NCBI RefSeq assembly: GCF_003268005.1
Contig: NZ_CP014213.1
Coordinates: forward strand, 2,253,501 to 2,317,500
Direction of reading: 5' to 3'
Origin: Methanosphaera sp. BMS
Lineage (GTDB): Archaea > Methanobacteriota > Methanobacteria > Methanobacteriales > Methanobacteriaceae
Length of the DNA: 64,000 nt
The notes below the pieces were generated by a model. That model did no database searches, had not been told where the DNA came from, and worked only from the letters and a program-made list of their open reading frames with translations. A program made the position numbers and the translations under genes. Each line of letters begins with the position of its first letter. Within the stretch, counting starts at the first letter, position 1. Shown here piece by piece: positions 1 to 64,000 of this stretch.

Positions 1-1
1 T

Positions 2-241
2 ATATTAGCAATCTTAGGAGCAATTGTTTGTTTAATGCAAAAAGACTTATTAAGAATGGCAATATTAACCAGTGTAACAGGTTTTATGTTAGCAGCTATT
101 TATCAAGTCTTATTAGCTCCAGATGTAGCATTAACACAAGCTGTAGTAGGAGCAGCTATTGTCCCAACATTAGTGGCTCTAACAATATTGAAAACAAGAG
201 AAGAACCTGTAATAGAAGATGATGGGCAAGGTGATGCATAA
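2..241 (+). CDS. ehbD: EhbD, energy-converting hydrogenase B subunit D (5'-truncated)
   Basis: The reading frame is open from the window edge, so the N-terminus lies outside. The visible 79 residues hold hydrophobic segments with an APDVALTQA-type motif, typical of the small MbhD/DUF4040-like membrane subunits of Mrp-related hydrogenases. The C-terminus is short, acidic and soluble. Its stop codon overlaps the start of the next gene by one base (TAATG), which indicates translational coupling. The subunit name rests on position: the following genes match the ehbE-ehbP order known from Methanothermobacter. Its role is inferred to be part of the membrane arm that carries ions. The internal ATG at position 35 is not a start, because homologous hydrophobic sequence continues upstream. 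Confidence 0.82.
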
Positions 242-633
242 TGGCAATAGAAGCAGTTCAATGTGGATCATTATTAACCGCAGCACTTTTAATGATTATA
301 GGTTTAGTAGCATTAGTCTACTTAGATAATGTTGTAAAGAAAATTATTGGAGCAGCATTTATTGGTGATGGTGTAAACCTTTTATTAGTTTCACTAGGTT
401 ACAGAGCTAACGGAATTACATACATATTATTACCAAATATGGATGTAACAAACTTCTTAGGTCACGCATCATATCCTTTACCATTTGCATTAGTACTTAC
501 CAGTATTGTTATCGGTGCAAGTACTCTTGCTGTAATGTTAGCACTTTCAGTAGTTTTATATAAAAGACACGGTACACTCAGTGCAACCGTTCTATTAAAT
601 GATAAAAAACTTGGAGAGGATAACAATGAATAA
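241..633 (+). CDS. ehbE: EhbE, MnhC/NuoK-like membrane subunit of energy-converting hydrogenase B
   Basis: A 130-residue hydrophobic protein with about three membrane helices. It resembles the MrpC/MnhC/NuoK family of small antiporter-associated subunits, with a helix of the form KKIIGAAFIGDGVNLLLVS and a second around residues 80-105. A soluble, charged C-terminal tail ends in DNNE. It starts in the TAATG overlap with ehbD, so the two are probably translated together. In Ehb this subunit belongs to the membrane arm that uses the ion gradient to drive ferredoxin reduction by H2. Family membership is clear from the hydrophobic pattern and neighbours, and the letter E is assigned by gene order. 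Confidence 0.85.
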   Translation: MAIEAVQCGSLLTAALLMIIGLVALVYLDNVVKKIIGAAFIGDGVNLLLVSLGYRANGITYILLPNMDVTNFLGHASYPLPFALVLTSIVIGASTLAVMLALSVVLYKRHGTLSATVLLNDKKLGEDNNE

Positions 634-667
634 TGCTATTAATATATTCCAAGGGGGTATATTCTAA
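626..667 (+). CDS. possible 13-codon micro-ORF between ehbE and ehbF
   Basis: An ATG at 626 follows a GGAGAGG motif (613-619) with six-base spacing. It opens a 13-codon frame (MNNAINIFQGGIF) whose TAA overlaps the ehbF ATG as TAATG. It starts inside the last codons of ehbE. The layout would suit a translational-coupling peptide, but the motif could equally be chance in a compact operon. I do not know a family for it. Confidence 0.22.
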   Translation: MNNAINIFQGGIF

Positions 668-2181
668 TGGATGGAACAATATTTATTCCATTGATGGTTA
701 TTATACCTATGATATGTGCAATTTTAGTGAACCTTATACACGGTTCTGAGAAAATCACAAAAGTTATTGCATGGATAGCAGCTATATGTTTACCAATCAT
801 ACCATTAGTTGCAACATATGGTAACCACTTCTTTGGAGCATACAAACCATTATTAGCAGGTAATGTATCTTCATTATTACCTCAAGCTTCACAAGCAATT
901 ATTTCTGGATCAATACTGGAAATTTTCCACCCTGCAATCACATATGCATTTGGTCCAGGACAACAAGTAATATTATTCGTATTAGGTTTAGTAGCAATGT
1001 GTGCAGTATTCATATCAATTGCTGAAACCAAAAAGACATCTGGTGTATATTTATTCATGTTATTCATGCTATCAGCAGCATTAATGGCATTTATATTAAC
1101 AGATGATATATTCAACTTGTATGTATTCTTCGAAATTGCTGCTTTAGTACAGGTAGGTCTAATACTTGTATCAAGAGTAAAAGGCAATTACGAAACCGGT
1201 CTAAAATACATGTTACTCGGAGAAATCGGTGGATCTTTCATGCTAGCAGGTATTGCAGTACTCCTCGGTTTAACTGGTAACGTAAACATTTCTGATATAG
1301 TAATCATGATACACGCCGGTGCAGTAAACCCATATAATCCAGTGTTATTATTTGCTGCAGGTATGTTAATTTACGGTTGGTTATATGCAACAGGATTACC
1401 ACCATTTAACGCTATTAAATCAGAAATTTACAGTAAAGGATTACCAAGTGGATCTATGATTTTACAGGCATTCTCAGTAATCGGTTGTATCAGCATAGGT
1501 TTAGTAATCATAAGAATATTCGGATATTTACCTACAGCTCAAATGGCAATGCTTGCAGTATCAGTAATCGCTATGATATTAGGTATCTGTATGGCTATGG
1601 TACAAGATGATTACAAACGTATCATCGCATACTTAGCAGTCGGTGAATTAGGTTATATCGGAGTAGGTCTAGGATTAGGTACTCCATACAGTATAACAGC
1701 TGGATTATTCCAGGCAGTTAACGAATTAGTAGTAACTTCATTCCTATTTATAGGATTTGGATTAGTATTATACAAAACTAAAACAAGTAAAATTAGTAAA
1801 CTTGGTGGATTATTAGAATATATGCCTACAGCAGCATTATTAACTGTACTTGCTGGATTCACAATGGCAGGTGTACCTCCATTCAACGTATTCCAAAGTA
1901 AATACATGTTATGTCAAGCTGCCCTACAAGCAGGAATTCCAGAACTTGCAATAATAATGATTATATTAAGTATTGTAACATTCTTAGCATTCCTCAAAAT
2001 CGCATATGCAGTATTCTTAAGACCTAAACCAGACGAATTAGAAGTATCCAGTGCAAAACTTCCTAAAACAACTATTGTTGTAATGACTGTATTCTTAATA
2101 ATCTGTTTAATAATCGGTTTATTCCCAAGTCTAGTTACTAGTAAACTTGCAGTCATGGCTTTAGGTGCTTTGGCATTATAA
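667..2181 (+). CDS. ehbF: EhbF, antiporter-like (NuoN/MrpD type) ion-translocating subunit
   Basis: A 504-residue polytopic membrane protein with about 14 hydrophobic helices, of the proton-conducting antiporter family (NuoL/M/N, MrpD). Visible family marks are the conserved Glu in a FEIAALVQVG helix, a YMLLGEIGGSFMLAG segment, and the loop DDYKRIIAYLAVGELGYIGVGL, whose lysine and broken helix match the ion channel. The C-terminal helix region holds GVPPFNVFQSKYMLCQAAL. It is the largest membrane subunit of Ehb and presumably carries H+ or Na+ inward to power endergonic ferredoxin reduction. The start is the ATG overlapping the preceding stop, with GGGGG (652-656) as ribosome binding site. 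Confidence 0.9.
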   Translation: MDGTIFIPLMVIIPMICAILVNLIHGSEKITKVIAWIAAICLPIIPLVATYGNHFFGAYKPLLAGNVSSLLPQASQAIISGSILEIFHPAITYAFGPGQQVILFVLGLVAMCAVFISIAETKKTSGVYLFMLFMLSAALMAFILTDDIFNLYVFFEIAALVQVGLILVSRVKGNYETGLKYMLLGEIGGSFMLAGIAVLLGLTGNVNISDIVIMIHAGAVNPYNPVLLFAAGMLIYGWLYATGLPPFNAIKSEIYSKGLPSGSMILQAFSVIGCISIGLVIIRIFGYLPTAQMAMLAVSVIAMILGICMAMVQDDYKRIIAYLAVGELGYIGVGLGLGTPYSITAGLFQAVNELVVTSFLFIGFGLVLYKTKTSKISKLGGLLEYMPTAALLTVLAGFTMAGVPPFNVFQSKYMLCQAALQAGIPELAIIMIILSIVTFLAFLKIAYAVFLRPKPDELEVSSAKLPKTTIVVMTVFLIICLIIGLFPSLVTSKLAVMALGALAL

Positions 2182-2196
2182 TGAGTGGGTGATAAA

Positions 2197-2529
2197 ATGA
2201 ATATGTACGAAAAACTTGTAGAAACATTAAAAAGTACATTTGGGGCAGATCCTGAGAAAACATTAGTACCAGGAGCACAGACTTCATCAATTCTATCTGC
2301 TGAATTAGTCTTAATGGCTTCATTATTAATTGCGGCATTAACCATCAGATTAGTTAGTCCTGCATTAATGATTGTAGTAGTTGTTGGATTAATGTTATTA
2401 TTCATGTATGGAACACCATTAATGCCTAAATTGTACAAAGAACATTCAGATGATTTAAATAACATGATGTTTTATGCTGTGTTAACTTTAGCAATTATTG
2501 CAGTTGTATTTTATTGGGGGGTTTTATAG
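2197..2529 (+). CDS. ehbG: EhbG, small membrane subunit of energy-converting hydrogenase B
   Basis: About 110 residues. A soluble N-terminal 40 residues (YEKLVETLKSTFGADPEK) are followed by three short hydrophobic segments. A GTG at 2185 would give four more residues, but GGTGAT at 2188-2193 is placed exactly three bases before the ATG at 2197, the spacing seen before ehbP, so 2197 is preferred. It ends directly against ehbH. I recognise it by operon position rather than by a motif. Its specific role in the membrane arm is not visible from the sequence. Confidence 0.78.
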   Translation: MNMYEKLVETLKSTFGADPEKTLVPGAQTSSILSAELVLMASLLIAALTIRLVSPALMIVVVVGLMLLFMYGTPLMPKLYKEHSDDLNNMMFYAVLTLAIIAVVFYWGVL

Positions 2530-2817
2530 ATGAAGGCTTCTATTAGAGATGTTGCATTAGCTTTATCTGTAGCAGCATTTGCAGCTATATTCTTAAACGC
2601 AACATTCAATTTCAGTGGTATGATTTTCCCTGGTATAAATTATATCTATCAAGGATTAGGAGTAAACATAGCACCAAACTTAGTTACAGACATAGTATTC
2701 GATTTCAGAGGATTCGATACATTAGGTGAAGCATTTATTCTTATAAGTGCAGTTGTAACTACAATGTTAGTATTTGGTAGAGGAAAAGTAAACCTTGGAG
2801 GCGACGACGATGAGTGA
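2530..2817 (+). CDS. ehbH: EhbH, MbhE/MrpB N-terminal-like membrane subunit
   Basis: 95 residues with two hydrophobic helices (about residues 6-28 and 66-82) separated by a 35-residue loop. The loop contains TDIVFDFRGFDTLGEAF, a signature of the MrpA C-terminal/MbhE-like subunits of Mrp-related complexes. The tail is acidic (GGDDDE). It starts immediately after the ehbG stop with GGGGGG just upstream, and overlaps ehbI by eight bases. Together with EhbI it probably makes up the MrpB-like part of the membrane arm. Confidence 0.82.
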   Translation: MKASIRDVALALSVAAFAAIFLNATFNFSGMIFPGINYIYQGLGVNIAPNLVTDIVFDFRGFDTLGEAFILISAVVTTMLVFGRGKVNLGGDDDE

Positions 2818-3295
2818 TCTTCTTAAATTAATCGCATACCCAGTATCCTTTATTATGTTAGGTTATGGGGCTATGACAATACTCGGTGGTCACATCACTC
2901 CTGGAGGAGGTTTCCAGGGTGGAGCTATCATGGCTTCTGGAGCAATATTATGTATCCTCACATACGGTTTAAAAGATAACCCATTCAATCTTTCACACAC
3001 AAGGATGTCCATTGTAGAAAGTTTTGGAGCATTAGGTTACATCTTTTTAGGTTTAGTTGGATTATTCACCGGTGGATCATTTTTATACAACGTAGGAACA
3101 AACCTCTCAGGTTTAGTACCTGGAAGTTTAGCTACAATATTTAACTATCCTGATGCATTACATGCTGGTATAGTACCTTACTTGAATATTGTAGTAGGTA
3201 TGAAGGTATTCATAGGTTTAACTACATTAGTAGTTTTATTCTACGGTGTAACTAAATTACAAAAAGATTACATTGATGATGAGGAAATAGATTAG
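2810..3295 (+). CDS. ehbI: EhbI, MnhB-like membrane subunit of energy-converting hydrogenase B
   Basis: 161 residues, four hydrophobic helices. The motif GHITPGGGFQGGAIMASGAIL at about residues 24-45 is the hallmark of the MnhB/MrpB domain. The frame continues upstream to a TTG at 2795, but GGAGG at 2797-2801 sits correctly before the ATG at 2810, so that start is chosen. This gives an eight-base overlap with ehbH. The acidic C-terminus (DDEEID) faces the short gap to ehbJ. Family knowledge: MrpB subunits are needed for ion antiport. The function in Ehb is inferred. Confidence 0.88.
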   Translation: MSDLLKLIAYPVSFIMLGYGAMTILGGHITPGGGFQGGAIMASGAILCILTYGLKDNPFNLSHTRMSIVESFGALGYIFLGLVGLFTGGSFLYNVGTNLSGLVPGSLATIFNYPDALHAGIVPYLNIVVGMKVFIGLTTLVVLFYGVTKLQKDYIDDEEID

Positions 3296-3305
3296 GGGGA
3301 GTTTT

Positions 3306-3599
3306 ATGGTTTTAGAATCAGCAGCACCAAATTTATTTGGTATATTATACCTTGGACCAACATTATTTGGTTTAATTATGGGTTTTATAGTGGGAGCTAT
3401 TATGCATAAAACACCAACTAATGGAATTAAATTGAATACATCTTCTTGGATTGCAATAATAATTGGAGCAATTATCGTTGCATGGTGGTTAGGAACCTTC
3501 CCATACTATGCAGGACTTCAATTCGGTCCAGGATTTGTAGCTTCAATAATAGGTGCAATAATCGGAAGAACACTTTTAGGAACTAAAAGTAACGCTTAA
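3306..3599 (+). CDS. ehbJ: EhbJ, small membrane subunit of energy-converting hydrogenase B
   Basis: 97 residues with three hydrophobic helices and a conserved-looking WWLGTFPYYAG loop. The ribosome binding site AGGGGGAG lies just before ATG 3306, in the ten-base gap after ehbI. No soluble domain or cofactor motif is visible. The name is by position between the MnhB-like subunit and the polyferredoxin. It may anchor the electron-transfer arm to the membrane, but that is only a guess from its place in the operon. Confidence 0.75.
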   Translation: MVLESAAPNLFGILYLGPTLFGLIMGFIVGAIMHKTPTNGIKLNTSSWIAIIIGAIIVAWWLGTFPYYAGLQFGPGFVASIIGAIIGRTLLGTKSNA

Positions 3600-3614
3600 G
3601 TGGGGTAATAGAGA

Positions 3615-4967
3615 ATGTTTTTATCAAATCCAGGTAAATGTAAAGGCTCAGGTGATTGTGTAGATGCTTGCCCTACTGATGCTATAAGAGTAGAAGACGG
3701 TAAAGCAAAAAGTTGTATTACCTGTGGAAAATGTGAACGAGTATGTCCAAATAGAGCCATATTTAAAAATAAATTTGGCGGTTATGTAGTAGACAGAACA
3801 AAATGTAATTTATGTGGTATGTGTCAGAAAGTATGTCCTGTTGACATGATCCGTGTGAAAGATGGAAAAATCATGGGATTATGTTCAAACTGTGGCGTAT
3901 GTGTACCAGCTTGTCAAGAAGGAGCAAGAATGGCACCACCATCAAAACCTGTTCCAATGGAAAAAGAACAAGTAAACAGATTCAGTGTAACCACAGACCA
4001 TGAAAACTGTATTGAATGTGGAAGATGTGCATACTTCTGTCCAACAAATTCAATCAAATTCTCATACATAGAACCGGGTGCATGTACCAAGTGTGACTTA
4101 TGTAGAGATGTATGTCCTAGAGACGCAATCGGACCAATTGAAGAAGGCGGACAATATCAAATCGATACAGCAAAATGTGCAGTATGTTACAAATGTTTAA
4201 TCGAATGTCCAAACGATGCAATTGTAGCAGAACACGGAGTACTTGAAATCCAACATCCAGAATATGATGTTGAAAACGATACTAAAATGATTTCATGTCT
4301 AAATTGTAAAGTATGTGTAGATGCATGTCCAACAGACGGATTAAAAATTGAAGGTAAATCAATAAGATTTGATCCTGATTACTGCTTACTCTGTAACGGT
4401 GATGACGATGCATGTGCAGCAGACTTTGATCATGCACCATGTGTAAGTGCATGTCCTCAAGGAATTTTAGAGTTTGTACCAGATTCCAAAATTACACTTG
4501 AAGGATATTGTGTATCCTGTGGTGGATGTATAGCACAATGTAAATATGATGCACGTAAATTTGCTAACACAGTATGGAATGGAGAAATCAAACCACAATG
4601 TATCAAATGTGGTATCTGTGTAGAAGTATGTCCTAAAGGAGCTTTATCCATTGCAGATGGAGAAGTAAAAGTTAACTTTGATGAATGTGTACTTTGTGAA
4701 AAATGTGCTATTCACTGTCCAGTAAATGCTATACCTAAAACATCACCACTTAAAATGAAAATAACCAATGGTTATTCAATGATAAACAATAACCTTTGTG
4801 TTGGATGTGGAAAATGTGTTGATGCATGTGTATTCAAAGCTATCTCTTCAGATGAAGACGGTAATTTAGTAATCGATAACAACAGATGTATTTACTGTGG
4901 AGCTTGTAGAACTGCATGTCCAGCAAGGGCTATTAAAATACAAAGAGATTTCGAGGCAACAATATGA
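3615..4967 (+). CDS. ehbK: EhbK, 14-motif polyferredoxin subunit
   Basis: 450 residues with no membrane segment and about 14 cysteine motifs. Twelve are regular CxxCxxCxxxC motifs (for example CITCGKCERVCP, CIECGRCAYFCP, CIYCGACRTACP). Two are irregular: the first is CKGSGDCVDACP, and the ninth has a long insertion, CLLCNGDDDACAADFDHAPC. Paired motifs form 2[4Fe-4S] ferredoxin folds, so up to 14 clusters can be predicted. It would act as an electron wire from the hydrogenase small subunit to soluble ferredoxin or oxidoreductases on the cytoplasmic side. The gene overlaps ehbL by four bases (ATGA). Ribosome binding site GTGGGG precedes ATG 3615. Confidence 0.93.
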   Translation: MFLSNPGKCKGSGDCVDACPTDAIRVEDGKAKSCITCGKCERVCPNRAIFKNKFGGYVVDRTKCNLCGMCQKVCPVDMIRVKDGKIMGLCSNCGVCVPACQEGARMAPPSKPVPMEKEQVNRFSVTTDHENCIECGRCAYFCPTNSIKFSYIEPGACTKCDLCRDVCPRDAIGPIEEGGQYQIDTAKCAVCYKCLIECPNDAIVAEHGVLEIQHPEYDVENDTKMISCLNCKVCVDACPTDGLKIEGKSIRFDPDYCLLCNGDDDACAADFDHAPCVSACPQGILEFVPDSKITLEGYCVSCGGCIAQCKYDARKFANTVWNGEIKPQCIKCGICVEVCPKGALSIADGEVKVNFDECVLCEKCAIHCPVNAIPKTSPLKMKITNGYSMINNNLCVGCGKCVDACVFKAISSDEDGNLVIDNNRCIYCGACRTACPARAIKIQRDFEATI

Positions 4968-5524
4968 GTATAGGAAAAGTTTTTGTCAACGGGATATATG
5001 TAAACCTTAAAAGGTTAATCTTTGGTAGTGATTGTGTAACTGATTTACAACTACGTCAAGATGCTTTAAATGGTAATATACAACCTTCACCTAAAGTTGC
5101 TCAACTCGAATGTATTGGTTGTGGTGGTTGTGCTAATGTATGCCCTACTAGGGCAATTACAATGAAACCAATAGAACCAGTTGAAATAGCTGAAGGTATT
5201 ATCAAAAACGCAATACCAGAAATTGATGAAATTAGTTGTGTACACTGTTATCATTGTCATGACTTCTGTCCGGTATTTGGTTTATTTGGAGTAGCAGCTA
5301 CTATACATCCTAACGATGTTGGAACAAAATGTCAAAAAGATGTAACTAGTATGTTAGTTGATCCAGCTGAAGTATCAGACCAACAAATCAGGATGATTGC
5401 ACAATACTTAACCGATGATTCAATTATCCAGAAAAATAAAGAATTGAAAGAACAAGCACAAAAAGAAGCAGAAGCTAACGAAGAAGTTGCAGATGCATCT
5501 GAAGTAGCTGAAGATAAAGAATAA
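4964..5524 (+). CDS. ehbL: EhbL, two-cluster ferredoxin-type subunit
   Basis: 186 residues with two [4Fe-4S] motifs, [12 protein letters not shown] (about residues 46-57) and [12 protein letters not shown] (about 92-103). The spacing resembles NuoI/EchF-type subunits. The last 40 residues are Glu/Ala/Lys-rich and probably form a flexible or coiled tail ([16 protein letters not shown]). It overlaps ehbK in an ATGA junction. NuoI-like subunits pass electrons between the small subunit and the outer ferredoxin, here presumably EhbK. Confidence 0.9.
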
Positions 5525-5535
5525 GAGGGATAGAA

Positions 5536-5994
5536 ATGGGAATTAAATCACACTCACGTCAAAAGGCTATACATCTCATGCTTGTATATACAGGCGGATG
5601 TAATGGTTGCGATATTGAAATAGTTAACACTGTTCTATCTCCTAAATTCGATATAGAACAATATAATGTATTCCTAACATGGAATCCTAGAGAAGCAGAT
5701 ATATTAGTAGTATCCGGTCCTGTAACTCATTGGACAAAAGAGCCATTAATAAAAATCTACGAATCAATACCAAATCCTAAATTGGTTGTTGCAGTAGGTG
5801 CATGTGCTTTAACCGGTGGAGTATACAAAAATATTCATGGAGAAATTCCATCAGAAGAAATTGCAGGTCCAGTAGATAACGTTATTCCAGTAGATGCAAA
5901 AATCCCTGGATGTGCTGTAAGACCTGAAGATGTAGTTGCAGGTGTAGTAGGTGCAGTAACAGCAAATCTGCTTGATGTTGTAGATAATAAATAA
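5536..5994 (+). CDS. ehbM: EhbM, NiFe hydrogenase small subunit (NuoB-like)
   Basis: 152 residues, the short small-subunit type that holds only the proximal [4Fe-4S] cluster. The four expected ligands are visible: Cys22 and Cys25 in GGCNGCDIE, Cys90 in VGACALTGG and Cys126 in PGCAVRP. It pairs with EhbN, 12 bases downstream, to form the catalytic module. Ribosome binding site GAGGGA precedes ATG 5536. Length and ligand spacing match NuoB/EchC subunits, so the assignment is firm. Confidence 0.93.
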
Positions 5995-6006
5995 GGAGTA
6001 TTTTAT

Positions 6007-7158
6007 ATGGTTACTAAAATAGATGGAGCAACAACTTGTAACGAAGTAGAAAGACAAGTTTTTGAAACAGAAATAAATATGGGAACAGTACATCCAGCAG
6101 CTTTAGAACCTTACAGGGTTAGATTATTTGTAGAAGACGAAATAGTCAAAGATGCTGAAATTACTGTAGGTGTAAACCATAGAGGAATTGAAAGAATCAT
6201 GGAAGGATTACCAGTAGAAAAGGCTAATGCTTTAACTGAAAAAGTATGTGGTATCTGTTCAAACGGACACATCTACAATTCCTGTCGTGCTGGTGAAGGT
6301 GCTTTAGGTATAGAAATACCTGAAAGAGCTGTATATCTACGTGTTCTTGCAGAAGAACTTGAAAGATTACACAGTCACATGCTTTACTTAGGACACGGTT
6401 CAGAAGTTTTAGGTCATGAAACTTTCACAATGAGGATCTTTTACATAAGGGAATCTGTTATGAGCCTACTATACATGATGGGTGGAAACAGAGTACAGTA
6501 TGGTATATCTGTATTAGGTGGAATCAGACCTAGGGCAGACTTAAATTCAAGAGAACAACAAAGAATTCTTGATACAATGGATTACATTGATGAAAAAGTA
6601 GCTGCATTCGCCGAAAGGTTTGTTGCAGATCCTATGGTGATGAGCCGTATAACCGGTACTGGTGAATTATCACAGAAACAGGCATTAGACTTGCATGTAA
6701 CCGGACCATCATTAAGAGCAACAGGTTACGCTTTCGATCAAAGAACAAAAATGTTCGAATATGAACCATTTGAATTTGACGTAATCACTCAAGATGGTGG
6801 AGATGTAAGAGCAAACATCCTCATGAGAGCTACTGAAATATTTGAATCAACTAAAATCATCAGACAAGTTATTAAAGGTCTTCCTGAAGGTCCTGTAATA
6901 AACAAAGATTGGGAAATGGTTGATTCACCAGTATATAAAAGTTATATTGAAGTACCTCGTGGAGTATGTTACCATTCCTATGGTTTAGAAGATGGTAAAG
7001 TAAGACACAGTATTATCAGAACACCATCAATGTCAAACATTGGGGCTATGCAAGAATCATGTATAGGACACCCTGTACAGGATGCTCAACTTAACATTGT
7101 ATCATGTGACCCATGTTTCACATGTACAGACAGAGCTATTCAAATAATTAAATTATAG
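6007..7158 (+). CDS. ehbN: EhbN, NiFe hydrogenase large (catalytic) subunit
   Basis: 383 residues, NuoD/EchE family. Both nickel-ligand pairs are present: Cys81 and Cys84 in [11 protein letters not shown], and Cys370 and Cys373 in DPCFTCTDR, so it is a hydrogenase rather than a Complex I subunit. Only ten residues follow Cys373, leaving little room for the C-terminal extension that maturation proteases remove in other NiFe hydrogenases. Ribosome binding site AAGGAG precedes ATG 6007. The protein oxidises H2 and passes electrons through EhbM and the ferredoxin subunits to ferredoxin. Confidence 0.94.
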
Positions 7159-7169
7159 GAGATTAAACA

Positions 7170-8156
7170 ATGGATTTAGTATCAACAATAGGTGCTGTTA
7201 TTGGAGCTTTTATAATTGCAGGAATAGTTTGTTTATGGTTACCAGGTATTGAAAAGAATGCTGAAGCAAGAATTCAACAGAGATTAGGTCCACAATTTGC
7301 TAGTCCAGGATTATACGCAACCTTTAAATTTATATTTAAAGAAGCTTTAACGCCATCAGCAATTATGCCTAAATTATATAATGCTTTACCAATATTTACT
7401 TTAATAGTAGTTGCAGCATTATTCTTAATAATTAACAGAGAAGCAATGATCTACTTAGGTACTTTTGCTAGTTTAGTAGCATTAGTTGGTTTATTAAAAG
7501 TAGAAGAAGTAATGTACTTATTTATGAGTTCATTTTCTCAGTCTTTAATGTCTAAAACCATGCCTTTCCCAGATCATGCTAAAGGTGGAAAACATAGAGA
7601 TGCAAAACAATCATTCACAGAACAAATAAGTGCAAGCAGATCATTAAGACTTATATCTTATGGTAGTTTACCATTTTATATATCCTTATTCGTACCTGCA
7701 ATTTTAGCTGGTAGTATTGATTTAAGCAGAATTGTTATATATCAACAATTAACCGGACCATTCTTATTCACATTACCAGGTCTAATTGCATCTGTTGTAT
7801 TTATCATAGGTTTCTTAATAGTGTTAAATTCAAACCCATTTGCATTTTTAGAAGGTCATTCAGACGTAATTCAAGGTCCATTAATGGAATATATGTCTAA
7901 ATCAAGAGCTATATATACTATGGCACATGCTTTCTTAATATTTGTAGGTGGATGTGTATATTCAACATTATTCTTAGGATATCCTCCTTGTTTCGGAATA
8001 TCAATGATTGTTCCAATCATATGTTCTATAATTATAACAGTCATTGCAGCAGTAGTCAGTGCATTCGCACCATTATTCACCAACCGTGAATTCTATCCTA
8101 CTGTCATAGCTACAAGTATGATATCTGTTATAGCAGTATTAGTTGCTTTCTTATAG
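7170..8156 (+). CDS. ehbO: EhbO, NuoH-like membrane subunit
   Basis: 328 residues with about eight helices, of the NuoH/EchB family that links the hydrogenase module to the ion channels. Family marks include RIQQRLGPQFASPG near residue 34 and an acidic cytoplasmic region ending in FAFLEGHSDVIQGPLMEYMSK, where quinone-site residues lie in Complex I. A loop at about residues 130-152 is rich in His and Lys (PDHAKGGKHRDAKQ) and may touch the catalytic module. It follows ehbN by 11 bases and precedes ehbP by 21. Confidence 0.9.
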   Translation: MDLVSTIGAVIGAFIIAGIVCLWLPGIEKNAEARIQQRLGPQFASPGLYATFKFIFKEALTPSAIMPKLYNALPIFTLIVVAALFLIINREAMIYLGTFASLVALVGLLKVEEVMYLFMSSFSQSLMSKTMPFPDHAKGGKHRDAKQSFTEQISASRSLRLISYGSLPFYISLFVPAILAGSIDLSRIVIYQQLTGPFLFTLPGLIASVVFIIGFLIVLNSNPFAFLEGHSDVIQGPLMEYMSKSRAIYTMAHAFLIFVGGCVYSTLFLGYPPCFGISMIVPIICSIIITVIAAVVSAFAPLFTNREFYPTVIATSMISVIAVLVAFL

Positions 8157-8177
8157 ATTATAATTAAAGGTGATTAA

Positions 8178-8444
8178 ATGAAAATAGTTTTAAGAGCTCA
8201 TCATATTATTAGCTTAGCAGGTTATATTGTAGAATTAAGAACTTCCTTCAGAAATTTAATCGTTGTCAATCATTCTGACGAACCTATTAAACTTGAAGTT
8301 CCTGTCCTTAATGATGGATGGATTGAAGATCATAAGAAGTTAGGTTTGGAGATTATTCCACTAAATGATGATGATGATTTCTTAGTTCAATTCCAAATGG
8401 CTAAACATAAATTAGATGAAGAAAGAAAACAATTAGCTCAATAA
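8178..8444 (+). CDS. ehbP: EhbP, last subunit of the ehb operon
   Basis: 88 residues, soluble, without cysteines. A short hydrophobic N-terminus is followed by beta-rich sequence, and the tail is charged (HKLDEERKQLAQ). GGTGAT precedes ATG 8178 with three-base spacing. It is called EhbP from position after the NuoH-like subunit. The operon ends here with a strong stem-loop and no further hydrogenase gene follows, so a gene in the position of Methanothermobacter ehbQ is missing at this locus. The molecular role of EhbP is unknown to me. Confidence 0.75.
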   Translation: MKIVLRAHHIISLAGYIVELRTSFRNLIVVNHSDEPIKLEVPVLNDGWIEDHKKLGLEIIPLNDDDDFLVQFQMAKHKLDEERKQLAQ

Positions 8445-8453
8445 GTTACGAAT

Positions 8454-8489
8454 AGTTAATCTTTTTTAGATTAACTTCATTCTTTTTTT
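8454..8489 (+). terminator. ehb operon terminator
   Basis: A perfect nine-base stem (AGTTAATCT, 8454-8462, with AGATTAACT, 8468-8476) and a five-T loop are followed by a T-run. The feature starts ten bases after the ehbP stop. No gene lies between it and the feoA promoter region. Confidence 0.75.
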
Positions 8490-8576
8490 TAAATATTTTT
8501 TTAATAATAACTAAATTATATTTTATCCTGATAAAATTTCATGGACTTTTTTGATTTTGAATTTTGATATACCTAA

Positions 8577-8655
8577 ACTTTATATACTAAGAAGAACTTA
8601 TTATTATATAATTAGGTACAACTAAAAATTATATTTATAATTAACCTAATTAACA
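8577..8655 (+). promoter_or_regulatory. feoA promoter with DtxR-like half-sites
   Basis: A TATA-like element (TTTATATAC, near 8579-8587) is preceded by CCTAAA. About 25 bases downstream lies TTAGGTACAACTAA (8612-8625), an imperfect inverted repeat close to DtxR/IdeR-type iron boxes, and a further TTAACCTAATTAA at 8641-8653. The sites would overlap the transcription start, which fits repression when iron is plentiful. They are weaker matches than the palindrome before feoB. Confidence 0.5.
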
Positions 8656-8720
8656 AATGTTTAAAATTTTTCTTGATTTGCAAAAATCATATAATAAAGT
8701 TAATTTCGGAGGAATAAATT

Positions 8721-8945
8721 ATGGCAAGAACTGTAGATGATTTACAACCAGGAGAATCTGGTATAGTTAAAAAACACAGAGTACATGGATCTCTTGGAAA
8801 ACACCTTAGAGAAATGGGTTTAATTAATGGTACTGCTATAAAATTAGAAAGAAGAGCACCATTAGGTTATCCAGTTGAAATCCGTATTCAGGGATTTTCA
8901 TTAGCTCTAAGAAAAGAAGAAGCTCAAGCAATTGAGTTACAATAG
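8721..8945 (+). CDS. feoA: FeoA, SH3-like ferrous iron transport accessory protein
   Basis: 74 residues, the usual FeoA length, with the SH3-like core pattern: LQPGESGIVKKHRVHGSLGKHLREMGLINGTAIKLERRAPLG, then a strand-rich end containing LALRKEEAQAIEL. FeoA binds FeoB at the inner membrane face and supports Fe2+ uptake. Ribosome binding site GGAGGA lies eight bases before ATG 8721. feoB follows after 220 bases with its own regulatory palindrome, so the two are probably transcribed separately or from two promoters. Confidence 0.93.
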   Translation: MARTVDDLQPGESGIVKKHRVHGSLGKHLREMGLINGTAIKLERRAPLGYPVEIRIQGFSLALRKEEAQAIELQ

Positions 8946-9123
8946 TTCAAATCTTTTATATTTTAATTTATATCATATGCAATGATTTAAATTATGAATA
9001 TAATCTATTCATTTTATTGACCTTTTATAGGTTTTTGCTTATCGGATACTAGTTATCTAGTAAAAAATTCATTTGGTTTTTTCAAATGATGACTTTAAAA
9101 TTAATAAAAAATATTCACAAAAC

Positions 9124-9147
9124 TTAATTTAGGCAAGCCTAAATTAA
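9124..9147 (+). promoter_or_regulatory. DtxR-type iron-box palindrome before feoB
   Basis: Two perfect 11-base arms, TTAATTTAGGC and GCCTAAATTAA, separated by AA. The core TTTAGGCAAGCCTAAA is the DtxR/IdeR/MDR1 style of iron operator. It ends 18 bases before the feoB ATG, where it would cover the transcription start or leader. No DtxR-family regulator gene lies in this window, so the protein that binds it is inferred. Confidence 0.72.
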
Positions 9148-9165
9148 TAGACGAAGAGGTATAAT

Positions 9166-11190
9166 ATGGCGAAACTAAAATTTTTACTCGCCGGTAATCC
9201 GAACGTAGGAAAAAGTACCCTGTTCAATCATCTAACGGGTATGAAACAACACGTTGGAAACTGGCCCGGTAAAACAGTAGAACGTAAATCTGGTAGTTTC
9301 AAATTCGATGGAAACGAAATCGAAGTAATAGATCTTCCAGGTAACTATAGTTTAACCCCATATTCAGTAGAAGAAATAGTTTCACGTGATGCAATAATTC
9401 ATGAACCAAACGATGCTGTTATAAACATCATTGACGCGGAAAATATTCAAAGAAACTTATACCTAACATTACAAATCATGGAAACTGGTGCTAATACAGT
9501 TTTATGTGTAAACATGTTAAACTATGCTGAAGATGTAGGGTTTGAAATCGATCTTAAAAAATTAGAAAAAACATTGGGAATACCTGTAGTAGTTGTAGAT
9601 GCAAGAGAAGCAGATGGAATTGATGAATTAATCAAAAGAACCATCGAGACTACTAAAAAACCAACTGACAACTCAAAAGACTTGTCCTATGGTATTGAAT
9701 TAGATGATCAGATAGAAGAAGTCAAAAAATTATTCCCAAATCTAAAGATGGGTTCAGCACCTGATTCATGGGTAGCTGTTAAATTACTTGAAGCAGATGA
9801 TGAAGCACTAGACTTGGCAGAAGCATCTCCAGACAAGGAAAACTTAAGAAAATTAACAGAAATCCGTAAACAATTAGAAACTGAATTTGACGATAAAATT
9901 GATGATGTATTTATTGACGCAAGATATGCAGAAATTGACAATATAATGAAAAAATGTGTCAAAAAACCATCAGGTGAAAATGAAACACTTACAGATAAAA
10001 TTGATAAAGTAGTAACTAATAGATTCATTGGAATTCCAATATTCTTATTTATCATATTCTTTGTATTTTTCATTACATTCAAAATCGGAGCCCCATACCA
10101 GGACTTCATTGATTATCTATTCGGATTATTGGGTGACTGGTTATTAGGATTCTTCGGAGAAGGTTTAATATCCTCATTACTAGTCAAAGGTGTAATCGGT
10201 GGAGTAGGTTCTGTATTAACATTTGTTCCTATCATATTCATATTGTTCTTCTTACTAAGTTTAATAGAAGATTGTGGATATTTAGCTAGAGCAGCATTTG
10301 TTATAGATAGGTTAATGTATAAATTCATGGGATTATCTGGTAAGGCATTTATTCCATTAATATTGGGAATTGGTTGTAATGTAACAGGGGTTATGGCTAC
10401 AAGAACATTAGCAAATGAAAGTGATAGAATCTCAACAATACTCGCATTACCTTTCATTTCTTGTAGTGCAAGAATTCCAATATATGCATTGTTTACATCA
10501 GTATTCTTTGCTGATCCAATACAACAGAGTGTAGTGACATTCGGATTATACATAGTGGGAATGATTGTATCAGTCATAGTTGCAAAAGTACTTAAATGTA
10601 CAGTATTCAAGGATGATTCAGCACCATTTATCATGGAACTGCCACCGTACAGAATTCCAACACTTAAAAGTTCCCTATTGCACATGTGGGAGAGAGGTTC
10701 CCTTTTCATTAAAAAGGCAGGAACAATAATTTTGGGTGTTTGTGTACTTGTATGGATTTTAAGTAACTTACCACCTGGTGTTGAAGAAGCATCAATTAAC
10801 AGTGTCCTTGGTATGTTCGGTAGTATAATAGCACCTATATTTGCACCATTAGGATTCGGATTCTGGCAAGCAGCGGTAGCATTCGTAACAGGTTTACTTG
10901 CTAAGGAAACCGTTGTAAGTACATTCGGAACATTATTTGGTGTAGGTGAAAGTGGATTGGAAGCAGTATTACCTGTACTATTTACTCCACTGTCAGCATT
11001 GTCATTCATGATGTTCTGTTTATTAAGTGGTCCATGTGCAGCACACTTCGGTACTGTTAAACAGGAAACAAACTCATGGAAATGGACAATTCTCTCATGG
11101 GGAATGTGTTTCATAATAGGATATGTAGTGGCATTAATAATATATCAAGGTGGATTACTCATATTAGGGCCTAATTCACCATATGTATAG
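9166..11190 (+). CDS. feoB: FeoB, GTP-gated ferrous iron transporter
   Basis: 674 residues. An N-terminal G domain carries the P-loop GNPNVGKST (residues 10-18), a G2 region QHVGNWPGKTVE and the G3 motif DLPG (56-59). A helical linker of about residues 170-285 follows. The membrane part has two Gate-type halves, with the cysteine-bearing segments LGIGCNVTGVMATR and SCSARIPIYALF, and LLAKETVVSTFG near the C-terminus. It imports Fe2+, needed here for the many iron-sulphur clusters of Ehb. Ribosome binding site AAGAGGT precedes ATG 9166. A palindromic iron box sits directly upstream and a stem-loop overlaps the stop. Confidence 0.97.
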   Translation: MAKLKFLLAGNPNVGKSTLFNHLTGMKQHVGNWPGKTVERKSGSFKFDGNEIEVIDLPGNYSLTPYSVEEIVSRDAIIHEPNDAVINIIDAENIQRNLYLTLQIMETGANTVLCVNMLNYAEDVGFEIDLKKLEKTLGIPVVVVDAREADGIDELIKRTIETTKKPTDNSKDLSYGIELDDQIEEVKKLFPNLKMGSAPDSWVAVKLLEADDEALDLAEASPDKENLRKLTEIRKQLETEFDDKIDDVFIDARYAEIDNIMKKCVKKPSGENETLTDKIDKVVTNRFIGIPIFLFIIFFVFFITFKIGAPYQDFIDYLFGLLGDWLLGFFGEGLISSLLVKGVIGGVGSVLTFVPIIFILFFLLSLIEDCGYLARAAFVIDRLMYKFMGLSGKAFIPLILGIGCNVTGVMATRTLANESDRISTILALPFISCSARIPIYALFTSVFFADPIQQSVVTFGLYIVGMIVSVIVAKVLKCTVFKDDSAPFIMELPPYRIPTLKSSLLHMWERGSLFIKKAGTIILGVCVLVWILSNLPPGVEEASINSVLGMFGSIIAPIFAPLGFGFWQAAVAFVTGLLAKETVVSTFGTLFGVGESGLEAVLPVLFTPLSALSFMMFCLLSGPCAAHFGTVKQETNSWKWTILSWGMCFIIGYVVALIIYQGGLLILGPNSPYV

Positions 11191-11222
11191 GTATAATAAA
11201 CATACCTATCTTTCTCTTTTTT
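11187..11222 (+). terminator. feoB terminator
   Basis: An eight-base stem (ATAGGTAT, 11187-11194, with ATACCTAT, 11202-11209) overlaps the feoB stop codon and is followed by a T-rich run. The zinc-ribbon genes downstream may still be read by read-through. Confidence 0.6.
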
Positions 11223-11243
11223 AGATTATAGGAGGGAAATATT

Positions 11244-11294
11244 ATGATTATTGGAATAAATACCAAAAAAGTTAAAATAAAATCAAAAAAATAA
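11244..11294 (+). CDS. possible 16-codon leader peptide ORF
   Basis: An ATG with an excellent ribosome binding site (AGGAGGG, 11230-11236) opens a 16-codon frame: MIIGINTKKVKIKSKK, basic and then stopped. It lies between the feoB terminator and two cysteine-rich genes. It may be a leader peptide or a decayed gene start. No family is known to me. Confidence 0.25.
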   Translation: MIIGINTKKVKIKSKK

Positions 11295-11327
11295 ATATCT
11301 TTACTAATTAATAATGGAGGAATTATA

Positions 11328-11525
11328 ATGCAATGCATGTTATGTGGATGTAAATTTGACTTAGAAGAGGCATCCAAATGTGAATGTAATTGTGCTTTTG
11401 GTGGATGTGGGGGACAAAATGTCAAATGTCCAAATTGTGGATATGATACTCCGGTACCAAGAGAATTAAGACCTAAAAATAATTCAAATATAATGAACAA
11501 AATCAAATCATCATTACGAATATAA
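11328..11525 (+). CDS. small zinc-ribbon/rubredoxin-like protein 1
   Basis: 65 residues with ten cysteines: CxxC at 3-6 plus Cys8, a CxCxC set at 18-22, Cys27, and CPNCGYD at 34-40. The first and last CxxC pairs would build a zinc ribbon or rubredoxin-like site. The CxCxC middle could bind a second metal or a cluster. The C-terminus is basic. Ribosome binding site GGAGGA precedes ATG 11328. The next gene is a tandem paralogue with the same layout. Position behind feoB suggests a role in iron handling (FeoC-like accessory or iron sensor), but this is inference from context. Confidence 0.8.
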   Translation: MQCMLCGCKFDLEEASKCECNCAFGGCGGQNVKCPNCGYDTPVPRELRPKNNSNIMNKIKSSLRI

Positions 11526-11543
11526 ATCAAATGAGGTATATAC

Positions 11544-11756
11544 ATGGCTATTTGTAGATTATGTGGACATGAATTTGATGAAACAAAAGAGGAATTACTT
11601 GAATGTAATTGTGGTTGTGGATCCGATAAGGTACTATGTCCAAACTGTGGTTATGACGTAAGAGTCAAATCAAACGTTGCCAGAAGGCCTAAGACTGAAG
11701 AGGAAATGGGTTTTTTTGGTAAATTAATTAACAAATTAAGAATGGATACTAATTAA
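11544..11756 (+). CDS. small zinc-ribbon/rubredoxin-like protein 2
   Basis: 70 residues with the same plan as its neighbour 18 bases upstream: CRLC at 4-7, a CNCGC set at 21-25 and CPNCGYD at 32-38, followed by an amphipathic basic C-terminus (FFGKLINKLR). It lacks the extra cysteines of the first copy (Cys8, Cys27), so the pair has diverged after duplication. Ribosome binding site GAGGT precedes ATG 11544. Its function is unknown. A metal-binding partner of the Feo system is a reasonable guess. Confidence 0.8.
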   Translation: MAICRLCGHEFDETKEELLECNCGCGSDKVLCPNCGYDVRVKSNVARRPKTEEEMGFFGKLINKLRMDTN

Positions 11757-12079
11757 TACTATATTTATTTATTCTTAATAGTTTTATTTCTAATTTTATT
11801 TCTAATATTACTTTCAACGCTTTAATTTACTTTAGTAACTTTTTTATAACATTTTTTAAATTTTTCACACTTTTTAATTCATAACTCTCCCTTTATTGCC
11901 TACATGTTTTATTGTTTTTTATCTGTTTTTTAAACAGATTATCTTTAAATATCTTACTTTTAAACTAATTTCTTTGCTTTTGTTATATATTCCTTCGGAT
12001 ATAATAAACATTAATTAATTAATATATTCTAGATTTAAACTATAATTTTTTGATAATTTAAAAATAGGGGTATGATAAT
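11757..12079. other. gene-free interval after the zinc-ribbon genes
   Basis: AT-rich sequence beginning with T-runs that may end transcription. I see no ORF, palindrome or RNA gene here. The next ORF candidate is at 12080. Confidence 0.4.
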
Positions 12080-12216
12080 ATGAATGGAATAGCTTGTTTG
12101 TTTATTGGTGGGATTACGGCATATCTCTAAAAGGATTTCTGGGAGAAAGTGGCATGGCTACTTTAATTAGTATAATCGTTGGATTTATGGTAATGGGCTT
12201 TATCGCCACATTGTAG
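12080..12216 (+). pseudogene. broken small membrane protein ORF
   Basis: An ATG at 12080 behind AGGGGT opens a frame reading MNGIACLFIGGITAYL and stops at 12128. The next frame continues at the same place with GFLGESGMATLISIIVGF and a second hydrophobic stretch to a stop at 12214-12216. Joined by one frameshift near 12125-12133, they would give a protein of about 45 residues with two membrane helices and a glycine-rich pattern. It could be a decayed gene, a sequencing error, or two chance ORFs. Confidence 0.35.
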
Positions 12217-12435
12217 GCAAGCTAAACAGGTAATTTTTTTATCCTCATTTTTTGATGTTTAATGTTTGTCATGTAAGATATCGGTTAATTTATCTTTCTG
12301 GTTGTTAAGAATCAAGGTTGATGGTTATCAAAATGTTAAGGATAATTTTTCTTTATAATTAAATAATTCTAAAAACTATAAAAAGGGTAAAAAAAGATTA
12401 AAGATGTGTGATTGCATATTTATCATGGGATTAAA

Positions 12436-12620
12436 GGGTATTGTCAATATTATCATTTATGTGGTGAAATGGGATTTTTTCATTTTACTTTAATTTCCAG
12501 GGTAAGTAACAATACCCATTTTGATAATATGCGGGTGGTACTTTTTACCACTACTACTTATTATGTAAGGGGTAGTATATAAAGATTACTTTATAGTTGT
12601 TAAATAATTTTTTACTTACC
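12436..12620 (+). ncRNA. candidate structured RNA region (complementary segments)
   Basis: Several perfectly complementary segments lie in a gene-free stretch. GGGTATTGT (12436-12444) pairs with ACAATACCC (12509-12517). ATATTATC (12447-12454) pairs with GATAATAT (12523-12530), crossing the first pair as in a pseudoknot. GTGAAATG (12464-12471) pairs with CATTTTAC (12481-12488). GTGGTA (12535-12540) pairs with TACCAC (12546-12551). An inner hairpin is CTTA/TAAG with outer ACTAC/GTAGT (12550-12576). GGTAAGTAA (12501-12509) pairs with TTACTTACC (12612-12620). Not all can form at once, which may mean alternative folds. Strand is assumed. This was read by eye only. Confidence 0.35.
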
Positions 12621-12694
12621 AATTTTTTTTATCAACTTTAATTTAAATAATTTATTTTTTGCTAAGTTTTTCTTGATTTTCTTTTTGAAAAAAA

Positions 12695-12703
12695 TTTTAT
12701 ATA
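12695..12703 (+). promoter_or_regulatory. TATA-like element before the DUF5612 gene
   Basis: TTTTATATA in a purine-preceded context (AAAAAAATTTTATATAGT), about 60 bases before ATG 12765. With the usual 25-base spacing, transcription would start near 12725, leaving a leader of about 40 bases. Confidence 0.4.
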
Positions 12704-12764
12704 GTATATCCCTTAAACTTATTATTAGAACTCAATTATATATTATCTTTGAAAGGATGTAACA

Positions 12765-13415
12765 ATGACCAATGCAATGAATATAAAAGCAATAGAAAAA
12801 CCGGGTGTTTTAAGTAAACTAACCAGTTTTATTGCTAAAAGAAACGTTAATATAGTCTATACTCAAGTATATAGGGAATCTTCAGAATATGCTTCAACAT
12901 ATATAGAAGTAGAAGATGTTGATGATTTCGATTTATTAGTTAAAGATATCGAATGTATTGATGAAGTGTTGAGCGTTAAAAAATCACCATCAATGGATAA
13001 AATCTGGGGAAAAAGAATCATCATTATCGGTGGGGGTGCCCAAATATCACAAGTTGCATTAGGTGCAATAACAGAAGCCGATCGTCATAATATCCGTGGC
13101 GAAAGAATAAGTGTCGATACATTACCAATTGTCGGTGAAAAGAAGTTAACCGAGGCAGTAAGGGCTGTATTGTCCCTTCCACGTGTCGGCGTATTGGTTC
13201 TTGCCGGTTCATTGATGGGCGGTACGATTGTCGATTCCATCAAGGAAATCAAACAGCATAGTGATATAAAGATTATCAGTTTGAATATGGTCGGTTCCGT
13301 GAGGAATTATGCTGATTTGGTCGTAACTGATCCTGTTCAGGCAGGAGTCATGGCAGTAATGACCGTTGCCAATACTGCCAAGTTTGACATTGATAGGGTT
13401 GATGAAGTTTTATAA
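12765..13415 (+). CDS. ACT/DUF5612 domain protein
   Basis: 216 residues. An N-terminal ACT domain (about 4-75; EKPGVLSKLTSFIAKRNVNI) is followed by a Rossmann-like segment starting at RIIIIGGGAQISQVALGAI (about 86-104). The second half has repeated short hydrophobic strands (VGVLVLAGSLMGG, DIKIISLNMVGS). This combination matches the DUF5612 family of methanogens, thought to sense an amino acid, but no function is established to my knowledge. Ribosome binding site AAAGGATG precedes ATG 12765. The 1 kb upstream holds possible regulatory RNA structure. It converges with the gene on the minus strand at 13451. Confidence 0.82.
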   Translation: MTNAMNIKAIEKPGVLSKLTSFIAKRNVNIVYTQVYRESSEYASTYIEVEDVDDFDLLVKDIECIDEVLSVKKSPSMDKIWGKRIIIIGGGAQISQVALGAITEADRHNIRGERISVDTLPIVGEKKLTEAVRAVLSLPRVGVLVLAGSLMGGTIVDSIKEIKQHSDIKIISLNMVGSVRNYADLVVTDPVQAGVMAVMTVANTAKFDIDRVDEVL

Positions 13416-13450
13416 TCCATTTGTTTTTGCTGATTTTTTTTCACTTTTTT

Positions 13451-14494
13451 CTAGGATTTCTTTTTTTCGTTAACCGGGCATTTTTCTAATTTTATGTATT
13501 CATTTATTGATTCACGGGTAGTGCCTATTATTAATTTGTATATTTTTATACCGGAGTCTTTATACAGATATTCTTCACATACACCAGAAGCAATAACCCT
13601 TTCATTATTCTTTACAATTCCCGTATAAGTATGAGTAAATGATATTATACTTTCAATATTTCTGGGTCTACCTTCTAAAAATTCAACATTGCTTATTGTA
13701 TATGTAGCTGGATTGTCATAAGAAAGTGAATCATTAATTATGTCACATTTTATCCTAATCTTTTCCAATTGATTAATGCTGACATTCTCCTCGATATCAA
13801 TTTCATCCTCTTTTCTGTTTAATAAAATATCAAACAATGTATTATTAATAACTCCCCTATTATTCTTACGTGATTCATACCATTTGAATTCATTAAAACT
13901 CATGGAATCATCCTTTATACGCTTATTATAAACAAATTCCCAATAATCATCCCCAATAGCATCCAAGCATACATTTTTATCATTCTTTGCATTTGAATAA
14001 AATTCAATTGCCCTTCTATGTTCATCCAGTCCGAATACTATAAAATCAATATCCGATGTTTCATTTTCAAGACCAATCAATGAAGAACCGGTAACACCCA
14101 TATTTTCATAAGCAATGCCTGCACAATCATGAAATGTATCAGACAATAAACAAATCTTCTCATAAAGGGATGATTTGTTTCTGTTTTCCCTGATTTTTTT
14201 CAATCCTAGAATAGGATCATATACTTCAACGACATCCTCCTTTAAAACACCCATCATTTTTTTATTGATTATATTCCACTCGAATAAATAATCAGGATGA
14301 TTCCTTTTTAAATAATCATATGCCTCATTGCTGTTAACCTTTTTATATCTAACACCATCCAAAACTCTATCTCCATCATCACACGGCACATATCTCAAAA
14401 ATGCAATATAATGGGTTTTCGGATGATTATAGCTGTTTGCCGCAAAAAATAGATTGTCCCTAGTTTTTAAATAAAATCTTGTATTGACCTTCAT
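13451..14494 (-). CDS. nucleotidyltransferase-fold protein
   Basis: 347 residues. A central polymerase-beta-like nucleotidyltransferase motif, GVTGSSLIGLENETSDIDF (about residues 130-148), gives the GS and DxD metal-binding residues. The N-terminal 120 residues form a separate domain with YDYLKRNHPDYLFEWN. The C-terminal region, after a 'FLEGRPRNIESIISFTH' stretch, is beta-rich. The target is unknown. It is much longer than the minimal MNT proteins elsewhere in this window and has no HEPN neighbour. The gene stands alone between convergent and divergent neighbours. Confidence 0.75.
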   Translation of the reverse strand: MKVNTRFYLKTRDNLFFAANSYNHPKTHYIAFLRYVPCDDGDRVLDGVRYKKVNSNEAYDYLKRNHPDYLFEWNIINKKMMGVLKEDVVEVYDPILGLKKIRENRNKSSLYEKICLLSDTFHDCAGIAYENMGVTGSSLIGLENETSDIDFIVFGLDEHRRAIEFYSNAKNDKNVCLDAIGDDYWEFVYNKRIKDDSMSFNEFKWYESRKNNRGVINNTLFDILLNRKEDEIDIEENVSINQLEKIRIKCDIINDSLSYDNPATYTISNVEFLEGRPRNIESIISFTHTYTGIVKNNERVIASGVCEEYLYKDSGIKIYKLIIGTTRESINEYIKLEKCPVNEKKKS

Positions 14495-14570
14495 GATAAC
14501 CCCTCATATCTTAGTTTAATCTATGTCCATTATCCATTAAATTATTATGTGATTAAAGATATAAGTTAAT

Positions 14571-15158
14571 ATGAAAATTTATGGAATGGATATGATGCAG
14601 TATTTAAAATGGAATGATGGCAACAAATATGATGGAAGCCAAATAAATCCATCATGGGCTTTTAGGGAATTTGCAGTTAAAGATTCAACAATAGTCTCAT
14701 GGGTTGGCCCCATGGATATTCAATCAGACAACCTTATAGACTATGAAGATGTAGGATTGGATATTAAGGGAAATAAGATGTTACACTTTATAGTAGAACA
14801 CTTTGATGAACAGCCGGGTAACCTACGCCTAATATATCATAGGCAGCGATTGCTTGTTATGATAACAAGAGACATCCTAAAGGATTATTCTGTGGATACA
14901 ACTCAAGACGGGGATGACATATTCATAGACAATAAGAAGTTATCCGTATCAATAGCATCGGCATCAATAAGTTCAATGAAGATACATTTTGCATTAAACA
15001 TCACTACACAGGGAACACCGGATGATGTGGAAACCTCAGCACTGGAGGATAATATGGATATGAATGAATTATCTGCCTTACAGGATAAAATAGCAAATGA
15101 ATACATTCATTTCATGGATGATATTGAAAAGGACATAACAAAGACAAAAGTATTTTAG
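14571..15158 (+). CDS. DUF366 family protein, first gene of the queD-queE operon
   Basis: 195 residues matching DUF366: the KYDGSQINPSWAFREFAVKDSTIVSWVGP block at residues 20-48 is the family core, with the conserved DGSQI and WA residues. It lies directly upstream of queD (stop codon within the ribosome binding site of the next gene) and queE. The genomic link suggests a part in preQ0/archaeosine synthesis or a linked pterin-like step, but no biochemical role is known to me. No strong ribosome binding site is seen before ATG 14571 apart from a distant GTGAT. Confidence 0.82.
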   Translation: MKIYGMDMMQYLKWNDGNKYDGSQINPSWAFREFAVKDSTIVSWVGPMDIQSDNLIDYEDVGLDIKGNKMLHFIVEHFDEQPGNLRLIYHRQRLLVMITRDILKDYSVDTTQDGDDIFIDNKKLSVSIASASISSMKIHFALNITTQGTPDDVETSALEDNMDMNELSALQDKIANEYIHFMDDIEKDITKTKVF

Positions 15159-15167
15159 GTGATTAAT

Positions 15168-15659
15168 ATGATGAAAATAAATTTAGATGGAATACACACG
15201 AACTTACGTTTTTCAGCAGCACACATGGTAATAGGACACCAGTCCTGTGGAAAGATACATGGACACAGTTACATAGTGGATGTTGAAATAGAGGGTAAAC
15301 GTACCGGACAATTCGGATTTGTAATAGACTTCAAGGTATTAAAGGACATCACACGAAAAATATGCAAATCACTCGATCATAGGGTGCTAATACCATATGA
15401 CAGTCCTGATTTAAACGTAACGTTTGAGGATGACAATTCAATAGAGTTCACTGTACTTGACTGTCTGGAATATAAGCTACCAAAACAGGATGTAGTACTG
15501 CTTCCAATAGAATCCACAACTGCAGAATCTTTATCCACATACATCACCGAAAAGATCGTTGATGAACTGGAGGATAAGGACACTTTAAATTACATCGAAG
15601 TACAAGTCAATGAGGGAATAGGACAGGGTGCTTCATATCGTAAATACATAGAACTTTAA
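15168..15659 (+). CDS. queD: QueD-like 6-carboxytetrahydropterin synthase
   Basis: 163 residues of the 6-pyruvoyl/carboxy-tetrahydropterin synthase family. The zinc ligands are His19 in FSAAHMV, and His31 and His33 in GKIHGHSY, with the catalytic cysteine probably Cys27 in QSCGKIHGH. A conserved C-terminal Glu lies in VQVNEGIGQGASY. The frame runs back to a GTG at 15159, but GGTGAT at 15158-15163 is followed four bases later by ATG 15168, so that start is used. It produces the pterin intermediate used by QueE for preQ0, the precursor of archaeosine in tRNA. Confidence 0.9.
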   Translation: MMKINLDGIHTNLRFSAAHMVIGHQSCGKIHGHSYIVDVEIEGKRTGQFGFVIDFKVLKDITRKICKSLDHRVLIPYDSPDLNVTFEDDNSIEFTVLDCLEYKLPKQDVVLLPIESTTAESLSTYITEKIVDELEDKDTLNYIEVQVNEGIGQGASYRKYIEL

Positions 15660-15690
15660 TTATTTCTTTAATAAATGGGGAGGTTTTACT

Positions 15691-16386
15691 ATCACGGTCA
15701 ATATTAGTGAAATATTTTCAAGTATACAGGGAGAAGGAAAATTCATAGGTAAACGACAGATATTCATACGATTTGCAGGATGCAATATTGACTGTAAGTA
15801 CTGTGATACCTTGGAGAGCAAATCCTTCGATACGGGCAAGTCTTATTCTTATGAACAGTTGAATGATGAGATTCAATCTTTAATGACCGAAGATTTCCAT
15901 TCATTGGAAATAACCGGTGGAGAACCGCTTGTTCATGCGGAATATATTAAGGAATTCTTAAACACATATCCATATCCGGCAATGCTTGAGACAAATGCAA
16001 CACTGCCTGATAATCTACTGCTATTGAAGGATGTAATCAGCATAGTCTCTATGGATATAAAATTACCCGAACATTTTGATGATCAATTACAGTGGAAACA
16101 GGTGTATTTAAATGAGTTGGAATCAATCAGGATTATGCAAAAAGAGAATATGGATTATTATCTTAAGATTGTCGTAAGTGATGATACGCCTTTGGAGGTT
16201 ATCCAAAAAATACTTGATGACTTAACAAAAATTCAATCAGATGACATATTGCTGGTCATTCAACCTGTAAGTCCTATGGAAAAATGGACTGATAAGACAC
16301 ACCTGTTTGAAATATCCGAACTTGTGGGTAAGTATTATCCCGTATCAATCATTCCTCAGATTCATAAGTACATGCAAATCGATTGA
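15691..16386 (+). CDS. queE: QueE, 7-carboxy-7-deazaguanine synthase (radical SAM), non-AUG start
   Basis: The homologous sequence begins at 15691 (VNISEIFSSIQGEGKFIGKR) and contains the radical SAM motif C31-x3-C35-x2-C38 in GCNIDCKYCDT. There is no ATG, GTG or TTG in frame before the TTG at 15811, which would remove the cluster motif. GGGGAGG (15677-15683) is placed seven bases before an ATC codon at 15691, so ATC is the best start. ACG 15694 or ATT 15703 are alternatives. This gives about 231 residues, normal for QueE. Either a rare start is used or the base was mutated or misread. The enzyme forms the 7-deazaguanine ring for archaeosine. Confidence 0.85.
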   Translation: MTVNISEIFSSIQGEGKFIGKRQIFIRFAGCNIDCKYCDTLESKSFDTGKSYSYEQLNDEIQSLMTEDFHSLEITGGEPLVHAEYIKEFLNTYPYPAMLETNATLPDNLLLLKDVISIVSMDIKLPEHFDDQLQWKQVYLNELESIRIMQKENMDYYLKIVVSDDTPLEVIQKILDDLTKIQSDDILLVIQPVSPMEKWTDKTHLFEISELVGKYYPVSIIPQIHKYMQID

Positions 16387-16599
16387 TTCATACCACTTTC
16401 CTCTTTTTAAATATTTTTTAGATTTGACCATCGCTTTTTTTTTCGATGAATATTAATTATTAAACGTTACAATTTCATGACTTACCTTTTTGACAAATCC
16501 AATAATTTTTAAAAAATATTATTATAACTTAAATCATAAATAATATTATTTGATAAGAATTACTAGTCTTATAAATAATTAATATAAGAGGGAAATATC

Positions 16600-19500
16600 A
16601 TGAAAAAACTAAATAAGAGCATAATGTTATTTATCACATTGTTGATATGCGTCATTTTCTTATCAGGTATTGTAACAGCAAACGACTCATCAAGTACATT
16701 CATAACGGATGAATCTTCATCAATGATTAATGAGAATGTTGCTGATACATCAGATAATCAAATGACTCTGCTAAATGAAATAAACGATAATGACATTCAG
16801 ACAGGCATGCAAAGTAGTAAAAAAGATAAAAACATAAAGGATGATACAAAGCTACAAACAGTTTATGTTAATTCCGGGGCAAGCCAATCAAATACGGGTG
16901 AAGACAGACAAAATCCTACAACATTAAACAATGCCCTCAATAACGTTGCCGACGGCGGAACAATATATCTGATAACTGATTCGTTTACAGATACATACAA
17001 CTTGACATCAACGTTATCTCTAAGCAGATATTCAACGAACATAAACTCATTAAACATCATCGGAGAAGAAAATAAAAACATTACAATCTCTGGTAATAAC
17101 AATACACAGATATTCAATATATATTCAACAACCGTCAATATTTCAAACATTAACTTTAAAGATACGCAATTGGATTCATCCAGCAGTATATATGCAAGCA
17201 GTTCAACATTAAATTTCATAAACTGCAGTTTCGCGAATAATTATCGTAAGGATTATGGGGCAAGCATCTACGCATCATATTCCACCATCAACTTAAACAA
17301 TTGTAAATTCGACAACAATACGGCTAATTACGGTGGGGCAATATATCTAACAAGATCCAATTTAACGGTTGATTCATCAGAATTCAATGATAACAATGCA
17401 TTCAGTGGGGCGGCAATCTATGCATTAAATTCTAAACTAACAGTCAATTCATCAACATACACAAGAAATAATGCAAGTTTCGGATCCTCCGTATATGCTC
17501 TTAAATCCAACATCACCAGTGGTAATACAAGATTTATCAATAACACCGCACTGTATTATGGTGGAGCAATCATTCATCTTAGCGAAGGAAAAACAGTTAT
17601 AAACAATTCGTCATTCATTTCAAACGGTGCCCGATACGGTGGAGCGGTTTATGTAATGCAATCCGATTTAAACGTTACCTATTCCGTATTTGAAAACAAC
17701 ACCGCCCAGTCGGCATCAGCCATATACACATATAACAATACGGTTCATATTAAAAATAACTGTATTGTAGACAACTGTTTAAACAATTCATTAATATCAA
17801 TGGCATATCCGAAAAGTTACATCCTTGATGAGAACTGGTGGGGAGTGAATAATCCGGATTTCTTTAAATTAACGGGAGGTTATATCCCAGATACATGGGT
17901 ATTGATGACATTTAAAAATAATACGTCAACACAAACGGATAAACTAAATCTAACGGTATCCATCAATCAATTATCCGGTCAAAACACTCTTCAAAATCCA
18001 ATACCAACAAGAAAAGTGATATTTTCCTCAGAAAGCGGTGAATTTGATAATGAAGTGATGGATATATCAACAAGCGTAACTAATGGATATTCCGGTGATT
18101 CAACGCTTTATGCAAGAATAGATAATCAGTATATGCAATTAAACAGTAAAATAATCCCATCCCTTCTAATGGATGATTACATTACAAACGAAAGCAGCAT
18201 TAACCTTACAATAACTGCCAATAAGGACATATCAGGTACGTTTAACTTAACATTAAACAACTATACCTCAAAGTTGACTGCCAAACAAAAAACAAGATTG
18301 TACTATCCAATATCCGACTTAACTCCGGGAGAATACATCATCAACTTAACGTATATGGGAAATACGAAGTATGATACTGCAAGTGTAATCTCTCATTTGG
18401 TGGTTCAATCAAAGAATTACACTCAAAATGAAACAATACTTCCAACATTAACTAAAGAGACAATTAACTCCACAACATTGCCATCCAAATATAATCTTTT
18501 GGACTTGGATTTACTTACTCCTGTAAAGTCACAGGGATCAGCGGGTAGCTGTGTATCATTTGCAGCAGTTGGAGTAATGGAATCGGCCTTAAAGAAATTA
18601 ACCAATATGACCTATGATTTATCTGAAAACAATGTAAAAAACATGTTTAAGAAATATTCAATTCTGGGCTTATCCGGTTTGGAGCCCAATGATGGAGGAT
18701 ATGACATGGAACCCGTTGGTTATATGGCCAGTGGATATGGTCCTGTACTGGAAAATCTGGATGAATACAACACACAATCCCACATCTCCAACATATTCGA
18801 ACCGCTAATCAGGGTACAGAATATATATTTCATACCTGCACGTAATAATTTCACGGACAACGATAAAATCAAGGAAGCTATAATGAAATACGGTGCCATG
18901 TATACCGGTGTAAAATTAAGTAGTTCATTAAACCAGTATAATGTCGGCGTTAATCAATCAACACATGCCGTTTGTATTGTAGGATGGGATGATACGTACA
19001 GCAGAACTAATTTCTCACCTAATGCTCCTGGAAATGGTGCATTCATTATAAAAAATTCATGGGGAGAAAATACTGGAAATAACGGTTATCAATATGTTTC
19101 ATATTATGATAGTGTAATAGGCAACATCCCATATGTCGGTGATTATAACTCATTAAACTTTGTAATAGACTGTGACAACAGTTATAATTACTCCAACATC
19201 TATCAATACGACAGTGTGGTTTACGTCTATACATTAGGGGATACCGATGGTCAATACTGGATAAACAACTCATATACCATCCAAAAAGATGAGGTAATAT
19301 CTGCCGTCGGAACATACTTTATTGATGATTCGGAATATGAAATGAAAGTCTATATAAACAATAACCTCGTTACAACAAAATCCGCTAAGTTAACCCAGCC
19401 TGGTTATCAAACAATACAACTGGATAACTTCTATCGTGTAAAGAAAAATGATGAGGTAATGGTGGTCATCCGCATTAAGCAAAACATCGGGGATGGTAAC

Positions 19501-20814
19501 ATTTATGTGCCGTTACATGATAATGAATATCCAATAGCCTACTCTAATCCCAAATCATTCATAAGTTATACGGGATTTCAGTATGAAAACTTAAAAAGTC
19601 AGGATACGGTAGCACCTATAAAGGTATACACCATGGATGTGGCGGAATTTGACACAAACGTAGATGTGGATTTAAGAAGCATCAATATAAAAACTGATAT
19701 AACCAATTTGGATTCTGATGCAAAACTGTACTATAAAATAAACGGGGAATTTATTAAGGATTCTGAGGATAACATAATATTCACGGATTTGACGGCAAAT
19801 GACTCAAGCGTTGAATTAATCTATTACAAGGACACCCTAACCGGAAACAATGTTACATTGGATACCATATTATCATATAAGGGATTGAACATTACAAAAT
19901 CATTGGAATTCAATCCAATTAGGGAAATACGATTGGAAATTGATAATATAACTGCATATATCAACACCCCTATATCAATATCACTTAATGTTACCAATCA
20001 GGACAATGAAAGATTAACAGGTGGATATGTGGTATTTAATGATGTGTATGGTAATAGCCTGGGTCAAGCAGATGTAATTGATGGACTGGCCACAATCACG
20101 CTTACATTCGATGATTATTATGATGATGTGCTAAGCGTAACCTACTTTGATAAGGATAATCAACTGCTAACAGAAAACACAACCTCATTAACGGTTAAAA
20201 AGCATGAAGTCATAATTCAAATGGAGGATATCGTTGCAAATCCGGGGGAAACCGTGACGTTGACTGCTAGGATAACTGATGAAGCAGGTTCCAACATTGA
20301 AAACGGTAAGGTGGTCTTCAAAATTAATGGTAAAACACTAAAAGATGTTAATGGCAAGGTAATCTATGTAAAAGTGAGGGATGGAATAGTATCAACTCAA
20401 TATACTATAGCAAGTAATACTACAAACGCTAATTTAACTGTTCAGATAACATACTCCGGTTCAAACAAATACGATTCATCTAAAAATGAATCTACCATAA
20501 CAATCAATCCATTAACGCCGGAACTTAGATGTGAGGATATCACTGCCAACAAATCCGGTCAGATAACATTGAAGGCTTGGATAAATGACGGTGACAATAA
20601 CATAAACAATGGAAAGATAGTATTCAAAATCAATGGTAAAACGATAAAGGATGAAAACGGTAAGGTGATATATGCCAAAGTAGTAAACGGAAGTGTCGCC
20701 GTTAACTATACCCTACCTGATTCCATGAATGCCAAAAACTATACAATTACGGCGGTTTTAATATCCTCGGACTATCCAAGACTGGAAGATACTAAGACAT
20801 TGACCGTACTTTAG
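16600..20814 (+). CDS. adhesin-like surface protein 1 with papain-like (C1) peptidase domain
   Basis: 1404 residues. A signal peptide (hydrophobic residues 8-27, cleavage near VTANDSS) is followed by a right-handed beta-helix of about 23-residue repeats (GGAIY, SGAAIY, GGAVY, about residues 90-400). Next come a beta-rich linker and a peptidase domain with the C1 catalytic set: Gln645 and Cys651 in QGSAGSCVSFA, His789 in STHAVCIVGWDD, and Asn819 in IIKNSWGEN. Ig-like repeats end the protein, the last two holding VFKINGKT. The canonical CGSCW is altered to SAGSCV, but the triad is intact. It is exported and probably acts at the pseudomurein surface on peptide or protein bonds. The target is unknown. 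ATG 16600 follows GAGGGA. Confidence 0.88.
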   Translation: MKKLNKSIMLFITLLICVIFLSGIVTANDSSSTFITDESSSMINENVADTSDNQMTLLNEINDNDIQTGMQSSKKDKNIKDDTKLQTVYVNSGASQSNTGEDRQNPTTLNNALNNVADGGTIYLITDSFTDTYNLTSTLSLSRYSTNINSLNIIGEENKNITISGNNNTQIFNIYSTTVNISNINFKDTQLDSSSSIYASSSTLNFINCSFANNYRKDYGASIYASYSTINLNNCKFDNNTANYGGAIYLTRSNLTVDSSEFNDNNAFSGAAIYALNSKLTVNSSTYTRNNASFGSSVYALKSNITSGNTRFINNTALYYGGAIIHLSEGKTVINNSSFISNGARYGGAVYVMQSDLNVTYSVFENNTAQSASAIYTYNNTVHIKNNCIVDNCLNNSLISMAYPKSYILDENWWGVNNPDFFKLTGGYIPDTWVLMTFKNNTSTQTDKLNLTVSINQLSGQNTLQNPIPTRKVIFSSESGEFDNEVMDISTSVTNGYSGDSTLYARIDNQYMQLNSKIIPSLLMDDYITNESSINLTITANKDISGTFNLTLNNYTSKLTAKQKTRLYYPISDLTPGEYIINLTYMGNTKYDTASVISHLVVQSKNYTQNETILPTLTKETINSTTLPSKYNLLDLDLLTPVKSQGSAGSCVSFAAVGVMESALKKLTNMTYDLSENNVKNMFKKYSILGLSGLEPNDGGYDMEPVGYMASGYGPVLENLDEYNTQSHISNIFEPLIRVQNIYFIPARNNFTDNDKIKEAIMKYGAMYTGVKLSSSLNQYNVGVNQSTHAVCIVGWDDTYSRTNFSPNAPGNGAFIIKNSWGENTGNNGYQYVSYYDSVIGNIPYVGDYNSLNFVIDCDNSYNYSNIYQYDSVVYVYTLGDTDGQYWINNSYTIQKDEVISAVGTYFIDDSEYEMKVYINNNLVTTKSAKLTQPGYQTIQLDNFYRVKKNDEVMVVIRIKQNIGDGNIYVPLHDNEYPIAYSNPKSFISYTGFQYENLKSQDTVAPIKVYTMDVAEFDTNVDVDLRSINIKTDITNLDSDAKLYYKINGEFIKDSEDNIIFTDLTANDSSVELIYYKDTLTGNNVTLDTILSYKGLNITKSLEFNPIREIRLEIDNITAYINTPISISLNVTNQDNERLTGGYVVFNDVYGNSLGQADVIDGLATITLTFDDYYDDVLSVTYFDKDNQLLTENTTSLTVKKHEVIIQMEDIVANPGETVTLTARITDEAGSNIENGKVVFKINGKTLKDVNGKVIYVKVRDGIVSTQYTIASNTTNANLTVQITYSGSNKYDSSKNESTITINPLTPELRCEDITANKSGQITLKAWINDGDNNINNGKIVFKINGKTIKDENGKVIYAKVVNGSVAVNYTLPDSMNAKNYTITAVLISSDYPRLEDTKTLTVL

Positions 20815-20826
20815 AGGATATTCCTC
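20814..20826 (+). terminator. short hairpin at the end of adhesin 1
   Basis: GAGGA and TCCTC (20814-20818 and 20822-20826) form a five-base stem with a TAT loop just after the stop codon, followed by T-rich sequence. The rest of the gap to 21234 shows only AT-rich sequence and no gene that I can support. Confidence 0.45.
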
Positions 20827-21234
20827 ATTACCCTTATTTTTTCAAACTAATTTTTTCTTTATTTTATCTTACAATACTCCTCTTTAAACGGAATTCTCAC
20901 CTAAATTAATGATTCTCCACTGCAATGTCTCATATTACAATTTAAAGTAGTTTAAATTTTTTCAATCAAAAATAACTATTCCTATCTTCTTTTTATAATT
21001 TGATTTATAGAAAAGATCATATGTATATCATAGGATATCTTGTTTCTGGTAGTATTTGCTTTAATCCAATTGATTAAATTTATCCTTATCCATTCATATT
21101 CTTTTTGTTTTCTTGAGGATAATTTACATTTATCAATAGTAAATCTTATAATGTTATTGTAATAAATATTATATTAGGAAGTTTAAATTAATAATTAGGT
21201 TATTATATTTTTAATAATATACGGAGTTGGTAAT

Positions 21235-21813
21235 ATGGATGTAGATATGAAGGATAGCATTGGAATAAAGGATGCTATGACCTATAATGTCATTACAGCT
21301 ACTAGTAACACCACGGTTTCTGAAATAGCAAAAATAATGACTGAAAATGATATAAGTTCGGTGGTTATACTAGATGATGAAGTTGTAGGAATAGTGACTA
21401 GTAGCAGTATAATCTCTAAGGTCGTATCAAAAAATATTGCACCAAAGGATATTACGGCCGATATGATAATGACGGATTATATTAGTATTGGATTAAATGC
21501 TTCCTTAATTGAAGCTTCATCAATAATGTTAAAAAACAATTCTAAACTAGTATTGGTGATGGAAGATAAACAATTAAAGGGTATCGTTTCACAAACCGAT
21601 GTAGTTAGAGTTTCACCCGAATTAATTGAATTATTTGTCGAACAAAGCAGTATTGACGAAAGCACTTATTCAGATGATGTTAACTATAAAATAAACTATG
21701 ACGAAAACTTGGATGAGGGTGTATGTGAAAAATGTGGAGTCTATGATCAACTAGAAGAGGTTGACGGTCAGTTTTTATGTTCTGGTTGTATAGATGAATC
21801 AGATGAAGACTAA
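21235..21813 (+). CDS. CBS-domain protein with C-terminal zinc ribbon
   Basis: 192 residues: two CBS repeats (about 10-65 and 75-130; MTYNVITATSNTTVSEIAKIM, then MTDYISIGLNASLIEAS), an acidic linker, and a C-terminal zinc ribbon with CEKC at about 163-166 and CSGC at about 181-184. CBS pairs usually bind adenine nucleotides or SAM. The zinc ribbon may contact nucleic acid or a partner protein. First of three CBS genes in a row on the same strand. The ribosome binding site is GGAGTTGGTAAT. Function unknown. Confidence 0.85.
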   Translation: MDVDMKDSIGIKDAMTYNVITATSNTTVSEIAKIMTENDISSVVILDDEVVGIVTSSSIISKVVSKNIAPKDITADMIMTDYISIGLNASLIEASSIMLKNNSKLVLVMEDKQLKGIVSQTDVVRVSPELIELFVEQSSIDESTYSDDVNYKINYDENLDEGVCEKCGVYDQLEEVDGQFLCSGCIDESDED

Positions 21814-21858
21814 AAACCATTCAAAATAATACGATAACAAATAACAGGAGAGGAAATT

Positions 21859-22800
21859 ATGCGAAATAAATTAATCAATAAAATAAACACAATCGGAAAT
21901 CCAGCAAACTTACAAATAACTAAAAAAGCAGACACTGATGGAGATATTATGGAAATAGCTTTTAAAGATGTTGTAACAGCATCTCAAAGTGCATCCATAA
22001 TCGAAATAGCAAACTTAATGAGTAAAAAAGACTTCAGAAGAGTACCAATAACAGATCCTGGTAGTGGAAAACTAATTGGAATAGTAACGACAATGGATAT
22101 TCTTGACTTCTTCGGAGGAGGAAAAAAATACAATTTAATAACACAAAAACATCAAGGTAACTTCTTATCCGCTATTAACGCACCAATTAAGGAAATAATG
22201 ACAACCGGCGTAAAAACAATGACCAACAAAGACACCATAGTTGACGCCGCCACATTAATGTTAGAAGAGGATATCGGTGGATTCCCAGTAGTAAATTCAG
22301 AAAACAAAATTGTTGGAATGGTAACTGAAGGAGATATTGTAGATAAACTACATAAATTAATATCAAATGTTGAAGTCCAGGAAGTAATGGCTACAAAATT
22401 AATAACAACAACACCAGGTACACCTATTGAAGGTATCGCCAAGATTATGGTAAGAAACTCATTAAGAAGGGTACCTATTGTAGGTGAAGATGCAAATTCA
22501 CAATCCAAAGAGGAAAAATTATTAGGATTCGTAACAGCATCAGACATACTAAAATACATAGGAGAACACAAGTTATTCGCTAAACTATTCTCCAATGAAG
22601 GTGAAGACGTAGTAAATACAACAGTAGACGAATTGATGGTAACCGATTTAATAACAGTATCAAAATATGACAAATTAGGAACAGTTGCAACTTTAATGAT
22701 GGAAAACAATATACGTGGAGTACCAGTAGTTGATGATGATAAAAATACATTAATCGGTATAATAACAATTAGGGATTTATTAAAATCAATTATTGAATAA
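21859..22800 (+). CDS. four-CBS-domain protein A
   Basis: 313 residues with four CBS motifs: residues about 35-90 (DVVTASQSASIIEIANLM), 110-165 (IMTTGVKTMTNKDTIVDAA), 170-235 (VMATKLITTTPGTPIEG) and 250-310 (LMVTDLITVSKYDKLG). Each is closed by a G(I/M)VT-type strand and a following helix. No catalytic or DNA-binding domain is attached, so it is probably a soluble ligand sensor. Ribosome binding site GGAGAGG precedes ATG 21859. It lies 45 bases after the zinc-ribbon CBS gene. Confidence 0.87.
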   Translation: MRNKLINKINTIGNPANLQITKKADTDGDIMEIAFKDVVTASQSASIIEIANLMSKKDFRRVPITDPGSGKLIGIVTTMDILDFFGGGKKYNLITQKHQGNFLSAINAPIKEIMTTGVKTMTNKDTIVDAATLMLEEDIGGFPVVNSENKIVGMVTEGDIVDKLHKLISNVEVQEVMATKLITTTPGTPIEGIAKIMVRNSLRRVPIVGEDANSQSKEEKLLGFVTASDILKYIGEHKLFAKLFSNEGEDVVNTTVDELMVTDLITVSKYDKLGTVATLMMENNIRGVPVVDDDKNTLIGIITIRDLLKSIIE

Positions 22801-22898
22801 AATTTTACAAATGAGAATATTATCTTGACTATAGGTATTTATTATAAGTCATAGATAAATAATAAGTGTACTCAAAAAAACACAAGGAGTCGATTATA

Positions 22899-23723
22899 AT
22901 GACAATAGATAAAATAATGGCAAAAGATATTGTAACAGTACGCAAAGATCAAACAGTATTAGATGCAGTAAAACTCATGAGTAAACATAAAATTTCCAGA
23001 TTGCCTGCAGTTTCAGCCAAAACCGGAGAATTGGTAGGTATAGTTACTGATGTAGACATTGCAACTAAAACATCATCATCAAAATATGAATCTTTACCAT
23101 TATCACACATAAGGATTTCTACAATAATGACGCACGATGTCATCACAGCAAAAACATCCGATTCTAAATTGTCAGTTCTTAAAACAATGGTAGATAATCA
23201 TATTGGTGGAGTACCAATCATGGATGAAGATAAAATTGTTGGTATGGTGACAAAAACAGACTTCTTAAAAGACTTAGACAAACAACCATATAATGAAGTA
23301 GCAATTAAGGAAATTATGACAAAAAGGGTCGTAACTGTAAGTCCTGACGATAGATATGTCCACGCTAGAAGATTAATGTTGGACCACGGTATAAGACGTT
23401 TGGTTGTAGTAAATGCCGGAGTTATTATAGGTATTTTAACAGTTAAAGATTTAGCTAAAACTATCATTGACTTTAAAAAACGTGTACCGGAAAAATATCA
23501 GCATTCACAGATAAGAAACTTATTTGTACAGGAAATCATGTCCCAGACTATTGAAACAGCAGACCAAAACGACACAATATCTGACGTAGCTAAAGTAATG
23601 GTTGAAAAAGAATTTAGTGGAATGCCAATAGCCGATGAGAAAAATAAGGTACATGGTATAGTATCTAAATCAGATATACTTAAATATATATACAATTATA
23701 GTAGAAAACGTGGAAATTACTAA
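22899..23723 (+). CDS. four-CBS-domain protein B
   Basis: About 274 residues with four CBS motifs beginning at IMAKDIVTVRKDQTV, IMTHDVITAKTSDSK, IMTKRVVTVSPDDRY and IMSQTIETADQNDTI. A GTG at 22866 would add 11 residues, but AAGGAG at 22883-22888 is well placed for ATG 22899. It resembles the preceding gene in design but not closely in sequence, so they are old paralogues. Stand-alone CBS proteins in methanogens are thought to sense adenosyl ligands. No specific role is known for this one. Confidence 0.87.
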   Translation: MTIDKIMAKDIVTVRKDQTVLDAVKLMSKHKISRLPAVSAKTGELVGIVTDVDIATKTSSSKYESLPLSHIRISTIMTHDVITAKTSDSKLSVLKTMVDNHIGGVPIMDEDKIVGMVTKTDFLKDLDKQPYNEVAIKEIMTKRVVTVSPDDRYVHARRLMLDHGIRRLVVVNAGVIIGILTVKDLAKTIIDFKKRVPEKYQHSQIRNLFVQEIMSQTIETADQNDTISDVAKVMVEKEFSGMPIADEKNKVHGIVSKSDILKYIYNYSRKRGNY

Positions 23724-23854
23724 ATTTCCATTTTACTATTTTTTTAACATTTGACTTTTAAACATTTTATATTAACAGAACTTTTTTTCATATTCATTTT
23801 AAATCTATTTTTTCACAAAAAGATATTAATTTTATGTAAACATATAATTATATA

Positions 23855-24691
23855 ATGATTAATAATAAACAAGTTGGTTATCTTGGTCCCGAGGGGACAT
23901 TTTCCAATGAGGCAACTATAAAAATAACCGGTTCAAAAGACAACTTATTGGCTTTTGACAATATTATCAGCATCTTCGAAGCATTGACTAATGATGAAAT
24001 CGATGAAGCAGTAGTTCCAATTGAAAATTCAACCGAAGGATCGGTGATGGTCACATTAGATGCACTTATGCATTATAATCTTAAGATAAAGGGTGAATTC
24101 TTACTTCCCATACATCATTATCTATTGGTACAAAAGGGAGTGACAATCGATGACGTTAAACTCATCTGTTCACATCCGCAAGCCATAGCACAGTGCAGGA
24201 TATACATACATAAAACCAGTAAACAAGTTCGTGCAACATCAAGTACGGCCGATGCTGCAAGATATGTATGTGAATTATCAAATGCCGCCGTTATAGGAAA
24301 TAAAATGCTATCCCAGAAATATAATCTTGAGATATTGGATGAACAAATACAGGATTATGACAATAATGTTACTAGATTCGCATTAATATCTCATGAAGAT
24401 GACCTGCAGATAACCTCAAATGATAAGACATCAATTATCATCTCGTTGCATGGTGATAAACCAGGGGGATTATATGAGGTTTTATCAATATTTGCCAGGG
24501 ATTCTATTAATCTTACGAAAATAGAGTCCCGACCATCCAAAAGGGGAATGGGCAAATACTTGTTTTTTATTGACATGGAAGGTCATAGAAATGAATCCAA
24601 GATTGCCAATGCATTGCAGGACGTTAGAAGGAAGGTTGACTTCTTCAAGATATTGGGTTCATATCATCAAATAACAGTTGGGGGGAATTAA
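23855..24691 (+). CDS. pheA: PheA, prephenate dehydratase
   Basis: 278 residues. The prephenate dehydratase domain (1-185) shows GYLGPEGTFSNEA, VVPIENSTEGSV and the catalytic-region NNVTRFALIS. The C-terminal ACT domain (about 193-275) shows HGDKPGGLYEVLSIFARDSINLTKIESRP, the phenylalanine-binding ESRP motif. It converts prephenate to phenylpyruvate and is likely feedback-inhibited by phenylalanine. There is no clear ribosome binding site before ATG 23855, so the mRNA may be leaderless. There is no chorismate mutase fusion. Its end overlaps or abuts the following gene. Confidence 0.94.
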   Translation: MINNKQVGYLGPEGTFSNEATIKITGSKDNLLAFDNIISIFEALTNDEIDEAVVPIENSTEGSVMVTLDALMHYNLKIKGEFLLPIHHYLLVQKGVTIDDVKLICSHPQAIAQCRIYIHKTSKQVRATSSTADAARYVCELSNAAVIGNKMLSQKYNLEILDEQIQDYDNNVTRFALISHEDDLQITSNDKTSIIISLHGDKPGGLYEVLSIFARDSINLTKIESRPSKRGMGKYLFFIDMEGHRNESKIANALQDVRRKVDFFKILGSYHQITVGGN

Positions 24692-25385
24692 AATAGGACC
24701 AGGAAGCTCTCGGCGAAAAATAGAACAAAAATTAGAGGATTTAGAAAGACAAAAAGATGAAGGATATATTACCTTAGAGGAATATGATACATTAAGAATC
24801 AGATATGAAAGAAAGTTAGGTAATAGGGAGGCAGTTTCCAAACTTCAAGAAAGAAAAGGATTCAAGCCATCAAACATTGCAGAGAAAAAAGCAATCAAAG
24901 AAGAATTATACGATGATTTTGTAGACAAGTATGCCAAACAAGAAAATATTGATGCACAGAAGGAGGCATCAAGCTCATTAAGTGGCAAGACTAAGGGAAT
25001 GCTTCTATTGGTGTTTGTATTGGTGGCATTTACCATAGGGATAGCCGCCGGAATGACTGCATTGCAATCCCATCATCAGGAAGTAATTTCAAATATAACC
25101 GTATCGGACTCAGCATTTGTTTCCAACACCACATTAGAACAGGCAAAAAATTTAACTCAACAAAATAATAATATGACATCAACCAATACCAAGAAAACAA
25201 CCAAAAAATCAACAAATACATACAAGAAAAATTCGACATCAAGTTCAAGTTCATCAAGCTCGGACAGTTCATCCGGTTCAAGCGGTTCTGGTAGTTCATC
25301 TAACTCAAGAAGTTCAAGCGGTTCCGGTAACTCCAGATCATCAAGTGGATCATCTGGTTCAAGCAGCTCTAGTAATTCGAGATAA
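24678..25385 (+). CDS. membrane-anchored protein with Ser-rich tail
   Basis: About 230 residues. An N-terminal charged helical region (KIEQKLEDLERQKDEGYITLEEYDTLRIRYERKLG) resembles the short SHOCT-like oligomerisation motif. A middle acidic/basic linker leads to one membrane helix at about residues 107-128, then an outside part whose last 60 residues are nearly all Ser, Gly and Asn. Start is uncertain. The only standard codon is TTG 24678 inside pheA, without a ribosome binding site. GGGGG at 24681-24685 instead points to ATA 24693, giving IGPGSS as N-terminus. The Ser-rich tail may cross the cell wall. Function unknown. Confidence 0.75.
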   Translation: MGGIKIGPGSSRRKIEQKLEDLERQKDEGYITLEEYDTLRIRYERKLGNREAVSKLQERKGFKPSNIAEKKAIKEELYDDFVDKYAKQENIDAQKEASSSLSGKTKGMLLLVFVLVAFTIGIAAGMTALQSHHQEVISNITVSDSAFVSNTTLEQAKNLTQQNNNMTSTNTKKTTKKSTNTYKKNSTSSSSSSSSDSSSGSSGSGSSSNSRSSSGSGNSRSSSGSSGSSSSSNSR

Positions 25386-25419
25386 TTGATTTAACAATTA
25401 ATTTAAGGAGACATAATAT

Positions 25420-25974
25420 ATGAATAATAAAAAGTTATTATTAATTTCATTATTGGTTATTGTAGGCATGTCAGGGTGCATGGTTGTAAGTGCCGCCAAC
25501 TTTGAACAGAATGGTGTAAGATTTGAATATCCTGATGATTGGAATCAAGTAAAAAGTGTGGCTGAAGGTACAATTGCTGCCATAGCATATTCTAAGGATA
25601 GTAGTATATCGATACTTGTTCAACAGGTACCTTCAGAGTATGGTTCTACATTAGAAGAGGCATATGCGGAAAACAATAAAAGATTGGCGATGATGCCGGG
25701 ATATACAAACATACAGGAAAATAAGACAACATTAAAAAACAAGAATCTAACCCTTCACAGATACATAGTAAGTGATCAGAATGGATTACAGAAAGAACAC
25801 ATTGCCTCATGGACAAAAATGAGTGACGGTAAGATGTATGTGATATTATATTCGGCTCCGGTTGAAAATTATGAACAATATAAGGGGGCCTATGATGATG
25901 TGGTATCATCATTTGTATTAGAAAGTGATCCTAAAGAGTCCATCATTGATCAGGTAACCAACTTATTTAAATAG
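25420..25974 (+). CDS. PsbP/DcrB-like secreted protein
   Basis: 184 residues. An N-terminal signal sequence (residues 5-27, LLISLLVIVGMSGCMVVSAA) has a cysteine that could look like a lipobox, but the better cleavage site is at SAA-NF. The mature part begins FEQNGVRFEYPDDWNQV and continues with IAYSKDSSISILVQQVP, the fold seen in PsbP-related proteins of methanogens. Its likely location is outside the membrane. Ribosome binding site AAGGAG precedes ATG 25420. It follows the Ser-rich membrane protein by 34 bases and precedes coaBC by nine. Role unknown. Confidence 0.75.
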   Translation: MNNKKLLLISLLVIVGMSGCMVVSAANFEQNGVRFEYPDDWNQVKSVAEGTIAAIAYSKDSSISILVQQVPSEYGSTLEEAYAENNKRLAMMPGYTNIQENKTTLKNKNLTLHRYIVSDQNGLQKEHIASWTKMSDGKMYVILYSAPVENYEQYKGAYDDVVSSFVLESDPKESIIDQVTNLFK

Positions 25975-25983
25975 GTGGATATT

Positions 25984-27147
25984 ATGAAGATTATTCTATG
26001 TATTACCGGAAGTATAGCGGCAGTGGAAGATTTAAAACTTGTACATCAATTGCAGCGTAGCGGTTTTGAAGTCGAATGTTTCATGAGTCCCTCAGCATGT
26101 GAATTAATCACACCATTATCAATGGAATTTGCAACCAAAAATCCTGTGAATACAAAAATAACGGGTTATGTAGAACATGTTACCAATGCACAGGCAGATT
26201 TAATACTAGTTGCACCATCTACGGCAAATACCATAAGCAAGTTTGCAAATAAGATTGCCGATACAAATGTCACCACGCTATTGCTGACTGCCAGCGGCTA
26301 TGATACACCCATCTTATTTGTACCGTCAATGCACATATCAATGTACAGGGCTATCGAGGAAAACATCAATAAGATAAAAAATCAACATCCTCAGGTACAT
26401 TTCATGGAACCGGTCAATGCCGAAAGAAAGGCCAAGTTCCCATCAAAGGAAGATATTGTACTGGAAGTAGAGAGAATGTTGTCTGATGCAACATTCAAGA
26501 ATAAAAATGTTCTGATAACTGCCGGGGCAACGATTGAATCAATTGATCCGATGAGAATCATTACAAATAGAAGCTCCGGTAAAATGGGCGTTGAATTGGC
26601 TAAGCAATTCTATCGTCAGGGTGCTAATGTCACGTTATTATGCGGAAGAACACAGAATGATATTCCAAGTAATTTCAATAGCATTCACGTAGAATCAACA
26701 CGGCAAATGCTTGATGTTGTCACGGAGCTCGTTGATGATATGGATATTTATGTATCTGCAGCGGCCATATCTGACTTTAGGCCTGATAATGATAGTACAT
26801 CCAAGATTTCGTCAGATAGTGATGTTACATTAAGTCTTGTCAGATTACCCAAAATATTGGAAAAGGTTAAACAATTAAATCCCGACATATTTGCCGTTGG
26901 ATTTAAGGCAGAATCCGGATTAACTGAAGATGACCTAATCGATAGGGCAAGAAGTCGTATCGAGAAATATGGTGTTGATTTGATGGTTGCCAATGACATT
27001 TCAAGGGCTGAATGTGAACCTGGTTCTAATAGTAATGAAGTTTATCTTGTGGATAAAAAGTCATGTGATAAACTGCCTCTTGACTCTAAGAGAAATATAT
27101 CACAAAAAATAGTTGAAAAAATAAGTGAATTGTATAATTCACATTAA
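25984..27147 (+). CDS. coaBC: CoaBC, phosphopantothenoylcysteine synthetase/decarboxylase
   Basis: 387 residues. The N-terminal flavoprotein half (1-180) begins IILCITGSIAAVEDLKLVHQL and contains LILVAPSTANTISKFANKIADT and the conserved PSMHISMY. The C-terminal CoaB half begins KNVLITAGATIESIDPMRIITNRSSGKMG, with a VGFKAES motif. A GTG at 25975 is in frame, but AGGTGG at 25973-25978 fits ATG 25984. The enzyme joins cysteine to 4'-phosphopantothenate and decarboxylates the product in CoA synthesis. The bifunctional form is normal in Methanobacteriales. Confidence 0.93.
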   Translation: MKIILCITGSIAAVEDLKLVHQLQRSGFEVECFMSPSACELITPLSMEFATKNPVNTKITGYVEHVTNAQADLILVAPSTANTISKFANKIADTNVTTLLLTASGYDTPILFVPSMHISMYRAIEENINKIKNQHPQVHFMEPVNAERKAKFPSKEDIVLEVERMLSDATFKNKNVLITAGATIESIDPMRIITNRSSGKMGVELAKQFYRQGANVTLLCGRTQNDIPSNFNSIHVESTRQMLDVVTELVDDMDIYVSAAAISDFRPDNDSTSKISSDSDVTLSLVRLPKILEKVKQLNPDIFAVGFKAESGLTEDDLIDRARSRIEKYGVDLMVANDISRAECEPGSNSNEVYLVDKKSCDKLPLDSKRNISQKIVEKISELYNSH

Positions 27148-27226
27148 ATCCTCTCTTTTTTTGAATTATCATTTTTTGGGAAATGATTTTATGATTTGAT
27201 TATATTTACTCGTTTTTTAAGAATTG

Positions 27227-28000
27227 TTAAAATTCCAATTCCAGCGTTACTGGACAATGGTCTGATCCGTAGACATCACTCAATATGCCGGCAGACGTTA
27301 TGTTGTCCTTCATTTCCTCATTGACGTAGAAGTAGTCAAGTCTCCAACCTGCATTACGTTCTCTTGCACGTGTCCTGTAGCTCCACCATGTATAGTTTTC
27401 GGCACTTTCATCAAATAATCGGAATGTATCGATAAATCCTGCCTCTTCAACTTTGTCAAGCCAAGCTCTTTCTTCCGGCAGGTATCCTGATTTTCCTTCA
27501 CAGTTTTGTGGGCTGTAGACATCTATGGGATTATGTGCAATGTTGTAGTCTCCTGTTACTATGACGTTTTTGCCGTTGTTTTTTAAATCCAGCATTACAT
27601 CAAGTAGTGCTTCGCAGAAGTCTACCTTGTAATCCAGTCGTTTTGCTTCCATTCCACTGTTGGGAAAGTATATGTTAAATAATGTAAAGTCGGGGTATTC
27701 AATTTGAAGAACTCTTCCTTCCTTATCCAGTTCTTCTATTCCAAGTCCTTTCCTGACACTAATGGGCTCTATTTTCGTGTATGTTCCAACACCGCTATAT
27801 CCCTTCTTTTCAGCCTCATTGAAGTATGTGCTGTATCCTTCTATATTCAATACCTTTTTTGGAATTTTTGATTTTTCGGCCCTTACTTCCTGGAAATTGA
27901 TTATGTCACCATCAGTATTGTCTAGCCAACTCCAAAATTCCTCTTTTTTGCTTACCGCTCTGATTCCATTAACATTCCATGATACTAGTCTTATTGTCAT
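27227..28000 (-). CDS. xth: exodeoxyribonuclease III / AP endonuclease
   Basis: 257 residues, the normal length of the ExoIII family. Motifs are LVSWNVNGIRA (Asn for metal), IINFQEVRAEKSKIP (catalytic Glu), the FNIYFPNSG strand, VTGDYNIAH (Asp/Asn pair) and the C-terminal YGSDHCPVTLEL with the catalytic Asp-His. The Methanothermobacter member of this family (Mth212) also acts at dU in DNA. Whether this one does cannot be told from sequence. It is convergent with coaBC and separate from the fibrillarin operon upstream. Confidence 0.93.
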   Translation of the reverse strand: MTIRLVSWNVNGIRAVSKKEEFWSWLDNTDGDIINFQEVRAEKSKIPKKVLNIEGYSTYFNEAEKKGYSGVGTYTKIEPISVRKGLGIEELDKEGRVLQIEYPDFTLFNIYFPNSGMEAKRLDYKVDFCEALLDVMLDLKNNGKNVIVTGDYNIAHNPIDVYSPQNCEGKSGYLPEERAWLDKVEEAGFIDTFRLFDESAENYTWWSYRTRARERNAGWRLDYFYVNEEMKDNITSAGILSDVYGSDHCPVTLELEF

Positions 28001-28053
28001 ATAAACTCACTTCATTATATTCTTCTTTTCATTTTCATTAGTAACAAATATCG

Positions 28054-28719
28054 CTAAAAGTATTTTTCACAAATAAATGCAATATGATCCTTCTCATATG
28101 GGTCAAGTTTTATTTCTTCCAATATTCTAAGGCCACCTTCTTCCAGCTTTCTTTTTTCTTCCTTAAAAATAACACTTGGCTTCTTAGTCACATCAATACT
28201 TCTGGCTTTAATCATTATTATGCCGATTGTATCTTCCCTTGCAAATAGTTTAAAATTATCCAGGAATAATTTTGTCTGGGTAGCCTGTGCCACATCACTA
28301 TATATTATGTCAACACTCTCAACAAGGGCCTGGTAATCTGATGGATGGGTTGCATCCTCAAGAAGTGCCAAGAGATTACATCTATTCTTGGAAACATCCA
28401 AGAATTCCCTCATCATCGTAGCCGAAAATTCCACACAATAAATTCTTCCATTTGTACATATGTCCGATATGTGTGAAGGGGTAGTACCGGCCGAAGCACC
28501 CAGATACAATACGGTAGAATCCTCTTTGAATGGGAATATACTAAGGCCGTTGATGATGGCCGCCGCTAATTTCGAACGCCGGGGATTCCATAACCTGAAC
28601 TGTTTATCCTCATAGTCCAACAATTTTTCCTGATAAACTTGCACTCCTGGAGTTAAGTTAACAGTAGCAATCTGATTATCTATCTGGTATACGTTTTCAC
28701 CTATCTTATTTATCTGCAT
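28054..28719 (-). CDS. flpA: fibrillarin-like rRNA/tRNA 2'-O-methyltransferase
   Basis: 221 residues with the archaeal fibrillarin order: YRLWNP-like start FRLWNPRRSKLAAAI, SAM site VLYLGASAGTTPSHISDI, CVEFSATMMREFL, DATHP, and DIIYSDVAQATQTKLF. The catalytic Lys-Asp-Lys-His set is consistent with IMIKARSID and the YEKDHIAFIC end. It is the methyltransferase of box C/D RNPs and needs Nop5 and L7Ae. It follows nop5 by 12 bases on the minus strand, the usual archaeal pair. Confidence 0.95.
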   Translation of the reverse strand: MQINKIGENVYQIDNQIATVNLTPGVQVYQEKLLDYEDKQFRLWNPRRSKLAAAIINGLSIFPFKEDSTVLYLGASAGTTPSHISDICTNGRIYCVEFSATMMREFLDVSKNRCNLLALLEDATHPSDYQALVESVDIIYSDVAQATQTKLFLDNFKLFAREDTIGIIMIKARSIDVTKKPSVIFKEEKRKLEEGGLRILEEIKLDPYEKDHIAFICEKYF

Positions 28720-28731
28720 AACTCAAACCTC

Positions 28732-29964
28732 CTAATATGTATATTCCCCTTTTTTAAGTTTTCTCTTGTTACGTTTGGATTTCTTTCGTTTATCCTTTTT
28801 GGATTTTTTGCCCTTTTTTTGCTTTGCATCATCAACTGATTTTTTATTCCTACGTTCAGGGAATGGATTGTCCTTTTTAATTTTTTCAACACGTTCATCC
28901 AGCTGTTCTTTTAATTCAGGACTGTACTCACCTGTAAATGCATCACGTCTTGCGGCAATTGTAATTTTACCCGCCACAGCACGTGCAAGCTTTCCCCTAT
29001 GCCACCAGTTGGATCCGCGAATAGCAGGATGCTGGAAGATAAGCCCATGCTTCGGAGGTTTTTCACCGGTCTTAAGGTGTCTGAATACGGCCTTCTCGGC
29101 ACCTATAATCTGAACGGTACTTGAAGGAAGCTTCGCCAGATTTTCAAGTCCATTGCAGTGGGCAATCAGCTTGGCCGCCAGGTTGGCACCGGCGACATCA
29201 TAGAGATTCGGTGCAACATCATGCACCTTCTCCTGAATATACTCCTCCAATGTATTCTTGCTCTCATATAAAGCGTTTAAGCTAAGTGCAAATGATTTGA
29301 TTATCTCAAGGTCATTATCATTCATTTGAATATCGTACTCGTCGCTTAACGTCACATCGGTACCTTCAAGCAGCGGTGAATTTCTAATGTTTTCACGTGT
29401 AGTCTCAAAAGCTATCAGCCTGGTATACAGTTGATGGTTATGCAGCTTGTCAAGCTCCGGAAGATATGGCATACACCATTGACGCAGCCTTTCAATCAGC
29501 CTGCCGGTACTGTCCTCCAAGTCCTCCAATGCATTGATTGTTTCAACTATCATCACGTCATTGGTTTTAACCGATTCGGTAATTTTGTTCTTGCTTGCTT
29601 CCATGTACTGATTATGTGCAATCTCCAGCAGTTTTTCATTGCTGAAGCCGGAGATATCTCCTATGATATCATATAAATTGTCCCTTACGTGTTTGCCGTA
29701 AGAATTGCCCTTTTCTACCATGATATTTTCAAAACATTCAAGGCTTTCATATGCATTCAATGGCTTGTTCGTTTCAATCAGGATATCGTCATACCTGGAG
29801 GATAATTCATCTATAAATTCAACTTCATATGAAGTGAGTATACATTTATCAATAGCCTCAATAAGGCTGGCACCATCATCAAGTAATAGTTTTGATGACG
29901 CAATTTCATAGTCTTCATTCAATGCTATGAATCCAAAATTTGTTGTTATAATAATGACCTTCAT
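28732..29964 (-). CDS. nop5: Nop5 (Nop56/58-related) box C/D RNP scaffold
   Basis: About 410 residues. An N-terminal fibrillarin-binding domain (KVIIITTNFGFIAL) is followed by a coiled coil (about 95-240) and the Nop domain with GANLAAKLIAHCNGLENLAKLPSSTVQIIGAEKA. The conserved kink-turn-binding segment continues into HPAIRGSNWWHRGKLARAVAGKI. The last 35 residues are almost all Lys/Arg. A start at 29985 adds seven residues, but the family usually begins at the Met-Lys-Val-Ile position, so 29964 is used. Neither start has a ribosome binding site, so the transcript may be leaderless. It assembles with fibrillarin and L7Ae on guide RNAs. Confidence 0.93.
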   Translation of the reverse strand: MKVIIITTNFGFIALNEDYEIASSKLLLDDGASLIEAIDKCILTSYEVEFIDELSSRYDDILIETNKPLNAYESLECFENIMVEKGNSYGKHVRDNLYDIIGDISGFSNEKLLEIAHNQYMEASKNKITESVKTNDVMIVETINALEDLEDSTGRLIERLRQWCMPYLPELDKLHNHQLYTRLIAFETTRENIRNSPLLEGTDVTLSDEYDIQMNDNDLEIIKSFALSLNALYESKNTLEEYIQEKVHDVAPNLYDVAGANLAAKLIAHCNGLENLAKLPSSTVQIIGAEKAVFRHLKTGEKPPKHGLIFQHPAIRGSNWWHRGKLARAVAGKITIAARRDAFTGEYSPELKEQLDERVEKIKKDNPFPERRNKKSVDDAKQKKGKKSKKDKRKKSKRNKRKLKKGEYTY

Positions 29965-30474
29965 AATTAATAATTTGATTTTCATAATTAATTATGCTTT
30001 GCAGCAACTTAATTTTTAAATCCGATGAAACTTTTTTTTAATATTAAGCATTAATATTCATTATGGCTTTATTAGTTTAGTTATTTTTTATTATGTTATT
30101 GTACATAAGTATCTTTTTTCAAAATAATGATAAAACTATTGTTTATTACAATAATTCTCCTTAATTTTTTAATTATTAATAACTATGTTAAATAGATAAT
30201 TTTATTATAATATATTACAAAAATTATTATTGAAAATAAATTAAATTTAATAATCATTTAACATATTCATATTTTCAATTTGTTTATTAAACTAATGATT
30301 AATTTAGTTTTTTAGTACGAAAAGTATATGAAATAAATGAATTTTTAATTTATTTTCAAATTTAAAATAGGGGATGTTCTAAGTTCTTGTTAAAATAAAA
30401 CCGCCGTAATTGTCGAATTATTTAATAAGTTGAGAATATTCCAATGATAATATAACAAATGGAGGTAATTGAAA
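29965..30474. other. divergent intergenic region between nop5 and adhesin 2
   Basis: 510 AT-rich bases hold both promoters. A GC-bearing island (AAACCGCCGTAATTGTCG, near 30399) stands out, and GGAGGT at 30461-30466 serves adhesin 2. I see no ORF, tRNA or clear palindrome. Confidence 0.5.
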
Positions 30475-33400
30475 ATGAAATCATTTTCAAAACAATTGAT
30501 TGTACTTGGATTAGTACTACTGGCATGTGTATCTATCGTCAATGCAACAGATGTATCTGATGATGTTGCAGTCGATTCTATTGAAACGCCTGCAGTTGAT
30601 ACACCACAAATAGAAACAAATGTCCAAGAACAAAGTAATTCTGAATATAATTCTGATATAAATCAGAATGCCAACGGCAACAGGGATATTGAAACAACTT
30701 TTTCTGATCAAGTTCTAGATATCCAGGATGACAGATATAACTATCAAACATTAACATTAAATGACAATGTACTTGTACATAGTTCTACCGATTTCCAATT
30801 AACCAATGTAGCATTCAATGCTGATGGAAACAACATAACAATAGAAGGATTAACAATAAACAATTATAATGACAACAACAACGGTATAGTTGTCACAGTA
30901 TCTTCCGGTTCAAGTAATGTAAACATCATTAACAATACTATATCTAACCAGAGAACAGAACATGGAAAAATACAGGCAGTATTTGTTAATTCATCTGAAA
31001 ATGTAAATATTATTGACAATATTTTAACAGTCGAAGGAGTTCCACAAGCATTAGGTTGGTATAACATTACACCTACAAAATGGTTAAGTGATGCCAAATT
31101 ATCCGGTGTATTGGTATTAAATTCCGAATCAGTAAACGTATCAAACAATATCATTACAGTATTGAATGCAACCGATTACGGTATTCCGGAGGAATACACT
31201 ACAGTCGAAGGACTAACAATCAAATCAGGAACTACAAACTCTGTATTTGATAATAATACCATTACAGTCAACGGATCGGAGTACATTTATGGTATATCTG
31301 TAAGTGAGGGCGTAACTTACATAAACATTACAAACAATGATGTTTATTTAAACGGTACAAATTACATTTGTGGTATCAACTTGGATAATATTACATATTC
31401 AAATATTACTGGAAATCTGATAAATGGTACTTGTCTAAACACGTCAGAAACTCCAATAAGAAGTAACGAATCAATGGCTTATGGTATCAATCTAATTTCA
31501 CAGAATATCACTATTGATACGGAAACCAATTTCATCAACGTAACAGACAATACAATCAATTTAACCAGTACCATTGCATATGGTATTGAATGTTATTATG
31601 TTGATAACATAAAAATAGAGGATAACAAAATTAATCTGACTGCCAACAAGGCTATGGGAATAGCAGCTACAATCATGGATTTATCCAATATTACAGCAAA
31701 TAAGATTAATGTAACAACATGTAATGATCGTACATTGAAGAATGTGGTTGAAGCTATTCAGCCAGTCACAACAGGTATTTATCTGTTGGCATGTGTTGAC
31801 ATGGAAGGAAACATTAATGATAATATAATAAATGTTACTGAAACAGATGATAGTGGGGATATTTATTCAATTATTTTAACTTCTTCTAATCTTTATGATG
31901 AATATGGAGTGAATGATAATTATATGAGTTCATATTCAACTGATACTCAGTTGGATGGGGATGATTCTGTTTATGATGACTGGGAAGAAACAGATGTAAG
32001 TAACAATCATGCATTAAGTGAGTGGATTAATCCCTCTTCATCTTTTTTTTCAAATAACCTAATTAATAATAAGCAGCTCAAATCTTCACCCAAAACATCA
32101 CCAAAAACAATTGTCTTAAATGAAACAACATATGACACTTATATAACTAACGGATACCTTAATGATAATGTATCTGAGGGGGATGTTATCGATATAACAT
32201 CACAGTTGGACAGTTCTTATTATTCATTAATAATCAATAAGCCTGTCAATATAACCTCTTCTAATGGAGAAGCCCTTTTGATTTTCCATACGGGATCTAC
32301 AGATAGTTACGGTGGTTATTCAGGGGGTATTTTCAAGGTTTTACCGGAAGGTTCCAATTCCAACATTACAAACATAAGACTTAAAAGTACCCGTGTGAGC
32401 ATTGAAGGTGCAAGTAATCTTTTCATAGACAACATAACCGTGAATCAAGGTTCTGGAATGGGAGTAGGTTCATTCAGTATCAGAAATAATTCAAATAACG
32501 TCACGGTTATAAACAGTATGTTTTTAACCAAGGATAATGGTGGACATAGTAATATTGTATTTGCCGGAGCTCAAAACTGTTTATTTGAAAACAATACCGT
32601 GACTGCAGAGGGCAATGTTGGAAATATCGTTTATTTAACCACATATAATACAGTTCCAGTGGTGGGTGATTATTTAAACAACAATATCACCATAAGAAAC
32701 AATTATATTGATGGAAGCAAGGCATCCGTACAGATGATTTGTTATGGTATAGCTTTAGAAGGTAATGGCATAATCATAGACAACAATACCATTTTATATG
32801 GTGGAGAAGTAATCATCAATCAATGGGGTGGAGCAAACATAAACAACGTCACAATATCCAACAACAAAATCCCAAACGGTCATACATACGTAAGTTTCAA
32901 GAATACAACAGCATATGGCAACGAAATTAACAATGCACATCTGGCTAATGTAAATGCATACAACAATACATTCGGTACTGCAATATTATCAGACTATAAT
33001 AATTTAACCGGCAATACTTTCGAATATCTGACATTCGATTCAAGTAACAGGGAGTTAACCAATGACAACAACATATCCAATCTCATCATCAGCGGTTCAA
33101 ACAACAATGTACATGACCTGAAATTCACTAACCTAACCATCAGCGGTCAGTCAAATAACATAACCAACACACAATCAGAATATGTGTTAATCACGGGTGA
33201 TAACAATAATTTTACATGTAATAATGTAAGTTCCTCCTATGAATACTCCATCAATGTAACCGGTCAATCAAACACAATAACCGATAACATTATTTATTCA
33301 TTAACCAAGTGTGGAGATAATGCGGTTTATACTACTAAAACCAATATTATAGAAAATAACCTGCCATTAAACAATGAAACATTTGTCATTACTGACGATA

Positions 33401-36400
33401 ACTACAGCCAATTCTTTGATGAAAATGGATTTGTAAATGCAAATTTAATACCAAATTATGCAAACATAACATTAAATGGCGAATTTTATAATAAAGACTT
33501 CAAATTTAGGGATAACGTATACACAATTACTGGAGATGAAGCCGTATTATACAATGCGACAATCTTAAGCAATGATTCTCGGCTTGTTATTTTTAACATC
33601 ACAATCAACAATACTGGTGTTGCAAATGCAATAAACGTTAATTCCGATGGATCAATACTTAAAAATATTAAAATATATTCTGATAATAGTGGTGATATGG
33701 ATGCGGTAATATTAAACGGAAATAACATTGAATTTTCAAATAACCTTATTAATATTACTTCCAGTGCAGTTGTTACTGCTATAAAAGTAATTCAAACAGA
33801 TTCAAATACCATCCGTAATAACACAATATACATTAAAGGAAGTGATGTTGTTGCAGTTAATGTTACCGGAAGCAAAGTATCAAATCATATGGAAGAAAAT
33901 AAAATCACAGTCAATGCAACAAATGCTATGGGAATACTTGTCAATGCAGACAACATTTCAAGCACTAACCTTTCATATGCAAATATTACAGTTAATGCCT
34001 TAGATACAGCAACCGGTATCATCATTGACAATAATGAATGTGCATTGGACAATTATTTATATCGTGTTGTCATCACGCTTAATGCTGAAAATACCAGCTT
34101 CATAAAAATAAATCAACAAAACAAAACCTGTGATAATAACACGATAAGTATGTCCTGGTTTAATTCCAATGCTACAAATACTATCGGTATAACCCTCAAT
34201 GGTGATAATTTTAATTCAGCAGGAACATTGACATTTAATGTTACCACAACCAACTCATTTACAGGTATTAAAATAACAGGAACGAACAATACTATTTACC
34301 GTATTGATAGTGAAATTACAGGTTCAAATAAGGCTGATGATTTATCTAAATCACAATTATTATATGTGTATAATTCTGAAAAATTTCAAATAACTTCTCA
34401 AAGTTATCATAATCTTACTAATTCTACGGCAATTGTAATAGAAAATACTACAAACAGCGTCATATTTGCCCAAAACATTAATATAAAAGGTGAAGGTGTA
34501 GGGTGTATAATATCTAATGTGACAGATACCATATTCCAGACAAATAGATACAATACAAGCAATCCTCTTATAATCACGGATTCTGACAACAACAATTTCA
34601 CATTTTCTGCATTCAATAATGATGCAACAGTCGTGTTAAGTAATTCCAAAAACAACATATTCAATCGAACCGATTTTAATTCTAACGAATTCACATTTAT
34701 TGAATTAGAAGAATCAAATACTATATACAGTTCAAATACGTTCCGTAGCAATATGAAATTTACATTGAAAAACTCAACGTTAATGGAAAATAAGATTAAT
34801 AACATAACATTGATAGAGTCTGATAACATAAATATATTTAAAAACATAATCAATGAAACATTGAACATAAATAACTCTGATAGCATTAACATAACCAACA
34901 ATACTATCAACACAAATCAGGAGTATACTGTAATATTGAACAATACCTCAAATACACTTGTTAAAGGAAATATCTTATATGCAAGTGAAAAAGAGGGGGA
35001 TAACTCAGTATTTAACAATGATTCATCAAATACTGTTATTGATAATGCACCGGATGAAGATATAATACTTACCGATGAAAACTATAACCAGTACTTTGAT
35101 GAGAATTCCAGAATTATAAAGGAAACACCATTTATCAATGTAATACTGGGTTCAGACTTATATAATAAGGACTTGACATTTATCCAGAAAACGAACATGA
35201 CTAACCCTGATAAGTATACTATATATAATTCAACCATAACATTCACTGATAATTCCAACTACGTGGACAATCTAGTAATAAAAAATATAAACAAGGATTA
35301 TGCATTTGTCTTAAACGGCTCAACAAGAATAAACAATACAGAAATATATAATGGTACTGTTTTTTCCAGTGCTGAGTCATTTATTTATAATGTAACTATT
35401 AATAATACTGATGATAGGATATCTTCAGTAATCAACACAATTATAAGATACTCCAACATTTACCAGGAAAACAGGATTAATCAAGCAAAAGTAATTAGTG
35501 GTTCTACAATTGACTACAATAATATTACATTAAATGGTAATGGTACAGTATTTAATAATATAGCTAGGCTCAATTATAATAATATAACAGTTAACTCTTC
35601 AGATACTGTTGTAATATTAATCAAAAACTCAACTAATAATCTAACAGTTGAAAATAACAATATAAATGTTACAAGTGAGAATAAAGTTGTTGTAATTGAT
35701 TATCAGTCACATGATAACTATATAAAAATAGAAAAGAATAATATCACCACCAATACCCTACAAGGTACAACACCATTAATTATCATAAAAGAAGCACCAG
35801 TAGATCAAACAAACACAGTTAAAGATAACTATATAGAATCAATAGATTTGAAGGGAAATCATGCAGTAAGTAAAAACAAAAATGTCACTATTTCGAATAA
35901 TATTCCAGTACAAACCTTGACCATGGTATTGACTGATGATAATTATGGGGAATTATTTGAAGATGAACTATTCATCTTTGATGCAGATGTAATTGAACTT
36001 GGATCAGATATCTACAACAAAAACATGATATTTGACCAACAAAACCTTGAATTGACAAATCCTAACAATTACACGATATACAATGGAACCATTACATTAA
36101 ATCAGGCTAAAAACATTAAAATCAATCATATCAACATAAATAATACAGATAAATCAGTACTACTAATCAATGATGCACAGGTTACTTTTACAGAAAATAA
36201 CATATACACACAGTCAGATAATCAGGAATTGATAGTACTCAATACTCCAAACTATAAATCTACTATAACGAATAATAATTTAATATCTACCGGTAACAAT
36301 AATACATTATATGCATTATATTTAAATAATTTGAGAAGCCCTACTTTCAATAATAATAACATGACGATTGAAGGGGATGATAATACCGCAATACGTGTTG

Positions 36401-37560
36401 TCAGCACTAACAGTAAAACATCTATTGAATCCAGCAGAGTCTTTGTTAATACTGATAAAGCTTCAACTCCAATAGTAGTTGATAAAGCAAGTGTAAATTT
36501 CAAAAATAATGTTGTACTAGTCAATACAACCCAAAATGGCGTACCGATAGTCAAAGTAACATATACAAAAGGAGAAGTAAGCAATAACTACATTGAATCA
36601 TTGGACTTGGTGGGAAACGATGCAGTAGATACAACAGCTACAAAAAAATCAAACACGCCTACCACTACAGGCTACATTTCAAAACTGGATAACATAATAC
36701 TACCTGAAGAGATAGTGGTAAATGAAGAAAACATTTTAACAATAACGCCGACAGATGCATTCGGACGAGAAATAACAGGAACAGTCACAGTAACCGACGG
36801 TGAAAACACATACACTACAGATGACAATGCAATAACCTATACTTCAACAACCACTGGCGATAAGACACTGACAATAACCTACACAGATCCAACCGGCAAA
36901 TATAACACCACAACAAAAACAGTAGACATCACAGTACAATCACCAACATTAACGATAGATCCTATAACAGCAACAGCAGGGGATATTATTAACATAACCG
37001 CGAGAATCACGGCCAATAATCAGACAATAACTAGCATAAATGCAGGTAAAATAGCATTCAAAGTAAACGGAAAAACATTGAAAGATGCTAACGGTAAGGT
37101 AATCTATGTAAAAGTAGTAAACGGTACTGCAACCATCGAAAATTACATAGTGCCAACTGACTGGACAAAAGAAGGCACAACAATAGAAGCAATATACTCT
37201 GGATCAACAAAATGTGCTAAACTGACAAGCCAAAAAACAGACATCACAGTAGCAAAATCAGTACCAACACTAACAACAGAAAGCATAACCGCCGGTGCTG
37301 GAGACACCATCACATTGACAGCTACAATAACCGATGGGGATAAGCTAATCAGCAGTGGTAAAGTAGTCTTCAAGATTAACGGTAAAACAGTCAAAGATGC
37401 TAACGGCAAGGTAATCTATGCCAAGGTATCCAACAATCAAGTAAGTGTAACATACACTTTGCCTGATGATATGAAAGCTAAAGATTACAACATAACGGCA
37501 GTCTTTTCATCCTCGGACTATGATAGGTTAGAAGATACTAAAGTCTTGACTGTTAACTAA
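30475..37560 (+). CDS. giant Asn/Thr-rich adhesin-like surface protein 2
   Basis: About 2361 residues. A signal peptide (residues 6-24, IVLGLVLLACVSIVNA) is followed by several beta-helix domains of short Asn/Thr/Ile-rich turns (NNTI, ITNN). New domains begin with an NYxQ(Y/F)F(D/E) unit near 33399, 35071 and 35935. Near residues 500-560 the style changes and a second beta-helix starts (IVLNETTYDTYI). Three Ig-like repeats end the protein. The last about 70 residues (VVFKINGKTVKDANGKV to the end) nearly match those of adhesins 1 and 4. No C-terminal membrane helix is present, so attachment probably uses the repeats. A TTG at 30469 is too close to GGAGGT, so ATG 30475 is the start. Confidence 0.87.
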   Translation: MKSFSKQLIVLGLVLLACVSIVNATDVSDDVAVDSIETPAVDTPQIETNVQEQSNSEYNSDINQNANGNRDIETTFSDQVLDIQDDRYNYQTLTLNDNVLVHSSTDFQLTNVAFNADGNNITIEGLTINNYNDNNNGIVVTVSSGSSNVNIINNTISNQRTEHGKIQAVFVNSSENVNIIDNILTVEGVPQALGWYNITPTKWLSDAKLSGVLVLNSESVNVSNNIITVLNATDYGIPEEYTTVEGLTIKSGTTNSVFDNNTITVNGSEYIYGISVSEGVTYINITNNDVYLNGTNYICGINLDNITYSNITGNLINGTCLNTSETPIRSNESMAYGINLISQNITIDTETNFINVTDNTINLTSTIAYGIECYYVDNIKIEDNKINLTANKAMGIAATIMDLSNITANKINVTTCNDRTLKNVVEAIQPVTTGIYLLACVDMEGNINDNIINVTETDDSGDIYSIILTSSNLYDEYGVNDNYMSSYSTDTQLDGDDSVYDDWEETDVSNNHALSEWINPSSSFFSNNLINNKQLKSSPKTSPKTIVLNETTYDTYITNGYLNDNVSEGDVIDITSQLDSSYYSLIINKPVNITSSNGEALLIFHTGSTDSYGGYSGGIFKVLPEGSNSNITNIRLKSTRVSIEGASNLFIDNITVNQGSGMGVGSFSIRNNSNNVTVINSMFLTKDNGGHSNIVFAGAQNCLFENNTVTAEGNVGNIVYLTTYNTVPVVGDYLNNNITIRNNYIDGSKASVQMICYGIALEGNGIIIDNNTILYGGEVIINQWGGANINNVTISNNKIPNGHTYVSFKNTTAYGNEINNAHLANVNAYNNTFGTAILSDYNNLTGNTFEYLTFDSSNRELTNDNNISNLIISGSNNNVHDLKFTNLTISGQSNNITNTQSEYVLITGDNNNFTCNNVSSSYEYSINVTGQSNTITDNIIYSLTKCGDNAVYTTKTNIIENNLPLNNETFVITDDNYSQFFDENGFVNANLIPNYANITLNGEFYNKDFKFRDNVYTITGDEAVLYNATILSNDSRLVIFNITINNTGVANAINVNSDGSILKNIKIYSDNSGDMDAVILNGNNIEFSNNLINITSSAVVTAIKVIQTDSNTIRNNTIYIKGSDVVAVNVTGSKVSNHMEENKITVNATNAMGILVNADNISSTNLSYANITVNALDTATGIIIDNNECALDNYLYRVVITLNAENTSFIKINQQNKTCDNNTISMSWFNSNATNTIGITLNGDNFNSAGTLTFNVTTTNSFTGIKITGTNNTIYRIDSEITGSNKADDLSKSQLLYVYNSEKFQITSQSYHNLTNSTAIVIENTTNSVIFAQNINIKGEGVGCIISNVTDTIFQTNRYNTSNPLIITDSDNNNFTFSAFNNDATVVLSNSKNNIFNRTDFNSNEFTFIELEESNTIYSSNTFRSNMKFTLKNSTLMENKINNITLIESDNINIFKNIINETLNINNSDSINITNNTINTNQEYTVILNNTSNTLVKGNILYASEKEGDNSVFNNDSSNTVIDNAPDEDIILTDENYNQYFDENSRIIKETPFINVILGSDLYNKDLTFIQKTNMTNPDKYTIYNSTITFTDNSNYVDNLVIKNINKDYAFVLNGSTRINNTEIYNGTVFSSAESFIYNVTINNTDDRISSVINTIIRYSNIYQENRINQAKVISGSTIDYNNITLNGNGTVFNNIARLNYNNITVNSSDTVVILIKNSTNNLTVENNNINVTSENKVVVIDYQSHDNYIKIEKNNITTNTLQGTTPLIIIKEAPVDQTNTVKDNYIESIDLKGNHAVSKNKNVTISNNIPVQTLTMVLTDDNYGELFEDELFIFDADVIELGSDIYNKNMIFDQQNLELTNPNNYTIYNGTITLNQAKNIKINHININNTDKSVLLINDAQVTFTENNIYTQSDNQELIVLNTPNYKSTITNNNLISTGNNNTLYALYLNNLRSPTFNNNNMTIEGDDNTAIRVVSTNSKTSIESSRVFVNTDKASTPIVVDKASVNFKNNVVLVNTTQNGVPIVKVTYTKGEVSNNYIESLDLVGNDAVDTTATKKSNTPTTTGYISKLDNIILPEEIVVNEENILTITPTDAFGREITGTVTVTDGENTYTTDDNAITYTSTTTGDKTLTITYTDPTGKYNTTTKTVDITVQSPTLTIDPITATAGDIINITARITANNQTITSINAGKIAFKVNGKTLKDANGKVIYVKVVNGTATIENYIVPTDWTKEGTTIEAIYSGSTKCAKLTSQKTDITVAKSVPTLTTESITAGAGDTITLTATITDGDKLISSGKVVFKINGKTVKDANGKVIYAKVSNNQVSVTYTLPDDMKAKDYNITAVFSSSDYDRLEDTKVLTVN

Positions 37561-37572
37561 AAAGATATTATG

Positions 37573-37596
37573 TCTAATTTATATTAGATTTTTTTA
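37573..37596 (+). terminator. adhesin 2 terminator
   Basis: TCTAAT (37573-37578) and ATTAGA (37583-37588) form a stem with a TTAT loop, followed by seven or more T bases, 13 bases after the stop. The gap up to 37882 is otherwise AT-rich without a supported gene. GGGGG at 37870-37874 serves adhesin 3. Confidence 0.6.
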
Positions 37597-37882
37597 TCTT
37601 TTTCATCTTTTTTTTATTGTATTTTAATATATCCTTCAGAAATACCTTTTATTTTCTCATCAAATTATTAATTCTTTTTTAGGACATGATATAGGGGACA
37701 TGTCTTCTTTTTTCGAAGATTCATTGCTTTTTCATCCATGGTATAACTTCATTCCACGTTCATGTTCATCTTCTTTAGCACGTGATTGAATGTTAAAATC
37801 GGATAAAATTTATATTAATTCAAATAAACAAATTAATATTATTGAATGTTAATCAAATATTTTTTATTAGGGGGATGCATTT

Positions 37883-40800
37883 ATGAAGGCTAGTTATTTA
37901 TTATTTCTTCTGATGATATTGCTTCTATCATTATCTGTAGTATCGGCAGATTCAAACACTACTGATGTTGACGATACGACTACTTCACTTGTCGGTGAAA
38001 AAACAGATAATAATCAAGTAGAAGTTTATGAAGATGCAAAAGACATTAAGAAAGGGGCAATTACAACCAGGCTAACAAGGGATAATTATAACCAATACTT
38101 CAAGGAAGATTCAAAAACAAACATGACAGCCACTACGGGACTTGTCTATAGCGGGGATACCATCAACTTGGAAGGAAGCTTTGAAAACGTCAATTTCACC
38201 TTGGACAAAGAGAATCTGACATTGACCAGCATAAATAAAAACGCTAAACTTATCAACTGTACGGTATCCGTAACTGCCAAAAACTGCAGGGTATCAAACC
38301 TCAACATCAATAATACGAACGAGTACGGTTTGGGAATATTCGTCAACCATACAACCAACGCCACGGTATATAATAACACGGTATTCGTACAGAACCTATA
38401 TGCATACGGCATAGTATGTGACAGGATGATGAATTCAACAATAGAATCCAACAACATAACCAGTAAAAGGGTTGATAATCCCCCTTTATTTTCAAACTAT
38501 AAGCAGTGTGCGGTGGTATTGACAACATCCCACCACAACAGCATACTCAACAATAGGGTAAACTGTACATTCGCAAACGGCATATATCTGAGCGTCTACG
38601 GCTCAGTATTTATGGAGGGAGGATACAGCGATAACAACCTCATCGAGGGAAACTATGTCCTGGGTGGAGATACGGTATGGTGCTATACTATACAAGTCAT
38701 GGGTTCAAACAACGTCATAAGAAAAAACACGGTACTTGGTGGACATAGGGGAGTGTCCTGTGAGGGAAATAAGAACAACACTATCATAGAAAACAACATT
38801 CATGCAATTATGCAGGCAGTACATACGAGTGGAATATGTACTGTAGTAAACAACAACATTACTGTAGATCAGTCAGCCGTAGGTGTTTATACCGGAGATG
38901 CTAATGTAACAATAGAAAATAATAGAATTAACTCAGTCAACTCTCCGGCAATAAAGATAGCTTCAAGCAACGTAAAGATAAACGGCAACGTCATCACTTC
39001 ATCAAACAGCTATGGAATATACTCCAAAGGAGCCCATAAGAACATCAACATAACAAACAACAACATCACCAGTCAGGAAACAGGAATACTCTTTGAAAAA
39101 CAGTCAAAGACTAAACGTGTAAACAACATACTTGTACATAATAACAAGATAAACTCAAAATCAACATATGCGATAGACTTCTCACAGGCCGGCTCCCTTC
39201 AAGAGGATGAAATCCATGTAAACGTAACAAAAAACAATGTACTGTTATCAAGTAAGGGAAGTGGACTGGTAAATGCTTATCTGCCACCAACGGCACTAAT
39301 CGGTTCTGTTGTGGTTGAAAAGGGAATCAATGCAACAGTAACTATGTCCAACTACCATACATACTTCAACGCCGAAGGTATCTCAAAGCCTGTAATTACT
39401 CCAAACTCAAACATCACCCTAAAAGGAGTGTTTAATGACGTTGATTTCCAGTTTACAAATCAGGTAAATGTCGTCGGACAAAACTGTATCATCAACATGG
39501 GAAGCATAATATTATCTGAGGATGCATCACTAAGCAGTCTGAGAAATATCAGAATAAACAATACCAAAAAAACGAACAACGTAAACAGACATGCAATAGA
39601 ACTTATCGAGGTAAACAATTGTAACATAACCAACATAACAATAGACAATTATGACTTGGCCGAAAGTATTGGAATACTGGTATATTCATCCAGTGGAAAT
39701 ACAATATCCAACAATAACATCTCAACAAGTGGAAACTACGTAAATGATGGAATATTCATATACACATCGGACATAAACACCATTAAAAACAACACAGTCC
39801 TCATCAACCAGGGCAATAATCCTTATGAGGATTATGGAGAGATAATGTTTAGCGAAAGGCTTGGAACAATAAAGAATATCCAGCATGAACACGCTATAGT
39901 TATGATATATTCCTCATCAAATGCAATAGACCATAATATCATAAGCAGCAAATCCCAATTTAAGTCTTATATCCGTCCAAGCGAGGAGTTACAAAACAGT
40001 TTGACAGGTATAAAAATCTACTATGACAGTCATTCAAACAACGTCACATACAATCAGGTATACCTTGACAGTTATGCACCATACACCATTGGAATGAGTG
40101 TTGTGGGAGCTCCTACTGCCAGTACGCTTCTCCGATTGAACTCATCAAACAACCTCTTTAGAAAAAATACGGTCAAGGTTCTTGGAGGATACTCCACAAC
40201 CGGATTTATCGCAGGAACAAACAGTGTTGACACAACAGTCAATCAGAACACCCTCACAATAACACCTAGAAGAAGTGCAAAATACTACGCCGATTACGGC
40301 TATGGATTAGTACTTAATTCAACTGCACGCTTAAACTTTACAAACAACAACGTTACCAGTAAGGCATCCTCCACATATAATGTCCTCTTGGATCATTCAA
40401 ATTACAACAAAATATGTGAAAACATATTCAAGGTGAAGGGAACAAAACCATATGGAGTTGCAAGTACTCTTTCAACACATAACACCATCAGAGAAAACAT
40501 ATTCGACATAACTATGAAAAACTATGGAACAACCACTCCAATTGACGAACAGGTAATAGACAGTGGTGACTATGGGGTATATCTAAGTAAAAAATCACAC
40601 AATAATTCAATAACGGCCAATACGATAAAAACCAATGCATTATGGGCTGTGATGGTTGGAGAGGATTGCGTACAAAACAACATAACAAACAATTCGCTTC
40701 AATCAAACAAGACATTCGGTGACAGGGCAGTAAAAAATGAATCAAAAGCATTGATTCAAAACAATTACCTATATCCAATAAAGTGCAGTGCAAAGAATGT

Positions 40801-41947
40801 TGATGGAATTGTCGGTTCAAACATTACTCTAATAGCATATATGAGTTCAAGAACAAAAGACTTATCCAACGTAACGGCAACATTCAGGTTAGGTGATGTT
40901 GTAGTGGGAAAAAGCAAGATAACCGATGGAAAGGTAAGTGTTGTCTATCAGATACCTTCCTATTGGAGAGCTGCCAATTATGATATTATCGTAGTGATGG
41001 GTGGTACGAACTTCCAGAACTCAACTGCACGTGCAACAGCCACAATAACCAAAAATGCAACAAAGACTGTCATAACTGCAAATAAGGTACTTGGAACTCC
41101 GGGTTCAACAGTTCAAATGAATGCCACAGTAAGGGATATATATGGAAACAACATGAACGGCAAGGTGGACTTCATATTAAACGGTACAAAAGTTGCCACA
41201 AAAACCTTAACTGATGGAAAGGCAACTTACTCTCATAAAATACCTTCAAACAGTCCTATTACAACAATACCTCTTGTAATAAAATATCAGGGAAATGATC
41301 AATTCGCTCCTTCAGAGTTATCAACAATACTTGGCATACAAAACAAGGTAACGGCCACGGTATACTACTCCAATGCAACAATCGGTTCACCTATCGTCTT
41401 CAAGGCAAAATTCACACAAAACGGCAAGGCATTAACCGGTGGAAAGGTGGCAGTAAAAATCAATGGATTAACAATAGGAACATGCAACATCATAAATGGA
41501 ATGGCAACATACAACTATGTAATACCGGTAGGCTACAGTGTATTCCAGAAACACGTCGTACAGTTTGTATATGGTGGAACAGATACGTTGACATCTGCCA
41601 GAGCAGAAAGGGCATTTGATGTATATCCTATGAAGACGGTGATACAGTTAAACAGGACAAGTGCTAAGGTCGGTCAAAATATCACCATGAAAGTACGCAT
41701 AACCAATGAATCATTAACTCATAACGCGGTATCTGGTAAGGTGGCACTAAAAATTAAGGGCGTAACTGTAAAAGATGCCGACGGCAATCCAATAGTTGCC
41801 GTTCCACAGAAAGGTATAGTGAATATTAAAATACCTATAACAAAGTCACTGATAGGAAACAATACGATCACTGTGACATATAGTGGAAATAACCGTTTAA
41901 CAGGTGCAAGAGTAGACTTTAAGGACATACTTGTGGTTAGCAGTTAA
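37883..41947 (+). CDS. adhesin-like surface protein 3
   Basis: 1354 residues. A signal peptide (LLFLLMILLLSLSVVSA) is followed by two beta-helix domains, each begun by an NYxxYF unit (RDNYNQYFKED at about 66-76; SNYHTYFNAEG near 490). Four Ig-like repeats of about 95 residues lie from about 970 to the end, each with a VxxKxNG/VxFxLNG strand. Codon choice is richer in C and G at third positions than in adhesin 2. The final repeat (VALKIKGVTVKDADGNP) is a diverged form of the terminal module in the other three adhesins. No membrane anchor is seen. Probably exported and wall-bound, ligand unknown. Confidence 0.86.
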   Translation: MKASYLLFLLMILLLSLSVVSADSNTTDVDDTTTSLVGEKTDNNQVEVYEDAKDIKKGAITTRLTRDNYNQYFKEDSKTNMTATTGLVYSGDTINLEGSFENVNFTLDKENLTLTSINKNAKLINCTVSVTAKNCRVSNLNINNTNEYGLGIFVNHTTNATVYNNTVFVQNLYAYGIVCDRMMNSTIESNNITSKRVDNPPLFSNYKQCAVVLTTSHHNSILNNRVNCTFANGIYLSVYGSVFMEGGYSDNNLIEGNYVLGGDTVWCYTIQVMGSNNVIRKNTVLGGHRGVSCEGNKNNTIIENNIHAIMQAVHTSGICTVVNNNITVDQSAVGVYTGDANVTIENNRINSVNSPAIKIASSNVKINGNVITSSNSYGIYSKGAHKNINITNNNITSQETGILFEKQSKTKRVNNILVHNNKINSKSTYAIDFSQAGSLQEDEIHVNVTKNNVLLSSKGSGLVNAYLPPTALIGSVVVEKGINATVTMSNYHTYFNAEGISKPVITPNSNITLKGVFNDVDFQFTNQVNVVGQNCIINMGSIILSEDASLSSLRNIRINNTKKTNNVNRHAIELIEVNNCNITNITIDNYDLAESIGILVYSSSGNTISNNNISTSGNYVNDGIFIYTSDINTIKNNTVLINQGNNPYEDYGEIMFSERLGTIKNIQHEHAIVMIYSSSNAIDHNIISSKSQFKSYIRPSEELQNSLTGIKIYYDSHSNNVTYNQVYLDSYAPYTIGMSVVGAPTASTLLRLNSSNNLFRKNTVKVLGGYSTTGFIAGTNSVDTTVNQNTLTITPRRSAKYYADYGYGLVLNSTARLNFTNNNVTSKASSTYNVLLDHSNYNKICENIFKVKGTKPYGVASTLSTHNTIRENIFDITMKNYGTTTPIDEQVIDSGDYGVYLSKKSHNNSITANTIKTNALWAVMVGEDCVQNNITNNSLQSNKTFGDRAVKNESKALIQNNYLYPIKCSAKNVDGIVGSNITLIAYMSSRTKDLSNVTATFRLGDVVVGKSKITDGKVSVVYQIPSYWRAANYDIIVVMGGTNFQNSTARATATITKNATKTVITANKVLGTPGSTVQMNATVRDIYGNNMNGKVDFILNGTKVATKTLTDGKATYSHKIPSNSPITTIPLVIKYQGNDQFAPSELSTILGIQNKVTATVYYSNATIGSPIVFKAKFTQNGKALTGGKVAVKINGLTIGTCNIINGMATYNYVIPVGYSVFQKHVVQFVYGGTDTLTSARAERAFDVYPMKTVIQLNRTSAKVGQNITMKVRITNESLTHNAVSGKVALKIKGVTVKDADGNPIVAVPQKGIVNIKIPITKSLIGNNTITVTYSGNNRLTGARVDFKDILVVSS

Positions 41948-42039
41948 CTCCTCTTTAATTTATTTTTTTAATCAGACAAGAAATCATCTTTAATTTTATT
42001 CTCCTCCTGAAACTTTGTTTTTTTGTTAATTTTATCTAT

Positions 42040-42196
42040 TTAGCGAATATTTCTAATGCTGTTGTATGGGTCATTTTTCCCTTAAAACAGCCTCACTGCT
42101 AACGGTGGGGGGTTGTATGTAATAATAATCTCGACTTCCAACATGCATGCAGTGGATGGCAAAAAAAGCCCAATATACTGGCTAATATTAAAATAC
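42040..42196 (+). repeat. adhesin 3'-flank repeat, copy 1
   Basis: Noncoding segment 93 bases after adhesin 3. It shares ATGGGT-ATTTTT-AAACAGC-TGCTA-TTGTATG blocks, in the same order, with copy 2 at 46260, and ends in a TACTGGCTAATA block like the other copies. It contains two G-rich and C-rich patches unlike the surrounding AT-rich sequence. Not an ORF in any frame I checked. Confidence 0.55.
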
Positions 42197-42712
42197 TTTT
42201 GACCAAGTTTCGTAAATCTAACAGTACTAGTTATTTTATAATTATCTGTCTTTCTTATTTCATAGCATTCATTACTGGATTTATTCCAGTACTTCTCATC
42301 CCATCAATCGAATTTTTTTCATTAGCCAAAAAAAGTATGTTACAGTCTGAAATAATTGGAATATCAACTTAATTAAAAGAAGAAAAAATGTTATTAAAAT
42401 CATTCTGACATCAATGATATAACAATTAAACTTTACTCGATTAAATTTAGGATAAATGATTTATAACATTTCTTCCATATATATATAGCTTAATAACTAT
42501 GTGTAATAATTAATTTGAATGCTTTATTAAAAGAATCAGAATAAATACTTTATTTTTAATTATTCTACTCTATTAATGTCCAATTTAAAAAGCTGCAAAT
42601 AACCAAAAAGGTTCTGTCCTTTTTTTTATTGGATTCAATCAATTTATTGTTACGTTAGTCTTATTAAGTTATATGCATTAGAAACTTTAACCGGAATTTC
42701 CTAGAAATATAT
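42197..42712. other. gene-free interval before adhesin 4
   Basis: AT-rich sequence with stops in all frames that I read. It may contain the promoter of adhesin 4, but no TATA box stands out. The last 12 bases begin an overlapping CTAGAA-ATATA-TTCTAG inverted repeat. Confidence 0.4.
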
Positions 42713-42735
42713 TCTAGAATAACTGTTATTCTAGA
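42701..42735 (+). promoter_or_regulatory. overlapping palindromes upstream of adhesin 4
   Basis: TCTAGAATAAC (42713-42723), one T, then GTTATTCTAGA (42725-42735) is a perfect 23-base palindrome. It overlaps a second inverted repeat, CTAGAA-ATATA-TTCTAG (42701-42717). The pair ends 107 bases before the adhesin 4 start and looks like an operator for a dimeric regulator. No equivalent is seen before adhesins 1-3. Confidence 0.5.
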
Positions 42736-42842
42736 GTAAATAATTATGAAGTCAGGTTATTGTTCTAATAATAATTATGTTTCATGAAGTTTTTACATGA
42801 ACATATAATAATTACCACAAAAAATGGAGGAATAAAAAACAC

Positions 42843-45809
42843 ATGTTGAGTAAGAAACATATAGTTATCTTCATGGCATTACTTGTTTTTTGTATGAGTG
42901 TAGCAGTAGCAGCAGATACTAATGACACTGCCAGTGTTAACTCTGATGTAGCTGATACAGTTGAAGTAGATACAAGTAATGTTCAAACACAGACAGTTGC
43001 AAGTGTAAGGGAAGATAATAATCAAAAAATAGTTAAAGAAAGTAAAACGGTTAAAAACGATGAAAATGACCCTGTACTTGTAACTACAAGTACACAGTTT
43101 GATGATTTATTTGAGGATGTGTCTACAAATATACATCAAATTAAAAGTGAATATACTGGTAAAACAATTAAAATCAATACTGATATAACAAAAAATGAAC
43201 AGTCATACATTATTAATATTCTTATAACATTAACCAGTGACAATAATAATACCATTGACTTAAATACCAGTAACGGTTATGAAAATACTATTATACCACG
43301 TTGGACTTCTATAAACTTTACAAGTGGAGCATCAGGTTCCAGAATAAGTAATATGCAATTTTATAATACACAAATATTTGTAAAAGGAGCTAATGATATA
43401 GAATTCTATAACAACACATTAAACAACGGTGCATCATTTAGTGGAGCACAATGTAGTCTTGTAGCAGGAAACACATTCACAGGAACAGTAACCATAGCAA
43501 AAAATTCAACCGTAAAAAACAACATATTCTACAAAACAGCAACAATAAATCAAAACTCTGACATAATAGACAACCAATTTAATGGTACAGTAACAATTAA
43601 AAAATACTCAAACGTTAAGGACAATATATTCAATGACACAGTAACAATAAATGAATACTCTAACGTTACAAACAACATATTCCGATCAGATGTTATACTA
43701 AAAAATAATGTAAACTTCAAAAATAATAACGCAGAAAACTCAACAGTATATGTAATTGGTGCAAATTGTGATTTATGTGGAAATAGGATTAATACATTAG
43801 TAATTTCTGCATACCCAGTTTATGTTTGTAGAGATAATATTTTTACTAATTATCCAACAGATCCAAATATTTCCTGGTATTTTCATGGTTCAAGAAATAG
43901 TAATTTAGATAAAAACTATTTACGTTCAGTAAAAACCTCAAGTGTAACAGAGGGAATAGAGTATGAAGAAATTGATATTGATGATGAAGAAACTTTTTTA
44001 AAATACTTCCGTTATCAAGAACAAGGTGAGGCATGGTTACCTCTTGGTACACACATTACTGGAAATACAAGATTTAAATTAGGTTATTTCCCAGAAAAAG
44101 GTAAATTATTTTATTTAATGCTTCCAGTTTATGGTCAATATATGGACAGTCACTTTTCAATAGTTGGGAAGAATAATCTTACATTAAATAACGTTGGTTT
44201 TTATGTTGTTGGAACACATTGTTCCATATCCAATTTTAATTTAGTTTATGACTTAGAAGATGAAACTGACAATATACAACCAGTTGCTTGCCAAGATTTT
44301 GGTATGTCTGGTTGTTATATTGAGTTTGATAATTTAAATATTACCTTAAACTGTGAATATGGAACAATTAACACAGTCTTTGGAACAACTAAATCAAATA
44401 ATTTGGGTAATATAATTCTTCAAAATTCAACAATTAATGTTAAATGTCCAGCTAGCTCATTTGCAGTAATAAGTAACAATGCAGAGAATACTAAAATATT
44501 AAACAATATAATTAACATTGAAGAAAAGTATAATGTTGGTGATAATCCTTATATTATAGGAATATATGGGGATGTAAATTCTACTTTAAACCACAATTCC
44601 AATAATGTAACTTGTATTAATAATATAATTAATATGAATGGTGAATCCACACTCATAGCAATAAAAATAGGGGGTAACACCAATACAATTACAAACAACA
44701 ACATAACAGTAACCACAACAGGAACAGCAAACGGAGTAGAACTCACAGGAAACGACAACATAGTAAAAAACAATAAAATATCCGCTAATGACAAAACAGG
44801 TAACGATGCAGTAACTGCAACCGGCGAAAACAATATAGTGGAAAACAATACCGCATCTGAAGCTGATACCCGTATACCTACAAGCATCGAATTAAACTAT
44901 GATGGCACTCCTATTGATGTGGGACAACAATTAGTTATTCGTGGAGCATTCAAGGCAGGTAAAGATGAAACAGGTGCCGAAGACATCAAAGTATATGATA
45001 ACAACGAATTGATTGCAACCATCAATACCATTGATGAATTTGGTACAATCACATATGCATATATTCCAACAGTAAGTGGAAGTCATAATATAACCTTTGC
45101 ATTTGAAGGAAATGACACCTGCAAAAATACATCCACCACCATAACAGTAGAAGTAAATGAAGTAATAGAACCAACAAAAGAATACACACTTAAAGTAGAC
45201 ACAACCGAATTCACACAAGGTGAAACCACAACAATCACAGCAAGTATATACTATGGCGATGAAAACGAACAAGAAATAGCAACAAACATAAGCAAAGGAA
45301 AAATATCATTCAAAGTAAATGGTAAAACACTTAAAGATGCTAACGGTAAGGTAATCTACGCCAAAGTAGTAAACGGTACGGCAACAATAGAAAACTACCC
45401 AATACCAGAATCATGGAAGGAAGGTTCAACCATACAAGCCGTATACTCAGGATCAACTGATCTTGAAAAAATGTCAAGCGAAAAAACAGAAATCACAATA
45501 ACCACAACCGAACCAACAATCACAACAGAAGACATAACCACTCAAGCCGGAGCTATAATCACACTCAAAGCAACAATAAACACCGACGTCACAATAAACA
45601 CCGGTAAAATAGTCTTCAAAATAAACGGAAAAACAGTAAAAGACACAAACGGCAAAGTAATCTATGCCAAAGTATCAAACAACGAGGTAACAGTAGAATA
45701 CACATTACCAGAAGAATACACCACAGGCACATACAACATCACAGCCGTATTTATCTCACCAGACTATGAACGCCTGGAAGATACCAAAACCTTGACAATC
45801 ACAGCATAA
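42843..45809 (+). CDS. adhesin-like surface protein 4
   Basis: 988 residues. A signal peptide (VIFMALLVFCMSVAVAA) is followed by a beta-helix with a set of about 20-residue repeats (GTVTIAKNSTVKNNIF, ATINQNSDIIDNQF, GTVTIKKYSNVKDNIF, DTVTINEYSNVTNNIF). A central region has a different base style, then a second beta-helix, then three Ig-like repeats. The terminal module (IVFKINGKTVKDTNGKVIY to the end) is nearly the same as in adhesins 1 and 2. GGAGG at 42826-42830 is 12 bases from ATG 42843, rather far. A strong stem-loop follows. Likely a wall-bound surface protein. Confidence 0.86.
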   Translation: MLSKKHIVIFMALLVFCMSVAVAADTNDTASVNSDVADTVEVDTSNVQTQTVASVREDNNQKIVKESKTVKNDENDPVLVTTSTQFDDLFEDVSTNIHQIKSEYTGKTIKINTDITKNEQSYIINILITLTSDNNNTIDLNTSNGYENTIIPRWTSINFTSGASGSRISNMQFYNTQIFVKGANDIEFYNNTLNNGASFSGAQCSLVAGNTFTGTVTIAKNSTVKNNIFYKTATINQNSDIIDNQFNGTVTIKKYSNVKDNIFNDTVTINEYSNVTNNIFRSDVILKNNVNFKNNNAENSTVYVIGANCDLCGNRINTLVISAYPVYVCRDNIFTNYPTDPNISWYFHGSRNSNLDKNYLRSVKTSSVTEGIEYEEIDIDDEETFLKYFRYQEQGEAWLPLGTHITGNTRFKLGYFPEKGKLFYLMLPVYGQYMDSHFSIVGKNNLTLNNVGFYVVGTHCSISNFNLVYDLEDETDNIQPVACQDFGMSGCYIEFDNLNITLNCEYGTINTVFGTTKSNNLGNIILQNSTINVKCPASSFAVISNNAENTKILNNIINIEEKYNVGDNPYIIGIYGDVNSTLNHNSNNVTCINNIINMNGESTLIAIKIGGNTNTITNNNITVTTTGTANGVELTGNDNIVKNNKISANDKTGNDAVTATGENNIVENNTASEADTRIPTSIELNYDGTPIDVGQQLVIRGAFKAGKDETGAEDIKVYDNNELIATINTIDEFGTITYAYIPTVSGSHNITFAFEGNDTCKNTSTTITVEVNEVIEPTKEYTLKVDTTEFTQGETTTITASIYYGDENEQEIATNISKGKISFKVNGKTLKDANGKVIYAKVVNGTATIENYPIPESWKEGSTIQAVYSGSTDLEKMSSEKTEITITTTEPTITTEDITTQAGAIITLKATINTDVTINTGKIVFKINGKTVKDTNGKVIYAKVSNNEVTVEYTLPEEYTTGTYNITAVFISPDYERLEDTKTLTITA

Positions 45810-45844
45810 ACATGCATTTGTTGTTTAAATATAATAGGAGAAAC

Positions 45845-45887
45845 GTTTTATTTATTATAAAACATTTTTATCCTACCTTTTTTTTTT
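45845..45887 (+). terminator. adhesin 4 terminator
   Basis: GTTTTAT (45845-45851) and ATAAAAC (45857-45863) form a stem with loop TTATT, extended by AGGA and TCCT further out, and are followed by a run of T bases. Confidence 0.65.
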
Positions 45888-45948
45888 ATTAATGTTTTTT
45901 TGTCTTTGATTTTTGAAATACTCTTTTTTTTAAGTCTTGTATGTTGTT

Positions 45949-46014
45949 TTTTGCTAAACATATGGGAGACATTATTAATTTTATTGCTTATGAAGAGATA
46001 CTGCTAATTAAATG
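45949..46014 (+). repeat. adhesin 3'-flank repeat, copy 3 (partial)
   Basis: Contains TTTTGCTA, then TATGGGAG-CATT-AAT-ATT, and ends GATACTGCTAATTAAA, matching the second half of copy 2 (46315-46397). It follows adhesin 4 at about the same distance as copy 1 follows adhesin 3. Confidence 0.45.
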
Positions 46015-46071
46015 TTTGGAGCATGAAAAGAAAAGTATAATGTTTTGTTAGATTTAAATACAATAATATGA

Positions 46072-46233
46072 TTCAATGTGACTGATAATCAAAATCATAG
46101 AAACAATAATATTTTTACTGGAAATGGTTCTAGCTTATATGTGTGGGGGTTTAATCAAGTAAATGATTTCAAGAATGGAAAAATCTTGAAAATATTTTTT
46201 TGTTGTGATAAACAATCGTTTTTCCTCCTTTAA
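46072..46233 (+). pseudogene. remnant of an adhesin-like gene
   Basis: An open frame without start, preceded in frame by a stop (46069-46071), reads FNVTDNQNHRNNNIFTGNGS then SLYVWGFNQVNDFKNGKI. The Asn-rich turn pattern is that of the adhesin beta-helices nearby. The end is degenerate (FFCCDKQSFFLL). It lies between repeat copies 3 and 2, which fits a deleted adhesin gene. Confidence 0.45.
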
Positions 46234-46259
46234 TCTAAGTACAATATTTTTTTATTTTA

Positions 46260-46397
46260 TTTGCGAGTTATTAACATAGTTATGGGTTATTTTTGCTTGA
46301 AACAGCATTCTTTGCTAGCAGGATTTGTGGATTGTATGGGAGTTAAATGTCTAATCATATTCTTATATATTGGGATAATATAATGCTAATTAAAGGC
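46260..46397 (+). repeat. adhesin 3'-flank repeat, copy 2
   Basis: Starts TTTGCGAGT and shares with copy 1 the ordered blocks ATGGGT, ATTTTT, AAACAGC, TGCTA and TTGTATG. With copy 3 it shares TATGGGAG and TGCTAATTAAA. It follows the adhesin remnant by 26 bases. Noncoding. Confidence 0.55.
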
Positions 46398-46661
46398 TGC
46401 TGATGGTTAATACAATAGAAACAGAATTTGGTTCGTACAAAGCCATTAAAGAGGAGTATTATGTTATTTAAGGATAAATTATAATCTATTTTTATAAAAG
46501 TTTCGGGAAAAGACATGGAAAACTTTTTTTTGACTCTCTAATAATTTTACAATTAATATAATCAAACTAATATGTTCTATTTATTTAAGATGATAAATAT
46601 AAATATCGAATTAATCATAGTAAAAAGTATAAGAAATAATAATTTAATATTTGGTGATAGT

Positions 46662-46967
46662 ATGTTTAATAGGATTAAAATTGCCAAAAATTTTGCAAAA
46701 AGAATTAAATCGGATAAGATTAATCAAATTATATTGTTTGGATCGGTGGCACGTGGGGATGATGGGGAAGATTCTGATATAGATATATTAATTATATCAC
46801 CAAATTTAAATGAAATTCAAGATGACGTGGATGATGAGGTAGTTGAAGTTATTTTAGAAACAAATCAATTTATATCTGCTCATTTAATGACTACAGAACA
46901 TTTTAATAAAACCAAAAGTAATTCTTTTTTAAGAAATGTTCTAAAGGACGGTGTTGTAATTGGATGA
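46662..46967 (+). CDS. MNT-type minimal nucleotidyltransferase (antitoxin-like)
   Basis: 101 residues. The motif LFGSVARGDDGEDSDIDIL holds Gly27-Ser28 and the metal-binding Asp39 and Asp41. A longer frame starts at 46572, but GGTGAT at 46653-46658 sits three bases before ATG 46662. It overlaps the following HEPN gene by eight bases. In known MNT-HEPN pairs the MNT protein adenylylates the HEPN ribonuclease and blocks it. The pair lies beside decayed adhesin sequence, a typical variable site. Confidence 0.85.
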   Translation: MFNRIKIAKNFAKRIKSDKINQIILFGSVARGDDGEDSDIDILIISPNLNEIQDDVDDEVVEVILETNQFISAHLMTTEHFNKTKSNSFLRNVLKDGVVIG

Positions 46968-47328
46968 AGTTGAGGGATATGTTAAATTAAGTCAGGAACA
47001 TATTGAATCTAGTCTAATATTGCTTGAAGCAAAGAAATATCGAAGTTCAATATCTAGTTCTTATTATGCAATGTTTTCAATAGCAAAAGCATTACTTATT
47101 AAAGAAGGTATTGAAACTTCAAAACATTCTGGTGTTACAAGTTTCTTTGGTCAATATATTGTAAAAGGTAAAGGTTTTGATAAAACGGTATACAAATATC
47201 TCACTCGAGCTAAAACCTATAGGAAGCAAGCGGATTATGATTGTACTACTGAATTGGATGAAAGTGATGCAAAAACTATTTATAATCGTGCCATAATTTT
47301 TATTCAAGAATCAAAAAAGTTTTTATAA
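46960..47328 (+). CDS. HEPN-domain protein (toxin-like partner of MNT)
   Basis: 122 residues of helical HEPN type: YVKLSQEHIESSLILLEAKKYRSSISSSYYAMFSIAKALLIKEG, then GQYIVKGKGFDKTVYKYLTRAKTYRKQADYD. This is the subfamily with SSYYAMF and a RxxADY end rather than the strict RxxxxH RNase motif, so RNase activity is uncertain. The start is TTG 46960, overlapping the MNT stop, because no ATG or GTG precedes the conserved part. Translation is coupled to MNT. Confidence 0.85.
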   Translation: MDEVEGYVKLSQEHIESSLILLEAKKYRSSISSSYYAMFSIAKALLIKEGIETSKHSGVTSFFGQYIVKGKGFDKTVYKYLTRAKTYRKQADYDCTTELDESDAKTIYNRAIIFIQESKKFL

Positions 47329-47603
47329 TCATTTTAGCTAACAAATTTGCTTGAGATGTACGTTTGAAAAAGGACAACTATGCTCCTGAAAGAAGAGGGA
47401 AAGTCAACCTCTCTAAATCTCTCACTATAAAATATTATTTTGTAAAATGAAACTCGTTTTTTAATTAAAAAATTCATTGTATCTTTTTTTGTCTTTAATT
47501 TACCCCTCTTACGGATTTTTTATGATTTACTAAAAAATTCTATTAACCACCATTTACATAAATAATTAATAATAAAGAAAATATTTTTTAAGGATTAATT
47601 ATT

Positions 47604-48524
47604 ATGTTGAAAACAGATATTCTTGGTATGAAATTATCCAATCCCCTCTTTTTGGCAGCGGGTATTCTCGGAACTACTGCTAGTAGTATGAGGATGGTTG
47701 CTGAATCCGGAGCAGGGGGAATTGTAACAAAGTCGTTTAGTCTTGAAGCTAATGACGGTTATGATAATCCGACAATAGTAAAGATTGAAGGTGGAGTAAT
47801 TAACTCCGTTGGACTTGCCAGTCCTGGAGTGGAGGAAAAAACAAAGGAACTAATTGAATTGGAGGATATTCGTGATAAGACACCTGTAGTTGCATCAATA
47901 TATGGTGATAGTGAAGAGGTATTCTGTGAAGTGGCCAAGCGTACAAGGGAGTATGTTGATGCTTTTGAATTGAATGTCTCATGTCCTCATGCAAAGTGTG
48001 GCTTTGGATCAAATATTGGTGAAAATCCGGACATGACATATGACATCGTCAAGGCAGTCAAGGATGAAATAAAAGACACTCCTATAATTGTAAAGCTAAC
48101 GCCTAACGTGACTGATATTACAGAAATAGCCAAAGCAGCAGAAAATGCGGGGGCTGATGCTCTTACGTTAATCAACAGTGTGGGTCCGGGTCTTCGAATA
48201 GACTATAAGACGTCCCGGCCAATACTTAACAATGTACTGGGTGGTATTGCAGGGCCAATGATAAAGCCGATAGCATTGAAGTGTGTCTATAAGACATATC
48301 AGACTGTGGACATTCCAATATTTGGGGTTGGTGGAATACGTGACTATAAGGATGCATTGGAATTTTTCTATGCAGGTGCAAGTCTGCTGCAGATAGGTAC
48401 ATCCATAATGTATGACGGACCGGAGATATTCAGTAAGATATCACAGGACTTGGAAGCATTTCTTGAAGAAGAAGGATATAATAGTATAAGTGAGATTATA
48501 GGATTAACTCATAGATTAGAGTAG
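47604..48524 (+). CDS. pyrD: PyrD, dihydroorotate dehydrogenase class 1B catalytic subunit
   Basis: 306 residues. FMN-binding TIM barrel with LSNPLFLAAGILG at the start, AFELNVSCPHAKCG with the probable catalytic Cys127, IVKLTPNVTDI, the LINSVGPG loop, GGIAGPMIKPIAL and the phosphate-binding IFGVGGIRDYKDALEF with LLQIGTSIMY. It oxidises dihydroorotate to orotate. PyrK follows 12 bases later and supplies the NAD-linked electron path, the 1B arrangement. A weak ribosome binding site (AAGGATT) precedes ATG 47604. Confidence 0.95.
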   Translation: MLKTDILGMKLSNPLFLAAGILGTTASSMRMVAESGAGGIVTKSFSLEANDGYDNPTIVKIEGGVINSVGLASPGVEEKTKELIELEDIRDKTPVVASIYGDSEEVFCEVAKRTREYVDAFELNVSCPHAKCGFGSNIGENPDMTYDIVKAVKDEIKDTPIIVKLTPNVTDITEIAKAAENAGADALTLINSVGPGLRIDYKTSRPILNNVLGGIAGPMIKPIALKCVYKTYQTVDIPIFGVGGIRDYKDALEFFYAGASLLQIGTSIMYDGPEIFSKISQDLEAFLEEEGYNSISEIIGLTHRLE

Positions 48525-48536
48525 GAGGTGTTTTAA

Positions 48537-49349
48537 GTGATAAGTAACGTTTATGATGATGAGGTGCCAAAGGTTGTTAAAATTAAGGAAACAATAATTG
48601 AAACACCAACGGTTAAGACATTCATATTTCCCTTTGAAATTACGGATGATATTCATCCTGGACAATTTGTAATGGTATGGGATTTAAGCAATGAAAAGCC
48701 GATGACCATTTCAATTATTGATAAAGAAAATAATCTCATGGGAATTACCGTCCGTAAAGCGGGACCGTTTACAAATAATCTGTATGATAATGTGGATGTC
48801 GGGGATTATCTGGGAATTCGTGGACCATATGGTCATGGATATGATCTGTCCGGTTATAAAAGGATATTGGCAGTTGGTGGAGGGTCAGGTGTTGCAAGTC
48901 TTGGACCGATAGCCTCATTCTATGATAATGTTGAGTTTATCTCGGCTGCCAGTTGCAAGGATGAACTGGTATTTGTCGATAGATTTGATAAGCTGGAAAT
49001 AGATGTACGTGAGTGTACTGATGATGGCAGCTGTGGTTATAAGGGTTTCAGCACGCAACTGGCCGATGAGCTATTATCCACGGGGGACTATGATATAGTT
49101 ATAGGCTGTGGACCTGAGATAATGTCCTATAAGTTGTATGAACTGGCAGATAAGTATGATATTGACTGTCAATTGGCACTTGACAGATATATGAAGTGTG
49201 GATTGGGTATATGTGGTCAGTGTTGTATGGATGATACCGGCTGGCGTGTATGTGTTGAAGGACCGGTCTTTGATAAAAAGCAGTTGGGTATGTTATCGGA
49301 GTTCGGTAAGTATCGACGTGATGCATCGGGCAGTATTGTTGATTATTAA
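48537..49349 (+). CDS. pyrK: PyrK, dihydroorotate dehydrogenase electron-transfer subunit
   Basis: 270 residues. FAD domain (about 10-100), NAD-binding domain with ILAVGGGSGVASLGPI, and a C-terminal [2Fe-2S] site with Cys221, Cys226, Cys229 and Cys239 (KCGLGICGQCCMDD then RVCVEG). GTG 48537 is the start, well placed behind TAGGAGGTG. It moves electrons between PyrD and a pyridine nucleotide. The pair is transcribed together and ends before a T-rich stretch facing nadK. Confidence 0.94.
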   Translation: MISNVYDDEVPKVVKIKETIIETPTVKTFIFPFEITDDIHPGQFVMVWDLSNEKPMTISIIDKENNLMGITVRKAGPFTNNLYDNVDVGDYLGIRGPYGHGYDLSGYKRILAVGGGSGVASLGPIASFYDNVEFISAASCKDELVFVDRFDKLEIDVRECTDDGSCGYKGFSTQLADELLSTGDYDIVIGCGPEIMSYKLYELADKYDIDCQLALDRYMKCGLGICGQCCMDDTGWRVCVEGPVFDKKQLGMLSEFGKYRRDASGSIVDY

Positions 49350-49385
49350 TCTCCTCTTTTTTTATCTTTTATTATAATTCATTTT

Positions 49386-50165
49386 CTATTTGATTTTGTG
49401 GTGGATGGTATCTACAAAGCTTTGCCAGTTAAGTTTGACTATTTTTGTTATTTTATCCGATTTTCTGATGCGGATTGTGTCATTTGTTCTTATTTCATAG
49501 GGATTGCCGTCACTTAATACATATGCCTGGGTGTTATTTCTAAGTTCTGTAATTTTAATTTCTATCAGTGCATCGTCTGAGAATACTACGCTTCTATTTA
49601 GTAGTGTGTGGGCTGCTATGGGGGTGACTGTTAATATGCATGCTGTTGGATCAACTATCGGTCCTCCACATGATAGGTTATATGCCGTTGAACCTGTAGG
49701 GGTACAGACTATTATTCCATCAGCCGTGTATGAATTGATTAATCGTCCATTAACTATTGTATCGAAACGTACTACTCCAAAGCTATTTTTTGATATTGCT
49801 ATTTCATTTAATGCATCTTCAATTTCTATAATTTCTCCATTTTCTTTTATTATTTCTGCCTTTAACATCATACGTTCTTCGATGAAGTATTTCTTATTAA
49901 TCAGGTCATTTATTGCCTTGTCAATTTCATCCGGATTTATATCTGTAAGATATCCTAATGTTCCACAGTTTATTCCTATAAGGGGAGCTGTTGCTAGTTT
50001 TGAGGATTTTAAGAATGTGCCGTCTCCACCGATTGAACAGATCAGCTTAGCCTCTTCTGGATTATCACAGATTTTCAGGTCATGTCTCTTGCATATTGAG
50101 ATTAGTTTTTCTTTTGTTCGGATGGCTTTTTTGTTATATTTATCGACATTTATAAAGAGCGTCAT
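49386..50165 (-). CDS. nadK: NAD kinase
   Basis: 259 residues. The family motif GGDGT is at 46-50 (CSIGGDGTFLKSSK), and the NE/D and glycine-rich motifs are TPTGSTAYNLSCGGPIVDP and SYTADGIIVCTP. A GINCGTLGYLT segment lies at about 66-76. It makes NADP from NAD using ATP or polyphosphate. ATG 50165 has a weak purine-rich site. Its upstream region carries the AAGTTATAACTT repeat cluster. No inositol phosphatase fusion, unlike some methanogen relatives. Confidence 0.93.
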   Translation of the reverse strand: MTLFINVDKYNKKAIRTKEKLISICKRHDLKICDNPEEAKLICSIGGDGTFLKSSKLATAPLIGINCGTLGYLTDINPDEIDKAINDLINKKYFIEERMMLKAEIIKENGEIIEIEDALNEIAISKNSFGVVRFDTIVNGRLINSYTADGIIVCTPTGSTAYNLSCGGPIVDPTACILTVTPIAAHTLLNRSVVFSDDALIEIKITELRNNTQAYVLSDGNPYEIRTNDTIRIRKSDKITKIVKLNWQSFVDTIHHKIK

Positions 50166-50320
50166 ATTAATATCTATGTTTTAATTGTGATATATATCCT
50201 TTTGAATATGTGACTATCGGTTATTTGAATGGGTATAGGGATATGTATTTTTTGCTTGCATTATCTTTCAGATTCCTATTTTTGCAACACTTCTCCCGAT
50301 TTCTTTTTGTTCTAACATCT

Positions 50321-50358
50321 AAGTTATAACTTATAACTTATAACTAATAAATTATAAC
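50321..50358. repeat. AAGTTATAACTT palindrome and TTATAAC tandem repeats upstream of nadK
   Basis: A 12-base perfect palindrome AAGTTATAACTT (50321-50332) continues into TTATAAC copies (50331-50337, 50338-50344) and a degenerate one near 50352. It lies about 156 bases before the nadK start. The same 12-mer and related units occur upstream of gatD at 60342. Confidence 0.5.
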
Positions 50359-50431
50359 ATTTATTTTTGCAATGATTTGTCATTTTTTTAATTTAATTTT
50401 CTAAAAGATAGTATAAAAAGAAATTAGGTGG

Positions 50432-50842
50432 TTAAATTAACTTTGTTTGGATACTTTCACCTATTATTTCATCAAATTCCAAACCTTTGCTGAATGCCAA
50501 GTCAACGTTTACCCTATAGTTTCCGTTACGTGTCACATGTAGATCTTCAAGTTTGATAAATCTCCATTTTTTACGAATAAACTTAGCACCAACATATGCT
50601 GTTGCACCGAATATGTTAGAAAATTCAATCAGATTCTCAATCTTTTCTTGATCTATATAGATGTGTTCTTGTCTTGTGGATTTTACTTCTATTGCCAAAT
50701 ATAATTTGCCGTTTCCTGCAAGTACGTCCGGAAGGGGTCTTTTGGTAGCACCACCACTGGCCGGTGCCCTCATAGCTGCAAAACCGGCATCCCATAATCT
50801 GTTTACCAAGTCTCTTTCTTCAGTAGAACCTTTTTTGCTCAT
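50432..50842 (-). CDS. hjc: Hjc, archaeal Holliday junction resolvase
   Basis: 136 residues. Conserved nuclease residues are Glu9 in STEERDLV, Asp39 in RPLPDVLAG, and Glu52-Val-Lys54 in AIEVKSTRQ, the archaeal Hjc pattern. The GSSxEx... start and ASGGATKRPLPD loop are also typical. It cuts four-way junctions during recombination. It lies alone on the minus strand. The 700 bases upstream hold no intact gene. In a window rich in recombined adhesin genes its presence is coincidental, as all archaea have it. Confidence 0.92.
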   Translation of the reverse strand: MSKKGSTEERDLVNRLWDAGFAAMRAPASGGATKRPLPDVLAGNGKLYLAIEVKSTRQEHIYIDQEKIENLIEFSNIFGATAYVGAKFIRKKWRFIKLEDLHVTRNGNYRVNVDLAFSKGLEFDEIIGESIQTKLI

Positions 50843-51212
50843 GTTATTTTGTTCCTTAATAATTGTCTATTATTATATTATGTTAAAGGTGTATAATTAT
50901 ATTTTAAACATGCATGATTTATGCCAGAGTAACTTTTTAAAACAAAATCTTTCTATAACATTTGGAACGATTGTTATACTGATTGAATTAGGATGACTTG
51001 ACAAAAAAAATTTTGAAAATAAATGGGAAAATTTCATTTTATTTTGATTGCATTATACTTAAAATTTCAAGTTATTATTTCACTTGTTATGGATAACACT
51101 ATAAAAATAAAAGTATTGTTCTTTATTTTAAATGGTATATTATTAAAAATATTTGTTTTTAAACTTTCACATGTATATCATTTATCTTGAAAAGACAAGT
51201 TTTTACTATCAC
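50843..51212. other. gene-free interval upstream of hjc
   Basis: AT-rich sequence containing the hjc promoter. I see no ORF with homology-like features, no RNA gene and no notable palindrome. Confidence 0.45.
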
Positions 51213-51309
51213 AGTTTAAATCCTGTTCCTATAAATAATGCAACGTCACGTCCTATATCATCATAAACGTCCACATTGATTATACTTTTGGTTCTTCCAT
51301 TTTTTTTAC
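51213..51309 (-). pseudogene. duplicated 3' end of the PaaI thioesterase gene
   Basis: 97 bases match 52404-52500, the C-terminal coding part of the thioesterase gene, with about four substitutions. Only the last 30 or so codons are present, and the frame is not continued, so it is a dead fragment. It lies about 280 bases before the second MNT gene, while the intact thioesterase lies just after it. Confidence 0.8.
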
Positions 51310-51591
51310 AAATCTAAGAGTAAAACTTTTTTTTGTTGTGAATTAATTTATGCCAAGTCTTAAAAAGTAAATATAATATGGGATTTGGTTGATTTTTTCA
51401 TGTCTTTTTACAGTATTGTCTTGGAACTATCCAGAAAATGGATTTTTATTGAAATTGAAAAATCAATATCGTAGTTATACGTAATTTTTCAGATTTTACA
51501 TGTAGTATTCTAAATCTATAAATAATATAAAAACTATTAATATTTACTTGGACATATCATTATTTATTAAATAGATTTTCAAGGGATTTTC

Positions 51592-51882
51592 ATGGTATAT
51601 AGTATTGATGAAATTAGGGATATTGTAATTCCAATAGTTAAAGAGTATGGAGTTGCTAAAATAAGTCTTTTTGGATCATATGCCAAAGGAAAAGCAACTG
51701 ATGAAAGTGATTTGGATTTTATAATGGATAAAGGTGATTTAGTAGGTTTACAATATTTCTCATTATTAAATAAATTGGAAAATGCCTTTAATTGCAAAGT
51801 TAATTTAATCACAACTGGTTTTTCAAATAAAGATTTTTTAAATAGGATTCATAATGAAGAAGTGTTACTCTATGAACGATAA
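51592..51882 (+). CDS. MNT-type minimal nucleotidyltransferase with decayed partner
   Basis: 96 residues. LFGSYAKGKATDESDLDFI contains Gly28-Ser29 and the metal-binding Asp40 and Asp42. The rest matches the MNT family (MntA-like antitoxins). It starts at ATG 51592. The end overlaps a HepT-like frame that is broken by a frameshift and a stop. As an antitoxin alone it should be harmless and may be on the way to loss. It is from a different subfamily than the MNT at 46662. Confidence 0.85.
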   Translation: MVYSIDEIRDIVIPIVKEYGVAKISLFGSYAKGKATDESDLDFIMDKGDLVGLQYFSLLNKLENAFNCKVNLITTGFSNKDFLNRIHNEEVLLYER

Positions 51883-52205
51883 GGATAAAAAATTTGGAAT
51901 ATTTGTTATATCATTGTAAAAGACTGCAAAGACATGTTGATTATTTTGTTGATGATTGGATTGAGTATAGTACTAATGAACATTATCAAGCAGCTTGTGG
52001 ATTAGAGATTGTTGAGATAGGCGAATATATTAAAAGATTGTCTCCATAATTTTTGGAAGAACATCCTCAAATAGATTGGAGTGGCTTAATAGGCTTAAGA
52101 ATTATTCATGCCCACCATTATGAAGGTATCATGTATGATTTAGTTTGGGAAGTTATTAAAAGAGATATTCCTGAATTGAAGAATTATTTGCAAAAATTAT
52201 TGTAG
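51872..52205 (+). pseudogene. decayed HepT-like HEPN toxin gene
   Basis: Begins MNDKDKKFG at ATG 51872, overlapping the MNT gene, then shifts frame near the A6/T3 tract at 51888-51893. The following frame reads LLYHCKRLQRHVDYFVDDW, then EHYQAACGLEIVEIGEYIKRLSP, a TAA at 52047-52049, FLEEHPQIDWSGLIGLRIIH, and ends IPELKNYLQKLL. The RIIHAHHYEGI segment corresponds to the HEPN active-site motif, where the usual RNxxxH(x)Y is altered. Two lesions make it inactive unless they are sequence errors. Confidence 0.82.
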
Positions 52206-52390
52206 TTATATGAAAACTATTTTTTCTATCTTTTTTAATGAGCGATTCATATGTTTATAATCGTTAATTGGTTTTATTCTATTGAATATTGGTTTTATGA
52301 TATTTAACATCTATTTTTAACATTTAACCCTGTTTAATCAAAAAAAGTTTAAAAGTTGGTTAGATATAGAGTCATAGTTCTAACAACTGG

Positions 52391-52798
52391 TTATTTTTTT
52401 TCAAGTTTAAATCCTGTTCCTATAAATAATGCAACGTCACGTCCTGTATCATCATAAACGTCCACATTGATTATGCTTGTGGTTCTTCCATTTTTTCTAC
52501 ATGTAGCCTTTGCAAATAACTTATTGCCCTTCGGTGCACTTAAGTATGTGATGTTCACGCTTTGGGCTACAGTCAAGGAGTGAATGTTATTGGATAGTGT
52601 TGCAAATGCAAAATCTGCCAGTGTAAATATGGCTCCACCCATTACTCCACCATAAGCATTCTTATGGTTGTCATTCAATTCTAGGCTGCATAGGGAATAG
52701 TCTTCTGTTAACTCTTCGAGTTTGACTCCATTGTTAGTTGCAAATTTATCTTTCTTGAATTCTTTTCGTGCTTCTTCTGTTGAATTATATACGACCAT
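52391..52798 (-). CDS. PaaI-type hotdog thioesterase
   Basis: 135 residues with the hotdog core: NDNHKNAYGGVMGGAIFTLADFAFA, where the GG...A(I/L)xxLAD pattern and Asn/His positions match the PaaI/YbgC group, followed by VNITYLSAPKGNKLFAKATCRKNGRTT. It probably hydrolyses a CoA thioester of unknown acyl group. ATG 52798 has GAAGGTGAA upstream (GGTGA). A fragment of its 3' end occurs 1.2 kb away at 51213. Confidence 0.87.
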   Translation of the reverse strand: MVVYNSTEEARKEFKKDKFATNNGVKLEELTEDYSLCSLELNDNHKNAYGGVMGGAIFTLADFAFATLSNNIHSLTVAQSVNITYLSAPKGNKLFAKATCRKNGRTTSIINVDVYDDTGRDVALFIGTGFKLEKK

Positions 52799-52961
52799 TT
52801 TTTCACCTTCATGTTGTTGTATTTGGATTATTTTTTCTTATTTTTTTATTTATATAATATAAATAATAGCGGTGTTATTTAAAAATAAGCGGATTGACAT
52901 TTTTGTCAAAGGTCTGCAATATATATCGGGGGGTCATGAATAAAAAAAGGAAATGGGGAAT

Positions 52962-54341
<1,380 letters not shown>

Positions 54342-54381
54342 TTATGAAAATTATAAACAGAAATATACTTCCGATAATAAA

Positions 54382-54395
54382 GGAAATCATTTTCC
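54382..54395 (-). promoter_or_regulatory. NrpR-type operator upstream of gdhA
   Basis: GGAA-ATCATT-TTCC matches the GGAA-N6-TTCC operator known for the nitrogen repressor NrpR of methanogens. It lies 86 bases before the gdhA start. Read on the minus strand, it follows a TATA-like TTTAAATATAAG (54423-54434) by about 28 bases, where it would cover the transcription start. Confidence 0.72.
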
Positions 54396-54590
54396 GTTCT
54401 AACGTATAATAATATGATTGAACTTATATTTAAATTTATTTGTAATTAAATTTCTATGGTGATTTTTAGATAATAAAATAAGCGGCCATGATGATTAACA
54501 GCATGCTATTAAATAATAGATATACCTGAAAAAAAATGGTAATGACATAATTTTCAATAAAAAAAATGGGGGGATGGAAAAAATATGGAG

Positions 54591-55703
54591 TTAACCAAAC
54601 ATCTTGTCCTCAATGGTCTTAACCTCTTTTTTAGACTCACATATTGCATAATCAATATGCTCTTCAGTAATTTCATCACAAGACTGGCTGATGGCCCTAT
54701 GAAGAGCGGTTTTAAGTATTTTCTCCTTCAAATCCCTACCTGAAAAGCCATCTGTCTTATCAACCAGATTGTCCACATCAAATGATGCTTCAAGAGGAAG
54801 AGTTTCAATGTTTGTCTGAAGAATCAGTAACCTGTCCTTTTTACCCGGTAAAGTAAATTCAATCTCCTCTTCAAAACGACTTCTAATGGCATAATCAAGA
54901 AGTTGTGGATTATTTGTGGCACAGATTGTAATAATGGAATCATTATCCTCGATACCATCCATCTCAGTAAGAAGTGCATTTACAATCTCTGTAACATCAC
55001 CCCTAAGACTCTGATACTTACGTTCCAAACCAATGGCATCTATCTCATCGATAAATATCACAGTAGGTTTGTTGTTTCTTGCTTCTTCATACAACTCATG
55101 AATCTGCTTTGAACCATCACCAACATGATCTCCGATTAAACTGGTGGCCTTAATCATTTTGATGGGAACATCCAATTCATTGGCCAATGCCTGTGCAAGC
55201 ATAGTCTTACCGGTACCAGGCATTCCATAAAATAAAATATTCTTAGGAGCCCAATTTTTGAACTTTTCCGGATTTTCAAGATATTTTGTAATAATCTTAC
55301 TCTTATCCTTAGCCTTTTGTTGGCCTATAACATCATCCACCACGTACTTCTGATTCTGTATGCTTTCAATTGATTTCTTTTCAGTAGGCAATAATAAAAA
55401 GGAAGTGTTGTTTGTAATGTATGAGTTATCCGGCCTTACATCCACAATCTGATATGCAAAGTCCGGAAGCAGTTTCTGGTCAAATATGTACTGGTACTTA
55501 TGTACCTTATACCCATTCCATTGGTCAGTTGCATAAATATCAAATAATTCCTTATTTGTAACCTCTATCTCCGGTGATTCAAGGTAATTGCTTTCCAATG
55601 GATAACCAACCGCCTTTAAAATAATTAGTTTCGCTTCCTTTTTCTCATTTCTTACCTCATATCTGGCCTGATTATTTATTCTATACGGATTCTCTTGTCT
55701 CAC
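54591..55703 (-). CDS. AAA+ ATPase of the PAN/CDC48-like class
   Basis: 370 residues. An N-terminal beta-rich region of about 120 residues (YEVRNEKKEAKLIILKAVGYPLE) is followed by an AAA module: Walker A GMPGTGKT at 160-167, Walker B VIFIDEIDAIG at about 215-225, sensor-1 CATNNPQLLD, arginine-finger region RSRFEEE, and a C-terminal helical lid (GFSGRDLKEKIL). It has one AAA domain, no proteasome-docking HbYX end and no coiled coil like PAN. Substrate unknown. Last gene of the gatD-gatE-trxB operon, ten bases after a small protein. Confidence 0.88.
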   Translation of the reverse strand: MRQENPYRINNQARYEVRNEKKEAKLIILKAVGYPLESNYLESPEIEVTNKELFDIYATDQWNGYKVHKYQYIFDQKLLPDFAYQIVDVRPDNSYITNNTSFLLLPTEKKSIESIQNQKYVVDDVIGQQKAKDKSKIITKYLENPEKFKNWAPKNILFYGMPGTGKTMLAQALANELDVPIKMIKATSLIGDHVGDGSKQIHELYEEARNNKPTVIFIDEIDAIGLERKYQSLRGDVTEIVNALLTEMDGIEDNDSIITICATNNPQLLDYAIRSRFEEEIEFTLPGKKDRLLILQTNIETLPLEASFDVDNLVDKTDGFSGRDLKEKILKTALHRAISQSCDEITEEHIDYAICESKKEVKTIEDKMFG

Positions 55704-55713
55704 AATTTAACTC

Positions 55714-55935
55714 CTAAAAATTAATAGTAATATCTGCTTCTTCGTTATCTAAATTAAACTCTATGTTTTCAACACCATTATAAAGTACTTCAAATACTTC
55801 CCATAATGTGTCATTATCTGCCTTGATAATGATGGAATTTTCCTCTCTTGTAATTGATGAAATACCGGGAAAATCTCCAAACAAGTCATCCTTAATCTTG
55901 GAATATAATTCATCTGTTAATGTCATGTCATTCAC
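55714..55935 (-). CDS. small acidic hypothetical protein
   Basis: 73 residues, acidic, with two beta-like strands (NSIIIKADNDTLWEVFEVLY, NIEFNLDNEEADITINF). The GTG at 55935 overlaps the trxB stop, and ATG 55926 gives a start three residues later. I know no family. Its place between trxB and the AAA ATPase, with ten-base spacing to the latter, suggests it is cotranslated with them. Confidence 0.65.
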   Translation of the reverse strand: MNDMTLTDELYSKIKDDLFGDFPGISSITREENSIIIKADNDTLWEVFEVLYNGVENIEFNLDNEEADITINF

Positions 55936-56831
55936 ATTAATTTTGATTGAATATCACTGCTGGCAATGGCACCCTGGGCTGTGGCAACGGTTATCTGTTT
56001 AATGCCACCAGTAACATCCCCTGCAGCATATGCTCCCTCAACGGATGTGGCCATGTTCTCGTCAACAATAATATATCCATATTCATTACATTCAACACCG
56101 CTTGATTGTGCAAGTTGACTGTTAGGGTCATGACCAATAGATAGGAATATACCATTTATGTCAACAGTAATCTCTTCATTAGTCTTGTTGTTGATGAGTG
56201 TTGCACTTTCAACAAATACGTCTCCATTAACACTTTTAACTTCACTGTTCCAGTAAATCTTGATATTATTGTCCTCTAAATCCTTTTGAAGTTTGGCATC
56301 ACAGCGTAGTTTGTCACGTCTGTGTACAAGTGAACATTTAACGCCAATTCTGTTTAAATAAAGTGCCTCTACCGCTGCACTGTTTCCGCCGCCAACAACA
56401 AGTACCTCTTTATCCACAAAGAAATTACCATCACAGACGGCACAATAGGATACTCCACGACCAGCATATTCTTCAATTCCAGGTGCGTCTAATGATCTTA
56501 CATTGGTACCGGTGGCAAATATGACCTTTTTGGCTTCAATATCCTCGTCACTTGTTTTAATGATAAAATTGTCTTTTGTTTTACTTACCTCAGATACGGG
56601 GGTAAATTCCTTTATTTCGGCATATTTTTTTGTCTGACTAGCCATCATTTCTATTAATTTCATACCCTCTATGGCCTCAAATGCAGGATAATTCTCAATA
56701 AGCGGTGCATTGTTAACGGTTCCACCAACCTGTTTTGAGTCAATTATCAGTGCATTTAGTCCTGCCCTTCCGGCATATATGCCTGCTGTAAGTCCTGCAG
56801 GACCGGCACCTATAATCACAACATCATACAT
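55932..56831 (-). CDS. trxB: thioredoxin reductase
   Basis: About 299 residues. FAD motif VVIIGAGPAGLTAGIYAGRAG, redox pair Cys130-Ala-Val-Cys133 in SYCAVCDG, NAD(P) motif VLVVGGGNSAAVEALYL, and a C-terminal GAYAAGDVTGGIKQITVATAQGA. It reduces thioredoxin-like proteins with a nicotinamide or, in some methanogens, other donors. A TTG at 56837 is in frame, but GGTGAT (56842-56837) fits ATG 56831. It follows gatE by ten bases on the minus strand. Confidence 0.93.
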   Translation of the reverse strand: MYDVVIIGAGPAGLTAGIYAGRAGLNALIIDSKQVGGTVNNAPLIENYPAFEAIEGMKLIEMMASQTKKYAEIKEFTPVSEVSKTKDNFIIKTSDEDIEAKKVIFATGTNVRSLDAPGIEEYAGRGVSYCAVCDGNFFVDKEVLVVGGGNSAAVEALYLNRIGVKCSLVHRRDKLRCDAKLQKDLEDNNIKIYWNSEVKSVNGDVFVESATLINNKTNEEITVDINGIFLSIGHDPNSQLAQSSGVECNEYGYIIVDENMATSVEGAYAAGDVTGGIKQITVATAQGAIASSDIQSKLM

Positions 56832-56841
56832 GTACAATCAC

Positions 56842-58737
56842 CTAGTTTGTTAAATTCATTATCTCTTTCTTGATTATGCTGCTCACGGTTTTACCGTCAG
56901 CCTTACCCTTAAATTTGGCCATGGCCTTACCCATCAACGGACCCATGGCACCCATTTTACGTTCAAGAATCATGGATTCATTTTCTTTAATTATCTCTTT
57001 AATGCCCTCTTCTATCACGTCATCGGATAGTTTTTCAAGGTTATTCTTTTTAACGCTTTCTTCGGCACTGATGCCATTACATGCATCTTTAAGAACTACT
57101 TCTGTTTCAGCTGCCGCTATGACATTATTATCAACCAGAGAGAATATTTCGACCAGGACATCCCTATTTAACTTACTGATATCCAAACCGTCACGTCTTA
57201 AATCTTTAAGGGTATATGCAATATCCGATGCTATTTTAACAGATTCCATATTAGGTAACTCTTTTTGAACCTCTTCAAATAAATCTGCATTGTTTTCCTG
57301 CACCAGTTGTTCTGCCAGATCCTCACTTAATCCATAACTTTCTTTTATACGTTCCTTTTTAACAACAGGTAACTCAGGTAGGTTGGATGCTATTTTTTCT
57401 ACGCGTTGCTTGTCAATGATTTCTGTAGGGATGTCTGTTTCAACATACATTCTGCTGGCAGTCGGCAGTGGTCTGAGATATTCAGTATTTCCATTATCCA
57501 TTGCACGCCGGGTTTCTTCCGGTACTCCGACAAGTGACTGTTTTGCTCTTTTAATAACTTCCTTCAATGCATTGTTTGCCTTGATTCTGTTACCTGATAC
57601 AAGTATAAATGCATCATTTTCTCCAAGATTCAATTTGCTTTTAATCGTATCCACTTCTTCCTGGGTTATGCCGTATGCTGGTAATTCATCCGTATGGAAT
57701 AATCCTTTCACACCCATTTTCTTTCCATGTTCTGAAAATTCAGTACCTAATCTGCGTCCAGGTTGAACTTCCCTTCCGATAAGTCCGTTAAATCCACGTA
57801 ATATTATGGCTAACACTGCACTGTCATCTTCGGATAATGTGGATTGAACAACCTTGGACTGTGAGTTTTCCAGAAGTTCTGTTACGTCATGAATTTCTTC
57901 TTCAACTTCTGCATCTCTTTTGTCCAGGATTTCTGCAATTTCAATTAAGTTCAGTTGTCTTTCAACCTCATTTTCCACGATTGTAGGCATTAGGTCAAGG
58001 TCCTGAACACCTTTAACTTCTATTCTGGCACCATCTTTAATTGATATGTTTAAATCTTGTCTTATTGTACCAAGTCCACGTTTTACACGGGTACTTCTAA
58101 GTATTTGTCCAAGCTGGTATGCAACGGCCTTAACCTGTAACGGATGATGCATATCAGGGGATGTGGTAATTTCGGCAAGTGGTATGCCCAGCCGGTCTAG
58201 TCTGAATATGATTTTACCATCTTCTTCTCCTATACGACGGGCTGCATCTTCTTCAAGTCCCAATGTTTCAATGGTAACATTGCCATATTTTGTTTCAACA
58301 TAACCGTCGGTAGCTAGTATACCTGTTCTTTGGAATCCACTTGTATTACTTCCATCAATAACTTGCTTACGCATTGTATGGAATTCATCCACTACTTTCA
58401 TGTTCATAAGGCAGGCGAGGATGATTGAAATATCAACAGCTTCCTGGTTAAGTGGTGCAGGAGGTTCTTCATCCGCTTCAACTAGGCAGGTATGGTGATT
58501 GTATGTTTCATAGATAAACTGTAGGTTACGTTGTGATTCCTCGTAAGCAGCACGGTCAATTTCTCCAAGTTCACTCTGTGTTGGCCTTAATCTACGTTCC
58601 AGTCTACCTTCCGGTTGTTTATCTGTCAAGGAGTTTGGACATCTACAAAATAGTTTTGTCTGACTATCTAATTGTTGATGTATTTCAAGTCCCATCATTA
58701 ATCCTAATTCTTCATAATCAAATTTATCTTCAGACAT
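56842..58737 (-). CDS. gatE: GatE, Glu-tRNA(Gln) amidotransferase subunit E
   Basis: 631 residues, the archaeal-specific GatB relative. The N-terminal kinase-like cradle begins [21 protein letters not shown] and continues [19 protein letters not shown] and [25 protein letters not shown] AspRS-like insert lies at about 290-400 ([29 protein letters not shown]), and the GatB_Yqey tail ends [21 protein letters not shown]. It phosphorylates Glu-tRNA(Gln), and GatD delivers ammonia. GAGGTG serves ATG 58737. gatD lies 15 bases upstream. Confidence 0.96.
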
Positions 58738-58752
58738 CTAAATACACCTCAA

Positions 58753-60069
58753 TTAATTTTTTATAAAATACCTCTGGCTTAGTGTGGTGTTTATTTCACC
58801 TTTAAGATTGCTTTGCATAATGTAACGTATTTCATCACTTTCATCGCTTTGACCTACTGCCCATAATAGTTTTGTATATGCTGTTTCCGGGAGCATATCG
58901 GCCACAGGTATGACATTTTCATGAAGTAGTCTACGTCCGCTACTGTAAACGTTCATGTTTGTTCTTCCAAATAAGCATTGTGATGTCATGACAACTGGTA
59001 TGTTTTCATCTGTTGCCCTTGCTATTGCCGTTATAACCTCATCGCTGCAGTGGCCCAGCCCTGTTCCTTCAATTACAAGTCCTTCATATCCCTTATCTAC
59101 GTAAATGTCAATAAGTTCAGGACTGATTCCCGGATACATCTTAACCAACGCAACCTTTTCTGCCAGGTTATCGTTAATGGCAAGTTCGGTTGAATCTCTT
59201 TTGAAGTATTCTACTTCTTCATCCACCATCTTAACTTTGTTGTTGCTTATTCTTGCAAGCGGATTCATGTTGATGCTTGTAAAAGTGTCCCTACGTGAGG
59301 TATGCATTTTACGTGCACGGTTTCCTCTATGTAGGTCACATGATGGATCATCTTCTGTTGAATGCATACAGATACATACCTCGGCAATGTCTGACTTTGT
59401 CGCTGTTACAGATGCCATCAGGTTTGTAAATGCATCACTTGATGGTCGGTCTGAACTACGTTGTGCACCGGTTAATACGATTGGTACCGGCGTGTCCAAC
59501 ATGAAACTGAGTGCTGAAGCCGTGTAATGCATGGTATCTGTTCCATGTGCTATAATCACTCCGTCTGCGCCATTGTTTATCTCATCATAGATGCTGTTTG
59601 CCGTTTTAATCCAGTATTCCGGATTCATGTTTTCACTTAATATATTGAAAATGGCCTTTGCGTTGATATTGGCGTAATCCACTAATTCGGGTGTTGCCCT
59701 TAACAGGTCATCTGCCGTAAATGCAGGATGTACCGCTCCTGTTTTGTAATCGATTACACTTGCAACGGTTCCCCCTGTTGAAAGGATGGATAGGTTATCC
59801 TTATCACTACTTATCTGTTTGTCTACAGGATCCAATTCTATCTTCGGTTTTTCTCCGTCGGCAATTTTTTCTATTTTTGCATCCTGGATATCAACACCAA
59901 TGTTGTATCCACTGTTTAATTTGATGATTAACGTGTTTTCATTTGAATAATCTGGTTTTTCAAGTAACATTCCCTTATGGGTGATGTTGTCTTTTTCTAT
60001 TTTAATTATATCTCCAACGTTTATGTCGGATAATTCTAGAAAATCACGTACATATCCTTCATATACCAT
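58753..60069 (-). CDS. gatD: GatD, Glu-tRNA(Gln) amidotransferase subunit D
   Basis: About 438 residues. An N-terminal beta-barrel domain (1-80) is followed by the L-asparaginase-like module: STGGTVAS with Thr101, IIAHGTDTM with Thr177-Asp178, and [20 protein letters not shown]. The C-terminal [12 protein letters not shown] and [14 protein letters not shown] are also typical. It releases ammonia from Gln or Asn for GatE. A start at 60087 adds six residues, but GAGGT fits ATG 60069. First gene of a five-gene operon (gatD, gatE, trxB, small protein, AAA ATPase). Confidence 0.95.
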
Positions 60070-60295
60070 GTATTTACCTCGTTTCATTGATTTTTTTTTA
60101 GTAATTTATATTATAATGAGTTTTAGATAATTTTTTTCTAAAAACTTATGATTTTTTCATTTAATAATATATAGATATATGATTTTACTAGCTAATATTT
60201 TTAGCTATTTTTGATAATTTTCTTAGGTACATTGTTCTTTCATGATTCATTGCCCCTAGTTTTACTGATTGTAATTATACCTTTAAACTTATATA

Positions 60296-60358
60296 TTAAA
60301 ACTTCTAACTTATAACTTTTAACATATAAATCATTACTTATAAGTTATAACTTTTACT
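60296..60358. repeat. palindromic repeat cluster upstream of gatD
   Basis: Contains ACTTATAAGT (60336-60345) and the overlapping perfect palindrome AAGTTATAACTT (60342-60353), plus related ACTTATAAC units (60308-60316). The same 12-mer occurs upstream of nadK. The cluster lies about 270 bases before gatD and 180 bases after the universal stress gene. The rest of the 60070-60533 gap is AT-rich without supported genes. Confidence 0.5.
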
Positions 60359-60533
60359 TTTCATAATCTAATTCTCTAATAAAATCTTCAAAAAAAAACG
60401 ATTATCTTCCTTAAGATATTAAATAATCACAACAGAAATAGTTTATATCATGAGACGTAATAAGAAAATCTGTCACGTTTAAATTAATCAATTGTTTGTC
60501 AAACTAAAAAAAAGAGAAGGGGAATGTTAAATT

Positions 60534-60998
60534 CTATTCATTGTTTTTACTAGGAATAACCATTACCGGCACTTTGCTGTGTCTGACAACTTTTTCAGTT
60601 ACACTACCCAGCAGGAATCTGTCGAGCATGTGTTTACCACTACTTGCAATGACAACCAGGTCAACATCTTCCTCTTCAGAAACTTTTAATATTACTTCTG
60701 CAGCGTTACCTTCAGTAACAGTCTTTGTAGTTAATTTAACTGACTCGTCATATTGTACTATAGGACATGTTTTGATTGTTTTTTTAACTTTTTCAAGAAT
60801 TTTAACACTTTCTTCTTCCATAATCAATTCGGTTTGGGTAATTAAATCTTCTTCAGGAAGACCGGTTAAGTAAACACTATCAACCACATTTAATATGATA
60901 AGTTCTGCTTTTTCATGTTTTGCAATTTGCATTGCATGTTTAATTGCTCTTTTGGAATTTTTTGAACCGTCTGTAGGTAATAAAATTTTATCATACAT
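60534..60998 (-). CDS. universal stress protein (UspA family)
   Basis: 154 residues. ILLPTDGSKNSKRAIKHAMQIA at the start and VVIASSGKHMLDRFLLGSVTEKVVRHSKVPVMVIP at the end are the UspA fold. The ATP loop G-x2-G-x9-G-S is present except that the first Gly is replaced (ASSG), so nucleotide binding cannot be assumed. Single domain. The gene stands alone. Substrate or signal unknown. Confidence 0.9.
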   Translation of the reverse strand: MYDKILLPTDGSKNSKRAIKHAMQIAKHEKAELIILNVVDSVYLTGLPEEDLITQTELIMEEESVKILEKVKKTIKTCPIVQYDESVKLTTKTVTEGNAAEVILKVSEEEDVDLVVIASSGKHMLDRFLLGSVTEKVVRHSKVPVMVIPSKNNE

Positions 60999-61274
60999 TT
61001 TTTATACATCTCGATATATCGTTGTTTTATAATAATACTTATATTTCTGATTAATAATAAGATTTTTTATTCATGAAGTTTATCTTTGAATTCAAAAATG
61101 AACATAGCAAAAATTCATCCGATAAATCATAATCATGATTCGATAACACTTTCATTAAAAATAAAGTAAAGTAATATTCAAAGGTAATATTTGCAGTTAA
61201 AAAAAAGGATTATTGATAAAATGGGGGTTACAACGACTAAAAAAATGTTGGAAGGGATAATTTATGATAATGGA

Positions 61275-62459
61275 TTATTTGCTGTTGAATAATTTCTTAG
61301 CACATCTTATTGTTTCATCATCATTTTCATTGGCTGCTTTCTTAAGATTTTTTATTATGTCAAACATCATCTTGTCAACGATACTGTGGGTCAACTGATT
61401 GAGTACCTTCACTTCTTTATCACTTAAATCAAGCATATTCAATGTCTTATCCAGCTCCTGTTTTCTTATCTTTTCTGCCTCTACATTAAGTGATGATAAT
61501 ATCGGAGAAATTTCCAATTGTTTGAGTGAATTTTTAAGAAGAATGGTTTCCTCCTCGATAATCGCTTCAGCCTTAACTGCTTCTTCTTCACGTTTTTTCT
61601 TGTTTTTATCGGTAACATATCTTAAATCATCGATGTTGTATAATTGAACCTTAAGTTCCCTTACATCATCATCTATATCCCTTGGATTTGCCAAGTCTAA
61701 CATTACCATATTTTCAAGATGTTCTTTAGGTAGAACTTCGATTCTTTTCTTATTAATCAACGTGTGCGGTGCACCTGTAGCACTTATTAGAATGTCGATT
61801 TTATGGAGATTCTCATCCATTGAATTGAATCTGATTGCTATTCCATCCAGTTCCTTTGCAAGTTGCTGTGCCTTGTCATAGGTTCTGTTTGCAACTACTA
61901 TTGCATTTGTCTGTTTTTCAAGAAGTGCCTTTGAGACTACCGTTCCCATTTCACCGGCACCTACGATAAGAACGTTCTTACCTTTCAGGCTTCCATATTT
62001 TTGTTCTATGAGTTCTACTGCTCCACTACCGACAGATACTCCCCCTTCATTGATATGCGTATTTTTTCTAATGGACTGACCTACATGTATTGCCTTTGTA
62101 AATACCTTTTCCAGTTTTGGTCCAATCGTAGCCTCTTTGATTGCATTTTTACGTGCAGTCTTTATCTGTCCGAGTATCTGATCTTCACCCATTATCATGG
62201 ATTCAAGTCCTGAGGCTAATCTTAAAAGGTGGTTTATTGCAACGTCATCCTTTTCAACAATAAAGTTTGTTGTTGGTAGGGTCACATCATCATCTACAAT
62301 AAGGTATATCTCGTATCTGTTACATGTCTTAAGGGTTACTTCCTCTTGTATGTTAAGCTCTTCGTGTAATTTGGAATTCAAGTCGTCTAATTTGGAATAT
62401 GATTGTTCCATAGTTCCAATATCTGCGATTTTATAGTCTATTCGTATATTTAATAACAT
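61275..62459 (-). CDS. hemA: HemA, glutamyl-tRNA reductase
   Basis: 394 residues. The catalytic Cys46 lies in TLKTCNRYEIYL. The glutamyl site has SGLESMIMGEDQILGQIKTA, and the NADPH fold is VLIVGAGEMGTVVSKALL. A C-terminal dimerisation helix follows ELKVQLYNIDDLRYVTD. It makes glutamate-1-semialdehyde from Glu-tRNA, the first step of tetrapyrrole synthesis, needed for F430, siroheme and cobamides. It follows the Met8-like gene by 144 bases on the minus strand, so the pair may be linked. Confidence 0.95.
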   Translation of the reverse strand: MLLNIRIDYKIADIGTMEQSYSKLDDLNSKLHEELNIQEEVTLKTCNRYEIYLIVDDDVTLPTTNFIVEKDDVAINHLLRLASGLESMIMGEDQILGQIKTARKNAIKEATIGPKLEKVFTKAIHVGQSIRKNTHINEGGVSVGSGAVELIEQKYGSLKGKNVLIVGAGEMGTVVSKALLEKQTNAIVVANRTYDKAQQLAKELDGIAIRFNSMDENLHKIDILISATGAPHTLINKKRIEVLPKEHLENMVMLDLANPRDIDDDVRELKVQLYNIDDLRYVTDKNKKKREEEAVKAEAIIEEETILLKNSLKQLEISPILSSLNVEAEKIRKQELDKTLNMLDLSDKEVKVLNQLTHSIVDKMMFDIIKNLKKAANENDDETIRCAKKLFNSK

Positions 62460-62603
62460 TAATTATCCCCTGTCATAATCAATAAAAATAATTCTTTTTT
62501 AATTTTTAAATAATGTTTATCAATGATTCTTGATTTTAATACTTATGCTATCTTTTTAATTATATATCCTCTTTTTAATACTTAAATAATTTGTAAAGTT
62601 AAC

Positions 62604-63233
62604 TTAAAATTTTTCTATGATTTCTTTAACATATCTTTTTGCTTCATCAATATCATTGTTCTGGATAAGCTCTCTTACTCTTTCATCTTCATTAATCTTA
62701 AGCATGTATTCCTTTCTATCCTGCTGTGAATCCACGTTCGCTTTCAGCAATTCTCTCACATATTCCTGCAATTGAATATAATAAATATCCTCATCGGTTA
62801 TGATACTTTGAATCTTTTTTCTGAGTGTTTTTGCCATTAAGGGACTTTTGGAACCGGTGTATACGGATATTGTCACGCCGCCGATATCGAATGTCGATGG
62901 AAATATCACATTGCTGATTGAAGGATCGCTAGAACAGTTGATAAGTTTATCGTTTGCTTGGAGTGCTATTTTCTCATTGAGTTCGATGTCATCTGTGGCA
63001 ACAACAATCAAATCTGATTCGTCAATCAGATTGTCCAATTGATCATTGTCATAAAAATGTGCACCTTTCTCCAGAAATTCATCTTTAACGTCTTCATCAA
63101 TTGATTTGGTAACTATGTTGACATTGGACTGGGCCTTTAAAAATCTTCGTGCCCTTCTTATTCCAACCGAACCTGTACCTATTATCAGTACATTCTTGTC
63201 TTTCATATCTAAATATAATGAGGTTAGTGCCAT
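62604..63233 (-). CDS. Met8-like precorrin-2 dehydrogenase
   Basis: 209 residues. An NAD-binding fold at the N-terminus (VLIIGTGSVGIRRARRFLK), then LIVVATDDIELNEKIA and NVIFPSTFDIGGVTISVYTGSKSPLMAKTLRKKI, the Met8/CysG N-terminal pattern with the conserved Ser-Pro. It oxidises precorrin-2 to sirohydrochlorin on the way to siroheme and F430. No uroporphyrinogen methyltransferase domain is fused. The next gene is hemA. The marker 9-like gene starts 48 bases upstream on the same strand. Confidence 0.88.
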   Translation of the reverse strand: MALTSLYLDMKDKNVLIIGTGSVGIRRARRFLKAQSNVNIVTKSIDEDVKDEFLEKGAHFYDNDQLDNLIDESDLIVVATDDIELNEKIALQANDKLINCSSDPSISNVIFPSTFDIGGVTISVYTGSKSPLMAKTLRKKIQSIITDEDIYYIQLQEYVRELLKANVDSQQDRKEYMLKINEDERVRELIQNNDIDEAKRYVKEIIEKF

Positions 63234-63281
63234 TAGATGACCTCTTTAAAAATAATTTAAAAAATAAGTATATGAATGAAA

Positions 63282-63764
63282 CTATAATGTTTTCATCCTA
63301 AGATTTCTTATTGCAGTTTTCAAGTCATTATCTGATGATTCTAATTCGTTTTTTGCTTCATCAAATGATATGTTAAATGTATCCGCCAATGATTGTATAT
63401 CCTCATCAGAATAATTTACAGTATTAACATTTGAATGTTTTAATATTTCTTCAGCTAACTGCTTTTTAAGAGTCATGTACTCATCATGGCTGATGCCGTT
63501 AGCCTGTAGTTCCATATCCCTTAGTGGGCATGGCTTTGAATCTTTACAACACCATACGAATGAACCAAAACATGTACTTGCCCCATATTTAAGTTTTGTT
63601 TTTTTGGCAAAGTCCTCTTTAATTTTTACAAATTCCTGTGGAGTCAACCCTATTTCATTAATTTTCATATGTACTGGACATGGCTTAACCGGTGGACAAC
63701 AGAATGCTAATCCACGTGCATCTCCTCCTCTACATACATGAGCTGGTGCATCATCCCATCCCAT
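63282..63764 (-). CDS. methanogenesis marker 9-like cysteine-rich protein
   Basis: 160 residues with two similar halves: HVCRGGDARGLAFCCPPVKPCPVHMKINEIGLTPQEF and STCFGSFVWCCKDSKPCPLRDMELQANGISHDEY. Each has a CC...CP arrangement likely to bind metal or a cluster. The C-terminal 45 residues form a UBA-like helical end (DIQSLADTFNISFDEAKNELES). The repeated halves and position next to tetrapyrrole genes fit the methanogen-specific marker 9 family. I am fairly, not fully, sure of the family. Ribosome binding site AGGAGG precedes ATG 63764. Confidence 0.75.
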   Translation of the reverse strand: MGWDDAPAHVCRGGDARGLAFCCPPVKPCPVHMKINEIGLTPQEFVKIKEDFAKKTKLKYGASTCFGSFVWCCKDSKPCPLRDMELQANGISHDEYMTLKKQLAEEILKHSNVNTVNYSDEDIQSLADTFNISFDEAKNELESSDNDLKTAIRNLRMKTL

Positions 63765-63835
63765 TCATATCCCTCCTTATTAGTATCCAATATTTTTTAT
63801 AGTTATTTATAATTTGTTAAATATCAATATTATAC

Positions 63836-64000
63836 TTATTGAAATATATGGGTAATGTCTCCATCAAGTGCTGCACGTGCTACCGATACGCTACTTGCAC
63901 CTGCGTCCAACATTTTCTGATATCGTTCATGACTTGTCACGCTATTGTTTGCTATGATATGCATATCTGTAATTGAAGCTATCCTGTTGATGATTTCATA
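63836..64000 (-). CDS. 3' end of a TIM-barrel-like protein (truncated by window)
   Basis: The frame runs in from the window edge. 54 residues are visible, ending VTSHERYQKMLDAGASSVSV, ARAALDGDITHIFQ. The AGASSVSVARA strand-loop resembles the phosphate-binding end of dihydroorotate-dehydrogenase-like TIM barrels. The rest of the gene, and so its identity, lies outside. It is the gene immediately upstream of the marker 9-like gene on the same strand. Confidence 0.55.
   Translation of the reverse strand, partial: YEIINRIASITDMHIIANNSVTSHERYQKMLDAGASSVSVARAALDGDITHIFQ

Follow-up and report, generated by a model that had tools for sequence, protein, structure and literature searches.

The window analysed here is a stretch of 64,000 nucleotides of Methanosphaera sp. 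BMS, part of a 2.87-Mb single-contig genome. An apparent cluster of three genes, DUF366 - queD - queE, lies at positions 14571-16386 of the window, with the following features:

14571..15158, plus strand: DUF366 gene (Pfam PF04017), the first gene of the apparent three-gene cluster.
15159..15659, plus strand: queD (6-carboxytetrahydropterin synthase family), matched by Pfam PTPS, with the NCBIfam QueD match below its cut-off; its frame differs from that of queE.
15677..15683, plus strand: Shine-Dalgarno sequence GGGGAGG, 7 nt 5' of the ATC, with a predicted anti-Shine-Dalgarno pairing of -11.3 kcal/mol.
15691..15693, plus strand: ATC, the putative near-cognate start codon of queE, in a column that is ATG in the family orthologues from other genera and ATT, ATC, GTT or ACG in the genus.
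15691..16386, plus strand: queE (7-carboxy-7-deazaguanine synthase), 231 aa, start ATC, stop TGA, identified by Radical_SAM, PDB matches and an orthologue alignment.
15811..15813, plus strand: TTG, the first canonical in-frame start codon, 3' of the CxxxCxxC motif.

The minus strand at 13451-14494 encodes a protein of 347 aa that matches a nucleotidyltransferase domain weakly and none of the NCBIfam models. Located 3' of queE, at 16600-20814, is an adhesin-like protein of 1404 aa that apparently contains a cysteine protease segment of papain type (QGSAGSCVSFAAVGVMES).

The queE frame is open over 15652-16386, following an in-frame TAG at 15649-15651 and ending in the TGA at 16384-16386. A preliminary description of the window had claimed that this frame lacks ATG, GTG and TTG ahead of the TTG at 15811, that the radical SAM motif and conserved N-terminus are encoded 5' of that TTG, and that GGGGAGG is seven bases before the ATC at 15691. 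These observations are borne out. There is no canonical start from the in-frame stop to codon 40, positions 15691-15804 encode the conserved QueE N-terminus (ITVNISEIFSSIQGEGKFIG...CNIDCKYC), and the GGGGAGG is followed by TTTTACT (7 nt) and then ATC. Seven nucleotides is also the peak of the GGAGG-to-ATG spacing in G014, the complete genome of a relative. Read from the ATC, the window QueE is ITVNISEIFSSIQGEGKFIGKRQIFIRFAGCNIDCKYCDT..., a residue-for-residue match with QueE sequences of other genera that start MKAPIIEIFSS... The TTG at 15811 is the first canonical codon and could be taken for the start of a shorter protein; however, it falls past the third cluster cysteine and therefore is not a functional queE start. 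Initiation at a downstream TTG or ATG is very unlikely in the other species as well, since the invariant ExFSSxQGEG segment would be lost, together with the CxxxCxxC cluster ligands in the window, and the downstream canonical codons are at differing places from species to species (codons 16-97).

The product of queE, a tRNA-modification enzyme, has a Pfam Radical_SAM match above cut-off. The NCBIfam QueE models cover particular subtypes (Clostridium, B. subtilis, E. coli and gamma-proteobacterial) and match the window protein at best with 75 bits against cut-offs of 200-300, and the PDB matches are three QueE sequences only (5tgs, 6nhl and 4njg). Genes for QueC and the archaeosine TGT (arcTGT) are present elsewhere in the genome, thus the pathway needs QueE. 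Similarity to the solved QueE chains, the adjoining queD and the presence of the rest of the pathway together support the assignment of this gene as queE. A second QueE-like match is found in each genome, with an identity of only about 30% across part of its length; these matches are therefore not obvious replacements.

The gene was aligned with 19 orthologues from the genus and 10 from the family. The QGEG motif and the cluster motif do not vary, and Cys31, Cys35 and Cys38 of the CxxxCxxC motif are invariant across 16 aligned orthologues. For well-separated species pairs, dN is 0.07-0.28 against a dS of 0.6-2.6, and the frame is intact in all 20 of the Methanosphaera genomes. By these comparisons queE is a working gene under purifying selection.

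Across the 20 genomes of the genus, the aligned start codon is ATT in 12, ATC in four (two of these being identical in queE), GTT in two and ACG in one; the last, G016, is the deepest-branching species and has ATT then ATG at the start column. The aligned codon is therefore non-canonical in 19 of the 20. The exact start is uncertain in the two GTT species because ATT directly follows the GTT. In the other genera of the family, ATG is at this column in all ten loci that were read. A named collection yielded 80 queE loci; a canonical start is present within 25 codons of the motif in 77 of them, and the other three are exactly the three Methanosphaera loci. No canonical start is present from the in-frame stop to at least codon 16 in 17 of the 19 non-AUG species. 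Two species (L010 and L013) have an in-frame ATG five to six codons upstream, but it is before or overlaps the Shine-Dalgarno sequence.

The preliminary description had allowed for a G-to-C change or a sequencing error at an ancestral start, and had proposed that this base be compared in other strains. The nearest relative has ATT rather than ATG, and independent genomes of the other species of the genus also have no canonical start, so its absence cannot be put down to sequencing error or to recent mutation. A missing AUG alone would fit a decaying pseudogene or an error at the start, a reading that is scarcely credible against the intact frames, the strong purifying selection, the invariant catalytic motifs and the same absence in independent assemblies.

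With queD immediately 5' of queE, and with an ATG at 15674 that is out of frame and precedes the Shine-Dalgarno sequence in the window, stop readthrough or programmed frameshifting might yield QueE, either joined on to QueD or begun at an upstream AUG. The frame offset between queD and queE takes all three values among the species, and for this reason frameshifting or readthrough from queD is rejected. In addition, the spacing of the two genes varies between an overlap of 11 nt and a gap of 31 nt, an in-frame TAA immediately precedes the ATT in three species, and the out-of-frame AUG is not consistent among loci, making any such route most improbable. A different upstream start in relatives, which the preliminary description had given as grounds for refutation, was looked for and not found. 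An Rfam search for an RNA element or riboswitch at the queD-queE junction returned no match of note.

In the QueE tree, G016 is sister to the clade of the 19 others with support of 100/98. Since G016 is outside this clade, the simplest history is a single loss of AUG with no return at that position. On this history, the loss would date to an ancestor shared by all known Methanosphaera other than the deepest-branching species. After the loss, the codon moved among AUU, AUC, GUU and ACG, and AUG, GUG and UUG have not come back at that position; synonymous sites of queE are saturated across the genus, yet AUG was not regained. Third-base G is rare, at 8% of fourfold sites and absent from 7 of 19 fourfold columns, so the continued absence of AUG is not statistically remarkable when taken alone. 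The start column also differs from the other columns of invariant isoleucine. It has ATT or ATC and no ATA in the 15 AUY species, whereas all nine of the other invariant isoleucine columns carry 3 to 11 ATA. This codon is therefore not behaving as an ordinary internal isoleucine codon.

The mean predicted pairing of the queE leader with the anti-Shine-Dalgarno is -9.6 kcal/mol in 19 Methanosphaera species, against -5.6 kcal/mol for 609 ATG genes of G014 and about -4.6 kcal/mol for queE of other genera. The anti-Shine-Dalgarno was assumed to be the standard archaeal sequence, the rRNA being masked in the genomes used. Rank tests give P values of about 1e-7, which ignore the relatedness of the sequences and so overstate the evidence. 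As judged from these predicted energies, a much stronger Shine-Dalgarno sequence accompanies the loss of AUG, and the start site has co-evolved.

The proposal of the preliminary description that queE starts at AUC, or at another codon that is not AUG, GUG or UUG, is strongly supported. The layout of Shine-Dalgarno and ATC is more than a coincidence, given the spacing peak of 7 nt in G014 and the presence of the same kind of layout in 19 of the 20 Methanosphaera genomes. From the sequence comparisons we strongly infer initiation at the AUC at 15691, and it is very likely that Met-tRNAi initiates there, helped by the strong Shine-Dalgarno. The suggestion of the preliminary description that the amount of QueE is limited in this way is plausible. 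The ordinary initiator Met-tRNA would decode AUC or AUU through two of the three anticodon pairs, and the unusually strong Shine-Dalgarno, at optimal spacing, would keep the codon positioned in the P site of the ribosome and compensate for the weak pairing. Methionine would be inserted at the AUC, giving an N-terminus of (M)TVNISEIFSSIQGEGK with methionine rather than isoleucine first, or with the methionine removed. A purpose for the weak start may be conjectured: QueE consumes SAM and Fe-S, and the start may keep this enzyme low relative to QueD. Its output might also be tunable by initiation-fidelity factors such as aIF1.

A special initiator tRNA was considered and rejected. ARAGORN identified in G014 a single initiator-like tRNA-Met(CAU), of standard type, and a tRNA-Ile(GAU) that is ordinary, and no initiator tRNA with an isoleucine anticodon was found in this search, which may miss some tRNAs. 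The archaeal factor aIF1 has a destabilising effect on initiation complexes formed with non-AUG mRNAs (PMC6237735) and is as such the natural candidate for the discriminating factor. The aIF1 of G014 has an ordinary sequence and an ATG start. In that gene (G014:C1:1021560, minus strand) the ATG is unusually distant from the Shine-Dalgarno (about 11 nt) and there is an in-frame ATA two codons upstream, nearer to it. A study of coupled gene pairs cites a ranking of all 64 codons as starts in which ATT comes seventh, with about 0.3% of the efficiency of the best codon (PMC10666635).

Other genes were sought in which the conserved N-terminus extends upstream of any canonical start, comparing the complete G014 with about half of the G008 genome plus the window. 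A first, loose screen gave 649 pairs that were mostly spurious (aligned 5' leaders and shadow ORFs) and was replaced by a gene-filtered, Shine-Dalgarno-anchored screen. queE ranked first, and about ten more genes have an AUH or other near-cognate codon at the Shine-Dalgarno-anchored position in this partial, two-genome screen. Their names are readings of the sequences rather than the result of family searches:

hisH, G014:C1:1693325: ATT.
Hydrogenase-maturation protease, G014:C1:1388945 and G008:C1:208120, both minus strand: ATA directly after TAA in both species.
ATP-grasp protein: ATT at the anchored position.
Two adhesin-like secreted proteins, G014:C1:1258039 and G014:C1:1303010 (minus strand): GGAGG-7nt-ATT, with the G008 homologues likewise.
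LonB-type protease: ATA at the anchored position.
Homocitrate/isopropylmalate synthase-like enzyme: ATC in G014, ATG in G008.
Homocysteine-synthesis-type protein: ATA at the anchored position.
purE, G008: ATT.
TFB with a long conserved N-terminal extension and GRPRK-rich (AT-hook-like) repeats, G014:C1:1529343 and G008:C1:359170: apparent ACG start behind GGAGG.
Signal peptidase, G008: CTG.

Where the codon was picked by Shine-Dalgarno spacing alone, 13 of 30 missing-start cases are AUH, compared with 10% of codons, although the 30 include some orthologue pairs or spurious frames. Most other species of the genus have a hydrogenase-maturation protease frame that is open for 166-167 aa, which suggests that the layout is the same there. 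The hisH start position in 19 Methanosphaera genomes is ATT in 14, TTG in four, GTG in one and ATG in none; in order-level relatives it is mostly ATG or TTG. The alternation of ATT with TTG and GTG at one orthologous start means that ATT is very probably the start codon, and the swap is natural evidence that AUU initiates. The outgroups of queE and hisH suggest that widespread AUH starts are a trait specific to Methanosphaera.

These other genes bear upon what the weak start is for. With the same AUC start for queE, and differing on function only, it may be that there is tolerance without purpose: a strong Shine-Dalgarno lets the machinery accept AUH, and AUG was lost by drift, with compensation by the Shine-Dalgarno and no regulatory role. 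This is quite possible, if somewhat under an even chance. It is favoured by the roughly ten unrelated genes of G014 and G008 with AUH, ACG or CTG at the anchored position, by those that vary, such as the homocitrate/isopropylmalate synthase-like gene, and by the rarity of G at third positions. However, queE has in 19 genomes never gone back to a canonical start at that position despite saturated synonymous sites, and the start column excludes ATA, which drift would allow.

The regulatory reading starts from the weak queE start in nearly every known Methanosphaera species which, with the other genes, indicates that the lineage tolerates weak starts and probably uses them to keep proteins scarce. 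A widened start repertoire throughout the genus (AUU, AUC and AUA, and occasionally ACG, GUU and CUG, with a strong Shine-Dalgarno) may act as a translational attenuator, a suggestion that we put at close to, but just short of, even. If true, both queE and hisH would be genes fixed at low output, possibly tuned by aIF1 or by initiation fidelity, and gene finders of the standard kind would miss such genes or misplace their starts. Archaeal starts other than AUG, GUG and UUG are regarded as exceptions, and gene finders normally ignore them. A genus-wide AUY start that is stable in evolution, on a housekeeping gene, coupled with a change in the Shine-Dalgarno and joined by further genes of this type, is a natural system for archaeal start-codon choice, in which one may ask whether aIF1 discrimination regulates as IF3 does in bacteria. 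Gene models in a common gut methanogen would be corrected as well.

No genus-wide non-canonical start in archaea was found among the open-access papers searched, and we know of no earlier archaeal system of weak-start attenuation. There are known systems in bacteria. Escherichia coli infC has an AUU start subject to initiation-factor discrimination. It is similar to queE in its AUU-type start, but infC autoregulates the fidelity factor itself and no such loop is shown for queE. In Staphylococcus aureus, ccpN (AUA) and cvfC1 (AUU) have conserved starts with an extended Shine-Dalgarno and an output below that of AUG (PMC13009471). They share with queE a conserved non-canonical AUH-type start and a strong Shine-Dalgarno, but are bacterial, with IF3 as the fidelity factor and with proof from profiling, whereas queE is archaeal and would have aIF1 as the discriminating factor. 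The GTC start of Streptomyces sigR is repressed by IF3 (PMC5472188). Here, a non-canonical start conserved in a genus limits one protein of a co-transcribed pair, to which queE can be likened; sigR is however bacterial, GUC and a regulator, whereas the start of queE is mostly AUY and the gene encodes an enzyme and adjoins queD. The queE genes of Methanobrevibacter and other Methanobacteriaceae are orthologous, usually beside queD, and have the same N-terminal motif as in Methanosphaera, but they have ATG at the column in almost every locus, a weaker Shine-Dalgarno or none, and often overlap the queD stop. It is with ccpN, cvfC1, sigR and infC that queE of Methanosphaera may be placed, having no canonical start for its conserved N-terminus, conservation of this state across the genus, and a strong Shine-Dalgarno sequence.
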